From positions 2,025,183 through 2,089,182 of the forward strand of contig NW_020194512.1 in assembly GCF_002865645.1 (NCBI RefSeq): DNA of 64,000 nucleotides. Reading direction: 5' to 3'. This stretch comes from Hyaloscypha bicolor E. Its lineage: Eukaryota; Ascomycota; Leotiomycetes; Helotiales; Hyaloscyphaceae. Within the stretch, counting starts at the first letter, position 1, and the number at the start of each line of letters is the position of its first letter. Shown one piece after another: positions 1 through 64,000 of this stretch. Made by a program: the position numbers and the translations under genes. A model generated the notes under the pieces. It saw only the letters and a list, made by a program, of their open reading frames with translations. It searched no databases and was not told where the DNA came from.

Positions 1-232
1 AACCTCATACCAGACTGAAGGTTCAATGACAGAGGTTTGGCACCAGCACCTGGCTGAAGCAGACGGCAACATTTGCAATGCACTTCAATTGTTTCACTTC
101 AGGAGAAATAGTAGATCAACAAATTCAAGAAGTGTCAAGTGCGATTAAATCAAAGAAGGGATGTTGCCAACGCCTTCTTAAACCTATAGTCAGTCTTTTC
201 AATGTACAAAGAGCTCGTCGCCAACATAGATC

Positions 233-1139
<907 letters not shown>

Positions 1140-1515
1140 TGTGTGGTTGCTCGTGGCAAGATGGTTGAAGAGGGGTGGACTTGAGGTGTGGAAACGGGAG
1201 CGTAGATGTCGAACACGGACTAATGCGTTTGCGGTGATTGGCTAGTAGTTATGAGCTCCAATTGCCACAACAAGAATCGATACTGGTGTTCTACCTTGAG
1301 AATGAGTTAGAAGAGAGTATCAGAACACTTTATCTTTTTGTTTTCTTCTGTGAGTCTGTTTCTCGAAAAGGTATTGCTCGTAAAGAGCTTACTGCATCAC
1401 GTGACCAACTCGACCTAAAAATTCCGAGCCGAAAGAGAAGCTTCGAACAGGACATCGTCAAATTTAGACATCGACCCTCTTCAGCCATTCTCTCCGAGCC
1501 CTCACAACCCTCAAA
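1140..1515. promoter_or_regulatory. Shared divergent promoter of NDUFS8 and ACP
   Basis: This 376-bp spacer separates two divergent complex I genes. It holds CCAAT boxes in both orientations (ATTGG at 1237-1241, CCAAT at 1258-1262) and a CACGTG E-box followed by AC at 1398-1403. CCAAT is the site of the HAP/CBC complex, which controls respiratory genes in fungi. CACGTG fits Cbf1-type bHLH factors. The sites are seen; their use here is inferred. Confidence 0.55.
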
Positions 1516-2184
1516 ATGTTCCGAACAACTCTCCTCAGTTTAGCACGCAGTGCTACCGGCCAAGCAATCCGAACTTCAGGCGCAATTGCGCGCCCTGTTG
1601 CCCCAAGCTCATTCATCACAAAGTCCCGGTTCGCCCCTTCAGCTTTCCAAGCTGCAAGATGTTACTCTGCGGCTGCGGGCCTGTCAAAGCCAGAAGTTGA
1701 GGGGAGAATAGTTGATTTGTTAAAGAACTTTGATAAGGTAGGTTTTGGTCTGGAAGCTACAAGGCATTTGCTAATCTGATCCTTCAGGTTTCCGACCCGT
1801 CGAAGGTACGATATGCATGGAACGTATAGTTTGTGTGTATATATTGACCATAGCAGCTCTCACCTACATCACACTTTTCGAACGACCTTGGCTTGGACAG
1901 CTTGGATACCGTTGAGGTTGTGATGGCGATTGAGGAGGTGAGTCGCTTCCAGATGAAGCCCGCCCAGGTTCTGACATGTCCTTAGGAATTCAGCATTGAG
2001 ATCCCTGATAAAGAGGCAGATGCCATCCACAGTGGTACGTGAAGACTGGGACGATCTAGTGTGTCCAAGCTCTGACTTCTTGCAATAGTCGACAAGGCAG
2101 TCGAGTACATTCTTGCCCAGCCAGATGGTATGTCCAGCACGGTGGAAAGTCCTTTAAAACTTGAATTCAGCTAATTGTCCCTAG
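1516..2184 (+). CDS. ACP1: Mitochondrial acyl carrier protein (complex I SDAP/NDUFAB1 subunit)
   Basis: This is the phosphopantetheine-bearing carrier of mitochondrial type II fatty-acid synthesis, also an accessory complex I subunit and a partner of LYR proteins. The start is the ATG after a CT-rich leader. The first ~55 residues form an Arg/Ser/Ala-rich mitochondrial presequence. The carrier domain follows, with the GLDSLDTVEVVMAIEEEF core whose Ser carries the prosthetic group, then EIPDKEAD and a last helix ending AEYILAQPDANCP-like. Several short introns were spliced by eye (donors near 1738, 1807, 1937, 2039 and 2128) with the frame preserved, and the stop is TAG at 2182. It is divergent from NDUFS8. 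The last intron leaves a tail of only a few residues, so the exact C-terminus is the least certain part. Confidence 0.93.
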
Positions 2185-2724
2185 CTCACTGAATATTTGC
2201 ATTGTATATTAGATGTTGAAGGGAGCTCATATAGGAGACCTAAGCAAGATGGATGGGCCATTGAATGACCACTCATGGGGGGAACTTTGTACGACGAATC
2301 AATGTTGCATCAGGAGCATATTGATTCCTTCGTCTGTAAAAATGTTTAGATCATCTTACTCTTTCCTCTATGTGCGTTGCAGCTGCTGGTGTGAAAACAA
2401 GGCTAGCTTGCTAAACCCACCCGCTAAAAGTTCCAACCCACCATCCCTGTTAGGTAAATCTATCAAAATCGCATTGCCCACCGACAAAGCTTCATCCTCT
2501 CCACTTCATCCAACGTGCCCCACCGAGCGCACTCGACTGTCTGCGACAAGAGAAATTCTTCCAGCGAGCTCACCCTAATACCACCTCCGTTCTGAATTGG
2601 ATCTGCGACTTCGCGTTTGTGCATGGCAGTACGGAGAGCCGTTATACCTGCATGAGGTCGAATCCCCCCCTTGTTCAATAATCCGAATCTACCACACCCA
2701 TATAACACACTAAGAGGCCCCAGA

Positions 2725-3966
2725 ATGTCTTCAGGACTCACTAGAAGAAGAGGCGGTGGTGGAGGAGGTGGAGGAGCTGACGATGAGAACGGAGAGTCGA
2801 GTCGCGTGGCTTCTCCAGTCCCCAAGGCTGGTGCCTCCCGCGACACGAGCGGGCCAGAAACCTCCTACGAAAGCGGCGAGAATGGCCACAAGATTGCGTT
2901 TGACCCAAGAGACATTAGTGAGAGTGCTGAGCGGAGCAAGCAACCCAAGTTGACGCTCATGGAGGAGGTGCTGCTGCTGGGATTGAAAGATAAGCAGGTA
3001 AGTGCACGAAGGGGCGCCTGTACAATTACATTCAAAACATCTAATATAATCTAGGGATACCTCTCGTTTTGGAACGACAATATTTCATACGCTCTGCGGG
3101 GATGCATTGTGATTGAGCTTGCGTTCAGGGGGCGCGTGAGTATGCAGAAAGACTCCTCCCGAAGGAGGTTCCCCTTGGCCGATCGAGTAATTGAGGTTAT
3201 CGATGACACACTTACTGGCGAAGTTCTCCTCGACGAGACTTTGAAATTGATGAAGGGTAGTGAGAAGATGAGCGTTAGTTCATGGATTGACTTGTTGAGT
3301 GGTAAGGCAGCCTTGATATCTAAGCAAAATATTCATTCAGAAACCAAGTTCTGATTGTACATTACAGGAGAGACATGGAATCTCATGAAGATTGGATACC
3401 AATTGAAGCAAGTCCGGGAACGATTGGCAAAGGGTCTGGTCGACAAAGGAATCCTTCGAACTGAGAAGCGGAATTTCCTCCTTTTCGATATGGCCACACA
3501 TCCTGTAGCCGATGGTGGAGCAAAGGAAGAAATTCGACGGAGAGTTCGAAATGTCCTGACACAGAGAACTGTTGTCCTACCAGCGAGCCAATTCCTCCCC
3601 GAAAACCTCGAATTCAAATACATTCGTACAATTGCCATGGTATGTGCAGCATACGCTGCCAATGTTCTCGAAAATGCTCTGGCTACTTTGGGACATGAGG
3701 CTAGAGAACGGGCATTTGCGCAAGTGGATGAGTTACTTGCGGAGTATAGTCAATGGCCGTTTGGAAAGAGGGCGGGAGGAGCTAGTGGTGTTGGTGCGAA
3801 TTTGGGCCAAGTCGTTGCCGAAGAAGTCAGCAATGGCAAGGATAAGGAGTTGCAGCTTGAGGTAAGTCTCAACAATATAGCTCGCTTTAGCGAACAGGAG
3901 CTTACAATTTTTTAGGTGGTTGCAGCATGTCTTAGTGTCTTCACGAGACTGGATTCTCTGCTATGA
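2725..3966 (+). CDS. VPS74: Vps74/GOLPH3 Golgi PI4P-binding glycosyltransferase adaptor
   Basis: This is a peripheral Golgi protein that binds PI4P and the tails of Golgi glycosyltransferases, keeping them in place through COPI. Four exons (2725-2997, 3055-3301, 3368-3861, 3916-3966) give 354 residues, in the family range. The N-terminus is low complexity with a Gly run, then an acidic/Ser region. The GPP34 domain starts near residue 75 ([20 protein letters not shown]) and includes the ELAFRGRV segment and [12 protein letters not shown]. The end [16 protein letters not shown] matches the usual helical C-terminus. The chosen ATG follows an in-frame non-ATG extension. No neighbour is functionally linked. 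Confidence 0.95.
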
Positions 3967-4378
3967 ATGTGGATGAGGACTTCGATTGTCCGAGGGAACT
4001 TGCGGAGTAGAAAAACACTTCTATCTTGTCTTAATAGTGGACAATCGTCCCCAAAATACCAGAGCGAATTTGCTACATCTTCTTCCGGGACGAAACCGCG
4101 TGGATTGAGTTGCCAGGTGTTCTTGACTATTTGCAAGTTGGCGTCCTCGCCGATTAGGGTTGCGCTTGGAACTGTAACATATTGTGTGCTTCGGCCGTTT
4201 AGCGGAATAACATGGCGCTTTCTGAATGATCATCATCTGTGGTGAAGAACGTAGCAATTTTCAAGGATGGGCTATGAAGAGACACATGAGGAATGAAACT
4301 GGGCTATCTTAGACAAGACCTTCCACATTTTTACAGGCCAGTCTACATGATAGCTAAAGCTAATTACAAACCGTGACT
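3967..4378. other. Intergenic, VPS74 to SURF6/RRP14 (convergent 3' ends)
   Basis: These 412 bp separate two convergent stop codons. Open frames on both strands are short and lack any recognisable motif or plausible splice partners. It probably holds only the two 3' UTRs. Confidence 0.6.
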
Positions 4379-6000
4379 TTATTTCCGCTTCCCAGAGCCA
4401 AAGCTGCCCTCAAACCCGGGTCTGCTCTTGACTTTGGGCTTTTTGCTCTTCAAAGACTTTCCCTTCCCTTTCCCCTTCCCGCCCTTCTCATCTCGTCTCT
4501 TCTGGAGATTCTCCTCTCTTTTCTTCTGCCTCATCGCTTGACTCTTTGCAACACCGTCTTTCCTCTCGGTCCATTCCTTCTCGCTCTTCTTCTTCGCCTT
4601 TTCTTTGCGCTTCAAGGTCTTCTTCAGCAGAGATGTATCGTCCCGGACCTTTTCGCCGTGTGCCCGCTTCTTTGCATTCAGCCATAACTCTTTCTCCTCA
4701 ATATCGGCACGCTTCTCCTCATCAAGACCAGCTATCCGTTGTCTCTTCTTCTCGCTAGCAAGCAATGCGGTAGCAGGATCTTGTGGACCTCTCTTCTTTG
4801 GTGCACTCAACAAGGTAGACAGATCGTCGGTAAGTTGTTGTCCATCCGCAAATGCCACGCGGCCGAAGGAAAAGTTGTGTTCTGGTGATTGAATATGTGG
4901 ACTCAGCATGCTGGAAGCTGGCGAATCTCGAGCAGAGGCTAGAGCAGCTTCTCGTCTTGCATCCTCCTCGGCTCTAGCTTTGGCTTTCCGGGCTTGATGT
5001 TTTGCCCGGTCCTTTGCCTCCTTCTTTCTTCGTTCTTCGAGTAGCTCATCTCGGGTCCGTGCTTTCGGGTTTCGTTTGTTTCGGAGCTCTTCTATTCTGG
5101 CTTCCAACTTTGCTTTGTTGATGTGTTTGGGTACTTTTGCGGGAGGTATAACGGAGGATGTAGAGGTGTTGGCGCTAGGGTGGGCAGGGTCGTCGAATAT
5201 AGGTGATGGTGGCGAGGGGCTGGGAGAGACGGTCTCCTCGTTAGGTTCTTTTTCTAATCCTTCGGCATCGAAATGGCCTATTTCGTCACCGGGGAGCTCC
5301 TCGTCTACTATAACGATGTCTTCCCCATCCTCGGCGTTCTCATCACCTTTGGCATCCTTCGCTTTGGCGGAAGACCTGGCAGAAACCTGTGGCTTTTGCT
5401 TTGCCTTTCCGACTAACTTTTCTTGGAGCCGCTTTGCCTTCTGTTCCCTCTTCTTCTCCAACTTGAGTTGTCGTTTCTGGTCTGCAACTGTTGTATGCGC
5501 GGAATCGGGTTCTTCTCTTGACGATTTAGGTCCTTCGTCCGACAGCTTTTGCTTCTTTGTTTTCTTCTCTTGTGGTTGCTTCAGGCCCTGCTTCGGAAGT
5601 TCCTTCTCCACCCCTTCTATATCAGACTCTTCCTTGTCCTCGTCCAACTCCTCCAATTTTCGCTTTCTCGCCCGCTCGTCCATGACGTCTTTCGCGCTCT
5701 TAGCAGATTCTGGGTCCAGCTTTGCTCGTCTGGCCGCAGCTGCCTGCTCCTTTGTCTGCTTCTTCTTCTTCCATTGGTCCTGGCGACAACACATCAGACA
5801 TGTTTGTGAAAACACAGTGAAAAGTTTGGAGAACATACGCTAGTGTCCTCGCCATAGTAAAATTTTGCTGGAATGAGTGATAGCAATCCATCAAATGCTT
5901 CCGCGTGCTCACGCAATCGATCCTAGAGGAAGTGGTCAGAGGAAAGGCGAGGCGAACGAAAAGGCGGGGGACAATTTACCTGGAGCGAGCTCTCCGCCAT
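4379..6000 (-). CDS. RRP14: SURF6/Rrp14 family nucleolar ribosome-biogenesis protein
   Basis: This is a nucleolar protein of early 60S/40S pre-rRNA processing. Three exons (5980-6000, 5839-5922, 4379-5779) give 501 residues. The first ATG opens a 21-nt exon; the longer single-frame start at 5836 is an artefact that reads through intron 2. The N-terminal segment (RLREHAEAFDGLLSLIPAKF) is the short conserved Rrp14 N-terminus. The middle is acidic/basic low complexity. The C-terminal SURF6 domain shows FGRVAF, the LLKKTLKRKEKAKKKSEKEW stretch and QKKREENLQKRR, then a Lys/Gly tail. The protein is highly charged, as expected for an RNA-binding nucleolar factor. Confidence 0.92.
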
Positions 6001-6239
6001 CTTGAAGAATTGGTTCGTAAAGGAAGAAGGTGCTTATGGTGATCGAACGGCTCAAAATTCAACGGCCGTCCATGAGCAGAATCAATATGCAGACCAAATT
6101 TTGAGGTGTTGTTGTTCGATCTTGAACTTCCCTCGCTCACTTTCTTCGATAGTGCGAATTTGGCACGGTCCCGATAACTTTTTCTGTTCCACTCGCCTAA
6201 CAAGTCTTAGCGGTTGCTATTCTCACACCCAATACACAA

Positions 6240-6646
6240 TAACCCCATCCGCAGGATTGACAATGTCAACTCAGCCACATCCTCTTCGCAAGCCAGCTCA
6301 CGATGGTCATTTCGGAAAAGGTCTCTTGATACAGAATGCACATACTACACGTCTTTTGTGAATGGCAACCGCCGGACTGCCGGAAATCAAAAGAGCCGAC
6401 CTGCCCACGAATATCACTACTCACGCAGCATCCTTGCCATTGCTATTACCCCTGGCGGACGACTGTCACCCAGGTATGCTTCAGAAGAAGCCTGTCTTTG
6501 GATTGCATAAGGCTGATATCCACCAGTTTGGATCTTGAAATTCCTTCTGATTATTTCGACAAAGTACAGTCACTTGAGAATCTCAACAATTACTACACTA
6601 CTTTGGTTACGTTGGTTCATCTTACTTGTTTGAAGGCAACTAAGCT
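6240..6646 (+). promoter_or_regulatory. Leader with upstream ORFs before the 6647 gene
   Basis: Between the divergent RRP14 start and the next gene lie short plus-strand ORFs, including one at about 6261 (MSTQPHPLRKP..., 32 codons) and one at 6361 (MATAGLPEIKRADL..., about 58 codons). Neither joins convincingly in frame to the downstream CDS, so they read as uORFs or chance ORFs in a 5' leader. An additional upstream exon cannot be excluded. Confidence 0.3.
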
Positions 6647-8553
6647 ATGGCTCCCCATGTTGAAGCAAATTCTTTGTCTGATATCACGCAACTTGCTTCG
6701 AATCCTCCGAAATATCCTCGAAATCCTACAGAACCAAGAAAATCATCCCTCACCCTCTACATAGCCCGCGTTCCCGGGAGCAAAGGTTGGTTTTCTCTCA
6801 TGCGTTTGCAGTCATGATGCTGAGCTTTTTCTTAGATATCATCCTCACAACTCTTAAGCCACAGTTGAAGAATGTCACCGCGGCTGATGTAGCCTCTTCT
6901 CTCTACTATTGTCACTTGAACACTGAGGATGACGTCCGATTTCTGGAGCAAGACCAGCCAGTGGAAGTGGAGAAGACGGCAGCATCTAGAGAGAAGCCAC
7001 TCCCGCGGAAACCCCTTCCCGAGTCTGCCAGATCTTCTCTTGATCTCAATCATCAGATGACTTCAGTATCATTAAGTCCCGGGGGAAACCAAGGAGTTTC
7101 AAAAAGGAAGCCTGTCACTACTGAGCCTGCTGTTCCATTATTACAGCAATCACTTGGCCAAGGGAAACAGAACATGTTGAGACGACCTTTAGGACCTCGC
7201 CCTTTAGTATCAGAGCCAGCACCCAAGAGAGACTCACTTCCCGGCGCAGAAAACCAACCTTGGCCCTCGGCATCACAGTCCCAGGATGGTGCTTCAGCTA
7301 TAAGGCAGATTATCGAGACAGCCTCGAGTCGCTCATTTGAGGAGATGGCTTCCATTAGAAATGGAGTAACTACCGATGAAGCTTTTTCAATAACTTTAAT
7401 TCGTCGAGATCTTTCTTCCGGAGCTCAATGGAACGTAGGCAATGTTTCTGGTCACTCGGCTCCGAACGAAACCAACCATGGAGGGGTAAGCCCAAAAAAG
7501 AAGTCCAAGAAGAGCTATTTCGACATATCAGTTCATATTTCAACTCCAGGCTACGGTGCCTTTCGAGTCCCAGTCCCTACTGGCCACACTGCCAATAGTA
7601 CTGCGGATGCGGCCATCAGTTCTTTAGACAAGAGTCACATGGGACATCCGCAGTCCCCAGCGAGTCCAAATTGGAGCTTTTATCGACAGGTAAGAATGGA
7701 AGGATCCAGCTTTTGGAGTCGTCCGTCCAATCAGCATGGGAGGACTCGTTCAGATCTTTCCGGCAGGCGCACCACTACGCATCGTAGAAGTTCTAGTGGC
7801 AGCTCTGGGGGTGGACCAACAGACACATCTTTGCACAGTTATGATTCCGGTCTTGATCCTGCCGACTCAAAACCGAAGGGATACATGTTCGTCAGTCCAT
7901 GGGGAGGCCGCTGCAAATTTGCAACAGGCAGTGGCGGAAGAAGCTTAACGCTCAAGCACACCTTGCTCGCACCAGTATCAGCAAGTAATACAACCAACGC
8001 TACATCTCCGCAACAAATTTCTGCATATGTGAGCGAGCTTCGTTTCAATCTGCCTTCGACAGTATTGTTCTCATCTTCGACAATCAATTCTGCCAGTAAG
8101 CGGAGTAGTTTCGATTCTAGGACCCTCACCACATCGAAGTTTAGCAACCTACGCAAGAAATTATCTCCTAATAAAACCCAACCTCCACCTCCACCCCGAC
8201 CACATCCGACTTCGTATGCAGCGATGTACCCCAGTGACGAAGAAGAAGCCCCTCCTCTACCACCAAGATCATTCCATGTGACAGACTCAAGCGAAGAAGA
8301 AGCATCTCCACCGCTCCCGACCAGATTACACCCTTTCCCGTACGAGATGAATGCCACCCACGGAGAGGAGATCGATGATGATCCTCATTTGGACCTCAGC
8401 ATCGGTCAAGAGAAGGCGGGAGGTGGAAATAGAGGCAAACGAGCAAAGCTTGGCAAGCTGGTCATCCATCACGAGGGTTTCAAAATGCTGGACCTCGTGG
8501 TTGCCGCGAATATTGGTGTATGGTGGAGTGTTTGGGAATCTGGCTCGCATTAG
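6647..8553 (+). CDS. Uncharacterised Pro/Ser-rich fungal protein
   Basis: I do not recognise this family. The model joins 6647-6785 to 6836-8553 across a 50-bp intron and gives 618 residues; the junction reads LTLYIARVPGSK then DIILTTLKPQLK without a break. The conserved-looking parts are the ends. The N-terminal ~90 residues are ordered, with LYYCHLNTEDDVRFLEQ near the junction. The last ~40 residues contain KLGKLVIHHEGFKMLDLVVA followed by a WW-containing hydrophobic end, possibly amphipathic. The middle is Ser/Thr-rich with basic patches and Pro runs (PPPPPRPHP, PPLPPR, PPLPTR) that look like SH3-binding sites. This suggests a scaffold or regulatory protein, which is inference only. Confidence 0.8.
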
Positions 8554-9209
8554 CATTGGCGTGACAAAAGATTTCTAGTCACTACAGGATCATATTTCCG
8601 ACGTACTTCAACCTTCCCTGCACATAAGTCTCCTCTTGTTTGAATTCTGGTACGAATATGTTACTCGGGCATGTAGATCGGGCCCTTTTACATCAAGCGG
8701 TGCTAGGAGAGCTGATGCTGAACCTATTACTGGGTTACTAGGTGTATCCTCTCAAAGTTGAAATTTCTTCTCGTGTCACTGTTTTAGCCACAGTCCCCGG
8801 GATGCACCACCTGGTGGGTTAGTCATGTCGCACATGGTAACTTGTGAAAGAGGAACTCTGCATGCAAGGCATGTTAAATTATACAGAGAACTCGGTTGGG
8901 CTACAATGTGGAGCGAAGATTATTGATTCGCCTGTTTAAGGCTGATCAAAGACAGAACGATGCACTCACAAACTGGCTTACGGTCATACAGTCATTTCTT
9001 CAACGCACGTTTTCAAGGAACAGCTCCACATTCCAAGAGAACCTGAGAAACCCACACAAGTGTTTGTTCCATGATCCACGTGCTCATGAACAACGACCAT
9101 GATCGGGACGAGTTTTCGAAGTATGACACATGATACTCTCTTTACAATACCCGTCAATCACAATATACCACTGATCTTGACCGAGGGACTCTGTTCGGCG
9201 ACGAACTTC
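8554..9209. other. Intergenic, upstream of the hydrophobin
   Basis: About 650 bp contain only short open frames with no recognisable motif or splice structure. It is best read as the 3' UTR of the preceding gene plus the upstream regulatory region of the hydrophobin. Confidence 0.5.
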
Positions 9210-9216
9210 TATAAAG
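9210..9216 (+). promoter_or_regulatory. TATA box of the hydrophobin gene
   Basis: TATAAAG lies 112 bp before the start codon and is followed by a CT-rich stretch typical of fungal transcription starts. Strongly expressed hydrophobin genes commonly have such TATA-plus-CT promoters. The motif is seen; its function is inferred. Confidence 0.5.
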
Positions 9217-9327
9217 ATCTCTCAGAATCCACTCTCAGTCTCGTTCACCACACGTACTTCTCTTCAGCTACTTTCAACCCAGACTCTTCTGTTAACTTTT
9301 ATAACTAATTACTCTCCATCCATCAAA

Positions 9328-9914
9328 ATGCATTTCAGCAAAGTCTTCGCCTTGCTCTCTCTCGCCGCAGTCTCTACTGCGCTTCCGAACTCCAATCCAT
9401 ATAACCCCTCGTCTCAACCAGTGTTTAATTGCAATACCAACGTCGCGCAACAGGCCTGTTGCCAAAACGAGCAGGATTTTAACAAAGACCACGCAGGCGT
9501 CGCTCCGAAGCTTAAATCCGCCCTGAACGCCCCTACTAGTAACAATGGCGGTGGACTTCTTGGTGGCCTTCTTGGTGGAATTTTTCCTAATTTACTGGCG
9601 GGGTCTTTGGACAACCTCGTCGCTAATATTCCTACCAATATTCCGATTGGACTCGAATGTGTGTCCACCTTGCACCTTACTATTTCTTCCCGTTGCTAAC
9701 CAATCTTTCCAAGGCTCCCTCGAATTCGACAATTGCAATGCACGCCCCACCTGTTGCAATTTTGGCACGCAGGCCGACACTCAGGAGAACGCGGGTCTCG
9801 TAAGTTTCCCCAAACCCTAGCCGAAGGTAGCACTGTAACTAATTAAACTATGAATAGCTCAGCGGCCTTCTCAAATTAGGCAATGTCAATATCTGCAGTG
9901 TCGACCTTTTGTGA
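9328..9914 (+). CDS. Secreted hydrophobin with atypical cysteine spacing
   Basis: Hydrophobins are small secreted proteins that self-assemble at air-water interfaces and coat hyphae and spores. Three exons (9328-9658, 9714-9799, 9858-9914) give 157 residues. Residues 1-19 form a signal peptide (MHFSKVFALLSLAAVSTALP). The mature part has exactly eight cysteines in the hydrophobin order C, CC, C, C, CC, C (FNC, ACCQ, LEC, DNC, TCCN, NIC). The C3-C4 loop is long (about 65 residues) and has a Gly/Leu-rich stretch (GGGLLGGLLGG). C4-C5 is 6 residues and C7-C8 is 26, which fits neither the tight class II nor the usual class I spacing. A TATA box lies upstream and a hAT-like element inserts 467 bp downstream. 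Confidence 0.9.
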
Positions 9915-10372
9915 TCGAGCACCTCCTACGATTTCCTGGCCACCGCTCGATTCTAGATCAACCACAATCATTTCTCTCGCCATTTGCTTATTAGCTGTGG
10001 AATTGTGTATTCAATGCGGTTGGGCCGCGAAAGGGTGCCTTTGGGCGTGACACGATAGAGAGGCTACGGATGGATACTCAATTGTTTTGATTTCTCAGGT
10101 AATTTTGTTGATTGCCTGCTGCTGTGATCTCTCAGCTGCTTGTATTTGTGTTCATTCAACATTGGACTAATAGATATTGTAATACATCACTCTCGCTACT
10201 CTTTCGTTGATTCATTTGGTGAATTTGCTGAGAGGTTGAATTCATGCAGAGAGGTAAGGTCAATGGGCTTGGATACCACGACGAACATTAAACAACCTAT
10301 CTTGGGCCAGTATCTCTATGAACGGGCCCTTCCGGAAGGCGCTCCTGTACCCTCGTTGTTTAGCAAATCATG
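9915..10372. other. Intergenic, hydrophobin to transposon
   Basis: There is no gene here. The first part is the hydrophobin 3' UTR. A plus-strand open frame from 10140 runs into the transposon end and has no recognisable content. Confidence 0.5.
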
Positions 10373-10380
10373 GTGTCACA
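10373..10380. repeat. Target-site duplication, left copy (GTGTCACA)
   Basis: This 8-bp direct repeat directly abuts the left end of the element and is identical to 11209-11216. Confidence 0.9.
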
Positions 10381-11208
10381 CAGTGTGGGCAAAAACTACT
10401 CAAGCTACTCAAGCTACTCTATAGTAGTCTTGAGTAGAGTAGAGTAGAGTACTACTCTAGAGTAACTCAAGAGTAGTCACGTGCAAGTCACGTAAATATA
10501 ATAAATCGATATTTATTTAATTATTAATAAATAAATAAGGTACATATTAAGTAGCACTATATAATTTAAGCTAGAGCTTATATAAGGCTACTTAAATACC
10601 ACTTTTCTTCTATAAAAACCAGATTTCCCTCTTCGAAATCTTTCTTTTCCTGCTTGCTGGGCAAGCTCTGGAATCTTGAGTGTGTTGTGAAGCTTGATGA
10701 ATTCTGTCTAGCGAGAAGTTGCTATCTGAGTAAGGCTAAGCGAGAACGTGATTCCCTAGCACTGCTTTTTTTCTTCTCCTTTTACTTCTTCTAATTCGTC
10801 TTTAAATAACCCCCAGCTTTTTAAGTAAGATATTATCTTAATAGTACTCTTATTAAGTCTATTATATAATTTAAATAATAAGAGTACCTTGAGAGAAGAG
10901 TTTGCCCTTAATAGCTAAGAAAGCCTATGAATATATTAAGGTTCTAGCTTGCTTACTAAGCCTTGCCACTACTTAATTGGGCAGTGCAGTGGCGCTAGAC
11001 TCGGGCTACCCCGGAGCCTTACCTAATTAGGCTAGTGTGTCACGTGTAACATCACGTGTAGTATCACGTGCATACTACTCAACTACTCTAGAATATTCTA
11101 GAGTAGTTGAGTAGAGTATTGAGTAGAGTATGAGTAGTGAGAAATTTATTTGAGTAGAATATGAGTAGGGCCCACTACTCTACTCTACTCTACTCATTTC
11201 CCACACTG
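10381..11208. mobile_element. Non-autonomous hAT-like DNA transposon
   Basis: This 828-bp element is bounded by terminal inverted repeats that begin CAGTGTGGG and continue with one mismatch to 12 bp. It is flanked by the perfect 8-bp duplication GTGTCACA. An 8-bp duplication and CAGTG-type ends are the hallmarks of the hAT superfamily. Just inside each end are arrays of GAGTA/TACTC pentamer repeats in both orientations, the usual form of hAT subterminal transposase-binding repeats. The interior is AT-rich, has no transposase ORF, contains several CACGTG sites, and near the right end has a perfect 40-bp palindrome. It is a cut-and-paste passenger that would need a transposase in trans. The ends and duplication are seen; the superfamily is inferred. 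Confidence 0.88.
11075..11114. repeat. Perfect 40-bp palindrome inside the hAT-like element
   Basis: Two 17-bp arms (CTACTCAACTACTCTAG and its exact complement) flank AATATT. It lies in the right subterminal region and could form a hairpin or a cluster of inverted transposase sites. Confidence 0.9.
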
Positions 11209-11216
11209 GTGTCACA
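11209..11216. repeat. Target-site duplication, right copy (GTGTCACA)
   Basis: Identical to 10373-10380 and directly after the right terminal inverted repeat. Confidence 0.9.
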
Positions 11217-11502
11217 GCATTTTGTGAAGCATGTGCAAGTCCCTGCGGACGTCCTACACAGCTACGGCGATGGACTGGCTAGATCTTCATCAGCCATCAG
11301 TGTCACAAGCATCATGATTTGCCCTGAGAGGTCTAGCAAGACATATTATATTCCGTTGTTGTAAATACTACCACACAAAAACTAGGTCTAGCATTTCAAT
11401 TCCGTTCCGTGAAATGTACTTTGATCTTACCAAACGCCGATTTCTTCTTGTCCTCTCCCAAGCGCCGAAACAAATATCGAATGCCATGCAGCAATGCAAT
11501 GT

Positions 11503-14040
11503 CTAATGGGATATATACTGGAACACAGCAGATACCTCGTTCTCACCACATTCTTGTCTCAGCAATAAGTCTTGGATCGGCTTCAAACCCTCGTTGACGA
11601 AATGATTCCATGTACTCGTGTCACCGTACATCATTGCTGGGGCTTTGATGTTCTGCTTCCCGTCCGGCTTGCACCGCTTGCACTTGAAGGTGTCGTGGGT
11701 GTCGCTCGTCGTCTTACCATGGTACTGGAAAAGTTCCCTGAGACTGTCTAGGGTAAAATGACGCTCGACATCTTCGGCGGAGTCCACAACGCACGAGGAT
11801 AGAGATTGCTTGTGCGATTGTCGTTGGAAGATCTTCTCTTCGATGGTGCCGGTAGCAATGAAGCGGTACACGAAACAGTCTTTCTTCTGTCCATCTCTCC
11901 ATACTCGGGCAAGAGCCTGTTGATCGGCTGCTGGGTTCCAGTCAGGATCGAAGAGGACAAGTCGATTCGCACCAATCAAGTTGAGACCGCATCCACCGGC
12001 TTTGCTACTGAGAAGGAAAATGAATTCGTTCCCTTCAGGATCGTTGAATTTGTCAACAAGTTTCTGACGTTTGGTTACGTTCATGGTTCCATCAAGACGA
12101 AGGCTGCCATACCCACGGTGTCGACATAGTTTGTCGAACATATCAAGGGTTTGGGTGTAATTGCTGATCAATACAATCTTGTCATTGGTATCCTGACGAA
12201 TCCGGGCGAGCATGCGGTCAAGTACTTGCATCTTGCCCGAATACCAGGGTTTCACATCCCGATCCCGACCACGAGCGTCCTTTGGAACATAATCTTCAGG
12301 CCAGAATTGCTCACATCCAGGCAAGTCGTCAGGAAGGTTGAGTAGGTCTGGATGGTTGCAGAGCTTCTTCAGCATACCAATGGCCTTCAGTGGTTGACTC
12401 CCTTTGCCTCGGAGCAAAGCTTTGATATCGGGACTGCTGATGAAGTGATTGTACAGATCAAGCTGGAAGGGTGCAAGATTGCAGAACACAACATGCTCGT
12501 ACTTGACAGGTAAATATTTGGAAAGAATATCGTTCGTTCGCCGAATGATGAACTTGTTGACAACGTTTAATAGATCCCGGATACACTCGTCGCCTCGTCC
12601 TCGATCTTTGTCGCTGCCTGCAGCGTCTCGTCCCCTAAGAATTGGCAACTCGTACTTCTTTCTGAATTCAAGTCGCGTGCCTAGCAAGCCAGGGTTGGCG
12701 AAGCTGATGAGAGAGAAATATTCAGACAGATCATTCTGAATTGGCGTGCCGGATAAAATAACTCTTCTCGACACATTGAGACTATTCAATGCCGTGAACG
12801 TCTGGCTATCTCCATTTTTCAAACGATGACCTTCATCACACAGCATGAGCCCTATCTTCGTATTTTTGAGCTCCTCCACGTTCAGTCGGAGAGTTTCGTA
12901 TGAGACGATAATGACTGGGCGCGTGATTGATCGCCCGCTCGCAATGGCCCATTGTCGCAGTTGCTGAGTGAGCTCTTCCTTCGTAGCTTTGCCATCAATG
13001 GCAAAGGGCTGGATGGCATCTGGTCCAAGCCACTTCACCAACTCGTTCGCCCAATTCTTGACCAGACTGGAAGGGCAAGCAATGACAGCTTTTTGAATTG
13101 TTGACTTTCCGGCATCTGGAGATTGCTTTAACAGTGTCCACATGAGAGTGATACACTGGAGTGTCTTTCCCAAGCCCATCTCGTCTGCCATAATGCAACC
13201 GTTCGCCTTCGGCTCTATCATCCCGGTGACGCACTTGTACATGAATTTCACACCTTCAATCTGATGAGGCCGCAGAACTTTGGCAAGTTTCGGATCGATG
13301 ACCACTGGAACTTTTGGGCGGTCGCTCTCCACAACTTTCTTGATTCCCAAAATTTCGGCAAGACTTTTGTGGACCAAAGGAGCATCAATCTTCGGAGGCT
13401 CTGCTTCGTCGCCCTTCTTTGCCTCCTCAATAGTCCTCGGCTTCTCATCAATGGTCGGATCGTAGAGTACAATAGCAAACTCTCCGCTGGGATCATGCAA
13501 CGGCTTTGCAACGAAGACTGCTCCTTGTCGGAGTCCAAGGGTCGGAGGAGGTCGATTTGGATTGTATGTGCCCGCGTTTTTGTTGATCAATGGGACAGAA
13601 AACCGCTGCCGGAACATTGTCTCCTTGTCTTTGACTTGAAAGACTGGAAACTTGTTGGCATCTCTGTTGGCAAGAGCAAGTCGATCCTCGTTTGTCCACG
13701 ACTTGTCTTCGTCATCCCTATCACCATCAGCTCCTCCATAGTCCACCTTCCTTCTTTTCCGGGTAGGTTTGTCTGAAGTTCGAGTAATTGTTGCAGATCC
13801 AGGGCATTTGAAAGGCTTTACTAGTTGGTCGACAGATTGAGGAGTTCCTCCATAGAGCCGCTGAGAGCCTTGTGTAGGCCTAGCTGACGAGGTCGGAGTG
13901 TTCTCTTTGTCATCGCTCAAGGTAATCCTAAAGGGCTTCTTCAAGCGATCAGCGGTCTGGGGAGTTCCTGCGGTTGTTCCCATGCGCTTCTTGATGAGGG
14001 CTGGAGTACTCGTCGGCCCGTCGGGCGGAGTAATCATCAT
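11503..14040 (-). CDS. RAD54: Rad54 recombination translocase (SNF2 family)
   Basis: This is the dsDNA-dependent ATPase that works with Rad51 in homologous recombination: homology search, D-loop formation and removal of Rad51 from DNA. A single exon gives 845 residues. I start at the tandem ATG at 14040, because the longer frame opens with TTG. The basic N-terminus contains KPFKCPGSA and RKRRKVDYGGADG, typical of fungal Rad54. Helicase motifs are in order: I DEMGLGKTLQ, II DEGH, III LSGTPIQND, then V/VI with GGCGLNLIGANRLVLFDPDW and RVWRDGQKK. The conserved C-terminus with a CKRC pair and the GDTSTWNHF stretch is intact. No truncation is seen. An upstream N-terminal exon is possible but not evident. 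Confidence 0.97.
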   Translation of the reverse strand: MMITPPDGPTSTPALIKKRMGTTAGTPQTADRLKKPFRITLSDDKENTPTSSARPTQGSQRLYGGTPQSVDQLVKPFKCPGSATITRTSDKPTRKRRKVDYGGADGDRDDEDKSWTNEDRLALANRDANKFPVFQVKDKETMFRQRFSVPLINKNAGTYNPNRPPPTLGLRQGAVFVAKPLHDPSGEFAIVLYDPTIDEKPRTIEEAKKGDEAEPPKIDAPLVHKSLAEILGIKKVVESDRPKVPVVIDPKLAKVLRPHQIEGVKFMYKCVTGMIEPKANGCIMADEMGLGKTLQCITLMWTLLKQSPDAGKSTIQKAVIACPSSLVKNWANELVKWLGPDAIQPFAIDGKATKEELTQQLRQWAIASGRSITRPVIIVSYETLRLNVEELKNTKIGLMLCDEGHRLKNGDSQTFTALNSLNVSRRVILSGTPIQNDLSEYFSLISFANPGLLGTRLEFRKKYELPILRGRDAAGSDKDRGRGDECIRDLLNVVNKFIIRRTNDILSKYLPVKYEHVVFCNLAPFQLDLYNHFISSPDIKALLRGKGSQPLKAIGMLKKLCNHPDLLNLPDDLPGCEQFWPEDYVPKDARGRDRDVKPWYSGKMQVLDRMLARIRQDTNDKIVLISNYTQTLDMFDKLCRHRGYGSLRLDGTMNVTKRQKLVDKFNDPEGNEFIFLLSSKAGGCGLNLIGANRLVLFDPDWNPAADQQALARVWRDGQKKDCFVYRFIATGTIEEKIFQRQSHKQSLSSCVVDSAEDVERHFTLDSLRELFQYHGKTTSDTHDTFKCKRCKPDGKQNIKAPAMMYGDTSTWNHFVNEGLKPIQDLLLRQECGENEVSAVFQYISH

Positions 14041-14437
14041 CTTGGGCAAGCAGGTGGCACCTAAATCCTACTCAAACACAAACATCCCCCAGCTGCGGCG
14101 TCGCAGTTCGTCGTCGTCGTCGATAGGATTGTTATCGCAGCAAGGGAGACGCGTGGCAAGAAGTCGCGACATCACTCTGCGAGCGACGCGTCCGGACGGA
14201 GGTCAATAACACGGTCGCTCTTGCCGAGCACGTGACCGTGACAAAGCCACAGGCGTCACCCGAAAAAGCCCGAGATTATTGAGCAAGAAAATTTTCTCCT
14301 TTTCTCGTAGATGCACGATTCTCATAAATGCACGCTCTTTTCACGCAAAACTTAGACTAGATTTCATCTTCTTCATATTTCTTGCTTCAAGCGTTTGATC
14401 ACGCCGTTTCCCCCAGCCCCACGCTAATAATCTGACC

Positions 14438-14764
14438 ATGGCCCCACCGCCTCGACCTTCCTCTCTCGACAACTTCTTTGCCCGCTATCAAAATCCCATT
14501 CTCATGGGCACGTTCGCAGGCCAAGTCGCCCATCACCAGTACATCCGTCATTCGTCTCCGGCTTTTGAGACTGTGTCCAGTTCCGTCAAAGGCCCTGCCA
14601 TTCCGAGGACTCTGAGAGCAGGTCTGGGCTGGGCAGTAGTTTTCATCGGTCTCTTGACTAAAATCACACTAGCGAAGAAGACTGTCAGAGATTATTCTGA
14701 TCCTGTGGTCGCGCTTGCATCCCAGCGGAAAGAGTGGAGACGTCCTGTTCAAGAGGGATTGTGA
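14438..14764 (+). CDS. Small uncharacterised protein with one probable membrane segment
   Basis: I do not recognise this 108-residue protein. It has one intronless ORF whose ATG sits in a good context (GACCATGG). Residues about 62-80 (GLGWAVVFIGLLTKITLAKK) look like a single membrane segment followed by positive charges. The rest is polar and basic. It lies 99 bp upstream of the mitochondrial carrier gene on the same strand and may be a separate transcription unit or share a leader. A small mitochondrial or ER membrane protein is plausible, by inference only. Confidence 0.6.
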   Translation: MAPPPRPSSLDNFFARYQNPILMGTFAGQVAHHQYIRHSSPAFETVSSSVKGPAIPRTLRAGLGWAVVFIGLLTKITLAKKTVRDYSDPVVALASQRKEWRRPVQEGL

Positions 14765-14863
14765 TTTTGAAGCTTGGGGAGAAAGATTGAAAGTCGCCTT
14801 GTTTTGAGTTCCGTACCATGATCCTGCGGTAAAGACGCAATCTTCTCAAACCCAAAGAAGAAG

Positions 14864-15772
14864 ATGTCTGCCGACTTCTGGGCCGGATACATCAGTGGAG
14901 CAGCCGGAATTCTAATAGGCAACCCGCTGGACCTCTTGAAGGTGAGATTGCAAGCCGGAACACCATCCCTAACTTCAACACCCACGAGCTACACCTCCCA
15001 ATTCTCCTCAGCAGGAAGCTTGATCCGTGGAGCCACTGCCCCCATCCTCGGTTACGGAGCACTCAATGCCCTCCTCTTCGTTACTTACAACCGGACCTCT
15101 ACGCTTCTGAACTCAAGTACAAAAGGCGCGCCACCCAACCTCTGGACAACCTGGCTAGCAGGTGCAATCGGCGGTCTTGCAACCTGGGTCGTCAGCACTC
15201 CCACCGAACTCGTGAAATGCCGAGCCCAGATCTCATCTTCTCCAACAGCTGCATCAAGCTGGGGCATCACCAAGGAGATTCTCCGGAGCAAAGGAATCAG
15301 AGGGCTGTATTTCGGTGGTGTGGTCACTGCGTTGAGGGATAGCATCGGCTATGGATTTTACTTCTGGTCGTATGAATTGAGTACTCGGCTAATGATGTCG
15401 AGAATGAGAGAACGGGGAAGCGACACCAAGGAAGCGGCGAAGGTCTTGCTCTGTGGTGGATTTGCAGGCGTGGTGACCTGGGCTAGTATTTTCCCTCTGG
15501 ATGTCATCAAGACGCGGGTCCAGACACAGATTCTTGCAGATAGTGCGAGTTCGCCGTTACTTGGGGCTGCAGTGGTTGCGGAGGGTGCTGAGAGAAGGAG
15601 ACTTGGAGCGGTGGAGGTTGCGAGGAATGCGTATAGAAGTGAAGGTCCAGGTGTGTTTTTCAGAGGCCTGACGGTGTGTAGTATTAGGGCTTTCATTGTG
15701 AATGCTGCGCAATGGGCTGTGTATGAGTGGATTATGAACGAATTAGATCCCGGGAGGAAGATTAGAGGATAA
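14864..15772 (+). CDS. Mitochondrial carrier (SLC25 family)
   Basis: This is an inner-membrane metabolite transporter of 302 residues in one exon, the canonical length for three tandem ~100-residue repeats. The repeat signatures PxD/ExxK are all visible: NPLDLLKVRLQ (about residue 24), TPTELVKCRAQ (about 118) and FPLDVIKTRVQ (about 213). The second repeat contains the ALRDSIGYGFYFWSYE segment, which resembles the carnitine/basic amino acid branch (SLC25A20/29/45-like; Crc1, Ort1). The substrate cannot be assigned from the sequence alone. The Gly-rich segments after each signature are present and there is no truncation. Confidence 0.92.
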   Translation: MSADFWAGYISGAAGILIGNPLDLLKVRLQAGTPSLTSTPTSYTSQFSSAGSLIRGATAPILGYGALNALLFVTYNRTSTLLNSSTKGAPPNLWTTWLAGAIGGLATWVVSTPTELVKCRAQISSSPTAASSWGITKEILRSKGIRGLYFGGVVTALRDSIGYGFYFWSYELSTRLMMSRMRERGSDTKEAAKVLLCGGFAGVVTWASIFPLDVIKTRVQTQILADSASSPLLGAAVVAEGAERRRLGAVEVARNAYRSEGPGVFFRGLTVCSIRAFIVNAAQWAVYEWIMNELDPGRKIRG

Positions 15773-16117
15773 AGATGGAAAGACGTAGAATAGAACATAG
15801 AATAATAGACTTCATGAGCTTTCCGATGTTTTGGCATCGTTTATAGATGAATTTGAAACGAAAAGTGAGATCTTGTCACTTGACAGCTAGAAGATCTGAT
15901 GGGACTATCTTGATGTTGAGAAGTCTGTTCTTTATTCTTGTTAGAAGACAACTAACCCCACAGAAAAGCGCCCACGCCAGCCATCCCCATACGCAATGCT
16001 GGCAGCCAACATATGACAATATCCCTCAGCGCCATCAATGCAAACAACTTACGCCCATGCCGCAAGTAATTCTACAATTCATACCAACAATGTCCTGCAA
16101 GTCCAATATCATCGACC
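15773..16117. other. Intergenic, convergent 3' ends
   Basis: These 345 bp lie between the stop codons of the carrier and the HAD/RGG gene. I see no gene or RNA, only presumed 3' UTRs. Confidence 0.55.
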
Positions 16118-17951
16118 TTAGAAGTACTGCAATTCTCCAGTGCCACCCTGCTTCCCTGCATTACCACCTTTGGCTTGAATCTGCTGCTGGTACTGTTGAT
16201 ACTGCTCAAACTGTTGCTGAACAAGCTGCTGAGGGGTTTGATACTGCTTCTGCAATGGTGGGAAATCCTCATAAGCAACAGCAGCGTTGTAAGTTGGTGG
16301 AGTATTGTTGGATTTCTCCCCAACATCATCAAGTGATCGATAGTGTTGGCCGCCTCCGCCTCCACCTCGGCCTCTTCCACCACGCCCACCTCCATTTCCT
16401 CTGTTGCCGCCCCCACGATAGCCCCGTTGCGAGCCACTGCCTCTATAATTGCCTCTTCCGCCTCGTTGCTGGTAACCGCCGCCTCTGCCACCGCTTGAAC
16501 CCGAGCCATTTCCATAGGACCCACTCTCTCGTCTAGACGACTCATCGTCAGGAGCATGCTTCCTCTTAAAAGCCTTGTTGGGGAAGAGGCTCTCATACTC
16601 ATTCTCTCGAGGATCTTCATCTTCGATACGAAGCAAGACTTTCTCACCAACGGTGGACTCGAAAACATACTGCTTCTCTGGGGGAACAGGTTGCCAATTC
16701 TGGATCTTACCCGCGTCAATAGGCTTGGCGCCTTTGCGCAGAGCAAGTACCACAATCGGGACTGGGTTTTCCGTGTAATATTTTTTGGTCATAGGAACGG
16801 GTTGTACGCAGGCAGCCCAGATCTTATTTTCGAAGACTGCGGTTCCTGTGACTTCCCAGGTAACCTTGCTGCCCATTCCACCAACTTTCTCTAAGATGCT
16901 TCCAGGGGCAGGCCGGGGTGTAATGAGAACGTTGTTAGCCAGGAATTTCATCTCCGTGTCCGGCATGGTCGGAGGAAGGTTAGCTAGGGTAAGCAATCGC
17001 TGAGTGTCAGTGTTGCTGATGAGGTAACCAGTATAGTAAACTGTCTTCTTGATCTGAAGACGCCTGCCACGTGCTCCTTGGCTGATGGCGAGGTTGTGAT
17101 CATTGATCAACCGCTGTACTTCAGCAGTTTCTTTGACGGGATCCAGCTGCGTGACTCCGTCAGCCACTTGAACTACTTCGGCGGTGATAGGGCCTCGGGT
17201 CGGTGTGACATTCTGACGCCTGTTGTAGTCCATGAAGTAGTCCCTGAAGCCTTTAACATGCTTCTGCCTGTCTTCATAGACTTTGATCTCTTCGGCGCCT
17301 TTGTATGTCTCCACCATAGTCTCGAGGAACACTTGCTTGAAGTGTATAGTGCTTGAGAACCGTTGGTTGTTGGGGCCTGCTGCTGGCTTCAAGATTATGA
17401 GATCAAAATCAAGGCCTTTGCTCCCAACAATCTTTCTTAGGAGCTCGGCAAAATTTGCCTCCCCTCTTCCAGTCAATAATACCGTCAAGGCATCCTTTTG
17501 CTTCATGCTCAATTGGATGAGCTCGACGATTCGCTCATTCCACCATCCCTCCCACGCGCGGGGCTCTTCTCTTTCGACGCCTTCACCCGTAGCAGCAAGT
17601 ATTCTAGAGTCGTGCCACCAGCCGCCTTTGATTAACGTGTCTTGCGACTGCAAAAAGCCAATGGTCGGACCGTTCCATAGCTTTGGGTTGGGTAAGGGGC
17701 TGTTGAAGACTGGGAGCGAAGTCAGTGGATGCAGAGGTTCTTTGGGCAGGGCTGAACTTACGTGTATTGTCGAAGTCGTAGACGTGCAGTACCTTGACCT
17801 TATCGACAGCTGTATTGATCAGTTTACGTTCGCAGATGCTAGTGCAAGACTTACGTGGAAGTTGCTTGTTTGCAATGGACCAACGATTCAGAGCAGTCAC
17901 CGTGAAGGGGAGTCCATTCGAGGAGCCGTTGCTACCTGAGTAGCCGGCCAT
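16118..17951 (-). CDS. HAD-type "Swiss Army Knife" RNA-repair-like protein with RGG tail
   Basis: Three exons (17855-17951, 17762-17809, 16118-17709) give 578 residues. Splicing exon 2 to exon 3 recreates the HAD motif I, VLHVYDFDNTLFNSPLP, with the nucleophile Asp at the first D. This N-terminal HAD domain with a WNGPTIGFLQ continuation matches the fungal HAD_SAK_1 family (HAD phosphatase domain of predicted RNA-repair proteins). The middle contains a GRGEANFAELLRKI segment. The C-terminal ~150 residues are low complexity, with GRGG/RGG repeats and then a Gln-rich tail, typical of RNA binding and condensate formation. The role in RNA end repair is a prediction for the family, not shown here. 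Confidence 0.85.
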
Positions 17952-19787
17952 GGTGGTACGCAGTACTGCGCTGAAGACGCGCACCTTTCTGATAAATCCA
18001 GACACCGTAGATAGACTGGAAGACAACCAGTCGATCGACGTGGTTGAGAGAAAAGGAAGGCGTGGATGGTTGATGTTGCGACTCGCGGCTGCGGAAGGTT
18101 TTGGATTTCACAGCCTTCTCTTGATCTCGCTTGCCGAGTCTTGAAGGCAGTCACCTCGAATCGGAATTTGGCGCTAGCAAATTCACCACCTGCTGCAATC
18201 TACCTCGCAGCAAAACCTACCAAATCTGCAATCGGATATATCCACTTGCAATGTCACGGTAAGCAAGGTGCAAGTAAACAACGAGAAGGAGTAGTCTCCG
18301 TCTCTGATACGTTATCGAGATTTGCGTCTCCGCTCGCCCATCGCCCAAGGACAGTGAGGCGAACTTGAGTGTGAGAACAGTGTTCAGTGATGTATATTTC
18401 TCTCAAGAATTGGTAATGCCCAGCTCTCATTTCACTAGATTTTCAAGCGCCGCAAGTCCGACGTAGAAATCGTACGGGGTCTGAAGTCACTAGAGAAGAT
18501 TGTCGTTATTTCCGGTATTGACATTCAGGGAGACGAAGACAAGTGCACATCAAGAATTAGGGAACAGTTGGAGAGTGCCATTGAATAATAACTGCTCCTC
18601 GAAGGTTCATCTGGCAAGCTATTCAACCAAAAACTGCTTCAATGGTCTTATTCTCATGCAATGGCTTTTGTGTCAAAAAATAAAGAGCGCAAGGCTACTC
18701 TTCCACAAGTTTGGGTTTTGGTCTGGTTTGAATACTACGGGAAAGAAAGGAGAGGAAGTCGACAAAACATTTAAGTCTGCATGTAGAATCAGATGAATCA
18801 TGATCCATCAAAGGAGTAACTCTGGTTCAGAAATACTATCACCGGAAAAGATGCCTTCTTAGACGCTCATGATGGTGTCTTCGATCGACACAGCGGGTGC
18901 TCAATCTTATCGTTGCACAAACATTGCTTTTGAAGCCTGAGGGGAGGAGGTGCTCCGCAAAACCCACCAAAAAAGAAGCAACGGCGAGACCCTGTTTCAG
19001 CCACTTCCTATCGTATACAAATCCTTGTTGAATATTTGCTATTTGTGGGAGTTTTCGTTTTTGTTTCGATACTGAAGTTACGTGAAGCGGGTAGCTGTGG
19101 CACATGCATCCGATAACATATTTTCTCCAAGGCCCCTTTCGTCCAGTAAAAAGGAATCCGTGTTTAATCAACGCTTCATCCGACACGTTAAGCGTTCCTA
19201 GTTGTCGCCACGTTCGGATCCAGGCACTCTAACTTCTGACAGGCGACCGAGGCACACGACTGGGACCGGAGACGCCTCTCCTCTCCCGACTCCATGTGTA
19301 CCGTAGTATCAGGCTCCCGTCCCGTGGGCTGTTCTATTCTTGAACCCCTTGCCAATTGCACAAGGCTCAACGCTCATGAATAGGCTCGAGTGAACTCTAC
19401 GGGCCGGTGCAACTTGACTGGTCATCATGCAGTTTACATCACTGGACTTGAGGCGCGCAAGCCAATGTCGACGCGTAAATGACGAGCATCCAGGGCATTC
19501 GTCCTGTCCTGGGCACCTGGAGACAGCAAGGGATCGCAGATGAAGGTGCTGATCGAAGGATCTTAAGCGTGTGAAGTCTCCAGCATGGCGAAGATCACCC
19601 CGAACCTGCACGGAAGACACACCATTGGAGCGGGCCAAGAATGTCAAGAATGTGGGCGATCTGTCAGATGATACAGTACGGAGAATACCAGCAGCGGTTC
19701 AGCGGTCTGCGTCGACTGGATGGCTGGCCACATTGTTGTTTTCGTGAACGAAGAATTCGAATGGCATGATACTGCATCAGTCGAAGG

Positions 19788-19808
19788 CTGCTGCTGCTGC
19801 TGCTGCTG
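19788..19808. repeat. (CTG)7 trinucleotide microsatellite
   Basis: Seven perfect CTG units lie in a gene-poor GC-rich stretch. Confidence 0.9.
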
Positions 19809-20737
19809 CGGGGCTGCCTTTGCTGGTGCGGACTATTGAGGTACGGTGTTGGCTTGACGGGGGACGCGAGCCTGCAATATGGAGCTGCCTCAGCTGCCTC
19901 CACAATGACGCACCTCATTCCCAGAGACTTGGGATCCTCAGATCCTGTGGTGGCGGTCGGCAAGCATGTCGTTGCATTGTGAACCTTGGCCGGCGGGGCC
20001 ATCTGCAGTGCGCAGGACTTTGCCCTTTGCTCACTGGAATCCTGGATTTGCAGCACAACTTCACAACTTCACAACTTCTCGGCGGCTGCCATCTAGGATC
20101 TGATACGAAGCACTGTAAGTCTGTATGGCGATTGATGCGGCCGGCGCGCCCATAGCAATTTGGAGGCAGCGTTGCTTTTCTCGACGGCGGTGGGGTTTGT
20201 GACAAAATATCCTGTACCATGCCCCGGCGCGACGATCTTGCCGCTTCCGGGTCGCTTGCGAGCAGCGATCATTTTGATACGGCATGCTCTGCCTCCCGCT
20301 GCACACCGTCCCCTCGCTCGCCAATAGGAGCACGTAGGAGCCTCTCGCTCGCCACCGCCAGTGGGAACCACTGAGAACCACTGAGATGCGCGATACCCTG
20401 ACGGTCCTGGCCGAAGGCGATCAATTGGGTGAGTCTGTTAATATCACACCCGCCTCTTGCCTCCTCCGCGTCGTGGCGACGGCCGGCTCTCGCCCCCTGG
20501 CCGCCCTGTGCTGCGCTGCTTTGTTCTTCCGTCCGCCTCTGATTCGGCCACCTCCCCAGTCGATATCCTTGGCCACACCCGAGTCCCGACCTCCCCTCGA
20601 TCTCAAGCCTTGGATCCACTGAACCAGCTTTAGCAGCGCGGTGCGACCACTCCGCTCCGCCTGCCCTCCCACTCCCAGCACGACTCCTCCAAGCTAGCAA
20701 GCTTGCTCAAGCCACCCTGGCACCCCCCCCGTTGTAC

Positions 20738-20773
20738 CTACCTGCACTACCTCCACTACCTCCACTACCTCCA
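20738..20773. repeat. 9-bp tandem repeat, four copies
   Basis: CTACCTSCA is repeated four times (the first copy has G for C). It is about 310 bp upstream of the SKN7 start codon, in the presumed leader or promoter. Confidence 0.85.
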
Positions 20774-21082
20774 GAAATCTAATGTCACCGACCCAGCAGC
20801 GTCTTCCCGAGCCGCATCTCCTCTTCTCTGTCCCTTCTCGCCATGTCTAGATCGCCAATCCAGCAGTAGGGAATCTCTGACAGAGTGCTGTCTGTCGCCC
20901 GGATCCCCCGCCCATTGCGCCCCATCGGATGAGCGGTTGATAGTGATCGCCAAGGCCGTGCACGAGAAGGCGCTGCTTTCCGTATTTGAGCAATCCACCG
21001 CGAGCATCTCGCCAGAGTTCGCATTGGGCCTCGAAGCATCTCAAGGGGCCTTTTCAGCGGAGATACTGGCAGAGCAGAGGCG

Positions 21083-23331
21083 ATGGAGAAGGGAGGTGAT
21101 ATGGGGGGCTCGGCCGCCAACAATTCCAGCGATTTTGTAAGTCCTCCGTGGTGGCTGGACCCAGACTTCTGAGATTAACCCCTCCACAGGTTCGCAAGTT
21201 GTACAAGTAAGCAATCAATCTCCGGTTATGAGGACATTTTGGTTGGTATTGATACGCAAGACGGCTAATCCCCCAAATTTAGAATGCTTGAGGACCCTTC
21301 CTATGAGTCTATCGTCAGATGGGGCGAGGGAGGTGAGAGTTTTGTGGTTCTGGAAGTATGTCATCATGTCAACCATTTTCCCTCGTGGCAGTAATAACCT
21401 TCTTCACAGAACGAAAAGTTCACCAAGTCCATCTTACCAAAACATTTCAAGCATAGCAATTTTGCCAGCTTCGTTCGGCAACTCAATAAGTATGACTTCC
21501 ACAAGGTCAGACAGAACAACGAAGACAACACTCCATCCCCATACGGTCCCAATGTCAGTACTCCAGCTCGTCGACGCAACAATTACAGACTAATTGTCCC
21601 AATAGGCGTGGGAATTCAAGCATCCAGAATTCAAAGCGAATAACAAAGATTCTCTTGATAACATCAGACGAAAGGCACCCGCCCCAAGGAAGCCCGCGCA
21701 GAGCATGGACGATCCCTATCCTGCGCAACAGATGGATCTTGTCAATAGCCAATTAGTGGCAACACAGCAACAGCTACAGCACTTATCTGAAAGATACCAA
21801 GATCTTGCGCAAGGACATGTTGTCTTGCTGCAGCAAGTTGTTCAGTTACAGAAGTTTGTTAAGAACCACGATGGGGTTATGCACAGGGTGATGGGGTTTC
21901 TGCATACCGTTGATGCTCAACGGCGAAACAGTCGAATCGGGGGTCCATTCGGAAACGGAACAGGTGCTGGAATGGGCGGCGGAGATCCTATGTCGAATGA
22001 TGGACTAATCGATGATCATCCAGCCTCACCACTACAGCAAGCCTCTCAACTACTCGACGAATTTTCAGCTGAGAACTTACCGAACAAGGAACTCGAACAG
22101 ATGACTCATGAATATCACCTACGAAATGATTTCTCAACCCCACCAAACGACCATGCAGGCTCGTCTATGGCACCGCGCTCTGACAACCCAAGCACACATC
22201 TCGGCTATCCGGTAGGCAATGACTTAGACAACATGGTATACCCAGTAGGACACACGAACGGTATCGACCCTATCAACAGCGAACACATCCACAATATCCC
22301 CTATGCATTGCCTACGAACGGAATGCTTCCCGGTGATTCTATGCCAGAAATGTTGCCTGAAGGTGGCTCAACCAGCAGCCGGAAGAAAGGTTCGGTCGAG
22401 TCAGTATGGGGGATGACCAAACCGCGAATATTACTCGTCGAAGATGATAAAGTGTGCGCACGGATAGGATCGAAGTTCTTGCAAGCATTTGAATGCGGTG
22501 TCGAGACTGCTGTAAGGATTTTTGGCTGCTCTTTCAGTGCCGCGTGGCTTCTACTAACAGTTGATAGCGGGATGGTCTTGAGGCCGTGAACAAGATCAAT
22601 AACGGCGTCCTTCAGTTTGACCTTATTTTAATGGATATTATTATGCCTCACCTCGATGGCGTCTCGGCTACGGTTTGCATTCGAGAAATACGGCCGAACA
22701 TTCCCGTCATTGCCATGACTTCGAACATAAGAGCCGACGACATTGATATGTATTTTCGATATGGTAAGGTCTCTTTAGGTGATTCCTTCCGACGATTATT
22801 AACTTTTTGATAGGCATGAATGACGTTCTACCGAAACCGTTCACAAAGGAGGGCATGTTACGAGCTCTGGAAAAGCACCTGCCACAATTTAAGAAGAACG
22901 CGCAATTTCCTCCTTCGTCGATGCCCCATGGTGGAGGTTTCGTAACGCCAAGTGCTACTCATCCCCCTCTCGGCTTGAATGTAGGGCAGCTTTCTGCCAC
23001 TCAATCTCTCAAGGAGTCATCTCCGGGTAAGTCACCTGCAACAGCAACATCGTGGCACTCGCCAATTCAGCTGCCAGGGGAATCACCTATAGGAGCTCCT
23101 TCCAATTATATGCAGCAAGCTATGGGAGATAATCGGCCATATACTATGACACCTACGCATCCTCACCCGCAATCTGGTTTCCCAGCACCGTCGCCCCAAG
23201 GCGGCTTGGGAGGGCCGAGAACAGCACCACATCGAAGAGTCATGTCCGACATGACCGGAGGACCCCCAGAAGATCACCCAGAGAAGAGGCAAAGGATGTA
23301 CCCCCCGCCTCAAAGTGCCTTCCCCCAATGA
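21083..23331 (+). CDS. SKN7: Skn7-type response regulator transcription factor
   Basis: This is the nuclear output regulator of the fungal phosphorelay (Sln1/Nik1-Ypd1), controlling oxidative-stress and cell-wall genes. Seven exons (21083-21136, 21190-21206, 21283-21355, 21410-21553, 21606-22511, 22568-22763, 22814-23331) give 635 residues; exon 2 is 17 nt. The N-terminal HSF-type DNA-binding domain is spread over exons 1-5 ([33 protein letters not shown]). A coiled coil follows ([20 protein letters not shown]). The receiver domain begins [16 protein letters not shown] with acidic EDD, phosphoacceptor Asp in [10 protein letters not shown], Thr in AMTSN and Lys in PKPFTKEG. The tail is Pro/Ser-rich. 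Translation may start at 21083 or at the in-frame ATG six codons later. Confidence 0.96.
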
Positions 23332-24211
23332 TTCATCCATATTTGCAAATTTGACTGCGATTTTTATTGAGGGATAGTCCCAACAACATGTCCCGTCCTG
23401 TAATGTATATTTATAGTGTTGACTATCGCGAGATGCTTGAAGGGCAATAGTGCCCCATGAAGTTCGGAATTGCTTGAAGAATATGATTGATTTCGGCGCA
23501 GGCGGAAGATTGCCAATTCCAAGTCCTCAGCGGCATTTGAGGCCAGTGGGTAGGAGGTATTTTCAGCATCGCATGGGCGCGGGAAACCCTTTACTGCATT
23601 TGGCGTTGGTGGTAGAGATCTATCTATGATAACGAGGTCGACTTGTCTGCGAGAGTCTGATCGAAGAAAGAAGAATATGAGCTGATTTACACTTACCCAA
23701 ACAAATCGCCTAGATAGGTCGAAAAATCTCTCCTTTCTTGTATCTTCTGCCGGCAAGCTTCTCAGCGAGATCTAAGCCGAGGAGTTCAGCCAAGTGTCTG
23801 TCCGGAATTATTGACTAGACATGGCAACAGACAAACAGTGTTGACGTTGCGATAAAGTATTTGCTATGAACCACCCCCCCCCCCCTGGGTGAAATGGGTC
23901 GATTTCATGAGTCTAGACTGCTGTCGACCCCGTTAAATCGTATGATGATTCGTGCGAGGCTGCCCCCCTGGCAGCGCTTCAAGCCCCTCGGGAGGATCCT
24001 TGTCCCGGCGCAGGCACGCTAGCATGCAACTCTATTTTCGGTGACTCAAAATACGGCGAGGGGCTTAAATTTTGAAGACTTGAACTTGAAGTATACCCCA
24101 CCACGAACGACTTTCCGAGTTCGAGTTGAGAGTACAGATTGAGGAGCCTATTCTGAACCTGCACACCTTTTGGATTGGAGCGTTGGACGTTGGGAACGCA
24201 CTGCAGCAGCC
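23332..24211. other. Intergenic, SKN7 to GCD6
   Basis: This 880-bp stretch has no supportable gene. The minus-strand frame at 23364-23756 has no recognisable motif. A C12 homopolymer lies at 23874-23885. The last part is the GCD6 promoter. Confidence 0.5.
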
Positions 24212-26504
24212 ATGTCGCAAAAGAATCCGAAAAATGCTCCTGGTGGGGGGAAGGGAGCTCCAAAGGGAAAGAAAAGCGCTGCAGCGGGGAAGAAAGCTGA
24301 GGACGAGAGAGAGGAGACTCTGCAGGCTGTGGTATGAACTTCCTCTCTACGTAGGATGTGCCAGTCTAGGGAAATACTAAATCTCACGCAGGTACTTGCG
24401 GACTCGTTTGAGACACGATTCAACCCGTTTACCTTAGAGACACCAAGAGTGGGTTAAGCCATCTATCTTCCTGAATGAACGGGGCTGATCCTTGGCACAG
24501 TGTCTGCTTCCATTAGCCAATACCCCTCTCATCGAATACACGCTCGAGTTCCTAGCCATGTCAGGCGTCGCTGACATCTATGTCTACTGCGGAGCACACA
24601 CCGAAGAAGTTGAACGCTACATCCAAGCCTCTAAATGGCATCCGTCAGCTCCAGCTTCTCCTTTCAATTCCCTCGAAATCGTCAAGACAACAGCTCGTTC
24701 TGTCGGCGATGCGCTCCGTGACCTAGATGCGCGGGATCTGATTACTGGGGATTTCCTCCTTGTGCATGGAGACTTGGTTTCAAATCTGCCAATAGATGCT
24801 GCATTGGCAGCCCATCGAGCGAGAAGAATTGCAGACAAGAATGCCATCATGACCTTGATCTTGCGAGCTGGAGGTTTAGGGTCACATCGCACGAAATCAA
24901 AAGGGATCACACCAGTTTTCGTTGTTGACCCTACAAAGAATCGATGTCTGCATTACGAGGAAATGCACCCATTACAGGCAAACAAGTATGTCAACATCGA
25001 CCCAGAGTTGCTTTCAACACACACGGAAATGGAAATTCGGACGGACTTGATCGATTGTGGGATTGATATTTGCACACCTGATGTTTTGGCACTTTGGGCA
25101 GAGTCATTTGATTACGAAGTCCCAAGACGGCATTTCTTGCATGGCGTGCTGAAGGATTATGAGTTGAATGGAAAGACGATCCATACCGAAATTGTGGATG
25201 AACACTATGCGGCTCGTGTCTTCAATTTACAGTCTTATGAAGCGGTTAGCAAGGATGTGTTGGGCAGATGGACATATCCTCTCGTGCCCGATAGCAATTT
25301 GGTTGCCGGCCAAACTTATAAGTTTGAGCGGGGTGGATTGTGCAAGGAGAATGGAGTCATTCTGGCAAGAACGTGCAAAGCTGGCAAGAGAACTGTGCTT
25401 GGGAAGGATACAAGTATTGGGGATGGGAGCATGGTGTCAAACAGCATCATCGGACGGAGATGTCACATTGGTAAGAACGTGATGATCCAGAATGCTTATA
25501 TTTGGGACGATGTTGTGGTTGGAGATGGATCAACGATCGATAGAGCCATTGTTGCCAGCGAGGCAGTTATTGGGAAGAGATGCAAGATCCAACCAGGGTC
25601 TCTTCTTTCGTATGGCATTCAAATAGCGGACAACCAGGAAACCAAAGAAGGATCACGCATCACTCGAGCAAAACGAGGGGAGCCTCCAGTGGCCGTAGCA
25701 ACAGACACAACAATCGTAGGGGAGGGAGGGGAAGGGTACTCTTTCGACGACGAAGAAGATTCCGACGACGAAGGCATAGCCTTCCACAGCAACCTAATCT
25801 ACAGCACCTCGCATCTCAATCTCTCCAGTGAATCCATCTCAACACTCAACTCCAATTTCAGCTCCGCCACCCCAACACAATCGCGATCCCGCCTTTCTTC
25901 CTTTGCTGGATCCATCTCCGACGACGGAGATCCAAGTTCTTCAAACGAGATGTTCCACCACGACGCCGTGAACGGCCTTCTCGACGCCCTGAAAGAGGGT
26001 GACGACTTCGACTCAGCCAAACTAGAATTCATGGGCTTGAGACTCAGCAACAATGCATCAGACCACCAAGTCCGCCGCGCCATCGCAGTTGCTTTCACCA
26101 AGCGAATAGCACAGCTGGTAGAGGGCGAGAAAATGGAGGCCAGTAAAGCTGCCGCGAAAACTTTCGGAGCGCCTGGCGCGGAGAAGTTCTTGAGGGAGGT
26201 TGCGGTTGGTACTAAGAACTTGGAGGACGATCAGGTTGATTTCATTACTTGCTTGCAGAAGGACCTTGTGCATAGGGGTAGTGGGGCGATCATTCTGGCG
26301 GCTGTTCTTAAGGAGTTGTATCAGACGGATATTCTTGAAGAAGAGGCGATGTTCAGGTGGTGGGATGAGAATGAAGCGCTTGGGGAGGCGGAGAACAAGG
26401 AGATGAAGAGGGTGAGGGAGAAGACGGCGCCGCTTATTCAGTGGTTTAGAGATAATGAGTCTGAGGAGAGTGAGGAAGAGGAAGAGGAAGATGATAGCGA
26501 GTAG
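24212..26504 (+). CDS. GCD6: Translation initiation factor eIF2B subunit epsilon
   Basis: This is the catalytic subunit of the guanine-nucleotide exchange factor for eIF2, the step blocked by eIF2alpha kinases. Three exons give about 725 residues; introns follow LQAV (donor near 24332) and ETPR (donor near 24448). The long single-frame start at 24492 is an artefact beginning in intron 2. The N-terminal nucleotidyltransferase-like domain shows FNPFTLETPRCLLPLANTPL and LVHGDLVSNLP. The left-handed beta-helix has hexapeptide repeats (SIGDGSMVSNSIIGRRCHIG, VVVGDGSTIDRAIVASEAVI). After an acidic/Ser linker comes the C-terminal W2/HEAT domain that catalyses exchange, ending in the acidic aromatic-rich patch (IQWFRDNESEESEEEEEE). 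Confidence 0.96.
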
Positions 26505-26868
26505 AAGAGAGGTCATGAAAGAGAAATGGCATGTTGCGAAATCGCTCAAGCAATCACGGGCATCTGGCCTTCGAATCCAATAAATAGAGCATCTGCTATT
26601 TGGAAGTGAAGCGTGAGTGGGTGAATAGTACTTTGAAAATTTGGAAGGAATCTGCACCGACAATTCTGTATTTTATTCTAGTGATTCAGAACCAGTGAAA
26701 AAGGATGGTCGAACACAAACATCACACACCAAAGCCACGCCATGTGTTTCGAAAATGGCTCGAATGCGGCTTCTGCTCTTTAATGGTCATCATTCTCACT
26801 TCCACCTCCTATCTCACCGCTACCACCAATCATGAAAATCTCGTTTTAACAACTCCAAGTTATCGAAT

Positions 26869-28206
26869 TTACTGAGGTGCTGGTGCTGGCTTGATCTCAT
26901 CTGCAACATCTTCTGCAGTAGGGGCAGGCGCGGCGGCTGGCTTAGCTCCTGAGTCAGGAATTGTGCCTGGGTTGACATTCTCATTGTCAATGGTCGTCTC
27001 CCCTTCCGCCTGTCCTTCATCCTTTTTAGCCCACTTCGGGGTCCTAGTCCACTACAACAAATTAGCAAAATATGTCTTTGGGGCGAAGAGAGCCGGGAGA
27101 GAGCCGGGAGCATGTCTCATCCTCTCGGCCAGTGAGGTAAGAAGTCCGCAATAGATGACAAAGAAATAGGTTGTTTACTTGAGGATCTGTCCATGGCCCC
27201 TCATCACTGAAAGCACAACCACCAGGACAGTCGCAAGTGCCTCCGAAAATTGTTGGGAGATTCTCAGCTGGGACCTGTTCAAGGAGCTCCTTCTGATATC
27301 CGCTGCCTAGAATATGGATCTTCTGGACGGTGACGGGATCCAACCAGCCCTTGACGATACTCCAAACTCCTGAAAACCCCCATGGTGCATTGATTAGGTA
27401 GAGACGGCCAAGTCGTTCGGGGTAGTAGTTTTGCGAAATTGCGGAGGCTTGCTTGACGTATGAGTAGACGGAGCTGACTTTGCTGATTCCCACGCCCTTC
27501 AGGTCCATTATTGTGCAACATGTCTCGAGTAGTTGTCCAGCTTTACGTGAGCAAGCGGGGAGTCGTGGGTCGCCAACCTTCTCGTATTCAACAGCAAGGT
27601 TTGCGAGCATTCGTTCAGAGGTGGTGATCTTGTACATGGCCGCTAAGTCAATGTTACCCAATTGCTCAATATATACTGGTCGTCCATCCTGGAGTTCTGT
27701 CAGTAATTTGTTTGTGCAGGTCGTTGATCCTGTCTTACTTTATCGGTCTTGTGGTAGTACTGCGGGTAGTACTCGAAGACTTGGGGCTTCTCATGGTAGT
27801 CGAAGTTGCGGGTGAGGTTGTCGAGATCTGTTTCTTTGCGCCACTTCTCGCAATCAACGAACCTGATTATTCATTAGAATGTACAATGTAACGGGAGGCG
27901 GAGGGGCCTACATCTTCTCTGAAAGGGCCACATCGAACTTTCGTGCTCGCAAGAATCGTAGCTAGGACATCCGTCAGCCCGGTACAGCGAGAGGATATGG
28001 CTTTGCGCACGCACAAGAGTCAAAGTATCGAGACGCTCAGTATAACCATCTGCCTCCAGCTTCATTCGCAATTGGTAGACCTGGGCATCCTGTTCTGGTG
28101 TTGTGTGTCCAGGGTGACCGCTTTGTTTGTTCGGGGACGTTGTTGGGTAGTCGTAATGATCGTACTTGGGATCAAGCTTCATGGAGGGGTTTTCTGAAGC
28201 CATCAT
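26869..28206 (-). CDS. SEC14: Sec14 phosphatidylinositol/phosphatidylcholine transfer protein
   Basis: This protein exchanges PI and PC between membranes and keeps Golgi lipids permissive for secretion. The model has five exons: introns after LDTLTL, within KM/F (SEKMFVDCEKW), after KTDK (before [10 protein letters not shown]) and after WTDPQ (before WTRTPKW). The CRAL-TRIO N domain includes [17 protein letters not shown]. The lipid-binding domain includes [23 protein letters not shown] and [20 protein letters not shown], then [17 protein letters not shown]. Length is about 350 residues. The C-terminal tail is Ala/Pro-rich and disordered. The start is one of two adjacent ATGs (28206 or 28203); the longer frame reaching 28278 has no upstream ATG that improves the match. 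Confidence 0.95.
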
Positions 28207-28534
28207 GAAGATATGTGAATGAGATCGGGGTTTGATGTTGGTTTCTCGAGGGCCGCACAGGGAGTTCCACGTCAACAAAATGTCTCTTGGTCCCTGAACT
28301 TGAGGGGCGGTCTTTTCGTCATTGCCTTCACAGCTTTAATTAAGCGAGCACAGCTGCCAAATCACGGAGAGGCAGCGGCAAGGCAGGCAGGCAGGCACAA
28401 ACAATCTTCTAAGGGGGGCTGGTCACGCTTTTTCTCAAGAGTCTTCAGTGGTTGACATTTCTTAAGAAACTTGTACTACCACAAGTGAGGCGTCCTTTTG
28501 ATTCAGGTGCTTTATTTCGTCATTAACCAGTCAT

Positions 28535-29437
28535 CTATCCATTTGGGGTCCCATCCTTCGCCACATCTTCCAGTGCACCATGTTCATTCTTTTCTTTCCG
28601 TTTCATCGTGACATCCCAGTTGTAGACTCGTGCCGTGGCAACTTCCATGGTCTAGTCGCTCGTCAGTCCCGTCAAGAAATCTCGACCCGTCTCGCGGATA
28701 CTGTTCGGAAGAACATACCGTAATTTGCTCTCTTAAAAAGTCAAGATCCTCCTCACAATTTTCTAGACTTTGCTTCGCAGCGGCAAGTTTCGAGGAAAGC
28801 AGTTCCTCTGCTTCGTCAATAGGATATGACAGCATAACGTTGGCCTAATCCCCCGTCAGCAAAACCCTCCAACCCCCGATTCCATGAAACATTTACTCCT
28901 AGCCACAGGTATACTTCATCAGTCGGTGGGATATGTGCCTTGGCATAAAGGGTGTCGTTAAGCTCAAAGGTAGCTTCTATTGGATCCGAACCAGGCTGTA
29001 GCAAGCACTTAGCACATCATCTTTGGAACCCTTGGGAGCGAAACAGGTGCGGCCGTACTTTTCTCGACTTCAAAAACCGCACAGTGTCCAAGGTCTTTTG
29101 GATGTCCGGCATCTTGTCCTTCAGGCCTGCAGCTCGCCGTTGTTGGTTGGCTTCCATGAACTGATATTTCCTGACAACGCTTTCAGCGTCTTCCTCTTGT
29201 TCCAACAAGCAGAACATACGATATCATTTCTTGAAAGTTCTTCAAGGTCGCCTCGACGTCTGCGCGTGAAGTGACATAGTCCTCGACCTTGTCGACGAAA
29301 GGTGCATAGGGAATGCCTCTGGGATTCGTAGGAGCTACGTCTTTTCTGTTGACTTTGTTAGAGCTGACGCGATTTGATCAGAGGGATAAGAGCGAGGGCT
29401 GAAGTTTTGTTGCTTACTTTGGTTCTTTGTCCGCCAT
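28535..29437 (-). CDS. PAC10: Prefoldin subunit 3 (VBP1/Pac10)
   Basis: This is an alpha-type subunit of the hexameric prefoldin chaperone that hands unfolded actin and tubulin to CCT. Six exons were joined. Exon 1 encodes MADKEPK and continues into KDVAPTNPRGIPYAPFVDKV. Introns fall after EMIS, after LKSRK, after YLWLG (joining GANVMLSYPIDEAEELL) and after LREQIT. The two coiled-coil arms frame the beta-hairpin segment (ATFELNDTLYAKAHIPPTDEVYLWLG), the standard layout of alpha prefoldins. Length is about 200 residues. It is divergent from the ferric reductase, with 230 bp between the start codons. Confidence 0.95.
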
Positions 29438-29667
29438 TTTGAAGCTGTGAAAAGCTTCGCAGTGAAGCGGCTGTCGTGTGTTTGGTCCGATCAGTTTTCA
29501 GAAATGTGCATGGACAAGATCAAACCTCAGGTGCACGGACCATTTGTCAATATCCTAGCGCGATCTTCAACCTCCTTCATTTCCATCTTGTATTCCTCTG
29601 TATCACAAGCCTGTGTATCGAGGTCGTTCCGAGGTGCCATGTAACACTAGCCATTAGCATTAGGGCC

Positions 29668-31557
29668 ATGGAGTCACAGTGGCTCCAAGATGCGATTCGA
29701 TTGTCACTGAAAGCCACAGATGGAGAGAAAGGACCACCTGAACAACGAGATCCACGGTTTCGCAAATTGGTCGAGGGGATCCTTTTCTCTAGGAAATTCG
29801 TCCCGACATACAATCTTGTCGTTCTTGGCTTTGTTTGTCTCCTCTCAGCAATTCATTGGACCGAGAAAGCAATTCGATGGAGGAGAAGACGGGCCTCCAG
29901 GTTACAAGTGTTACGGGACGAAATTGCGTTCGGTGATGCTATCAAACCCACCTCCCGTATACCAGACGACGGGCAAGATCGCGACGGTATATACTCATCC
30001 AACAGTAGTACAATGGAAGGCACAGCCAGCCATCCCCGGAAAGATCTTGATGAGGAGATACCGCTTCTGCACACTGAGCAAGCCCTTCGCCCTCTCCACC
30101 GATGGTCCGTTCATGGCACCGCAAAAGGAATTTTGATTTATCAACCGAGGCCAATCCCAATTGTGAACAAGATCCTGCCTTCCAATGGAACCTCAATTGT
30201 CCTCTCGGCTTTTATGGCTCTGAATATCTTTTACATATTCTTCCACATCAATCTCAATATCTTCGAACTTTTTGTCCTGGCCGACAGATTTGGGATGATC
30301 TTCGTAGCCAACCTTCCACTACTGTATCTTTTAGCAGCAAAGAACCAACCCTTGAAGTTCCTGACGGGCCGGTCATATGAATCATTGAATATATTTCATC
30401 GTCGGCTGGGGGAGCTTCTGTGTTTAGCAGCATTGCTCCATTCTACGGGAATGATTGTTGTCGGGTACACAATTATTACGCCCAATGGCTCTGGACTTAC
30501 TCAGTTTTTGCTAATCAAAATGGTCTTACTTGGTGTTGGTGCATTTATTTCGTATGAATTGCTTTACTTGACTTCACTGGCTAGCTTCCGCCAGCGCTGG
30601 TACGAATTGTTTCTTGGATTACATGCAATCTTACAAGCTGCTGCTTTGGTTTTCATTTTCTTTCATCACCAAACGGCAAGACCCTATGTTGGCATCGCCC
30701 TGGGCATATTTCTGTTGGATCGACTGGTATATCGGGTCGGCATTAAGAGCACCACCATCGGGGCATACACCAAAATCCTAGAAGATGAGGACACTGTCAG
30801 GTTGTCCAGTATCGTTTTCATACAACCCGAGCCTCGTTGGGCAGGTTTATTCGGGGGTTCCATTATGTCTGGCTGGAAAGCTACGGATCACGTCTTCATA
30901 ACGGTGCCCTCTTTGTCAAGCAAACATATTACCCAGGCACATCCGTTCACAATTGCCTCAAAGGGGCCTCTAGGAGGAGAGGACGAAGCGCGTTTAGAGC
31001 TTCTGATCCGTGCCCAAGACGGATTCTCCCGCGATCTCCTCAACGCAGCCAGACTTCACAAGCATCTAAGCATTCGCCTTGATGGCCCTTACGGCAACTC
31101 TCACGCACGAACGATGCTCGAGGAGTCAGATCTAGCAATTGTAGTAGCCGGTGGTAGCGGAATCGCGGTTGGCTTCCCTTTGATTCATCACTTGCTCGAT
31201 ATCCCTCGTTCCACAGACATGGAAATTGCACCAACCTACTTTCTGCTGAGACAGAAAATCGTCTTGATCTGGGTGATCCATGAGGAGGCACATCTCTCGT
31301 GGGTAGGAAGGCCAGCGTTGGCGGATGCCGAGAACAGGGGCGCTGAAATCATAATCCCTCAGGCGACAGAGGAGATTGGGAGACCTGATTTACGAGAAAT
31401 GATTTGCAAGATTGTGGAGAAATTCGGCAATGGCAAAAAAACTCGGGTAGTTGCAAGCGGGCCGGATTCCATGGGTCGGGCGGTTAGGAATACTTGTTCA
31501 GGGCTAGTGCGAGATGGAAGGAATGTCGATGTGGCAGTTGAGAAATTCGGATGGTGA
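29668..31557 (+). CDS. Ferric reductase / NADPH oxidase-like transmembrane reductase
   Basis: This is a plasma-membrane or vacuolar haem b reductase moving electrons from NADPH through FAD and two haems to extracytoplasmic Fe(III) or Cu(II). A single exon gives 629 residues from the ATG at 29668; the frame is open further upstream but that region overlaps the neighbour's promoter. An N-terminal membrane segment is followed by the ferric-reductase core of about six segments, with candidate haem His residues in IFHRRLGELL, AALLHSTGM, GLHAILQAA and FFHHQ. The FAD motif HPFTIAS and the NADPH motifs GGSGIAVGFPLIHHLL and VVASGPDSMGRAVRN are present. I cannot tell which FRE paralogue this is. No complete iron-regulator GATA site was found in the promoter. 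Confidence 0.9.
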   Translation: MESQWLQDAIRLSLKATDGEKGPPEQRDPRFRKLVEGILFSRKFVPTYNLVVLGFVCLLSAIHWTEKAIRWRRRRASRLQVLRDEIAFGDAIKPTSRIPDDGQDRDGIYSSNSSTMEGTASHPRKDLDEEIPLLHTEQALRPLHRWSVHGTAKGILIYQPRPIPIVNKILPSNGTSIVLSAFMALNIFYIFFHINLNIFELFVLADRFGMIFVANLPLLYLLAAKNQPLKFLTGRSYESLNIFHRRLGELLCLAALLHSTGMIVVGYTIITPNGSGLTQFLLIKMVLLGVGAFISYELLYLTSLASFRQRWYELFLGLHAILQAAALVFIFFHHQTARPYVGIALGIFLLDRLVYRVGIKSTTIGAYTKILEDEDTVRLSSIVFIQPEPRWAGLFGGSIMSGWKATDHVFITVPSLSSKHITQAHPFTIASKGPLGGEDEARLELLIRAQDGFSRDLLNAARLHKHLSIRLDGPYGNSHARTMLEESDLAIVVAGGSGIAVGFPLIHHLLDIPRSTDMEIAPTYFLLRQKIVLIWVIHEEAHLSWVGRPALADAENRGAEIIIPQATEEIGRPDLREMICKIVEKFGNGKKTRVVASGPDSMGRAVRNTCSGLVRDGRNVDVAVEKFGW

Positions 31558-32527
31558 TGAGAGCGGGGGTGCATAGAAGTAAGTGAAAGCATTTTTAAGT
31601 AATATGCCGGGTATCTGGGACGATATAGAAGTATCTTGGTGCTGCAATGACTGGTACAAATGATTGGGACGATTTTATTGGTATTGCCGATATATATACA
31701 CAAAATAGAAATATAGATCTTCAGATAGTTTTATTATAGTCCTTATTAGGTCTTCGCTTGCGAGGTGGGCAAACACAGCTTGCTCGATAAGCAAAGGTAC
31801 ATATCCTCAGCCTTGTGCTCACTCGCAGCTCGGCTTATGAAAACTTGCAAAAAAAGAACTCTCCATCTAAGCCAAGAATCAAAGTGGCAAAAGCTCACAC
31901 GAAGCCGCAGGCAAGAGTCGCCGGTCACCTGGAGGTTGTGCTACGAAAATCCTTGGAGGATTTTCTCCGTTCGAAATTATCAAACTGGCTTCCTTTTTAC
32001 CATATAATCCTTCTCGCCAGAACTCAAGGTTTTTGCCATCGTACTAGCCACCGTTTCGGGTCACCGTACCGACTAATGGCGGTCTCTATTTGAAGCCCTG
32101 TTAAGATTCTGGATTGTTTGTGATTGCGTTAGTGACATCAAGTTAGAGTCGAATGGGAAATACTTACCCTTGAGGATCGTTTGTGTAAAAATACTTATTT
32201 TAGTATATAAGACTAGAGCAAAGAGATGGCAGAAAAAGGCGGAAAATACCGACGAGGAGAGCAGGGTCCTGCTCACCTCCAGCACAAAAGGGGAGAAGTT
32301 GAGCCTAAGCATCGTAATAGTCCTCATAATATTTACTTCAGCTTCATCCCAAGTCAGGGAATCCATCCAGTCATTTTACTAACAGAGCGAGGTAAAGGGT
32401 ACGCATATTGATGTTTACTGTTCTCCTCACATTGGGAGTGGCATCTACAACTTGGAACTTATGCTCATAAGGAGTTCTCTTGATTATGATTTACACTTTT
32501 CACATTATATATAAGAAGTTCTTCATC
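31558..32527. other. Intergenic, ferric reductase to GPI1 (convergent)
   Basis: About 970 bp, AT-richer than the flanks. Short frames on both strands carry no motif or consistent splicing. I see no RNA gene or terminal repeats. Confidence 0.5.
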
Positions 32528-35500
32528 TCAGTGGCCGTAATGCCTCCTCCCACTCCCATTCAGTCGTTTCCCATTTACTTTCAGGTTGTCATACAGCCCT
32601 GACTTCTTAGCAGGGGTTTGGGCAGTCAACGCATGCCACATATCCATGATCCCCGCGCGACGAGCAGGCAGCATGCTGTATTGAAGACTGTACAAGTTCT
32701 TACGGTGGATAGGCGGCACGAATTTGCCAGTTGCGAGACAGAGGAGCACACGGGGTGAGAGGTAGTGTTTGCGGATGCGGTGGCCGAGTTGGAAGTATTG
32801 ATGAAACATCGCACGGAAGGTGAGGGGTACAGACTGAAGAAGGTTAGAATGGCCAAATTAGAAAGTGGCAGGCTGGCTTACTTTGAGAAATATGTACGAA
32901 GTTGGCGGTGGAGTGGGAACATTAGGGAAAAGTCCAGAAAATTGTTGGGTATCTCGAAGTTCAAAGCAAATGCCACCTTATCTCCATTAGTCATGGAACT
33001 TAAAAGTGGTAGAACGATATACCTGGCAGTCTCTGTGAGTCTTTAATTCGTAACATGAGAGCAAAAAGCGGAAAATGGTTCAGACATGCAAGCAAAGTAT
33101 CTAGCGCCGCCTTCAGCGAGATGATCGCCATTCGTGAACATGCAAACGTAAGGTAAAATACAACTACTGTTGGTAGGAGGAAGAAGAGCAGGGTAAACAA
33201 GATGGTGCCTAGAAGGAGTTGATCGAGATCGTAGTCGCAGGAGTCAATTCGTTTCCTGAGAACGTTGTGCTTTTTGCCACGAAAGAGTTGAAAGAGGGAG
33301 AGAAGTATGGTATACTGCCAGTTGAAGATTCTGGCTGAAGCCAAGTAAAAGGAGTAGATATGAAGAGTCCTAGAACGAATTAGCACGATGTTTCTTCTAG
33401 GATGGGAGAACCGGAAGCGAGCTGAAACACCCTTCAGGCCAATGAAAATAGGGAGCTCAGTGCCATGGACAAAGGTACTCTTACAGGATTGACAGCATAT
33501 CCGAGAAGAGCGCAATTGGCATACTAGCACCGGCAAAACTTGAAAATCCGATGAACAAAATGATATGAGGTAGCACCGGTCGCAGAGCTTCTATACAATC
33601 TGCAAGAGTCAGCTGGGATGATCAAATTCCGGAGGAGCTACTCACTCGACCAATGATCAATGACCCAAAGAAAGAGGTCGCCGAGAAAAGCAGCCAGTTC
33701 ATTGTTGAGTTTCAGCCCGGCTGGCCAATCCATAAGCCAGTCAATTGTACGTTGCAGTGCTGCAATCGAATACAAGCTGAGTATCTCGCTGATCCGTTCA
33801 GCTAGAAATTCATGATGATCGATAATATAAGAACCCAGGGCAATGCCGATGATCTGGATAACGGGAGAGTCAGCATCTTTCTTATTTCAGAATGTCTAAG
33901 GAGTACGATAGTGCAAAATGAGTAAAACTAAACTTTGTTGGGGTGTGTTGGGAGTGCATGAGATGAAGGGGAGTATTCAGAAAACGAGAACAAAGAATTT
34001 AAGAAACTCCGTTGCCCTTACGATGTCATTGAGAACTAGCCAGAGACTCTGGTAGAATCTAATGTATTCTGGGTGGCTATCTGTAACACTCTGCCAATCG
34101 TCTTTACGCTTCCGCAACGTAACATACTAATCAACCTGTTAGAAAATGGCCCTCACAAATATCACAAAACGCAAAGCAAGATGCTAGGCTTCAGAAAGGT
34201 CCACCACTAAACAGATCTAGGATAATGATGTTGTGCTGCTAGAGCGGTCTAGCAGAGCAGGCCGTAAGGGCGTGAGAGCAGTCTCGAAAAGCACTTTTCC
34301 GTGGTGTGGTGCCAGAATAATCCGGCAGAACAGTCCGGCAGAGCAGTCCGTGGGGGTGCCAGAGCAGTCTAGCAGAACACGCAGAACACGCAGAACAGTG
34401 TGTTGCCTTCTTGACGCCTGGCAAATCCATAGCTCTGGTGTATTCTGAGAGCTTACCAAGACACAGTATGAGAAATTGACTCCAAGCTGTCAGAGATCTT
34501 AACCTTCTATGCCGGTTTCTCAATGTACGACCTGGAGAGTACAGCAGTCACACAAATCGACGCCCGCGATTCTATGCACACTAGCAATTGAATCCCGAAT
34601 AAGGGAGGATCTTGAACTTACATCCTCTAACTTGCGAAGGCAGACAGCCAAATACACCACAGTATTTGTTGGCAAGCTCTCCAGGGAAGCAAAGGCAGAT
34701 GTTGTTGTAGCTTCGAGAGTGTTGAGAAGAAGACGGAGAGGAGAACCCGAGACATCATGAGTCAAGCCCAGTCAGACCAGTCCAGAGATAGATCCATTTT
34801 GGGGGTACCGGCATCCAGACCAGTCCAGAGGTAGGCCAATTCTGAGGGGGGGAAAGAATACTACAACTTACTTGATGAGGCCTAACAACGAATTAGCAAC
34901 GTATTCGGGATAAAGGACAATGAAATTTTACCAGAAGCAGAACTGCTGAAGACGAATCTCCACCTGTTGAGCTGTTGCTGATATATCTTTCAATGCTGCG
35001 TAGTCTGGCTTCGCTCTCCACTCCAGAACAAGGAGCAGAGCCTCGGCAGCCACCCGGTGACAGAGCAAACCGATGACAAACCCCCGTCGTAGAATTGGGT
35101 AGATATAGACTGTTATGATCTGCCAAATCGCAACAAGAACAAAATCTCTCATCGTTGTCGCTGATTCCACAACCCTCTCTGACACGCTTAAACTCCGCCG
35201 TGAACGTCTCCCAACTAGTGATATGTTCTTCTGAAGAAGTTTATGCAGCTCCCACGAGCAATTGATCTGGTTGACGATTCTCCGCAGGGCAAGCTCCTTC
35301 TGCGAGGGACGGTGATTTGTGACGGTATGGAACTTCAACTTCTCGACCAACTTTTTTGTTCTTTGCCTGTCCTTCATCTCTTCTCGTTCCTCTTCGGCAT
35401 CTACACTTCCTGGCTCATGGATTGCCATTTCAGATTTGTCGCCCAAGGCCAGTGATATTGAACTCAGAGAGATGTATTGCATCCTGGTTGGGAGGGGGCG

Positions 35501-35917
35501 GTCAAACATGATAATCTGGATCGTAGCTGCTCGAGCACAAGATATCTGGGGTGTTTTGAGATTCGGCCGGGTTGTTGCGTGCATTTGTAGATTCTCGATC
35601 TCAACCCCTGGGCTGTTCGCGAGTCCTAGAACATGCATTGCAGACTGCCCGCATAAAGCATAGATTCGTTCGATCGGATGGCTCGCATTTCGAAATAGGG
35701 TTCCCACCTTCAAAGCGTTCTCCACGCTACGTGCCTGGTCAAAGTCAGCAGCCAGTCCTCCACTGACGGCAGTCCTACTAACATCGACATCCTCCAATAT
35801 CGCCACCACGAAGACATCGAGTCCCGAGTTCCTCCAACCAACTATTATCCCTGGTGAATTGGATCTTGGAACGTCCACCGGCCAAAATATTCTCATGAGG
35901 CCATCATGCTCGGGCAT
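32528..35917 (-). CDS. GPI1: Gpi1/PIG-Q subunit of the GPI-GlcNAc transferase
   Basis: This ER membrane subunit stabilises the complex that makes GlcNAc-PI, the first step of GPI-anchor synthesis. Eight exons (34932-35917, 34872-34881, 34022-34126, 33646-33853, 33485-33599, 33023-33369, 32882-32976, 32528-32833) sum to 2,172 nt, an uninterrupted 723-residue frame. The N-terminus reads LMRIFWPVDVPRS and GIIVGWRNSGLDVFVV. The membrane core contains LTLHIYSFYLASARIFNWQY and the family signature LRKRIDSCDYDLDQLLLGT. The C-terminal part ends with LRDTQQFSG and SLQYSMLPARRAGIMDMWHA. Exon 2 is only 10 nt and encodes the PHQ of FCFWPHQYVTLRKR. The following intron is 745 bp, far above the local norm of about 50 bp. 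Confidence 0.95.
34127..34871 (-). other. Expanded 745-bp intron 2 of GPI1 with repeats
   Basis: Donor GTAAGT and a CTAAC branch site plus TAG acceptor are intact. The body contains an 18-bp direct repeat (34242-34259 and 34362-34379, two mismatches), a CAGACCAGTCCAGAG-type repeat in two copies near 34775 and 34818, two CGCAGAACA units near 34380, and a minus-strand coding-like stretch (34520-34765) with an Arg-rich follow-on at about 34450-34530. The latter two do not join in frame by a clean splice. It looks like accreted or transposed DNA; I could not define terminal repeats or a target duplication. Confidence 0.6.
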
Positions 35918-36032
35918 GACAGAACTTCGACGGCTCGTCCTTCCCTAGAAGGATCCTCGTCGTCGCAGCTGTTCCCTAGCAGATATGCCAGCACTCCCAG
36001 ACCTTGGGTGCTGCAAGGACATTAGCAGCGTT

Positions 36033-36326
36033 CTATGCCCAGGAATATTCACCCACCAATTGCGTCTCCCTCGAAGCAAGCCTTTCCACTGGGATGATGA
36101 ACAGAAAGAAGAAAAGTGACAGAATCGCAAATCCTTTCGCAGTGCGAGCCTGGATAAATAAGATTAGAAGCTACTCTTCCTACACTAGAACCTCAGGCGG
36201 ACTTACGACTACTCCGTGATCCCAGGCGAAGATTGCAAGATCATAAAGTCGAGTGACCAGATCCCACCTCGCGGTAATGTAGCCGGCTACGAAGATCGCA
36301 AGGGCAAGAATAGAAAACGGGTGCAT
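36033..36326 (-). CDS. 78-residue two-TM protein
   Basis: This gene is too short and too interrupted to show as one ORF. Exon 1 (36207-36326) and exon 2 (36150 boundary; 36033-36149) join across a GTAAGT..CAG intron to give 78 residues. The start is the ATG of MHPFSILALAIFVAGYITAR. Two hydrophobic segments are visible, residues about 3-18 and, after a WDLVTRLYDLAIFAWDHGVV amphipathic part, about 47-61 (FAILSLFFFLFIIPVERL). It ends about 115 bp before the GPI1 start on the same strand. A small ER or mitochondrial membrane subunit is plausible. I do not recognise the family. Confidence 0.6.
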
Positions 36327-36974
36327 TAATTCTTTTCTACTGCTGGTACATCACTGGTTTGTGTGAGTGTGTGTGGTGGAGTTGGACGACGCGACCGAGA
36401 GAACAGTTTGTTGTCTTCTTGGGGATGTTGGTACTTTGTATTTTGGTGTGTGGGAAGAGGGAACGTGAGAGCAGGCCGCGAACTTGACTCTCCCGTGTTA
36501 TCGAAGGGCGAGCAAGGCTATCTTCATGATCTCGACCACTGCGCGACTGTGAAGAGGCTGCCTCAATTTCACTTCTATCTCTCGCGACTAGGATCAGAAA
36601 TTAAGCTTCACTGCCTTCAATCACGTGTCAGGCTAACCCCAGATCTCCTATTTTTATACTTCGGTACTTCCCCTCTGGACATATATGCCGAGTATAGATT
36701 GCCATGACAGTCGACAAACAATGTACATTTGTTGCAAAGTCTTCTTCATTGTTGGTTTTCGATTTGGCAGTCAATGGGCTCTCGTCAAAATCGTCTTATC
36801 TGGCGTATCAACCCCTTTCCGAGACTATTCCTGTACCAAGGTCACCGGGGTTGTTCTCTGCACGTTGAGATCCATTGAGTGCATCTGTAATTATCTTACA
36901 AGCCAGGAAGAAAAAAGGATATGTTTTCTGAGAAGAGAAGCCTTCTGAGCCAGAGCAGAGTTTCTTAAAATGCT
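36327..36974. other. Intergenic, upstream of the 78-residue gene
   Basis: About 650 bp with no supportable gene. The plus-strand frame at 36363-36707 has no motif and is probably chance. It contains the promoter of the gene at 36326 and the 3' region of MDM35. Confidence 0.45.
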
Positions 36975-37475
36975 TCACGCCGAGCGCCGTCCACGCCAAT
37001 ATACTGTACAATCATCGCAAGAAATCCCATTTCTATCAGCTGATCAGCCAAAACTCTCATGATTTCATCAACTTTGAGGAGCCGCTTACACTTTCGCCGC
37101 AGATTTGCAGCGTCATTCTCCTTGTGATCCTCCCGGGCCTCCTCGAGCATCTGGTCAATGCCGCGATCTTTGAGTGCATTCTATTGATGATCAGAGCCGG
37201 TCGAGCCGCTGGCTCGAGGAGAACTGACCGTCAAGCAATGCTTGTAATCCTTAAACAGAGCTGCACATTCATCTGTTGTGCCCTTTCCCCGGAGATATTC
37301 TTGAGGTCTGTTAGCTTTGCGCTCTCTCTCGGGAGGCGAGTGACGGACTTTCGCTGTACCACTTCAGGAAGCAAGAATCGTAACGTCTAAAAGTGAATTA
37401 ATACCGGTTCCGACTATTACTCAAGGAGACTTACTCCTTCACCTCATTACATTCGGGAGCAAGAGACGACGACAT
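36975..37475 (-). CDS. MDM35: Mdm35/TRIAP1 twin-CX9C intermembrane-space chaperone
   Basis: Mdm35 binds Ups1/Ups2 in the mitochondrial intermembrane space and lets them carry phosphatidic acid and phosphatidylserine. The exons read MSSSLAPECNEVKE, RYDSCFLKWYSE, KYLRGKGTTDECAALFKDYK and NALKDRGIDQMLEEAREDHK, all with GT..AG introns of about 50 bp. The twin CX9C motif is exact: C-NEVKERYDS-C and C-AALFKDYKH-C, the Mia40 import signature. The last exon is uncertain. A final GTAAGC..CAG intron gives a stop at 36975; reading through instead gives a stop at 36965 with a different tail. Confidence 0.88.
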
Positions 37476-37664
37476 CTTGGGCAGTGAATGTTAAGATGTG
37501 TGGAAGCTCGTGGCTCTATGAAAATACATGAACGCGGCCGCCTTAACAGGGGGGGGAGTATGCTAGAAACCGGGGCTGCAGCAAACGCCGACAAAAAGTT
37601 GCATTTTCGAGATCTTCGAGCTTGAACCTCAACCAACACCTTTCATAAGCTCAGAGTACCGATA

Positions 37665-40386
37665 ATGGATCAAACGCAAGACTTTAAGTCCTTGCAGGAC
37701 CAGATCCAGGCTGCGCTTATAGCTACGACTCGAACGACCGGCCAAATATCCTCCGAAGATCTCGGATTCCAACGATCGTTCAATCCTGAGATGGGTACTG
37801 CTCTTGATGAGCAAAGTGAGCGCCTGCTTTCCTTGGCCAGCGCATTGCTCAAGTCTGCGGTTTCTATCTCGGAATTACGTGCGCCAATCCTCCAGGATGC
37901 GGATGATGTGGATAATAACTGGCGGGGCGTTGTGGATGTTATCGATTCCTTATTGGAGAAGTCTGACACTTGCCTCGACGAATATACTGGTGTAATCAAG
38001 CGCAAAGAGCCTGCAACTGGTGAACAATCGAGCCAGGTAACTCTTGATCCCCTTCCTCCCGGATTATTTGAGGCTCACTCCTGATAGTCCGCTTCAAAGT
38101 CCAAGAAACACGGTCCCTTAGGGAATGCATTCCGAACCCAAAATCTCGTCAAACCGCAACTTGCTTTCGAAAACAGACCCAATAACGACGATAATACACC
38201 TTGGAGACCTCTCCTCGCCTCAAAACCCCATGCCACAGTATCCCTCGAAGAAAGCCTAGGCACTGTTGCCAATGGCTCAGAGCAACACCAGTATGACTAC
38301 ACCACTTTCCTACCACTGCTCACTCTTCCGCCCATACCCACTAAACCTGAGGGCTTAAGCAAGCCACAGAGAAAAAGACACAATCAGCGCGTCACCCAAT
38401 TGAAGACGATGGGCAGCACGAGAACAGCCTTAATCATTGACAATACTGACAACTACTTTAGATATAAACATCCATACGAGAGCGAAATCCTCGAATTGAA
38501 ATACTCAGACGCCGTTTACCATAAAGCTGATCCCATTCCATATCTTCCAGTTGAAAGTACATCCGCAATATTCGTGGATACTGCAGAGGGAGTACTTGAA
38601 ATGCTCAATGAGCTAAAGACTGCCACTGAAATTGCTGTCGATCTTGAGCATCACGATACACGATCGTATGTGGGGCTGGTATCATTGATGCAGATTAGCA
38701 CACGAAATAAGGACTGGATCGTGGATACTCTAAAGCCTTGGAGACAGGATCTGCAAATTCTCAATGAAGTATTTGTGGATCCAAAGATAGTCAAGGTAAA
38801 GTAGATCATTGACTTCTGCAATTGCTATCAGACAACTAATGGCGCCAGGTTTTCCATGGAGCATATATGGATATAGTTTGGCTCCAGCGTGACCTTGGTC
38901 TTTATGTTGTTGGGCTTTTTGACACACATTGGGCGAGCCGGACTCTTGGATATGCAGGAGGGAGTCTTGCCTTTTTGCTCAAGAAGTTCATCGACTTTGA
39001 CGCCGATAAAAAGTACCAGATGGCCGACTGGAGAATACGGTAAAGAGAATTATATGGCTGATTTTCGAATCTTGCTAATTTTCTCCCAGACCTCTACCAG
39101 AAGAGATGTTCTTCTACGCTCGGGCTGACACGCACTTCCTGCTTTACATTTATGACCACATGCGCAACGAATTAATCGACAAGACAAATCCCGAAATCCC
39201 GGAGGAGAATCGAATTGAACTTGTTTTACAGAAATCCAAGGAGACTTCACTCCTGAGATATGAACGGACCATCTACAATGCAGAAAGCGGACGAGGCCCT
39301 GGCGGTTGGTACTCATTACTGGTTAAAACACCCGCACTGTTGAGCAACGAGCAGTTTGCAGTCTTTAGAGCTGTTCATGAATGGCGAGACCAAATTGCAA
39401 GGGCGGACGATGACAGCCCATCCTTCGTGATGCCACAGCATGTCCTTTTCAGTATGGCGAAATTGATGCCTCTAGACATGGTGGCTCTCCTAAGTATCGC
39501 CCACCCTGTATCTCACGGCGTGAAGTCGCGAGCTGGGGAGTTGCTCGCTCTGATTAAATCAGCAAAAGCTCGGGGGAAGAGTGGTCCAAGTATGATTGAT
39601 GTGCTTCGTCCGGACTCGGTAGGTGGTGTTGCGAAGGCAAACCTGCCCACCGTCGCAGCAAGCACTGCACCGAAGACGTTGGTAGCTATATTTGATGGGA
39701 CGGAACTTCGAAGCGAGAGTTCGACTTTTTGGGGAGGAGCTTTCGGAAGTAGTATATGGGATAGCCCGACCGTAACACACAGTGAGACGTTGAGACTTGC
39801 CGTTCCCTTACCTGTGTTGTCATCAGAGATATTTGCCCTCTCCAATGGCTTAGCAGATCGACCAATAGCCCGAGAGGCTTCCGGTGAGCCAGAGGAACCC
39901 ACCACATTATCAAAGAAGGAAGACGAAGCTTTTGTCATCAAGCGTGGAGCAAAACAAAAGAATGATGCATTATCAGACGAAGAAAAGTCAGACGAAGAAG
40001 TTTCGAATGATTCTGGTAAACCTCACATTCCAACCCTCAGCAGAATCACCGTTGAAGACATAGCAGCGGCGCGAGAAGGACGGGCAAAGGCCGCCGAAAA
40101 AGTGGCACGCAAAGCAGAGAAACGAGCCAAGAGAGCCGCAAAGAAGGCAGCAGCAGCCGCAGCTATAGGTGGCGATACGGAAGATGCAGGAGAAGTTGAT
40201 GAGGAGGAGGCATTTGATTACAGCAAAGCTGATTCGGTCCTTCGTGGGAAACGACATGATGGCGAAAAGGGAGGCAGAAAGAAAGAAAAGCCATTCGACC
40301 CCTATCGGAAGAGTGAGGATGCTCCGAAAGGTATGCGAAGGCTGCAGACGGAGAGTGCAGGGAAAAGCCATACTTTCAAGGGCTGA
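37665..40386 (+). CDS. RRP6: Rrp6 nuclear exosome 3'-5' exonuclease
   Basis: This DEDDy RNase of the nuclear exosome trims rRNA, snRNA and snoRNA precursors and degrades aberrant RNA. Introns at 38037-38087, 38796-38848 and 39040-39089 leave 855 residues. The PMC2NT domain is N-terminal, where Rrp47 binds. The exonuclease core shows [12 protein letters not shown] (the catalytic Asp and Glu), [20 protein letters not shown] and [17 protein letters not shown] (Tyr and Asp of the DEDDy class). The HRDC domain follows ([13 protein letters not shown] to [11 protein letters not shown]). The C-terminus is acidic then Lys/Ala-rich and is a probable nuclear-localising, RNA-binding lasso. Confidence 0.96.
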
Positions 40387-41387
40387 AGGGCAAATATTAT
40401 GACGATGTATGATTATGAATACCCATCGAGGAAAGGGCAACAGCCCCGACCACGATCAGTGAAGAATCCGCGAACGTTAATGGGTATTTGCAACTTGGCC
40501 TTGCAGAGAATGGTTAAGCTTTATTAGCTCGCTTGACATATCAAGATGCATCAGAGTTGTTTGTGATCGATGATGGTAGCTCCCAAGGCGGGAGCAGACT
40601 TGCTTCAAAAGGTTAGGGGAAGGCGCTCTGAAGTCAGGAGAACAGACCTTCTTTTGTCTATACAAGTGCAAAGCGAATTCCATCATGCCTTTGGGTTTTC
40701 TTTCTCTACCTCGTGCCATATCAAGACTAGTTGCAGCTTCCAGGATGTTCTTTGTCTGATACCGAAGCCGATCGGGGTTTCCAGAAGTCCTGGCATCAGA
40801 TGGGAAGCCATGGAAAACTTAATAATAAACTGTTGAATATTCTCCAATGTTCTTCACATCTGCCTTGGAATTTTCATGCTGGCGGAAGAGTCTTTAAGAA
40901 AAGGGATTCTGGCCGAAAGTTGAATCAATTTGTAGAGAGTTAATGCCCTACTTCTTACAAGGTTAAAAAAAAGGGTCTGATTCACCTCTCAGAGAGCGCA
41001 CTATTCCTATCTAAATTTCCAGTAGATCAGGTCCAACTCTGGGAAATATCCTTCTAAGTTTCCTCTTGGTAAATAGCCGCTCAAGATTGACAACCCCGCC
41101 TCACAGGATTTGTCTGGTGCCACCACACCATCACAAGCATGGCTTTCACAAGTTATTTTGCATGTTGTTGACATCTTTGTCGGCCCGAAGAAGGAGCGCT
41201 GTGTGGTCCATACACAACACCTTACTTCGTAGTCAGAATACTTCCACAAGCTTTGAATGGGATACCTCAACGAGGGGATAGCACCATCGAGCTTCTTTAG
41301 AACCACAAATTTGCAGAATGCCGCTACAGCCCCAGCCCAACACTGCTAGCAAGTTGAGAGCTTCACAACCCTTGCAAAGTTCATCTA
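40387..41387. other. Intergenic, downstream of RRP6
   Basis: One kilobase without a supportable gene; frames on both strands are short and motif-free. Confidence 0.5.
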
Positions 41388-42215
41388 TTCTTTCGCAACT
41401 CACAATACCGTCGCACGATTGCAGAGAATACTTCCGCTTTTAGATCCGCTTTATCAGGTGGTTTATTTGGACCATTAAGCAACAGTAATTCACATCAGAG
41501 CAATAGCGTATTGGCACCTCGCCAATCTCAAAGCTCGTTCCCAGTAGGCTCTCTTTTGGGAACTGCTCCCCCCTCTTCGCTCGACGTTTCCAGTACCGGA
41601 CAGAGTCTTACCCGAAACAATCCGGCTAGCTCAGGCAATCTTTTTGGATGACTCCTTCCTACGGCCCCCTCCAGTCCCGTCCCCAACGCAGGTACCCTGC
41701 TTGGGAACATCAGCGTCCCGTTTTCCATTTCCCACACAATTTGCTGGCTGGAAATCCTGCCGCAGCAGCATCGAAACGCTCTTATCCATCTTCTTCTCAT
41801 ATCCGAGAAGTTTCGCTTCTCAGCACTCTTCAATGCCGCGATCAGACCCCAACATTCTGGGTCGAAGTCGGTTCAGCATGCCTTTCCCAGTTGAACACAC
41901 AAAGCTTATCTACATGCGCACGAGCAACTCGTCCACTCTTCGCCAAATGCCAATGGTCTACATCTTTCGCACTTCGGGTCTCGATCGGCGCTCTAATCCC
42001 GAGTGTACCTTAATTTGGAAAGGTGATTTGGACTGGCTGGAGGACTAGGAGAAAGTTGGTGTTGGGGAACCTTCAACTCACGAAAGTGAAGGCCACTGGA
42101 TTGGGTGCATGCTGAGTTAATTGTCTTTGAGATCACGGAGAAGCCGTGGGACAAAGAGATTGTGCTGAAAAATCCTGGGTATTATGATTTCGCACAGGCA
42201 AGGGTATCGCGTTAG
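41388..42215 (+). pseudogene. Degenerate coding-like stretch with five in-frame stops
   Basis: One reading frame has protein-like composition throughout. It begins YRRTIAENTSAFRSALSGGL, continues through a Ser/Asn/Gln-rich part with GGLFG and SGNLFG, and ends with ELIVFEITEKPWDKEIVLKN. It is broken by TGA 41649, TGA 41892, TAA 41994, TGA 42024 and TGA 42087 before the final TAG at 42213. The other two frames are also open over parts, so frameshifts are possible too. TGA-rich breakage fits C-to-T decay (RIP or ageing) but the region is not notably AT-rich. The parent family is unknown; the FG-like repeats only vaguely suggest a nucleoporin or a BTB-linked protein. Confidence 0.4.
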
Positions 42216-43112
42216 TGTTTTGAGTTGATCGTTCGATCATGGGAGAAGCAGTAAAAATACACAATCACATATTTTTGGTTCAAGCTCAGTCGGCTGACTA
42301 ATTGCTTCTCCGTATCGTTGTTGGAAATTGGCAGATCAAAATTAGCATTAGCGTACGTTTACGGAAATACGGAATCAATTAGTAGATGCTCTTTGTGGTC
42401 TCTTCAGAAGCGATCTTTAAACTGGTTGCTCGAGATATCTTTTGGCTTGGACCTAGTCTCACCATCATAGGGCCTCACATGGACAAGAAAGTGTCACTAT
42501 ATTCAATGTCTAACTAGGCCATTGTAGAACGCCCCCTAACAAATGTTCCTTCGAGATATGGTACACCTAGATCTACCTTCTTCGAACATCTTGGGATTTT
42601 CAAACGATAAATCTCAACCATCTCCAAGTTCAGCAAAATGTCCTCCAACTTCAATCTGGAATATTGGAGAACATTGCCCCCTTTTCTGATGACGGCGAGA
42701 GAGGCTCACATCTCAACTCTTGTCATGTTTGATATGCGCCAAATCTTTCCAGAGCCTTAAATTCAGGGGCTCGCTAACCACACAGCCGAGAGGTGAGTGG
42801 CCGCTTTTGACTTTAATCAGCCTCCACCAAGGCCAGAATCTACATCCATCATTTGCTTTTCTCAAGCACAAAATAAATTAACCAAAAGAAGGAATGTTGT
42901 ATGTGAAGTTTATCATATCCAACCATATCCACAGGAAGTGATACAAATGGAATTGCTGGCCTTGATAACAGACAGATGACAAGGCCTAAAAGCGGCCACT
43001 TCCACTGAACGCGCTAACTCTACGCGTCGGAACGCGTCGTCCTTATCAACCTCTCCCAAACCCTCAGTTGTTGATTTTGTCTAGAAATCAATTCGTTCAT
43101 ATCGCAATCACA
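42216..43112. other. Intergenic, upstream of PRI1
   Basis: About 900 bp without a supportable gene. The last ~100 bp is the PRI1 promoter and leader. Confidence 0.5.
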
Positions 43113-44861
43113 ATGCCCCACTCCGTATCGCCAGAGCAGCCCGCATCCCCTGATCAGGTTGCAAATATCGAAGAGCCCAAGACAGATAATGTTGAAACCC
43201 AAGAGAGCGAAGGTACCGCTGTTGCAGACAACCTTGGTCCCATCGGGGAGAGCCAAACCAGCTATGATCAAGACATGACTATGACTGATGCCGGAGCTGC
43301 TGGAGAGAAGCCTCTAGTCAAGGTAGAGACTACTGCGGAAGTCAAGCTCGAAGATCTTTTTGCAGATATGGATTCCGACGAGGAATTCCCGAGCTCAACG
43401 GGTCAGGGTGTGAAGATATCAAGTTCGCCGGAGGCACCAGCATCTCCTGTGTAAGTTCTTTTACTCGGTTCACGTTCTTTCGCTGATTTTTTAGGCACAT
43501 TGGACCTACTTCGAATGCCTCTGATCCAGAAGTGATGAGATCGTTCTATCAGCGGTTGTTTCCGTGGCGTTATCTCTTCCAATGGCTGAATCATTCCCCA
43601 ACGCCTTCGACAGACTTTGGCCACAGAGAATTCGCGTTTACCCTGCAGAATGATGCGTATTTGAGATACCAATCGTTTCCTACACACGACCTGTGAGTTG
43701 CGGATGAATAAGACACTATGACATATGCTAATGAGTAAAGTCTACGCAAAGACGTCCTCCGCCTTATGCCTTCCAGATTCGAAATTGGACCAGTCTACAG
43801 TACAAATCCTCGCGATCGAAAAACACTCCGAAAATCGACCGCCTTCAAGCCGATTGCGAAAGAGCTATGCTTCGATATCGATTTAACAGATTACGATGAT
43901 ATCCGCACATGTTGTGACAAAGCAAACATCTGCAATAAGTGCTGGCAGTTCATTACAATGGCCATCAAGGTTATTGACGTTGCTTTACGGGATGATTTTG
44001 GCTTCAAGCACATTATGTGGGTGTACTCGGGAAGGCGAGGAGCCCATGCGTGGGTGTGTGACAAGAAGGCCCGGCAAATGGATGACCAGAAGCGGAGGGC
44101 ACTTGCAGGGTACCTAGAAGTCATCAAGGGTGGTGCGCAGGGCGGCAAGAGGGTCAATATCAAAAGACCGTTACACCCCCATGTTGCGTCAGTTATCCTC
44201 TTCTAATAGCTTGAGTCAGTTACTGATATATACTTGCAGGCGAAGTCTCGACATACTCAAATCACATTTCCAAACCGACATCCTTCATGACCAAGATCCT
44301 TGGGAGACAGATGAGAAGTTCGACCGCCTCCTACAGCTCCTACCCGACAAAACTTTGAACGAAGCCTTACGGAAAAAGTGGAACTCTGCTCCAGGTCGAG
44401 CTTCTACAGCCAAGTGGACTGATATCGATGCTTTGGCAAAGAGCGGCATGAGTAAATCTCTGGATGCAAAGGCTCTGCTTGACGCAAAGCAGGATATTGT
44501 TCTCGAGTACACGTACCCACGGTTGGATATTGAAGTCAGCAAACACCTCAACCATTTGCTGAAAAGCCCATTTGTTGTCCATCCTGGCACAGGCAGAGTT
44601 TGTGTGCCGATCAACACCAAACACTGCGAAGACTTCGATCCCCTTAGTGTCCCTACTGTGACTGATCTCCTTCGGGAAATTGATGAATGGACGGCTCCGG
44701 AAGAGGAGAACGACGGAAAAGCCATCCAGGATTGGGAGAAGACGAGCCTGAAACCTTACGTTGAGTATTTCAGGTCATTTGTGCTTGGAATAATGAAAGA
44801 CGAGAAGGACGTCAAAATTAAGCGTGAGCGTGAGGAGAATGGAGATGTTATGGAATTCTGA
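43113..44861 (+). CDS. PRI1: DNA primase small (catalytic) subunit
   Basis: This catalytic subunit of polymerase alpha-primase makes the RNA primer at each Okazaki fragment. The exons are 43113 to about 43451, then pieces starting near 43495, 43741 and 44241, all spliced at GT..AG. The N-terminal ~100 residues are acidic and disordered and are longer than in yeast. The catalytic core includes FYQRLFPWRYLFQWLNH, REFAFTLQNDAYLRYQSF, the metal-binding LCFDIDLTDYDD (two Asp), the zinc-site Cys cluster CCDKANICNKCW, and the HIMWVYSGRRGAHAWVCD motif. The start is the first ATG in a good context after an AT-rich leader. A short C-terminal lysine-rich tail ends the protein. Confidence 0.96.
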
Positions 44862-45514
44862 GAGGGGTCTTTGGAGTCCGGCGTGTACGGAGTACTGTGT
44901 GTATGTTAGACACGACTGTTATGATTGGAAGAATGGAATGCTAGGGCGATGACTACATTACTCATAGTACTTTCGTACTTTGCTATTGTGTAAATCGTCC
45001 AGTAGGCAACAGCAAATAATTACTGAGGGAGATTGCCTAGAATCTTCTTCGCCCTTTGCTTCCTGGTCACGTGTACACCTGCTACTAGCGTGAATCGCTA
45101 AAGTTCAAATTCGAGAGCCTTCAACTGCTCAACCTCAGCTTGAGATTTCCCCCACACAACCAATTTCAGTCTCGATCAACCACAAATTATCGCACGACCT
45201 CGAAGCCTGCCCATCAATTCGAACCCCGCGCAAAAGCCTGCGGTCAAAGCTAGTTCACCGAAACTCCATCGACGACGCTACCGTGACGAGATAAACACTG
45301 TTCTTCTGCCCCTCTATCGACTGAGGCTCCGCTCGCCTTCCCCAAGACAGCGCCCCTCGATCTTCCAAAATCTTGCGATACGTCTATGTTAGCTTCGATA
45401 CTCATTAACGATCAATAAAACCGTATCGACCACGTCGTCGATTCTTGACCTCGAATCTCGCACTCTCTGATCACCACACATCTGCGCATACCGACTACTA
45501 CCACGTCCACAACA
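44862..45514. promoter_or_regulatory. Promoter and leader of DHH1
   Basis: These 653 bp separate PRI1 and DHH1, which lie on the same strand. A CACGTG lies near 45068. The 300 bp before the DHH1 start is C/T-rich with many short TC tracts, typical of highly transcribed fungal genes. Confidence 0.4.
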
Positions 45515-47239
45515 ATGGCTGACGCTTTAGCACAGCAACTAGATTCCACAAAGTTGAGGTGAATACCTATAGCGTCAAGGTACACTTGCGAGCTCTAGCT
45601 GACCTGAAAACAGTGATGGGCCGACATCAGAAGACTGGAAGCAAGGACTCAACATCCCCGCAAAGGATACTAGACAACAGACTGAGGTATGTACGGAAAC
45701 CGAGGCTCGCATGAGCTCTCTTCTAAAAGAGGCAAACAGGATGTCACTGCCACTAAAGGCCTTGATTTCGAAGATTTCAGTCTGAAACGAGAGCTGTTGA
45801 TGGGCATCTTCGAGGCTGGATTCGAAAAACCATCACCTATTCAAGAGGAGGCAATCCCAGTAGCTCTCACTGGACGTGATATCCTGGCACGCGCGAAGAA
45901 CGGTACCGGCAAGACCGCAGCCTTCGTCATCCCGGCGCTTCAACGAATAAACCCCAAAAGCAACAAAGTTCAATGCCTCATCTTGGTCCCCACCCGAGAA
46001 CTGGCAATGCAGACATCTCAAGTTTGCAAGACTCTCGGCAAGAACCTCGGCATCAATGTCATGGTCACGACTGGTGGTACCCTCTTACGAGATGATATTG
46101 TCCGTTTACAAGATCCTATTCATGTCATCGTTGGCACTCCAGGACGAATTCTCGACCTGGCTGGCAAGGGTGTAGCTGATCTCAGCGAATGTCCAACGTT
46201 CATTATGGACGAAGCCGACAAACTTCTCTCTCCCGAATTCACGCCCGTTATTGAACAACTTCTCCAATTCCACCCAAAAGACCGCCAGGTCATGCTTTTC
46301 AGCGCAACGTTCCCCATCACTGTCAAGGCCTTTTCAGACAAGAATATGGACAATCCATATGAAATCAACCTTATGGACGAACTCACTCTGCGCGGTATTA
46401 CGCAATATTATGCGTTCGTCGAAGAGAGTCAGAAGGTCCACTGCCTCAACACCCTCTTCTCCAAACTCCAAATAAACCAATCGATCATATTCTGTAATTC
46501 TACTAATCGTGTCGAACTTCTTGCCAAGAAGATCACCGAACTCGGTTACTCGTGCTTCTACAGCCATGCTCGCATGCTCCAGACGAACCGCAATCGGGTC
46601 TTCCACGACTTCCGAAGTGGGGTCTGCCGCAATCTTGTCTGCTCAGATCTCCTTACTCGTGGTATTGATATCCAAGCCGTCAATGTTGTGATTAACTTTG
46701 ACTTCCCCAAGAATGCCGAAACTTACCTCCATCGTATTGGTCGATCAGGGCGTTTCGGACATCTTGGCCTTGCAATCAATCTCATCAACTGGGATGACCG
46801 TTTCAACCTTTACAACATCGAGCGTGATCTAGGCACCGAAATTCAGCCTATTCCGCAAAACATTGACAAGAAGCTCTACGTCTACGATACACCAGAGAAC
46901 ATTCCCCGCCCTGTATCAAACTTCCAAACAATCCGCCCAACAGCAAGCCGTGAGTCGTCGGGGCGCGATTCCACTCCTCGTGATCAACCGTCTCAACAAT
47001 CCGGCAACCAACGAACTGGAAGCTCGGGCAATTATAATGGTGGACGCCAGAATGGCTCAGGGTCGATCCAAGGCCAGAGGCAACCACAAAACCAACGTCA
47101 AGGCCAAAGCTTCTCACGTGGCACCGGCAGATATGAACAGACGAACCGACGAGGTGGTGGTCAGGGTGGTCAAGGCCAACGATCGAATGGTTACGAAGGT
47201 CAGAGAGGTGGTCGTGCTCAAGGCACCCCAACTCAATAG
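45515..47239 (+). CDS. DHH1: Dhh1/DDX6 DEAD-box RNA helicase
   Basis: This cytoplasmic mRNA decapping activator and translational repressor nucleates P-bodies. Three exons: [14 protein letters not shown] plus a split codon, then [20 protein letters not shown], then the main exon from about 45741. The single-frame start at 45689 begins inside intron 2. Length is about 545 residues. The motifs are in order: Q motif ([13 protein letters not shown]), I ([10 protein letters not shown]), Ia (PTRELA), II (DEAD), III (SATFPIT), V ([11 protein letters not shown]) and VI ([10 protein letters not shown]). The C-terminal ~110 residues are Gln/Gly/Asn/Arg-rich and disordered, which favours condensate formation. 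The last exon is unbroken. Confidence 0.97.
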
Positions 47240-49157
47240 CCTTCCTCCACCACCACTTTCAGGATTATGGGGAGGGCGGTGTTTGATATTGTACATATTC
47301 ATTTCTTTTCCATCTTTTGCGATAGACTCGAGACGAAGTCGTCATGAGATCTCTCGTGCCTGGCATATTAGGTAACGTCTGGATTCGTTCCATAGTTGCC
47401 CTCGTGCTTTAGATGCAGGGACGTCTTCTGCGCGGCGGTGGTTATCGTGCTTGTAACATACGACTTTCTTTTTCTTCACGGACCTTATGGGATGGCCCCT
47501 CTCGTCAGATGGGTATCGACGAACAGCAAAAGTTCAGCGACCTCGACCTGATATTATGACTTGGGTGGCGTATGTGGGCGTTTGGGCGAGGTCGCTCGCA
47601 CGAGTGATCTCTGGAGTCTGGGTTGTTCTTGCAAGAAGGGCATGACTGGCTGGCGTCGGCAGATAGCTCTGTTTACTTTGGTTTTGAGCTCATAATTTAT
47701 GAGCGAATGGCGGAAGATTTGATGATGCTGGATCGGGGGCATGTTTTAGCGGGGCGGTGCTATGATACCCGATCATTATGAGGGCGTGGTGGATGGGGAA
47801 AGGGGCGCTGGTGGGTGTGGTTCAGCAGGACAATAATGGTTACTCGTCGTACGCTCAGAAACGATGAGCTTGACATCTGGGATGAAGGAATGAGAAAACA
47901 AAAAACAACCAAAAACAACTTTGGGGAGTGCTGGAAAGGGTTCATGGCTCGTATCGAATTGGCTCGATGGTTATGTATCAGGTCTAGCAAATGCAACTTT
48001 TAACCCCCCAAGTCCGCTGGCTGAATCCGCGTGATACTCTTGGGGACTGTTCATTTCAGTGCTACCCCTTTCGAACCAGATGTGGACGCCTTCATCCGAG
48101 GTGTTCTGCAGCAACACCCGACTGTCCGGGCCATTCCGAGGAGCTTTTCCGGGACCGATGAATGGCTGGGTGTGAGGAGGAAGGAGGATGATTGTCCGAG
48201 GCCGAATGAGACGAGCAAGGGTGAACGTGCAACCGGGACACGGATTTCATTTTGGTTGTTGTGATACTCGGGGCTGAAATTCAAGGACTCTCCGTTGACT
48301 CGAAATGAGATCTGACGGCGCCTTGATTGGCTGGTGGCCATTATGTCGTGTGCACAGCAGGGTGTGCCAGTCCAATGCACGGCGATAAGCAAAGTGGAGG
48401 AACGCCTGGAACCGTTGCACCAACAACTACAGTATTTTCGTCTGATCTCGAAGCCGGGCCATAACCTCCCGGAGCCCGAGCTCGAGTTGCAGATCCTCAG
48501 AGATCCTCAGAGATCCTCAGAGATCCTCAGAAAGGGGGATTCTTGCAGATGGCCGCCCAGGCCTGCAAAGCAGCTTGATTGAGTGCTGACCGTGGCATTC
48601 CACAATGTCACTGCTCAGATCCTCCTGCGCGCAACAGTTCCAGAGTCGCAATCCGGGTCGTTCCGGCTCCCGAGCATCCTTTCAGCATCCAGCATTACCC
48701 TGTGGCTGGAATGGCACATGGCATGCCATGTACTTTGGCTAAATGGAGCGCGACGGGGATCCTCCTCCACGTGAAAGGGAAAGGGGGTTGATTATGTGTG
48801 TGGTACATAGCGGTGAAGGACGGGGGACACCAGTTGGCTGCCATATAGTTGCTAATAGACCCCTCGAAGCTTCCTTCCATCCATACTTCATTTTGTTTCC
48901 TGCCCTTCTAGCAATTGTTATTCTTCGGGCTTTGAGACATTTGATTCAGTGCTGCCCAAAGTGACGTTCGGCCGCCATTTACCGGACTAACTTCCTGCGA
49001 GCTACCGGCCAGAATTTCATGATTTCCAACTCCTCTGGCCCTGACAACATCACAACTCTCTTCGAGCAGTGCGTAGTGCTGTGAAACCCCACGCAAGCAT
49101 CCGCAGCTTCGCAGGCCTTATTGAGGGAACTAGAGAACTGGGAGGAAAGATCCAATT
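47240..49157. other. 1.9-kb gene-poor region between DHH1 and LST7
   Basis: I find no supportable gene. The first ~300 bp are probably the DHH1 3' UTR. Later frames on both strands are short and motif-free. A perfect 10-bp tandem repeat sits at 48491-48530. The final few hundred bases are the promoter and leader of the folliculin gene. Confidence 0.5.
48491..48530. repeat. Four perfect tandem copies of AGATCCTCAG
   Basis: A 10-bp unit is repeated four times without a mismatch in intergenic DNA upstream of LST7. Confidence 0.95.
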
Positions 49158-50678
49158 ATGTCGTCGATTGTAAGATATATCTATCCGCTTTGGTCCAACT
49201 TTGTTGCGCTCCCTTTGCCCCACCGTGCCCGGCCCTGCTTCTGCGTTTGCCTGATGGCGCAACAATCGCAGACATGGGCGCATTATTGCTGCGCCCTCTG
49301 CTATCATAAGACCTTGTGCTAATCTCTATATCTTCTGCAGTTATGTCTGGCGCATTATTGCGACACACATGGTCCCACCCCACTGATGGTGACCGAGGGT
49401 TTGGCAGTGAGCTGCACGTCTTGTTTTGAAGACGAGAGTTTGAGCACAAGACGACCAAGCACGAGTTCACGGTCGGTCAATCCTACAGATGGGTCGGCAG
49501 GTATATCGCGGGGCGCAAGTAGGACCAATTCGTCGTCGTCGGACAAGGAGAATGCAGCATACTCAGCATTTCGCTACCAAGCATCCAAGGCTCAAGCGTC
49601 GACTTCTGCCATTGAGACCCCACCAGAGAGTCCTCGAGTTGCAGCATTGCAGATGGCACAGAATCCCAATAATTATCGACGCGACTCGAGCTTCCGGAAG
49701 ACCTACGATGAGAACGACAGGAAGAGGGCCATACCCTGCGAGAATTGCGCGCTCACTCTGCCCAAGAAGACGAAGGAAGGGTCATCTGCAAGTAAGATGG
49801 ATAACAGCGGACCAATCCTTCGAACCAGGAAAGTTTGTGAGCGAATCTCTGTCCCTGCGGAACAACCTTCACCTCCCAAATCCGACTCTTGCAACTCCTC
49901 CGATTCCGAGAACGCCATTGTATCCAAGCCTACACACCGAAGAACCCGCTCACGCACTCTAATCCGCGCCGGTACATCCTCTAGTAACTCGTCCTTCAAC
50001 TCTACTATCTCCCATGACCATTACCTAGACTACACTTCGACCCACGAACCACTCGCTCCCACCTCTTTCTCTATCATCCGACAATCCTGCCTCCGTACTC
50101 TCTCATGCGAGACCCTACCTCCTTCGTCGACACAATTCACTTCTTCCCCAGCATCGCCTTTCATGAACAACCCCTTTTCAACCGGTCCTTCATCCGCCTC
50201 AACTTCTGGTGGTCCTATCTTCTTCGGTGACCCTCTCGCAGGATACACAACGGCCTACATATTTCGAATACCAGACCCCAATGCCCGTGGCCGGAGACGC
50301 GTCTATGCACTAATGGCACTCAGCACGCACCGCGAACGAGCAGCCATGCAGACCTTCTCCTACCTCTCATCCGCATTCCGAGACCTAGCTGCATGGATCC
50401 AGTCCCTCGCCGAAGCAGAACTCGAGCGCGCTGAAAATGCAAATAGTCCTCGTCTTAGTGGAAGCGATGACAGAAATGGTAGCAGTAGCAGCACCCACAA
50501 CACTCCTACTAGCGCCTTCTTGAGTGGCAGGAAATGGGGCCCTGATGGCAAGTTTGCAGGCATGAGTTTGAAGGCCCGAGGGCTAGCGGAGATCGTTGGG
50601 TTACCGGATTTCTTCATCGAGTTGCACGCGAAGTTTGTGCGGCTGCTTATTGAGCTGAGTATTATGCTCGGTGCATAA
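49158..50678 (+). CDS. LST7: Folliculin / Lst7 homologue
   Basis: Folliculin/Lst7 pairs with FNIP/Lst4 as a GAP for Rag/Gtr GTPases at the vacuole in amino-acid signalling to TORC1. Exon 1 is only 12 nt (49158-49169, MSSI). After a 171-bp intron (49170-49340) exon 2 reads LCLAHYCDTHGPTPLMVTEG, the folliculin N-terminal signature, followed by SCTSCFEDES. The total is 449 residues. Much of the middle is Ser/Pro-rich disorder. The second longin half is seen at YTTAYIFRIPDPNARGRRRV and MALSTHRERAAMQTFSYLSS. It ends with a hydrophobic helix (KFVRLLIELSIMLGA), so no DENN domain follows, as in yeast Lst7. The single-frame start at 49386 is internal. Confidence 0.9.
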
Positions 50679-51761
50679 CGCCTTGGTCCAGCGTTAGCAT
50701 ACGTTTCTGAATGTTGTCGGCGAGCCAGGAAATTCCATCCTATGGTACTTCAAGACTTCGGAGGAATGATTTATGATTGTTTGAGCGAGAGTGAGAGCAA
50801 GCGTGGAGTCAAGGGAAATGCATTTTACGGCGTTTAGATGGGTATGGGAGTCATTTGGATATGTGCTCTTTTAGGAGTAACAGCAACATCAACATGGAGT
50901 TTGGGCGGAAACTACTTCGTCTGGTTGTTTTGATAGCGTTTAGCGATGCTTTTGCTTTTCAGCCGGTTTGGTCTGTTATTTTAGTACTGTATGTTGAGAG
51001 CGAGATACCATGCAGCGAGCACTAGGTCTGCTAGTAGAGGCGCATCTGCTGAAATAGAAGAAAGATATTGAGATTTAGAGGTCCTTCTTCTGCTGCTAAT
51101 TATCGATGAAGTGAAGAAAGGAAGTTTAATATTGCCATCACGCTGAGGAGAAAGAGGCAATGTACTGGACAAAACTGAAACATCCGATAAAAATGTACCG
51201 GGGAGCACTCAACATTTAAACGCTCACGAGACATATTATCCAGCTTCTTGTAGGTATATTATATGAAGTGGTCTTACCATTTCCTTCAAGTGTTCGAGAA
51301 GTGTAAGACATAGTCAGGACCTCTCTTGAATGTCCTTGCAAGCTGGGCACATTGACATTATTATTAAACAGTCGTCTTCCCCCGAGTCCCGAAAACCCAG
51401 ACTATCGAAATATTCCTGGGATTCTGGTTCATGGAGGCTGTGGGGAAATGGTGGATGCCAAATTTAAAATTCAAGAATCATTGCACCATACAAGAATACA
51501 TAAACACGTGTTATGTAGAAGGCAGAATCTATTGGATTACAGACTGGTTATGTTTTTGGTATTATTGGTACAGCTGAATCTAATGCGAAGCGTTGAGCCA
51601 TCACTGTAGTTCAGATCTCCTTTCTTATAATCCCATCCTCCCATTTCTCTCGTCTGAATGGCCAGGTTGTGAGACTCAATGTTCCGATTTTTGTTGACAC
51701 ATTCAAGCCTCTCACCCACCCATGTCCCTGATCCACCCAACAAACACTCTCAAACTGCCCT
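50679..51761. other. Intergenic, convergent LST7 and RPT3
   Basis: About 1.1 kb between convergent stop codons. No supportable gene, RNA or repeat was seen. Confidence 0.5.
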
Positions 51762-53172
51762 CTATTTGTAGAAATCGTACGACTTCGCTTCCTGAGATGT
51801 CTTCACCTGAGCGGAGTAAGCATCCTCCAAATCACTCTGAATGATGTTGTATCGGTTCTTTCTCACGGCTCTGAGACCAGCCTCCTGCATGATCGCCGCA
51901 ATGATCGCACCACTCAGAGGATCGTTTCGTACAATCAGACTGTCGAGGTCCACCTCAGGAGCCAAGGACATCTTGGATGCGATGGTAGTGAAAATCAATC
52001 TACGTTCTCGTCTATCTCGGAGATTGGGGAACTCGATCTTTCTGTCGAGACGGCCAGGGCGGAGGAGAGCGGGATCCAAAGTGTCAGCACGATTGGTGGC
52101 CATAATGACCTTGACATTTGATGTCTGATCAAATCCGTCCATCTGGTTAAGTAGCTCGAGCAGGATACGCTGGACTTCTCGATCAGCGCCAGTCTGGGCA
52201 TCGAATCGCTTTGTGGCGATGGCGTCTATTTCATCGATGAAGATTATCGCTGGTGAATTTTCTCTTGCCATTCGAAACACATCTCGGACCATTCGTGGGC
52301 CTTCGCCGAGGTACTTCTGCACGAATTCGGAGCCGACGACCCGAATGAAGTTGGCTGTGGTGGAGTTGGCAACAGCTTTCACTAACATTGTCTTGCCTGT
52401 TCCGGGGGGGCCGTAAAGGAGGACGCCGCGAGGTGGATCAATTCCAATTTGAGCATAGAGGTGGTGTTGAGTGAGCGGGAGTTCCACCGCTTCACGAATT
52501 TCTTGCTTCTGCATATCAAGTCCACCAACATCTGCATATGTAACATCTGGTTTCTCATCTTGACCAAGCATTGCAATGGAGGAATCGGCCTCGGGGGGAA
52601 GGATATCGACTAGAGAGTTTGAGTGGCGGTGGAGGGCGACAGAGGATGAAGGCTTGAGTTTTTCGCGATCGAGTGTAGAGAGGATTCGTACGACATAGTT
52701 AGATCCTGTTGATGATTGCACGATGCCGGTGCTGATTTGGTCAGCATTTCCCGGAGCCATTTAAGTGTTGTTCTTACTTCTGATCGATGGCTTCCATAAA
52801 TTGCCCAATCACCAAGGGCACGCTCTGAATTCGCTTGATCTCTTCTTGTGCCCGGACCAGCTCTCTCTTCAAGCTCCTGTAGGATATCAGCTTCAGTTGG
52901 GAGTTAGAGCGGCTCGGATTCCATACCGTTGTTCGTCCTTAATATACTCTTCTTGGAGCTGGATATATCTGCAAGAGTTAGGCCACGGTCCGTTTGCGCC
53001 ATCTCAAGTCAACTCACTCCATATGCCGCTCCAGCTTCTTCAGAGTAGAATATTCATCACTTCCATCCGTTCCTAAACCTTCCAGGGAGTCGATGTTTGG
53101 TATCGAGGATTGCATGTGTTTTCGGTGCGGCAGCACCTGAGTTGCAGGATTTTCGACCATAGCATCCCCCAT
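51762..53172 (-). CDS. RPT3: 26S proteasome AAA-ATPase Rpt3 (PSMC4)
   Basis: This is one of the six ATPases of the 19S base that unfold substrates and open the 20S gate. Four exons give about 419 residues: an N-terminal exon from 53172 ([20 protein letters not shown]), [34 protein letters not shown] and the main exon joining at [15 protein letters not shown]. The coiled coil spans exons 1-3, then the OB fold, then the AAA module: Walker [11 protein letters not shown], Walker [10 protein letters not shown], an [12 protein letters not shown] stretch with the Arg finger, and the C-terminal YDFYK tail (HbYX-like end). The apparent ATG at 52760 lies in intron 3 and is not the start. Confidence 0.97.
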
Positions 53173-53543
53173 CGTGAAGACCGTAGGATAAGTGCGTTGA
53201 GAGATCGGGATATGCGTTGATGAAGATTCTCGTGGAAAGGTGAAATTCGTAGGAGGTTGTGATGAATACTGGTTGACGAGGCGAGTTGAAGGCAGCTTCC
53301 CTTACGAATTGGGAACAGCGCTTGCCAATTTTGAGCTAATATTAAAGCGGCCCTAGCGCCATCGGCATCCGGAGGTGAGCAATCACGCCGGACAGGCTCA
53401 CTTGCTGGCTGTCTCTCTCTTGAGTCAGGCTTTCCTTTCTTAACACGAAACTTTCAACACGACAACATCGACCTGCTCATTGTACGGAGCTTTTCTGGTG
53501 CTTATAATTTATTGCTGTCAGTACCTGCTTCCAACTAGGCACC

Positions 53544-54231
53544 ATGTCAACTTCGATCACCATTCCGATGCGAACAACTTATGGTGAGAGCAGCAAGGCT
53601 GCTGTAGCAGCCAGCTCCAGCTCCTCATCCTCCTACTCATCTTCACCTCGAACACCACAGCAACCACAAACAACACAAACATCGACGCCTACCTCTTCGA
53701 AAGTCAAATATGGTCATGATCGGAGACCAAGTTTATTGAGTTAGTTTCCCTGTTCTACCTCTTGCACTCTACGATCCTGGTGAGCCGAGCTGTCCAGCTA
53801 GGCAGGAAGTCGGCAGAGCATTTGGCAGCACAATATCGTAGAATTATCTTCGCGAATCGTCAGGCTGACAAGAATTAATTAGGCTCCTCATTCTCGAAGC
53901 AAGAACATACTGTCATCAACATTGGAGATCCTGACGGGGTACCGCGCTTGGTGAGCCTATCCCTAGACGCCGAGGAGCTCAAGCGTCTCGAGTATGGCTA
54001 ACATTCTTATTCGCAGATTACTTGCGTCCGATCATCTCAAGGCTACGAATGGAACCCAGGTTAGTCGATTCCATGAGCCTTAATCATTCGGAGAAATACT
54101 GACAATCCGGTCCAGAGATCTTCTTACCCTCATACGTCGAATGCGACTTCGAATCCCTTGAACGAAAGCGTGACCCGGTCCACGAGATCCGCCTGAGCGA
54201 CGAGGAGATCAAGCAGATGTTCCCTCAATAG
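53544..54231 (+). CDS. Small uncharacterised protein, 140 residues
   Basis: Four exons (53544-53739, 53883-53950, 54017-54059, 54116-54231) join in frame to 140 residues. I do not recognise the family. The first ~65 residues are Ser/Thr/Pro/Gln-rich and disordered. The rest looks ordered and conserved: EHTVINIGDPDGVPRLITCV, GYEWNPEIFLPSYVECDFES and DPVHEIRLSDEEIKQMFPQ. The SDEEIKQMFP tail could be a short helix that binds a partner. It is divergent from RPT3, with 371 bp between start codons. Confidence 0.78.
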
Positions 54232-55555
54232 TTTGCTATCTTATCGGAATGCTTCAGGATAGATAGCCTGTGGTCCCGGGCTTGGAAATATGGGACTTGC
54301 ACATGAACGGCGTTGGGACTTGAACATATGATTCCCTCGATATTTGGATACAGGAGTATTTTACTGGGAGCCGTTTCTACGGCTAAGTACGACTAGATGA
54401 CATGATGGGATGGGAATTGGGTCGTGGAGTCAGGCATTTGCTGGGGATTGCAAGTTGTGGAGGTTCGGATGGGCGTCTCAACTCTTTGATTCGTTCATTG
54501 CAATGAACTTTGATTCATTTTCATTTCATCGCAATACATCCGAATTTGAGAGTGACTGTTATGCCTCTGTCCATTTCCCCCAGAGTCGAGGCAGGGGAAC
54601 TGCTTTGCAGACAGGCAGACTTGAGCACTTGTAGCCTGATTGAGGCGTTGTGTGACTCTACCGATGTGATCAATCATTTGTAACAATGTCTTTACCTTAC
54701 AAGATACAGAACACTATTGGACGAACTAGTGTGCATGTTTCGTTGATCATGGTATTTCATGGAGGTTAGGACTAGAACCACCCATCATGTCCCCATAATC
54801 GAATAGCTTACGAAGGCCAGTAAACATTTTGAGTCTCATTAAATTAGAATAGGGTGGCATGCGGGATTCTGGAAGCCTGAGATCCCTTGTTGAGTCTTAC
54901 TCACTCGCCGAGAATTGGTCATCAGCAACAGGACTCGCTTCACATACAGCAACTACAGATTCCGCTTTCATCCGAAATCTTGCCGGGCAGCTCAACGTAG
55001 GAAGAATACAGTCGACCTCGATATCATTGAAGTTCGGGTCAAGAATCACCTCGCGGGCATCAGACTTTTCTCTTTGCGTCCCAACAGGTCAGAATCGTGT
55101 CTCATGGTGACAGGTGGAGCTGTCTTCTGCAGGCACAGTTGAGTCGTTGTGCATGAGCCTGCAGGCTCCTCCTGCAGGGTCACATGTAACAGTTATATAG
55201 TAGAACTAAATACCACGAACCTACCATTGCATATGTGAAGTCCGACTCCTATGGTGTTGATATAATTGTTCCAAGCTCAGCACACTACCTTAGAGATCTC
55301 GGCAGCTGAAGGCATGTGATGGAATTGCACTATGACCCCCACCAAGCTCCACCCCGCATTCCGATAACGAAAGCCCGGAATGAAATAAGGTTTAGCGCGC
55401 GGCCGCTTGTTCCGATATGCTGACCTCAGTGTAAAGTAAACAACCGCGAAAAGCTTCAACCCAACATCAATTTCTCAACATCATCTTCTCCTCCAAACGG
55501 AACAGAACAGCACAAGTCTTTGGGTCACGAGAACAGCAGTTGGGTAGATATTGCA
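54232..55555. other. Intergenic, upstream of MIS14
   Basis: About 1.3 kb without a supportable gene. Short frames are motif-free. A small inverted repeat around CCTGCAGGCTCCTCCTGCAGG occurs near 55160. A NotI-like GCGGCCGC and a CAAC-rich leader precede the MIS14 start. Confidence 0.45.
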
Positions 55556-56287
55556 ATGGCAGAATTCCACAGAAAAATAGAACTCCAGTCACCAGATGAT
55601 CTCCAATACCTGGTCTCGAACATCCGACGCGCCGCGAACCAGAAGATAGACAAAGACTGGCCACCAATAGAAGGAGAGGATAAAATACGAGAACGCGTTG
55701 AAGAGCTCGTACACAGCGTATGTCTACTATTTTCCTGAGGTTGTCTGCTTTTTACAATCATAATGCACTTGGGGAGCAGGCGCTGACATCAAAATTACTA
55801 GTACATCAACGACGTTTTCCACAAAACGGCTGCAAATATATCTATTAATGGCCTCGAACCCTCGGAAGAACTCATCAACAATATCCTCGTGAATAGCACG
55901 TCTCCAGCACATCACGAAATCGAAGAACACGAGCCTTTTAACACGAGACTTTTTGAGAAAGCGAAGGAGCGCGCGAGAGAGGAAGAGGAACTGATTGAGG
56001 CGATTGCGGCGTTGAGGAGGAAGGTTCCTAATTCAGTAGCGGAGAACACGAAGAAAATGTACAAGGAGGGTATTGAGGGTGACGAGGAACAGTTGCGTAA
56101 GAGGGAAGAGCTGGTTAAGGAACAGGGAGGGGCGCAGATGAGCTTGGAGGCCCTTGAGAGGCAAGAAGGTGTGGAGGCCAATTGGGACAAAGGTATTAAG
56201 GGGCTGGAGAGGTTGATGAAGACGATGCCTGAGATGGTGGCGAGGAAGGAGAGAGCAGAAAAGGCTGAAGCAGTAGCAACTGGATAA
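55556..56287 (+). CDS. MIS14: Kinetochore MIND-complex subunit Mis14/Nsl1
   Basis: This is a subunit of the Mis12/MIND complex that links CENP-C/CCAN to Ndc80. Two exons join HRKIELQSPDDLQYLVSNIR..EELVHS to YINDVFHKTAANISINGLEP, giving about 216 residues. The SPDDLxYLxxNIxxAA start is the family signature. The middle to C-terminal part is a long charged coiled coil (KERAREEEELIEAIAALRRK), as expected for a MIND rod. Translation could also begin 12 codons upstream, at the ATG at 55520. It ends tail-to-tail with TRM10, 73 bp apart. Confidence 0.88.
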
Positions 56288-56360
56288 GCAATGGGAACGA
56301 GTCAACATATGTGCACCTGTCCAGGCTTTGCGTGCCGAGACAAGGATTTCTTGCATTTTG

Positions 56361-57845
56361 CTAAGTGCTCGCAGCTACGGACTTTCTTATGGTGTCATTT
56401 GCGTCGGAACCCGCCAACCGCCCCCTTTCATCAAGTTCCTTCACATCAACTGCCTCGATAGCGTTGTTTTCGAGAATCGACGCCCCGCCCTCTTCGTCCT
56501 CACTTTCCTCCCCCTCTTCCTCTTCCTCTCCTTGATTCTCACTCTGATTTTCTGCGCCCTTCTTCACTTTCAGCTTCGCCTCTTTTCTCTTAGGAATGAC
56601 ACTCAAAAATGCCTCTCCCCAATCTCCAGTCACTAACCATTTCAGCATAATTTCCACAACATGATTGACTGCCAAAACACTTCGGCTTTGCATGGTCATG
56701 TATTCGCCAATCGGGAGTTTGGCCGTTGGAATACCCCTTTCGCAGGCTCGCTTGTAGCACAGTCCTTTGTGTCTATTCTTATCCACGATGCCGCCAATGA
56801 TGTAGCATGTATTTGGCGAAAGGTACTCTAGGGTGTGTGGTGAGTCTGCGGTAAGATAGACAATTGATGGGGTAGCTTTTGAAGGCGAAGAGTCTGCGGT
56901 TTCTGGTGGTGGAGCTTCTTGTTTGGGTTCCAGTTCGACTGTTGATTGAAGCGAAGATGCCGTTTCCGTTATTATGTCACCATTTGTGCTCTGTGATGCT
57001 TCGTGGACCTTGGAAGTGACAGCTTCCGTGGCGACATTTGTCTCTTTGAGATCTTCGGAACTTCCATCTGGGATCGGAGAGTGGCCCATATCTGTCTTTT
57101 TTTCCATAGCCTCAACCGTGTTCTTCAAAAAAGCACCAGCAAGTGTTCCTCCAGAACTACTTCTCATAACCTCATCCAAACTCTCTGCTGCGACCACAAA
57201 GTCTTCCTCGAAGAACTTCACACCCTTCCAACTAAGATGATTGTTCGTGAGCACAGTCTCAAATCTTGACTTGAGTGTTCCACCCCAAGAGCTGAGGGCG
57301 AGGTGAGATCTATATGGATTCTTCCTGTTTTCTGAATAGCATCTCGTGAGCTGGGCCCCAAGGGATTTGAGTTCCTTCTCGAACATAAGCTCATTGAAAT
57401 CGCAGTCCAGGATCAAAGATACTGGGACTTGAATTGGTCTCCTTGGGTACTTTGGCTTCTCTTCAACTTCCTTCTTCGGAAGTTCGATTGCTTCTCCACT
57501 AGCGATCTTTGCCTGCAATTCTTGACGCTGCTCCTTCTTCCGAGCTTGTTTTTCGTGGTGCTTTTCTCGTCGCTTGGCTTTCCGGTATTCTCTCCCGGCT
57601 TCCCACTGCTCTTTTTTCTTCATCTTCTTCATCTGGCTTTTGGATAGTTTGGGCTGGTCATCCCTCTCTTCCTGACCATCTTGGGATGGTGCTCCTCCTT
57701 CATCTTCTAATTGGTCACTGGTTGCATCTGAAAATCCCATCTCAGGAGCTTCCTGGGCTGCTGTATTGCTTTGTGGCGACTCATTTGACTCTTTCGTTAT
57801 ATCAAGCTTCCGAATCTTTGTTGGACGCTCTTCAAGCTCAGCCAT
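56361..57845 (-). CDS. TRM10: tRNA (guanine-9-N1) methyltransferase Trm10
   Basis: This SPOUT-family enzyme methylates N1 of G9 in cytoplasmic tRNAs using S-adenosylmethionine. The single exon gives 494 residues, longer than the usual 300-350. The basic N-terminus includes KLSKSQMKKMKKKEQWEAGR. The catalytic domain shows VSLILDCDFNELM, ELKSLGAQLTRCYSENRK, IVYLTADSPHTLEYL, YIIGGIVDKNRHKGLCYKRA and LAVNHVVEIMLKWLVTGDW. Between WKGVKFFEED and IVYLTADS there is a low-complexity insert of about 100 residues rich in Ser, Thr and Glu, probably a disordered loop on the surface. The C-terminus is acidic. It is divergent from MSH2, with 246 bp between start codons. Confidence 0.95.
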   Translation of the reverse strand: MAELEERPTKIRKLDITKESNESPQSNTAAQEAPEMGFSDATSDQLEDEGGAPSQDGQEERDDQPKLSKSQMKKMKKKEQWEAGREYRKAKRREKHHEKQARKKEQRQELQAKIASGEAIELPKKEVEEKPKYPRRPIQVPVSLILDCDFNELMFEKELKSLGAQLTRCYSENRKNPYRSHLALSSWGGTLKSRFETVLTNNHLSWKGVKFFEEDFVVAAESLDEVMRSSSGGTLAGAFLKNTVEAMEKKTDMGHSPIPDGSSEDLKETNVATEAVTSKVHEASQSTNGDIITETASSLQSTVELEPKQEAPPPETADSSPSKATPSIVYLTADSPHTLEYLSPNTCYIIGGIVDKNRHKGLCYKRACERGIPTAKLPIGEYMTMQSRSVLAVNHVVEIMLKWLVTGDWGEAFLSVIPKRKEAKLKVKKGAENQSENQGEEEEEGEESEDEEGGASILENNAIEAVDVKELDERGRLAGSDANDTIRKSVAAST

Positions 57846-58091
57846 TGTGAACTTGAATTTGGGAACTTTGAAGTTGTCGAAATTCTCGTGACTTCAAAAT
57901 AATTTGACTAAAAAAAATCCCGCCTTGGGCAGAATCGCCGAATGCGGTTTAGGGCAATCACGTCGCGTCCTCCCTAAGCTTCCGCGACTGTTCGTGGAAT
58001 ATAGACATCCCAGGAAAGTCAACAATTTCAAGGGTGCAAAGGGACCTTCCGCTTCACTAATCTTCAGAGTTTTACTCAAGAGTATCTGGAA

Positions 58092-61000
58092 ATGACTTCA
58101 CGTCCTGAATTAAAGGTATCTCCATTTCAATGGACTCCCCAATTCAACGCCACACTAACTCTTTCCAGGTCGACGATGAGGGTGGATTCATCAAATTCTT
58201 CAAATCACTACCCGATAATGGAGAGGATACAGTGAGGATCTTTGATCGGGGAGACTTCTATACTGCTCACGGGGACAGTGCATCATTCATTGCCCGAACG
58301 GTAATATATTCTTTCTGCCCCCAAAAGAAGTGAACTGACAAGTCTTATAGATCTATAAAACGACTTCCGTCCTGCGACAATTAGGCAAGCATGACTCCAC
58401 CGGTCTCCCCTCAGTTACCATGTCCACCACTGTCTTCAGAAACTTTCTTCGAGAAGCTCTCTTCCGTCTTGGCAAGAGAATCGAGGTTTGGGAGAACACG
58501 GGTCGAACTAATTGGAAAATCACAAAGCAAGCCTCACCCGGGAATCTGCAGGATATTGAAGAGGAACTGGGGGGACAATTTGATGCTGCTCCAATCATAC
58601 TGGCTGTCAAAGTCTCGGCAAAAGCTTCGGAGGCCAGAAACGTTGGTGTTTGCTTCGCAGATGCCAGTGTTCGAGAATTGGGAGTGTCGGAATTTCTGGA
58701 CAACGATCTGTATTCGAATTTCGAATCGCTTCTAATTCAGCTCGGGGTGAAAGAATGCCTCATCCAGGTCGACAAGTCAGAAAAGGATGTGGAGATGGCT
58801 AAGCTCAAGGCGATTGTCGATAATTGCGGAATTGCTATATCAGAGCGGCCTGGAACCGATTTCGGCACTAAGGATATCGATCAAGACTTGGCGAGACTTC
58901 TGAAGGACGAAAAGGCTGCCGGTACTCTTCCACAGACAGATCTCAAGCTTGCAATGGGATCAGCGGCCGCTTTGATCAAGTATCTTGGAGCATTGCACAA
59001 TCCTTCGAATTTCGGTCAATACCAGCTTTATCAGCATGATCTGTCACAGTTCATGAAGCTAGATGCATCGGCATTAAAGGCCTTGAACCTCATGCCTGGG
59101 CCCCGAGATGGCGCCAAGACAATGTCAGTGTACGGATTACTAAATCACTGCAAGACCCCAGTAGGAAGTCGGTTGCTTGCACAATGGCTGAAGCAACCGC
59201 TGATGAGCAAAACGGAGATCGAGAAAAGGCAGCAACTCGTCGAGGCATTTGTCGAGGACACCGAATTACGCCAAACAATGCAAGAGTCACATCTTCGATC
59301 AATTCCCGACCTGTATAGGTTGGCCAAGAGATTTCAACGGAAACTGGCAACTCTTGAAGATGTGGTTAGAGCTTGGCAAGTGGTTATCGCACTACCAGGC
59401 TTTATTGGTACTCTCGAGGGCGTTATGGACGAACAGTATCGCGATCCACTGGATGAAGCGTACACATCGAAGCTTCGGGAGTACTCTGAGAGTCTTGATA
59501 AGCTAGCAGAAATGGTTGAAACCACGGTGGACCTTGCTGCTGCTGAAAATCATGACTACATCATCAAGCCCGAGTTTGACGAAGGCCTGCGAATAATCAG
59601 GAAGAAACTCGACAAGTTAAGGCATGAGTTGGATCAAGAGCACCGCGCTGCTAGTCTGGACCTTTCGCAGGAGATGGACAAAAAGCTGTTCCTCGAGAAC
59701 CACAAAGTCCATGGCTGGTGCATGCGTCTTACGAGGAACGAAGCGTCTTGCATTCGGAACAACAAGAAATACCAGGAATGCTCCACACAAAAGAATGGTG
59801 TTTACTTCACAACTCAGAAGTTGCAAAGCATCCGACGAGAGTTTGATCAGCTATCCGAGAACTACAACCGGACCCAGAAGAGCTTGGTCAACGAGGTCGT
59901 CAGTGTTGCCGCTTCATACTGCCCAGTCATAGAACTGTTAGCCGGCGTGCTTGCTCATATGGATGTTATTGTGAGCTTTGCACATTCTTCCGTCCATGCA
60001 CCTACATCCTATGTCAGACCCAAGATGCATCCCCGTGGTGAGGGTGACACCATCTTGAAGGAGGCCCGGCACCCTTGTATGGAGATGCAGGACGACATTC
60101 AATTCATCACCAACGATGTTACTCTCAGACGTGGAGGTTAGTAAATGTTTTCTATTGATGTTCGACCCCTGGTCCGCCCCCGCCTGAAGGTTTGTGAGAT
60201 GCAAGAGCACCTGGGCCATGCTCCTTCCGCAGCCATGGATTCTTCTTCTGCAGCCATGGATTCTCCTTCCGTCTGCGCATCGAGGACAGACTTCCTCAAA
60301 CAACTCCTGTCTGCAACTTCATTCGTCTTTGCTCCTGGCCTCTTGGACGTCCTCCAATCGTCTACTCTGCCTGCGATCACTTTCTTCAAAAGCCTCCCTA
60401 CCGACCATAAGAAAGTGTGGGGAGTATATCTCCTTGTGCTTGAGAAACGGGACCCCCGATCAAAGATATATATCGGCTCAGGTACTTCTGTTACTGGTGG
60501 TGTGTCCTCTCGTCTTTGCCAGTACGACAAGCAGCAACTTCTGCTTAGAGACGTTAAGAATCATGGCTCTCGACGCCAAGTCCCTCCCTCAGCTCATGAT
60601 GCTGCTTCTCTGGAGATGTCTCAACATGTTTGCTGTAAACTATAAGCACTCATTCTTTGTCAAAATCCTCTCGAGCGAGGACTTCCTCGAGGAACTCCTG
60701 TCTGCAACTTCATTGGTCTTTGCTCCTGGTCTCTTGGACATCCTCCAATCGTCTGCTCCGCCAACTATCGCTTTCTTCAAAAGCCTCCCTACCGACTGTG
60801 AGAATGTGTGGGGAGTATATCTCCTTGTGCTTGAGAAACGGGACTCCCGATCGAAGATTTATATCGGCTCAGGTACTTCTGTTGCTGGTGGTGTGTCCTC
60901 TCGTCTTATCCAATACGACAAGAAGCAACTTCTGCCCAAATACGTCGCACCCGCTCTCGATGAAGGATATACTATCACTCACAAGGGCCTTCTATGCTCT

Positions 61001-62635
61001 GCACCCATCCCTTCTGCTGGCAAAGTACCAATTACACGGCTGTTCTTCGTTGCATTAGAAGCTGTCTTCACATTTGTCTTCTGGGCTCTTAACTGCAAGA
61101 CTAAACATGGGTTTGGCTTTGCGGATCTGTGCCCCTGGGATCGAGATACGCTTGAATATGGCGGTTTATGCTCCCACAACCCCATGTCCGAGAATATTAG
61201 AGGAGACTTGGGCCTTTCAGCTGAGCAATTGGAGACTATGGCAGCAGAATACGCTATAAAGCGGGCGGGAGACAAACGCAAGAGAAGAGCCGATGCAAAG
61301 GAGAAGGACCCTGAAGCTTTCAATGCCAAAAACAACCAGGACAGGAGGGATTGGTATTACCAGAACAAAGAGTCCTGCAGAGAAGCAGAACGAAGACTTG
61401 CAGCCAAGGATGTCAAGGCGAAGAAGTACTACTGTGAAGTCTGCGATCATGCCTGTCGGACCAGCAAGGACTTGCGTGCTCACAACTCCACCGAGAGGCA
61501 TCTTCACTATGTCGCCACTCAGCACTTACCAGAGGACCAAAAGTACTCTTGCGAGCTCTGCGATTGCAATCCTGGCAGCTGTCACGCTTTGAAGAGACAC
61601 AAGGCTAGCAAGATGCATCTCAAGAATGTTGCCCTTCAGCACTTACCAGAGGGCCAAAAGTACTCTTGCGAGCTCTGCGGTCGCAATCCTGGCAGCTCCT
61701 ACGCTTTGAAGAGACACAAGGCTGGCAAGAAGCATCTCAAGAAAGCTGCTGCTGCTGCTGCTCAGCAGCACTAGCATCACCAGGCCACGCTTTTTGGAGG
61801 TTTTTTGGTCCATATCACTAACTATTTCAAAGGTTTATCGTTGATTACAGGAGCGAATATGGGCGGCAAGAGTACTTACATTCGGCAAATCGGTGTCATA
61901 GCACTGATGGCTCAGATCGGTTGCTTCGTTCCTTGTTCAGAAGCCGAATTGACCATTTTTGACTGCATCCTTGCTCGAGTCGGTGCCAGCGATTCGCAGC
62001 TGAAGGGCGTCTCGACCTTCATGGCCGAAATGCTCGAAACGGCTAACATTCTCAAATCTGCTACCTCGGAATCTCTCATCATCATCGACGAGCTTGGTCG
62101 CGGTACTAGTACTTATGATGGATTTGGACTTGCCTGGGCAATTTCAGAACACATCATCAAGGAGATCGGCTGTTTCTCCATGTTCGCCACCCATTTCCAC
62201 GAGCTCACTGCCTTGGTAGACCAGTACTCTCAAGTGCAGAACCTGCATGTCGTGGCACACATCGATGACAACGGAAAGGGTAAGAGAGAGGTTACACTTC
62301 TTTACAAGGTGGAAGAAGGAGTCTGCGATCAGAGTTTCGGTATTCATGTTGCGGAGCTTGTGAGGTTTCCTGAAAAAGTGGTTAGTATGGCGAAGAGGAA
62401 GGCGGACGAGTTGGAAGATTTCACCAGTAAGCACGATGGACATGCGATCCAATATGGGAAGGAAGATGTGGAGGTAGGAAGTGCGATGTTAAAGGATGTT
62501 CTGGTGAAATGGAAAGAAGCTTGTGACGGCAAGGACTTTAGTAGGCAGGAGATGGTGAGTAGGTTGAGGGAGCTGGTAAAGGGGGATGAGAAACTCCTTG
62601 CGAATCCCTTCTTCCAGAGTGTGAAAGGTCTATGA
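58092..62635 (+). CDS. MSH2: MutS homologue Msh2 (interrupted by an ORF-bearing intron)
   Basis: Msh2 is the common partner of Msh6 and Msh3 in eukaryotic mismatch recognition. Exons 58092-58115, 58169-58300, 58351-60136 and 61833-62635 sum to 2,745 nt, exactly 915 codons, with no internal stop (914 residues; the family is about 930-960). Domains I to IV are in order: [11 protein letters not shown], then LRQLGKHD, the connector, the lever and clamp ([20 protein letters not shown]), then the ATPase domain. The last intron is 1,696 bp and falls just before Walker A ([15 protein letters not shown]). The Walker [29 protein letters not shown] and the C-terminal helices follow. At the junction, RRGGLSLITG is about two residues shorter than I expect for fungal Msh2. 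Confidence 0.93.
60145..60645 (+). CDS. Truncated upstream GIY-YIG copy (166 residues)
   Basis: The ATG lies directly after TAG TAA and is in the same frame as MSH2 exon 3. After a leader with an imperfect repeat ([14 protein letters not shown]) it repeats the GIY-YIG module of the downstream ORF, with [25 protein letters not shown] and [10 protein letters not shown]. It then loses similarity and stops before the Arg/His/Glu part and the zinc fingers. It aligns to the second copy without indels over about 250 bp at an offset of 391 bp. It may be a decayed duplicate, a small regulatory ORF or an exon; the sequence does not decide. Its own activity is doubtful because the GIY-YIG core appears incomplete. 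Confidence 0.5.
   Translation: MFSIDVRPLVRPRLKVCEMQEHLGHAPSAAMDSSSAAMDSPSVCASRTDFLKQLLSATSFVFAPGLLDVLQSSTLPAITFFKSLPTDHKKVWGVYLLVLEKRDPRSKIYIGSGTSVTGGVSSRLCQYDKQQLLLRDVKNHGSRRQVPPSAHDAASLEMSQHVCCKL
60281..60947 (+). repeat. 391-bp-offset repeat of the GIY-YIG module
   Basis: Bases about 60281-60556 and 60672-60947 align at a fixed offset of 391 with few mismatches and no indel at the points I checked (CTTCCTC at 60291/60682, CTCCTG at 60304/60695, GGTACTTCTG at 60481/60872). The two copies lie in different reading frames, since 391 is not a multiple of 3. Confidence 0.85.
60563..61774 (+). CDS. GIY-YIG nuclease-like protein with three C2H2 zinc fingers
   Basis: The frame is open from 60194, but the best start is the ATG at 60563 ([10 protein letters not shown]), giving 403 residues. 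The GIY-YIG core is seen: [23 protein letters not shown] (GVY, 13 residues, YIG), then [11 protein letters not shown] with the catalytic-type Arg, [14 protein letters not shown] with a His, and [15 protein letters not shown] with the probable metal-binding Glu. A basic linker ([17 protein letters not shown]) follows. The C-terminus has three U1/jaz-type fingers, each C-x2-C-x12-H-x5-H (CEVC.., then two near-identical CELC.. repeats), and a short Ala/Gln tail. Such fingers could supply DNA or RNA binding, as the modules of intron-encoded GIY-YIG enzymes do. The nuclease fold is confident; homing activity is inference. Confidence 0.75.
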   Translation: MALDAKSLPQLMMLLLWRCLNMFAVNYKHSFFVKILSSEDFLEELLSATSLVFAPGLLDILQSSAPPTIAFFKSLPTDCENVWGVYLLVLEKRDSRSKIYIGSGTSVAGGVSSRLIQYDKKQLLPKYVAPALDEGYTITHKGLLCSAPIPSAGKVPITRLFFVALEAVFTFVFWALNCKTKHGFGFADLCPWDRDTLEYGGLCSHNPMSENIRGDLGLSAEQLETMAAEYAIKRAGDKRKRRADAKEKDPEAFNAKNNQDRRDWYYQNKESCREAERRLAAKDVKAKKYYCEVCDHACRTSKDLRAHNSTERHLHYVATQHLPEDQKYSCELCDCNPGSCHALKRHKASKMHLKNVALQHLPEGQKYSCELCGRNPGSSYALKRHKAGKKHLKKAAAAAAQQH

Positions 62636-62912
62636 TTTTATGGCTCTAGGGAGGTCTACTGGTATTGCTACATAGTTGGGAGGCACTAATTGCTTTATAA
62701 GGGGCGGCCTAATTGTACAACACATAGGATTACATGGAATGAAAATATCAACGTCAAAACCGCTGCGATAGTCTGTCAACCATGATGAACTTGGAGAGAT
62801 ATCTCTGTCATTGGTAAAGGGAAGAACTTCAACAATCTGTATGATTCTGAATCCTCTACTTCTAGCAGGTAGGCCACTCTTGGGAGCTCGTTGGGTTCAA
62901 ATCATGATCGGA

Positions 62913-64000
62913 TCAATCACCTCCATCGCCAGTCCTACCCAGATCTCTCCTCACCCTCCAAACACGGGCCCCTGTTCCCCGTCCCTGAGATCCTTCAAGT
63001 CTGTCCACCCACGGAGCGTTCTGGAATCCATCACCCAGACTCTGATTCCCAGTCTCATCCATACCTTTAGAGGCTTCGGCTTCAAACTCCGGGGATCCTT
63101 CATCGTCAAGGTCCAGTTCTCTACCTCCTTGTTTCCTCGCCGCTTTATCCAAAGCAGTCTTTCGTGTAAGCTCCTCGATGTATGCCCAGCCAGGCGTGTC
63201 AAGTTTTCCACTAATTAGAACGATTGACTTCCCGGCCTGGCTGACATCCTCGATCACTTTTGATGGAATTGGAGTTAGGACTTGCAGTCGACGCCGAGCC
63301 ACGTCGATGCCTCTGACTAGTGCAAGACCAATACTGTGAGAGTATTTAGGATCAAGCGAAATATTATTTGAGGGGTTGAAGTAGGGTATTTCTTCATCAG
63401 GGGTGGATACTATTAGTGGCCTTTCCAAATGTTGAAGCTGGAGGGAATCTTGATCAAATGCACGGATTTCTGTATCGTCCGTCTTGTCAAAGACGTGCGT
63501 GGGAGGCTCCATGTTGTCTCCTTCTGAGGTCCAGCCAGGAATCGCTGCCATATCATCGATGACGACGACAGCTACCAGAGAGCCATTGATCGTATCCGCA
63601 AGAAGGTTTACAGGCGGTTGCTCTCCATAGCACATAACGCCAAGCAGTCCAGGATTCTCTCCTGAATAATTTATTTCCCAAGGTGGTATGGAAGTCAAAG
63701 GTAGACTGTTCCATGCCAATGTTGACTTTGTGGCTGAATCTAAGTGAAAGTATGACATCGACTGCATCGCTCTGAGATGAGCTGCCGTTCTTGTTGTATA
63801 CTCACTGACCTGGGATGGTAGTGTGAGCACAAGAGTCGATTTAGCTGCTTCTCGCAGGCTATCAACGACGTCTGGTGGTCCATCCTGAGACATATAAATA
63901 ATCTCACTCGGCCGAAGTTGAGTGATTATTTCTACCAGGATTTCCAATCCCGTGCCTAACACCCATCCAGGAGTATTTATGACTAAGGGGCAGCTTGCCT
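62913..64000 (-). CDS. GRC3: Grc3/NOL9 polynucleotide 5'-kinase, 3' part only
   Basis: Grc3 phosphorylates the 5'-hydroxyl left when Las1 cuts ITS2 during 60S subunit maturation. The window holds only the C-terminal ~360 residues; the frame runs off the end at 64000, where PLVINTPGWVLGTGLEILVE reads continuously. The Walker A and lid are therefore outside, upstream. Visible family features are the NTPGWVLGTGLEI segment after the P-loop, the RPSEIIYMSQDGPPDVVDSL block and, later, VLTPIPSKVIED and an acidic/basic tail. It is convergent with MSH2, with 277 bp between stop codons. An intron could exist in the missing part. Confidence 0.85.
   Translation of the reverse strand, partial: ASCPLVINTPGWVLGTGLEILVEIITQLRPSEIIYMSQDGPPDVVDSLREAAKSTLVLTLPSQVSEYTTRTAAHLRAMQSMSYFHLDSATKSTLAWNSLPLTSIPPWEINYSGENPGLLGVMCYGEQPPVNLLADTINGSLVAVVVIDDMAAIPGWTSEGDNMEPPTHVFDKTDDTEIRAFDQDSLQLQHLERPLIVSTPDEEIPYFNPSNNISLDPKYSHSIGLALVRGIDVARRRLQVLTPIPSKVIEDVSQAGKSIVLISGKLDTPGWAYIEELTRKTALDKAARKQGGRELDLDDEGSPEFEAEASKGMDETGNQSLGDGFQNAPWVDRLEGSQGRGTGARVWRVRRDLGRTGDGGD

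Follow-up and report, generated by a model that had tools for sequence, protein, structure and literature searches.

Anatomy of the MSH2 locus

The window, that is, the whole 64,000-nt stretch of Hyaloscypha bicolor E DNA that was analysed, contains an MSH2 gene interrupted by a long intron that itself holds an intact open reading frame (ORF) for a predicted nuclease (Table 1). The original prediction that excision of this intron restores a 914-residue MSH2 frame was upheld, as the joined frame of 914 codons matches human MSH2, which aligns with it across the element-intron junction; the human length is not regained there because the H. bicolor protein has two residues fewer at that point. The sequence likewise confirmed the proposed anatomy of a homing-endonuclease-like gene, with GIY-YIG and zinc-finger parts, inside a spliceosomal-type intron of MSH2. 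This MSH2 is the sole such copy in the genome, the remaining MutS-type matches being 33-49% identical. The element intron begins with tandem in-frame stops, followed at once by an ATG. The partial copy upstream of the ORF, apparently a relic, was rejected as a functional gene, since its dN of 0.12 against a dS of 0.14 gives no clear sign of constraint. Across the family described below, the noncoding ends of the element introns had more words in common than in any of 200 shuffles.

Table 1. Features of the MSH2 gene and its element intron, in window coordinates
Feature	Position	Strand	Remark
MSH2 host gene, 914 aa	58092..62635	+	joined frame = 914 codons
MSH2 exons	58092-58115, 58169-58300, 58351-60136, 61833-62635	+	
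Element intron, 1696 nt, GTTAGT...AG, phase 1	60137..61832	+	directly 5' of Walker A codons
Partial upstream copy of the ORF's first half	60280..60554	+	88% identical to 60671-60945
Intact ORF, 403 aa, predicted GIY-YIG nuclease with C2H2 tail	60563..61774	+	structure model pLDDT 93.7
GIY-YIG domain, residues 81-212	60803..61198	+	
GVY (84-86) ... YIG (100-102) motif	60812..60868	+	residue conservation
E166, likely metal-binding catalytic Glu	61058..61060	+	conserved in 153/157 database proteins
Three C2H2 fingers, residues 291-313, 330-352, 369-391	61433..61735	+	zf-C2H2_jaz above cut-off
117-nt tandem repeat, 2 copies, 84% identical, inside finger array	61481..61714	+	
CTTTTTGGA	61790..61798	+	word common to 3' noncoding ends of GRS1, DED1 and SF3B1 element introns
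CTAAC branch-point motif and 3' splice site AG	61818..61832	+	

The element protein

The MSH2-element protein carries the GIY-YIG motif together with its Arg and Glu (GVY84-86, YIG100-102, R114, Y118, E166), and the checked nuclease residues are conserved in 151-155 of 157 database proteins, with Y86, Y100 and G102 each at 155. We infer that E166 is the equivalent of I-TevI E75. A structure match places the protein in the GIY-YIG fold; the Foldseek E-value was 1.1, which weighs against the homing-intron reading developed below. Pfam PF01541 (GIY-YIG) found no match in the 403-aa protein and none in the genome, which counts against that reading too, this profile being a detection tool and not a defining trait of the superfamily. 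C2H2 proteins came top in a viral fold library, with a Klosneuvirus GIY-YIG protein sixth (E 0.017), and the sequence profile of alignment A1 recovered only zinc-finger proteins among the 60 PDB matches listed. Two alleles identical elsewhere differ in finger sequence.

An element family in conserved genes of H. bicolor

At the protein level, ten family loci were found in the 82-Mb genome, nine of them inside 1.1-1.9-kb GT-AG introns at defined codons of conserved genes, specifically MSH2, ACO1, VMA1, ATP1, GCN1, SF3B1, GRS1, DED1, and CHC1, and all nine in sense orientation; the tenth (C16) is decayed and has no recognised host gene. A DNA-level search recovered the MSH2 element once only. 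The ORF is intact in four of the nine host-gene elements, each of which keeps every checked nuclease residue, and decayed in the other five. The special link to mismatch repair and mutation rate suggested in the original prediction is unsupported: MSH2 is one of nine hosts, and the other eight (aconitase, V-ATPase, F1-ATPase, GCN1, SF3B1, glycyl-tRNA synthetase, DED1, and clathrin) are unrelated to mutation rate. The P-loop, named in the original prediction as the target, is at most a putative recognition sequence.

The joined frames of all nine hosts read as intact proteins, and those of SF3B1, GCN1, and CHC1 align without gaps across the junction. All five hosts tested (MSH2, GRS1, VMA1, SF3B1, and ATP1) are single copy, and the element must therefore be spliced for the gene to function. 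Every element intron combines GT-AG ends with a branch motif (CTAAC in seven, CTAAT in two) and no group I/II signature, as expected of spliceosomal introns. A group I or II intron was rejected, as no Rfam family matched at the gathering threshold in eight loci (L015-L022), and in the window intron only two unrelated sub-threshold families appeared (E 0.11 and 0.27), with nothing relevant at E<=1. An intein was also rejected, the host frame meeting a stop within one codon of the MSH2 intron start and 1 to 133 codons into the intron across all nine elements.

No DNA motif common to the nine insertion points was seen by eye. The flanks of VMA1, ATP1, and ATP2 have 30-32 of 52 bases in common, about the level given by homologous proteins, and ATP2 of H. 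bicolor is empty at the site filled by ATP2 elements in other fungi. The VMA1 element (L016) is adjoined by an 86-nt, ORF-less intron made of that element's two ends.

Relatives, shared sites and phylogeny

Protein databases yielded relatives of the ORF annotated within the same kinds of host gene in five classes of Pezizomycotina, and intact relatives are present in five classes. A recognisable host was identified for 29 of 39 longer element proteins and for none of the other 10; these hosts were aconitase (8), carbamoyl-phosphate synthase (8), pyruvate carboxylase (3), ATP1 (2), HSP70 (2), and clathrin, PMT1, DED1, VMA1, ATP2, and EF-1alpha (1 each). Database proteins from other genera lie at H. 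bicolor's own site in ACO1 (four), DED1 (one), VMA1 (one), and ATP1 (two), and five additional aconitase proteins occupy positions other than the H. bicolor ACO1 site. The same-site relatives in DED1, VMA1, and ATP1 (P0146, P0152, P0154) come mostly from Leotiomycetes-type genera, apparently close to H. bicolor (Lachnellula belongs to the Helotiales).

Phylogenetic analysis revealed that the elements cluster by host gene and not by genome. Of the eight host groups with at least two rows, six could each be separated from all other rows by a single branch, and support for this split was good in four; the groups for CPA2, PYC, and HSP70 were defined by host label and not by exact site. The host label required 20 changes on the tree versus a shuffled mean of 32.2, with none of 200 shuffles as low, and a single clade for the nine H. 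bicolor elements was rejected (p-AU 1.7e-51). ACO1-site elements and PYC elements did not form single groups, and the CPA2 and ATP1 groups were weakly supported (69/81 and 67/29). The family thus shows the pattern of homing elements, in which the same conserved site is occupied in different taxa and phylogeny follows the target rather than the genome.

A virus or bacterial origin was set aside, since no relatives of A1 were found with the patterns tried: none of 33 pattern matches in IMG/VR contigs and none of 7 in GTDB genomes was confirmed, each in one scan with few patterns that leaves absence unproven.

Comparison with known systems

I-TevI and other GIY-YIG homing endonucleases reside in self-splicing group I introns of phages or mitochondria. 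The fungal proteins appear, from the fold match, to share their catalytic fold, motif residues, and modular DNA-binding tail, but they lie in nuclear spliceosomal-type introns and are too distant in sequence to score with Pfam PF01541. The VDE/PI-SceI intein of yeast VMA1 is mentioned in PMC7282813. Like it, the fungal family places a parasitic homing gene in a conserved V-ATPase gene, VMA1 being among its hosts. VDE/PI-SceI shares the reading frame of its host and is spliced out at the protein level, whereas the fungal ORF follows stop codons, does not share the host frame, and belongs to a unit that is an intron.

In yeasts, the WHO elements and the HO endonuclease are nuclear homing elements of the conserved metabolic gene FBA1; the endonuclease carries fused zinc fingers, the elements form clusters that include decayed copies, and target cleavage has been demonstrated (PMC7282813). 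The fungal introns share with these a nuclear location, a conserved-gene target, zinc fingers, and decayed copies, with cleavage only predicted; however, WHO is described there as an intein-related endonuclease 3' of its host gene that replaces the 3' end of that gene without intron or splicing, and a WHO/HO element was rejected on the GIY-YIG fold and the location inside an intron. Introners (PMC9860276) are spliceosomal introns that are mobile in their own right, and the fungal mobile unit would be likewise; but introners multiply across many genes, and an introner was rejected because many similar copies are expected and one DNA-level match was found. In the fungal family, moreover, the unit codes for a nuclease and each lineage keeps to a single host site. 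Nuclear insertion of a mitochondrial homing element is the subject of PMC7593156.

The closest likeness is to the spliceosomal homing introns ('shintrons') of mirusviruses, which, according to PMC12768974, carry endonuclease genes (including 132 GIY-YIG), have spliceosomal donor and acceptor sites without group I/II features, and favour particular host genes; homing is there a proposal, and the authors describe such endonucleases as previously unobserved in spliceosomal introns. The fungal family likewise combines an endonuclease gene, a spliceosomal-type intron without group I/II signature, and a host-gene preference. Shintrons, as portrayed there, occupy virion genes of large viruses, whereas the fungal family resides in the chromosomes of a cellular organism, within housekeeping genes, carries a C2H2 tail, and has no relative in IMG/VR with the patterns tried. 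The open PMC literature yielded no report of cellular genes whose spliceosomal introns encode homing nucleases; 'shintron' in this sense occurred only in PMC12768974, and homing endonuclease, spliceosomal intron, and aconitase were nowhere combined.

Interpretation

The anatomy, the family, the host genes, the same sites, and the clustering by host are read from the sequence, and on this basis the MSH2 insert probably belongs to a Pezizomycotina family of spliceosomal homing introns in nuclear genes, putatively spliced, nuclease-active, and homing. The mobile unit would be the entire GT-AG intron, and an element in an essential gene would be tolerated because the spliceosome removes the whole intron from the host mRNA. 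Each intron would encode an endonuclease whose C2H2 tail would bind, and whose GIY-YIG domain would cut, an allele that lacks the intron at the same conserved coding site; the site would be filled when the break is repaired from the copy that bears the intron, and copies would afterwards decay and be lost or replaced.

The strongest alternative, unlikely in our judgement, is that these are former homing introns, now immobile, that inserted long ago and have since been inherited with the host while slowly decaying. The five decayed copies fit this, and the same-site relatives in DED1, VMA1, and ATP1 come mostly from seemingly close genera and could therefore be explained by old insertion, vertical descent, and loss; however, long neutral decay would not leave four ORFs with all checked nuclease residues or intact relatives in five classes, and the finger sequence varies between two otherwise identical alleles. 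That the ORF is a nested host gene useful to the fungus, for instance in setting host-gene output through intron retention, is very improbable: sense orientation throughout and the tandem stops just before the ATG of the MSH2 intron suit it, but the hosts are nine and unrelated, five copies are decayed, and hosts are patchy across species with no single conserved location.

Scarcely credible is a conventional transposon or dispersed repeat lying in introns by chance. Ten dispersed loci would accord with it, but the common repeat at random sites named as a rival in the original prediction fails on the single DNA-level copy in 82 Mb, on the nine of ten protein-level loci in conserved-gene introns, on codon positions that recur in other genera, on the lack of inverted repeats in 59900-62100, and on a phylogeny by host. 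Equally so are hosts that are broken alleles or assembly artefacts with unspliced inserts, a reading favoured by intron lengths that are great beside neighbouring introns of 52-86 nt, and seemingly long for filamentous fungi, but opposed by the lack of second copies, the essential nature of several hosts (e.g., SF3B1 and GRS1), the nine intact joined frames, and same-site elements in independent assemblies.

To our knowledge, cellular spliceosomal introns are not regarded as carriers of genes, still less of homing nucleases. The best reading is that these are cellular spliceosomal homing introns, a kind found in print, within the open PMC literature, for mirusviruses only, and they suggest that fungal nuclear genes harbour a class of selfish introns about which little is known. 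More tentatively, and short of favouring it, we can envisage a widespread class in filamentous ascomycetes that targets conserved codons in housekeeping genes, crosses between paralogues with a common target (VMA1, ATP1, and ATP2), is re-targeted by finger change, and, on nuclease loss, leaves ordinary short spliceosomal introns, of which the 86-nt intron beside the VMA1 element may be an example, as a source of new spliceosomal introns. If the homing-intron reading is true, the idea would become testable in culturable fungi and chromosomal genes, which would harbour nucleases with modular zinc-finger tails aimed at conserved genes and a naturally occurring gene drive acting on nuclear protein-coding genes; and if decayed copies turn into plain introns, they would provide a specific mechanism for the long-debated gain of introns.

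A nuclease gene in an intron of MSH2

The source genome comprises 82 Mb in 76 contigs, and its MSH2 gene has four exons. The original prediction that excision of window positions 60137-61832 leaves a 914-codon MSH2 frame, with GT..AG borders and a CTAAC branch motif, was borne out by the joined four-exon reading and by re-reading of the intron, which starts with GTTAGT and ends with CTAAC and then AG; a 300-residue piece of MSH2 spanning the junction aligns to the human protein. The ORF at 60563-61774, encoding the GIY-YIG nuclease and three C2H2 fingers, runs for 403 codons without a stop (chance ∼9e-9). The joined protein (window 60127-61870) is two residues short of human MSH2 at the junction, and its Walker A motif reads GANMGGKS where human MSH2 has GPNMGGKS; the flank may have been altered upon insertion. 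The unspliced MSH2 frame (window 60137-60147) closes with TAG TAA, directly followed by an ATG (60145), an arrangement that might permit re-initiation. In P0002, a related database protein, the ORF from the Met matching this ATG stays open across the nuclease and fingers.

Family loci and host genes in Hyaloscypha bicolor

A protein-level search of the genome gave 13 matches at ten loci, and in a DNA-level search the element matched only itself. Exact introns were obtained for nine loci by reading 10-kb flanks. All nine have GT-AG borders and carry the element ORF in the orientation of the host gene, and the branch motif is CTAAC in seven and CTAAT in two. No conserved host gene was recognized in the flanks of the tenth locus (L023), and one more weak genome match was to the finger part of P0169, another related protein (E 8.7e-4). 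The matched frame is free of stops in the MSH2, ACO1, VMA1, and ATP1 elements, and those of GCN1, SF3B1, GRS1, DED1, and CHC1 contain stops or frame changes or are mere pieces. A mixture of intact and decayed copies is what one expects where homing elements invade, decay, and are lost in a cycle. A degeneration cycle of homing elements is cited in PMC7282813.

Element introns and associated features of the H. bicolor genome
Feature	Location	Strand	Length (nt)	Insertion site	Remark
MSH2 element intron	window 60137-61832		1696	upstream of Walker A	
ACO1 element intron			1882	inside ACGP|C of aconitase	
VMA1 element intron			1904	SIYT|G	
ATP1 element intron			1699	PFT|G	
GCN1 element intron			1545		
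SF3B1 element intron			1380		
DED1 element intron			1291	ahead of GCDLLVATPGR segment	
CHC1 element intron			1069		
GRS1 element intron			1139		
VMA1 exon (GAATAA) and ORF-less intron	VMA1 locus (L016) 5665-5756	reverse-strand coordinates	6 + 86		after element
Tenth family locus (L023)	genome C16:about 210998-211351	minus			decayed fragment containing stops; E 4e-5 to 9e-10 depending on query

The joined hosts ACO1, VMA1, ATP1, DED1, CHC1, GRS1, and a GCN1-type HEAT protein were identified by Pfam, and MSH2, SF3B1, and CHC1 by solved structures. For the HEAT protein, which we take to be GCN1 from Pfam and general knowledge, the best structure chain was a 2898-residue Chaetomium protein with the entry label 'Ribosomal protein L19'. 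Junction alignments were gap-free for SF3B1, GCN1, and CHC1, with a two-residue gap for MSH2. The element sites are conserved motifs of the host proteins. All five hosts searched with host pieces (GRS1, VMA1, MSH2, SF3B1, and ATP1) are single-copy, the next-best genome matches being 28% for VMA1, 33-49% for MSH2, and 34% for ATP1.

Relatives in other fungi

The protein database search proposed beforehand for the 60563-61774 product did recover relatives, 250 at E<=0.001, the best 120 of which were listed. A second search, in which a long query was used and the nuclease part alone was scored to catch gene models fusing element and host, yielded 39 proteins (29 with a host recognizable from a domain or the name, 10 with none); a third, with a VMA1-type query, also yielded 39, among them ATP1, ATP2, and VMA1 fusions. 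The carriers looked up belong to Leotiomycetes, Dothideomycetes, Sordariomycetes, Lecanoromycetes, and Eurotiomycetes. In these annotators' gene models, whose splice points are approximate, the host sequence is interrupted at most a few residues from the H. bicolor site in other genera for ACO1 (P0092, P0121, P0124, P0139), DED1 (P0146), VMA1 (P0152), and ATP1 (P0154, P0156). Five more aconitase proteins break at ∼247, 263, 272, 276, and 290 of the reference, versus 452 in H. bicolor, and P0122 and P0123 have elements at two distinct places in carbamoyl-phosphate synthase models; thus, certain hosts contain multiple targets.

The final residues of P0001 (97% identical), SLTISKVYR, read through the 3′ splice site of the MSH2 element intron and on into host coding sequence, and the N-terminus of P0002 is a diverged copy of the intron's first codons; at least one other assembly, probably two, thus has an element at the MSH2 site. 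Against window 60629-61774, the nuclease part of P0001 is identical over 277 residues, and there are seven differences in the first two fingers and a frame change within the second; in this one comparison, variation lies in the DNA-binding tail.

Element phylogeny and a proposed shared ATPase target

The phylogeny comprised 44 rows, the nine H. bicolor elements and 35 of 157 database proteins picked because their host is known or because they lie near MSH2. Grouping by host required 20 changes, the minimum (shuffled mean 32.2; 0/200 shuffles as low). The HSP70, MSH2, DED1, and VMA1 elements each formed a single group with good support, as did those of CPA2 and ATP1 with weak support; ACO1-site and PYC elements needed two changes. 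No two H. bicolor elements were sisters, and their nine changes, versus 8.4 for random labels, indicate scatter as by chance. A single clade of all nine was rejected (p-AU 1.7e-51). The set is thus not the product of multiplication inside the H. bicolor genome.

The ATP1, VMA1, ATP2, and EF-1alpha elements formed one clade (100/99), and a clade of the three ATPase elements alone was not rejected (p-AU 0.48). The H. bicolor VMA1 and ATP1 introns fall within homologous codons (T|G), both in phase 1. In Alternaria, Pyrenodesmia, and Pseudocercospora, the ATP2 elements interrupt their host at this place or a few residues from it (TG|LT), a site without interruption in H. bicolor ATP2. We read this as one target recognized in three related genes.

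The intron as a probable mobile unit

Words of 8, 9, and 10 letters shared by the nine introns in their noncoding termini exceeded 200/200 dinucleotide shuffles at both ends, although the tail windows take in some MSH2 coding sequence and repeated words of the CTGGA type contribute; this is only supporting evidence that the intron may move as a unit. In the VMA1 ORF-less intron, the first 41 nt align to the element 5′ end and the stretch after them to its 3′ end (0/500 shuffles each); this intron resembles an element that has contracted into an ordinary one. A short intron lies 25 nt behind the ATP1 element (L017, the ATP1 locus, from reverse-strand coordinate 5498) and opens with GTAAGATACTCCTCC, the first 15 bases of both this intron and the VMA1 ORF-less intron.

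Proposed mechanism and relation to known systems

In this family, a nuclease gene sits in an intron at conserved sites of many hosts, and the elements group by host. The main rival explanation is an old insertion followed by vertical descent. Under homing, the spliceosome-type intron would be spliced out of the host mRNA and the nuclease protein produced, which would cut an empty site, and repair would copy the intron into the cut. The nearest known system is the spliceosomal homing intron (shintron) of mirusviruses (PMC12768974), an association that the authors state had not been observed before. The WHO elements of yeasts (PMC7282813) demonstrate nuclear homing with finger-tailed nucleases but have no introns, and the preference of parasitic introns and inteins for conserved protein parts is the stated subject of PMC2814812. 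In the open-licence literature, preprints aside, no paper on homing-nuclease spliceosomal introns in cellular genes was found, and the H. bicolor family differs from known shintrons in being cellular and fungal, in its C2H2 tail, and in its housekeeping-gene hosts; we therefore call it a new form of a known, shintron-like system.
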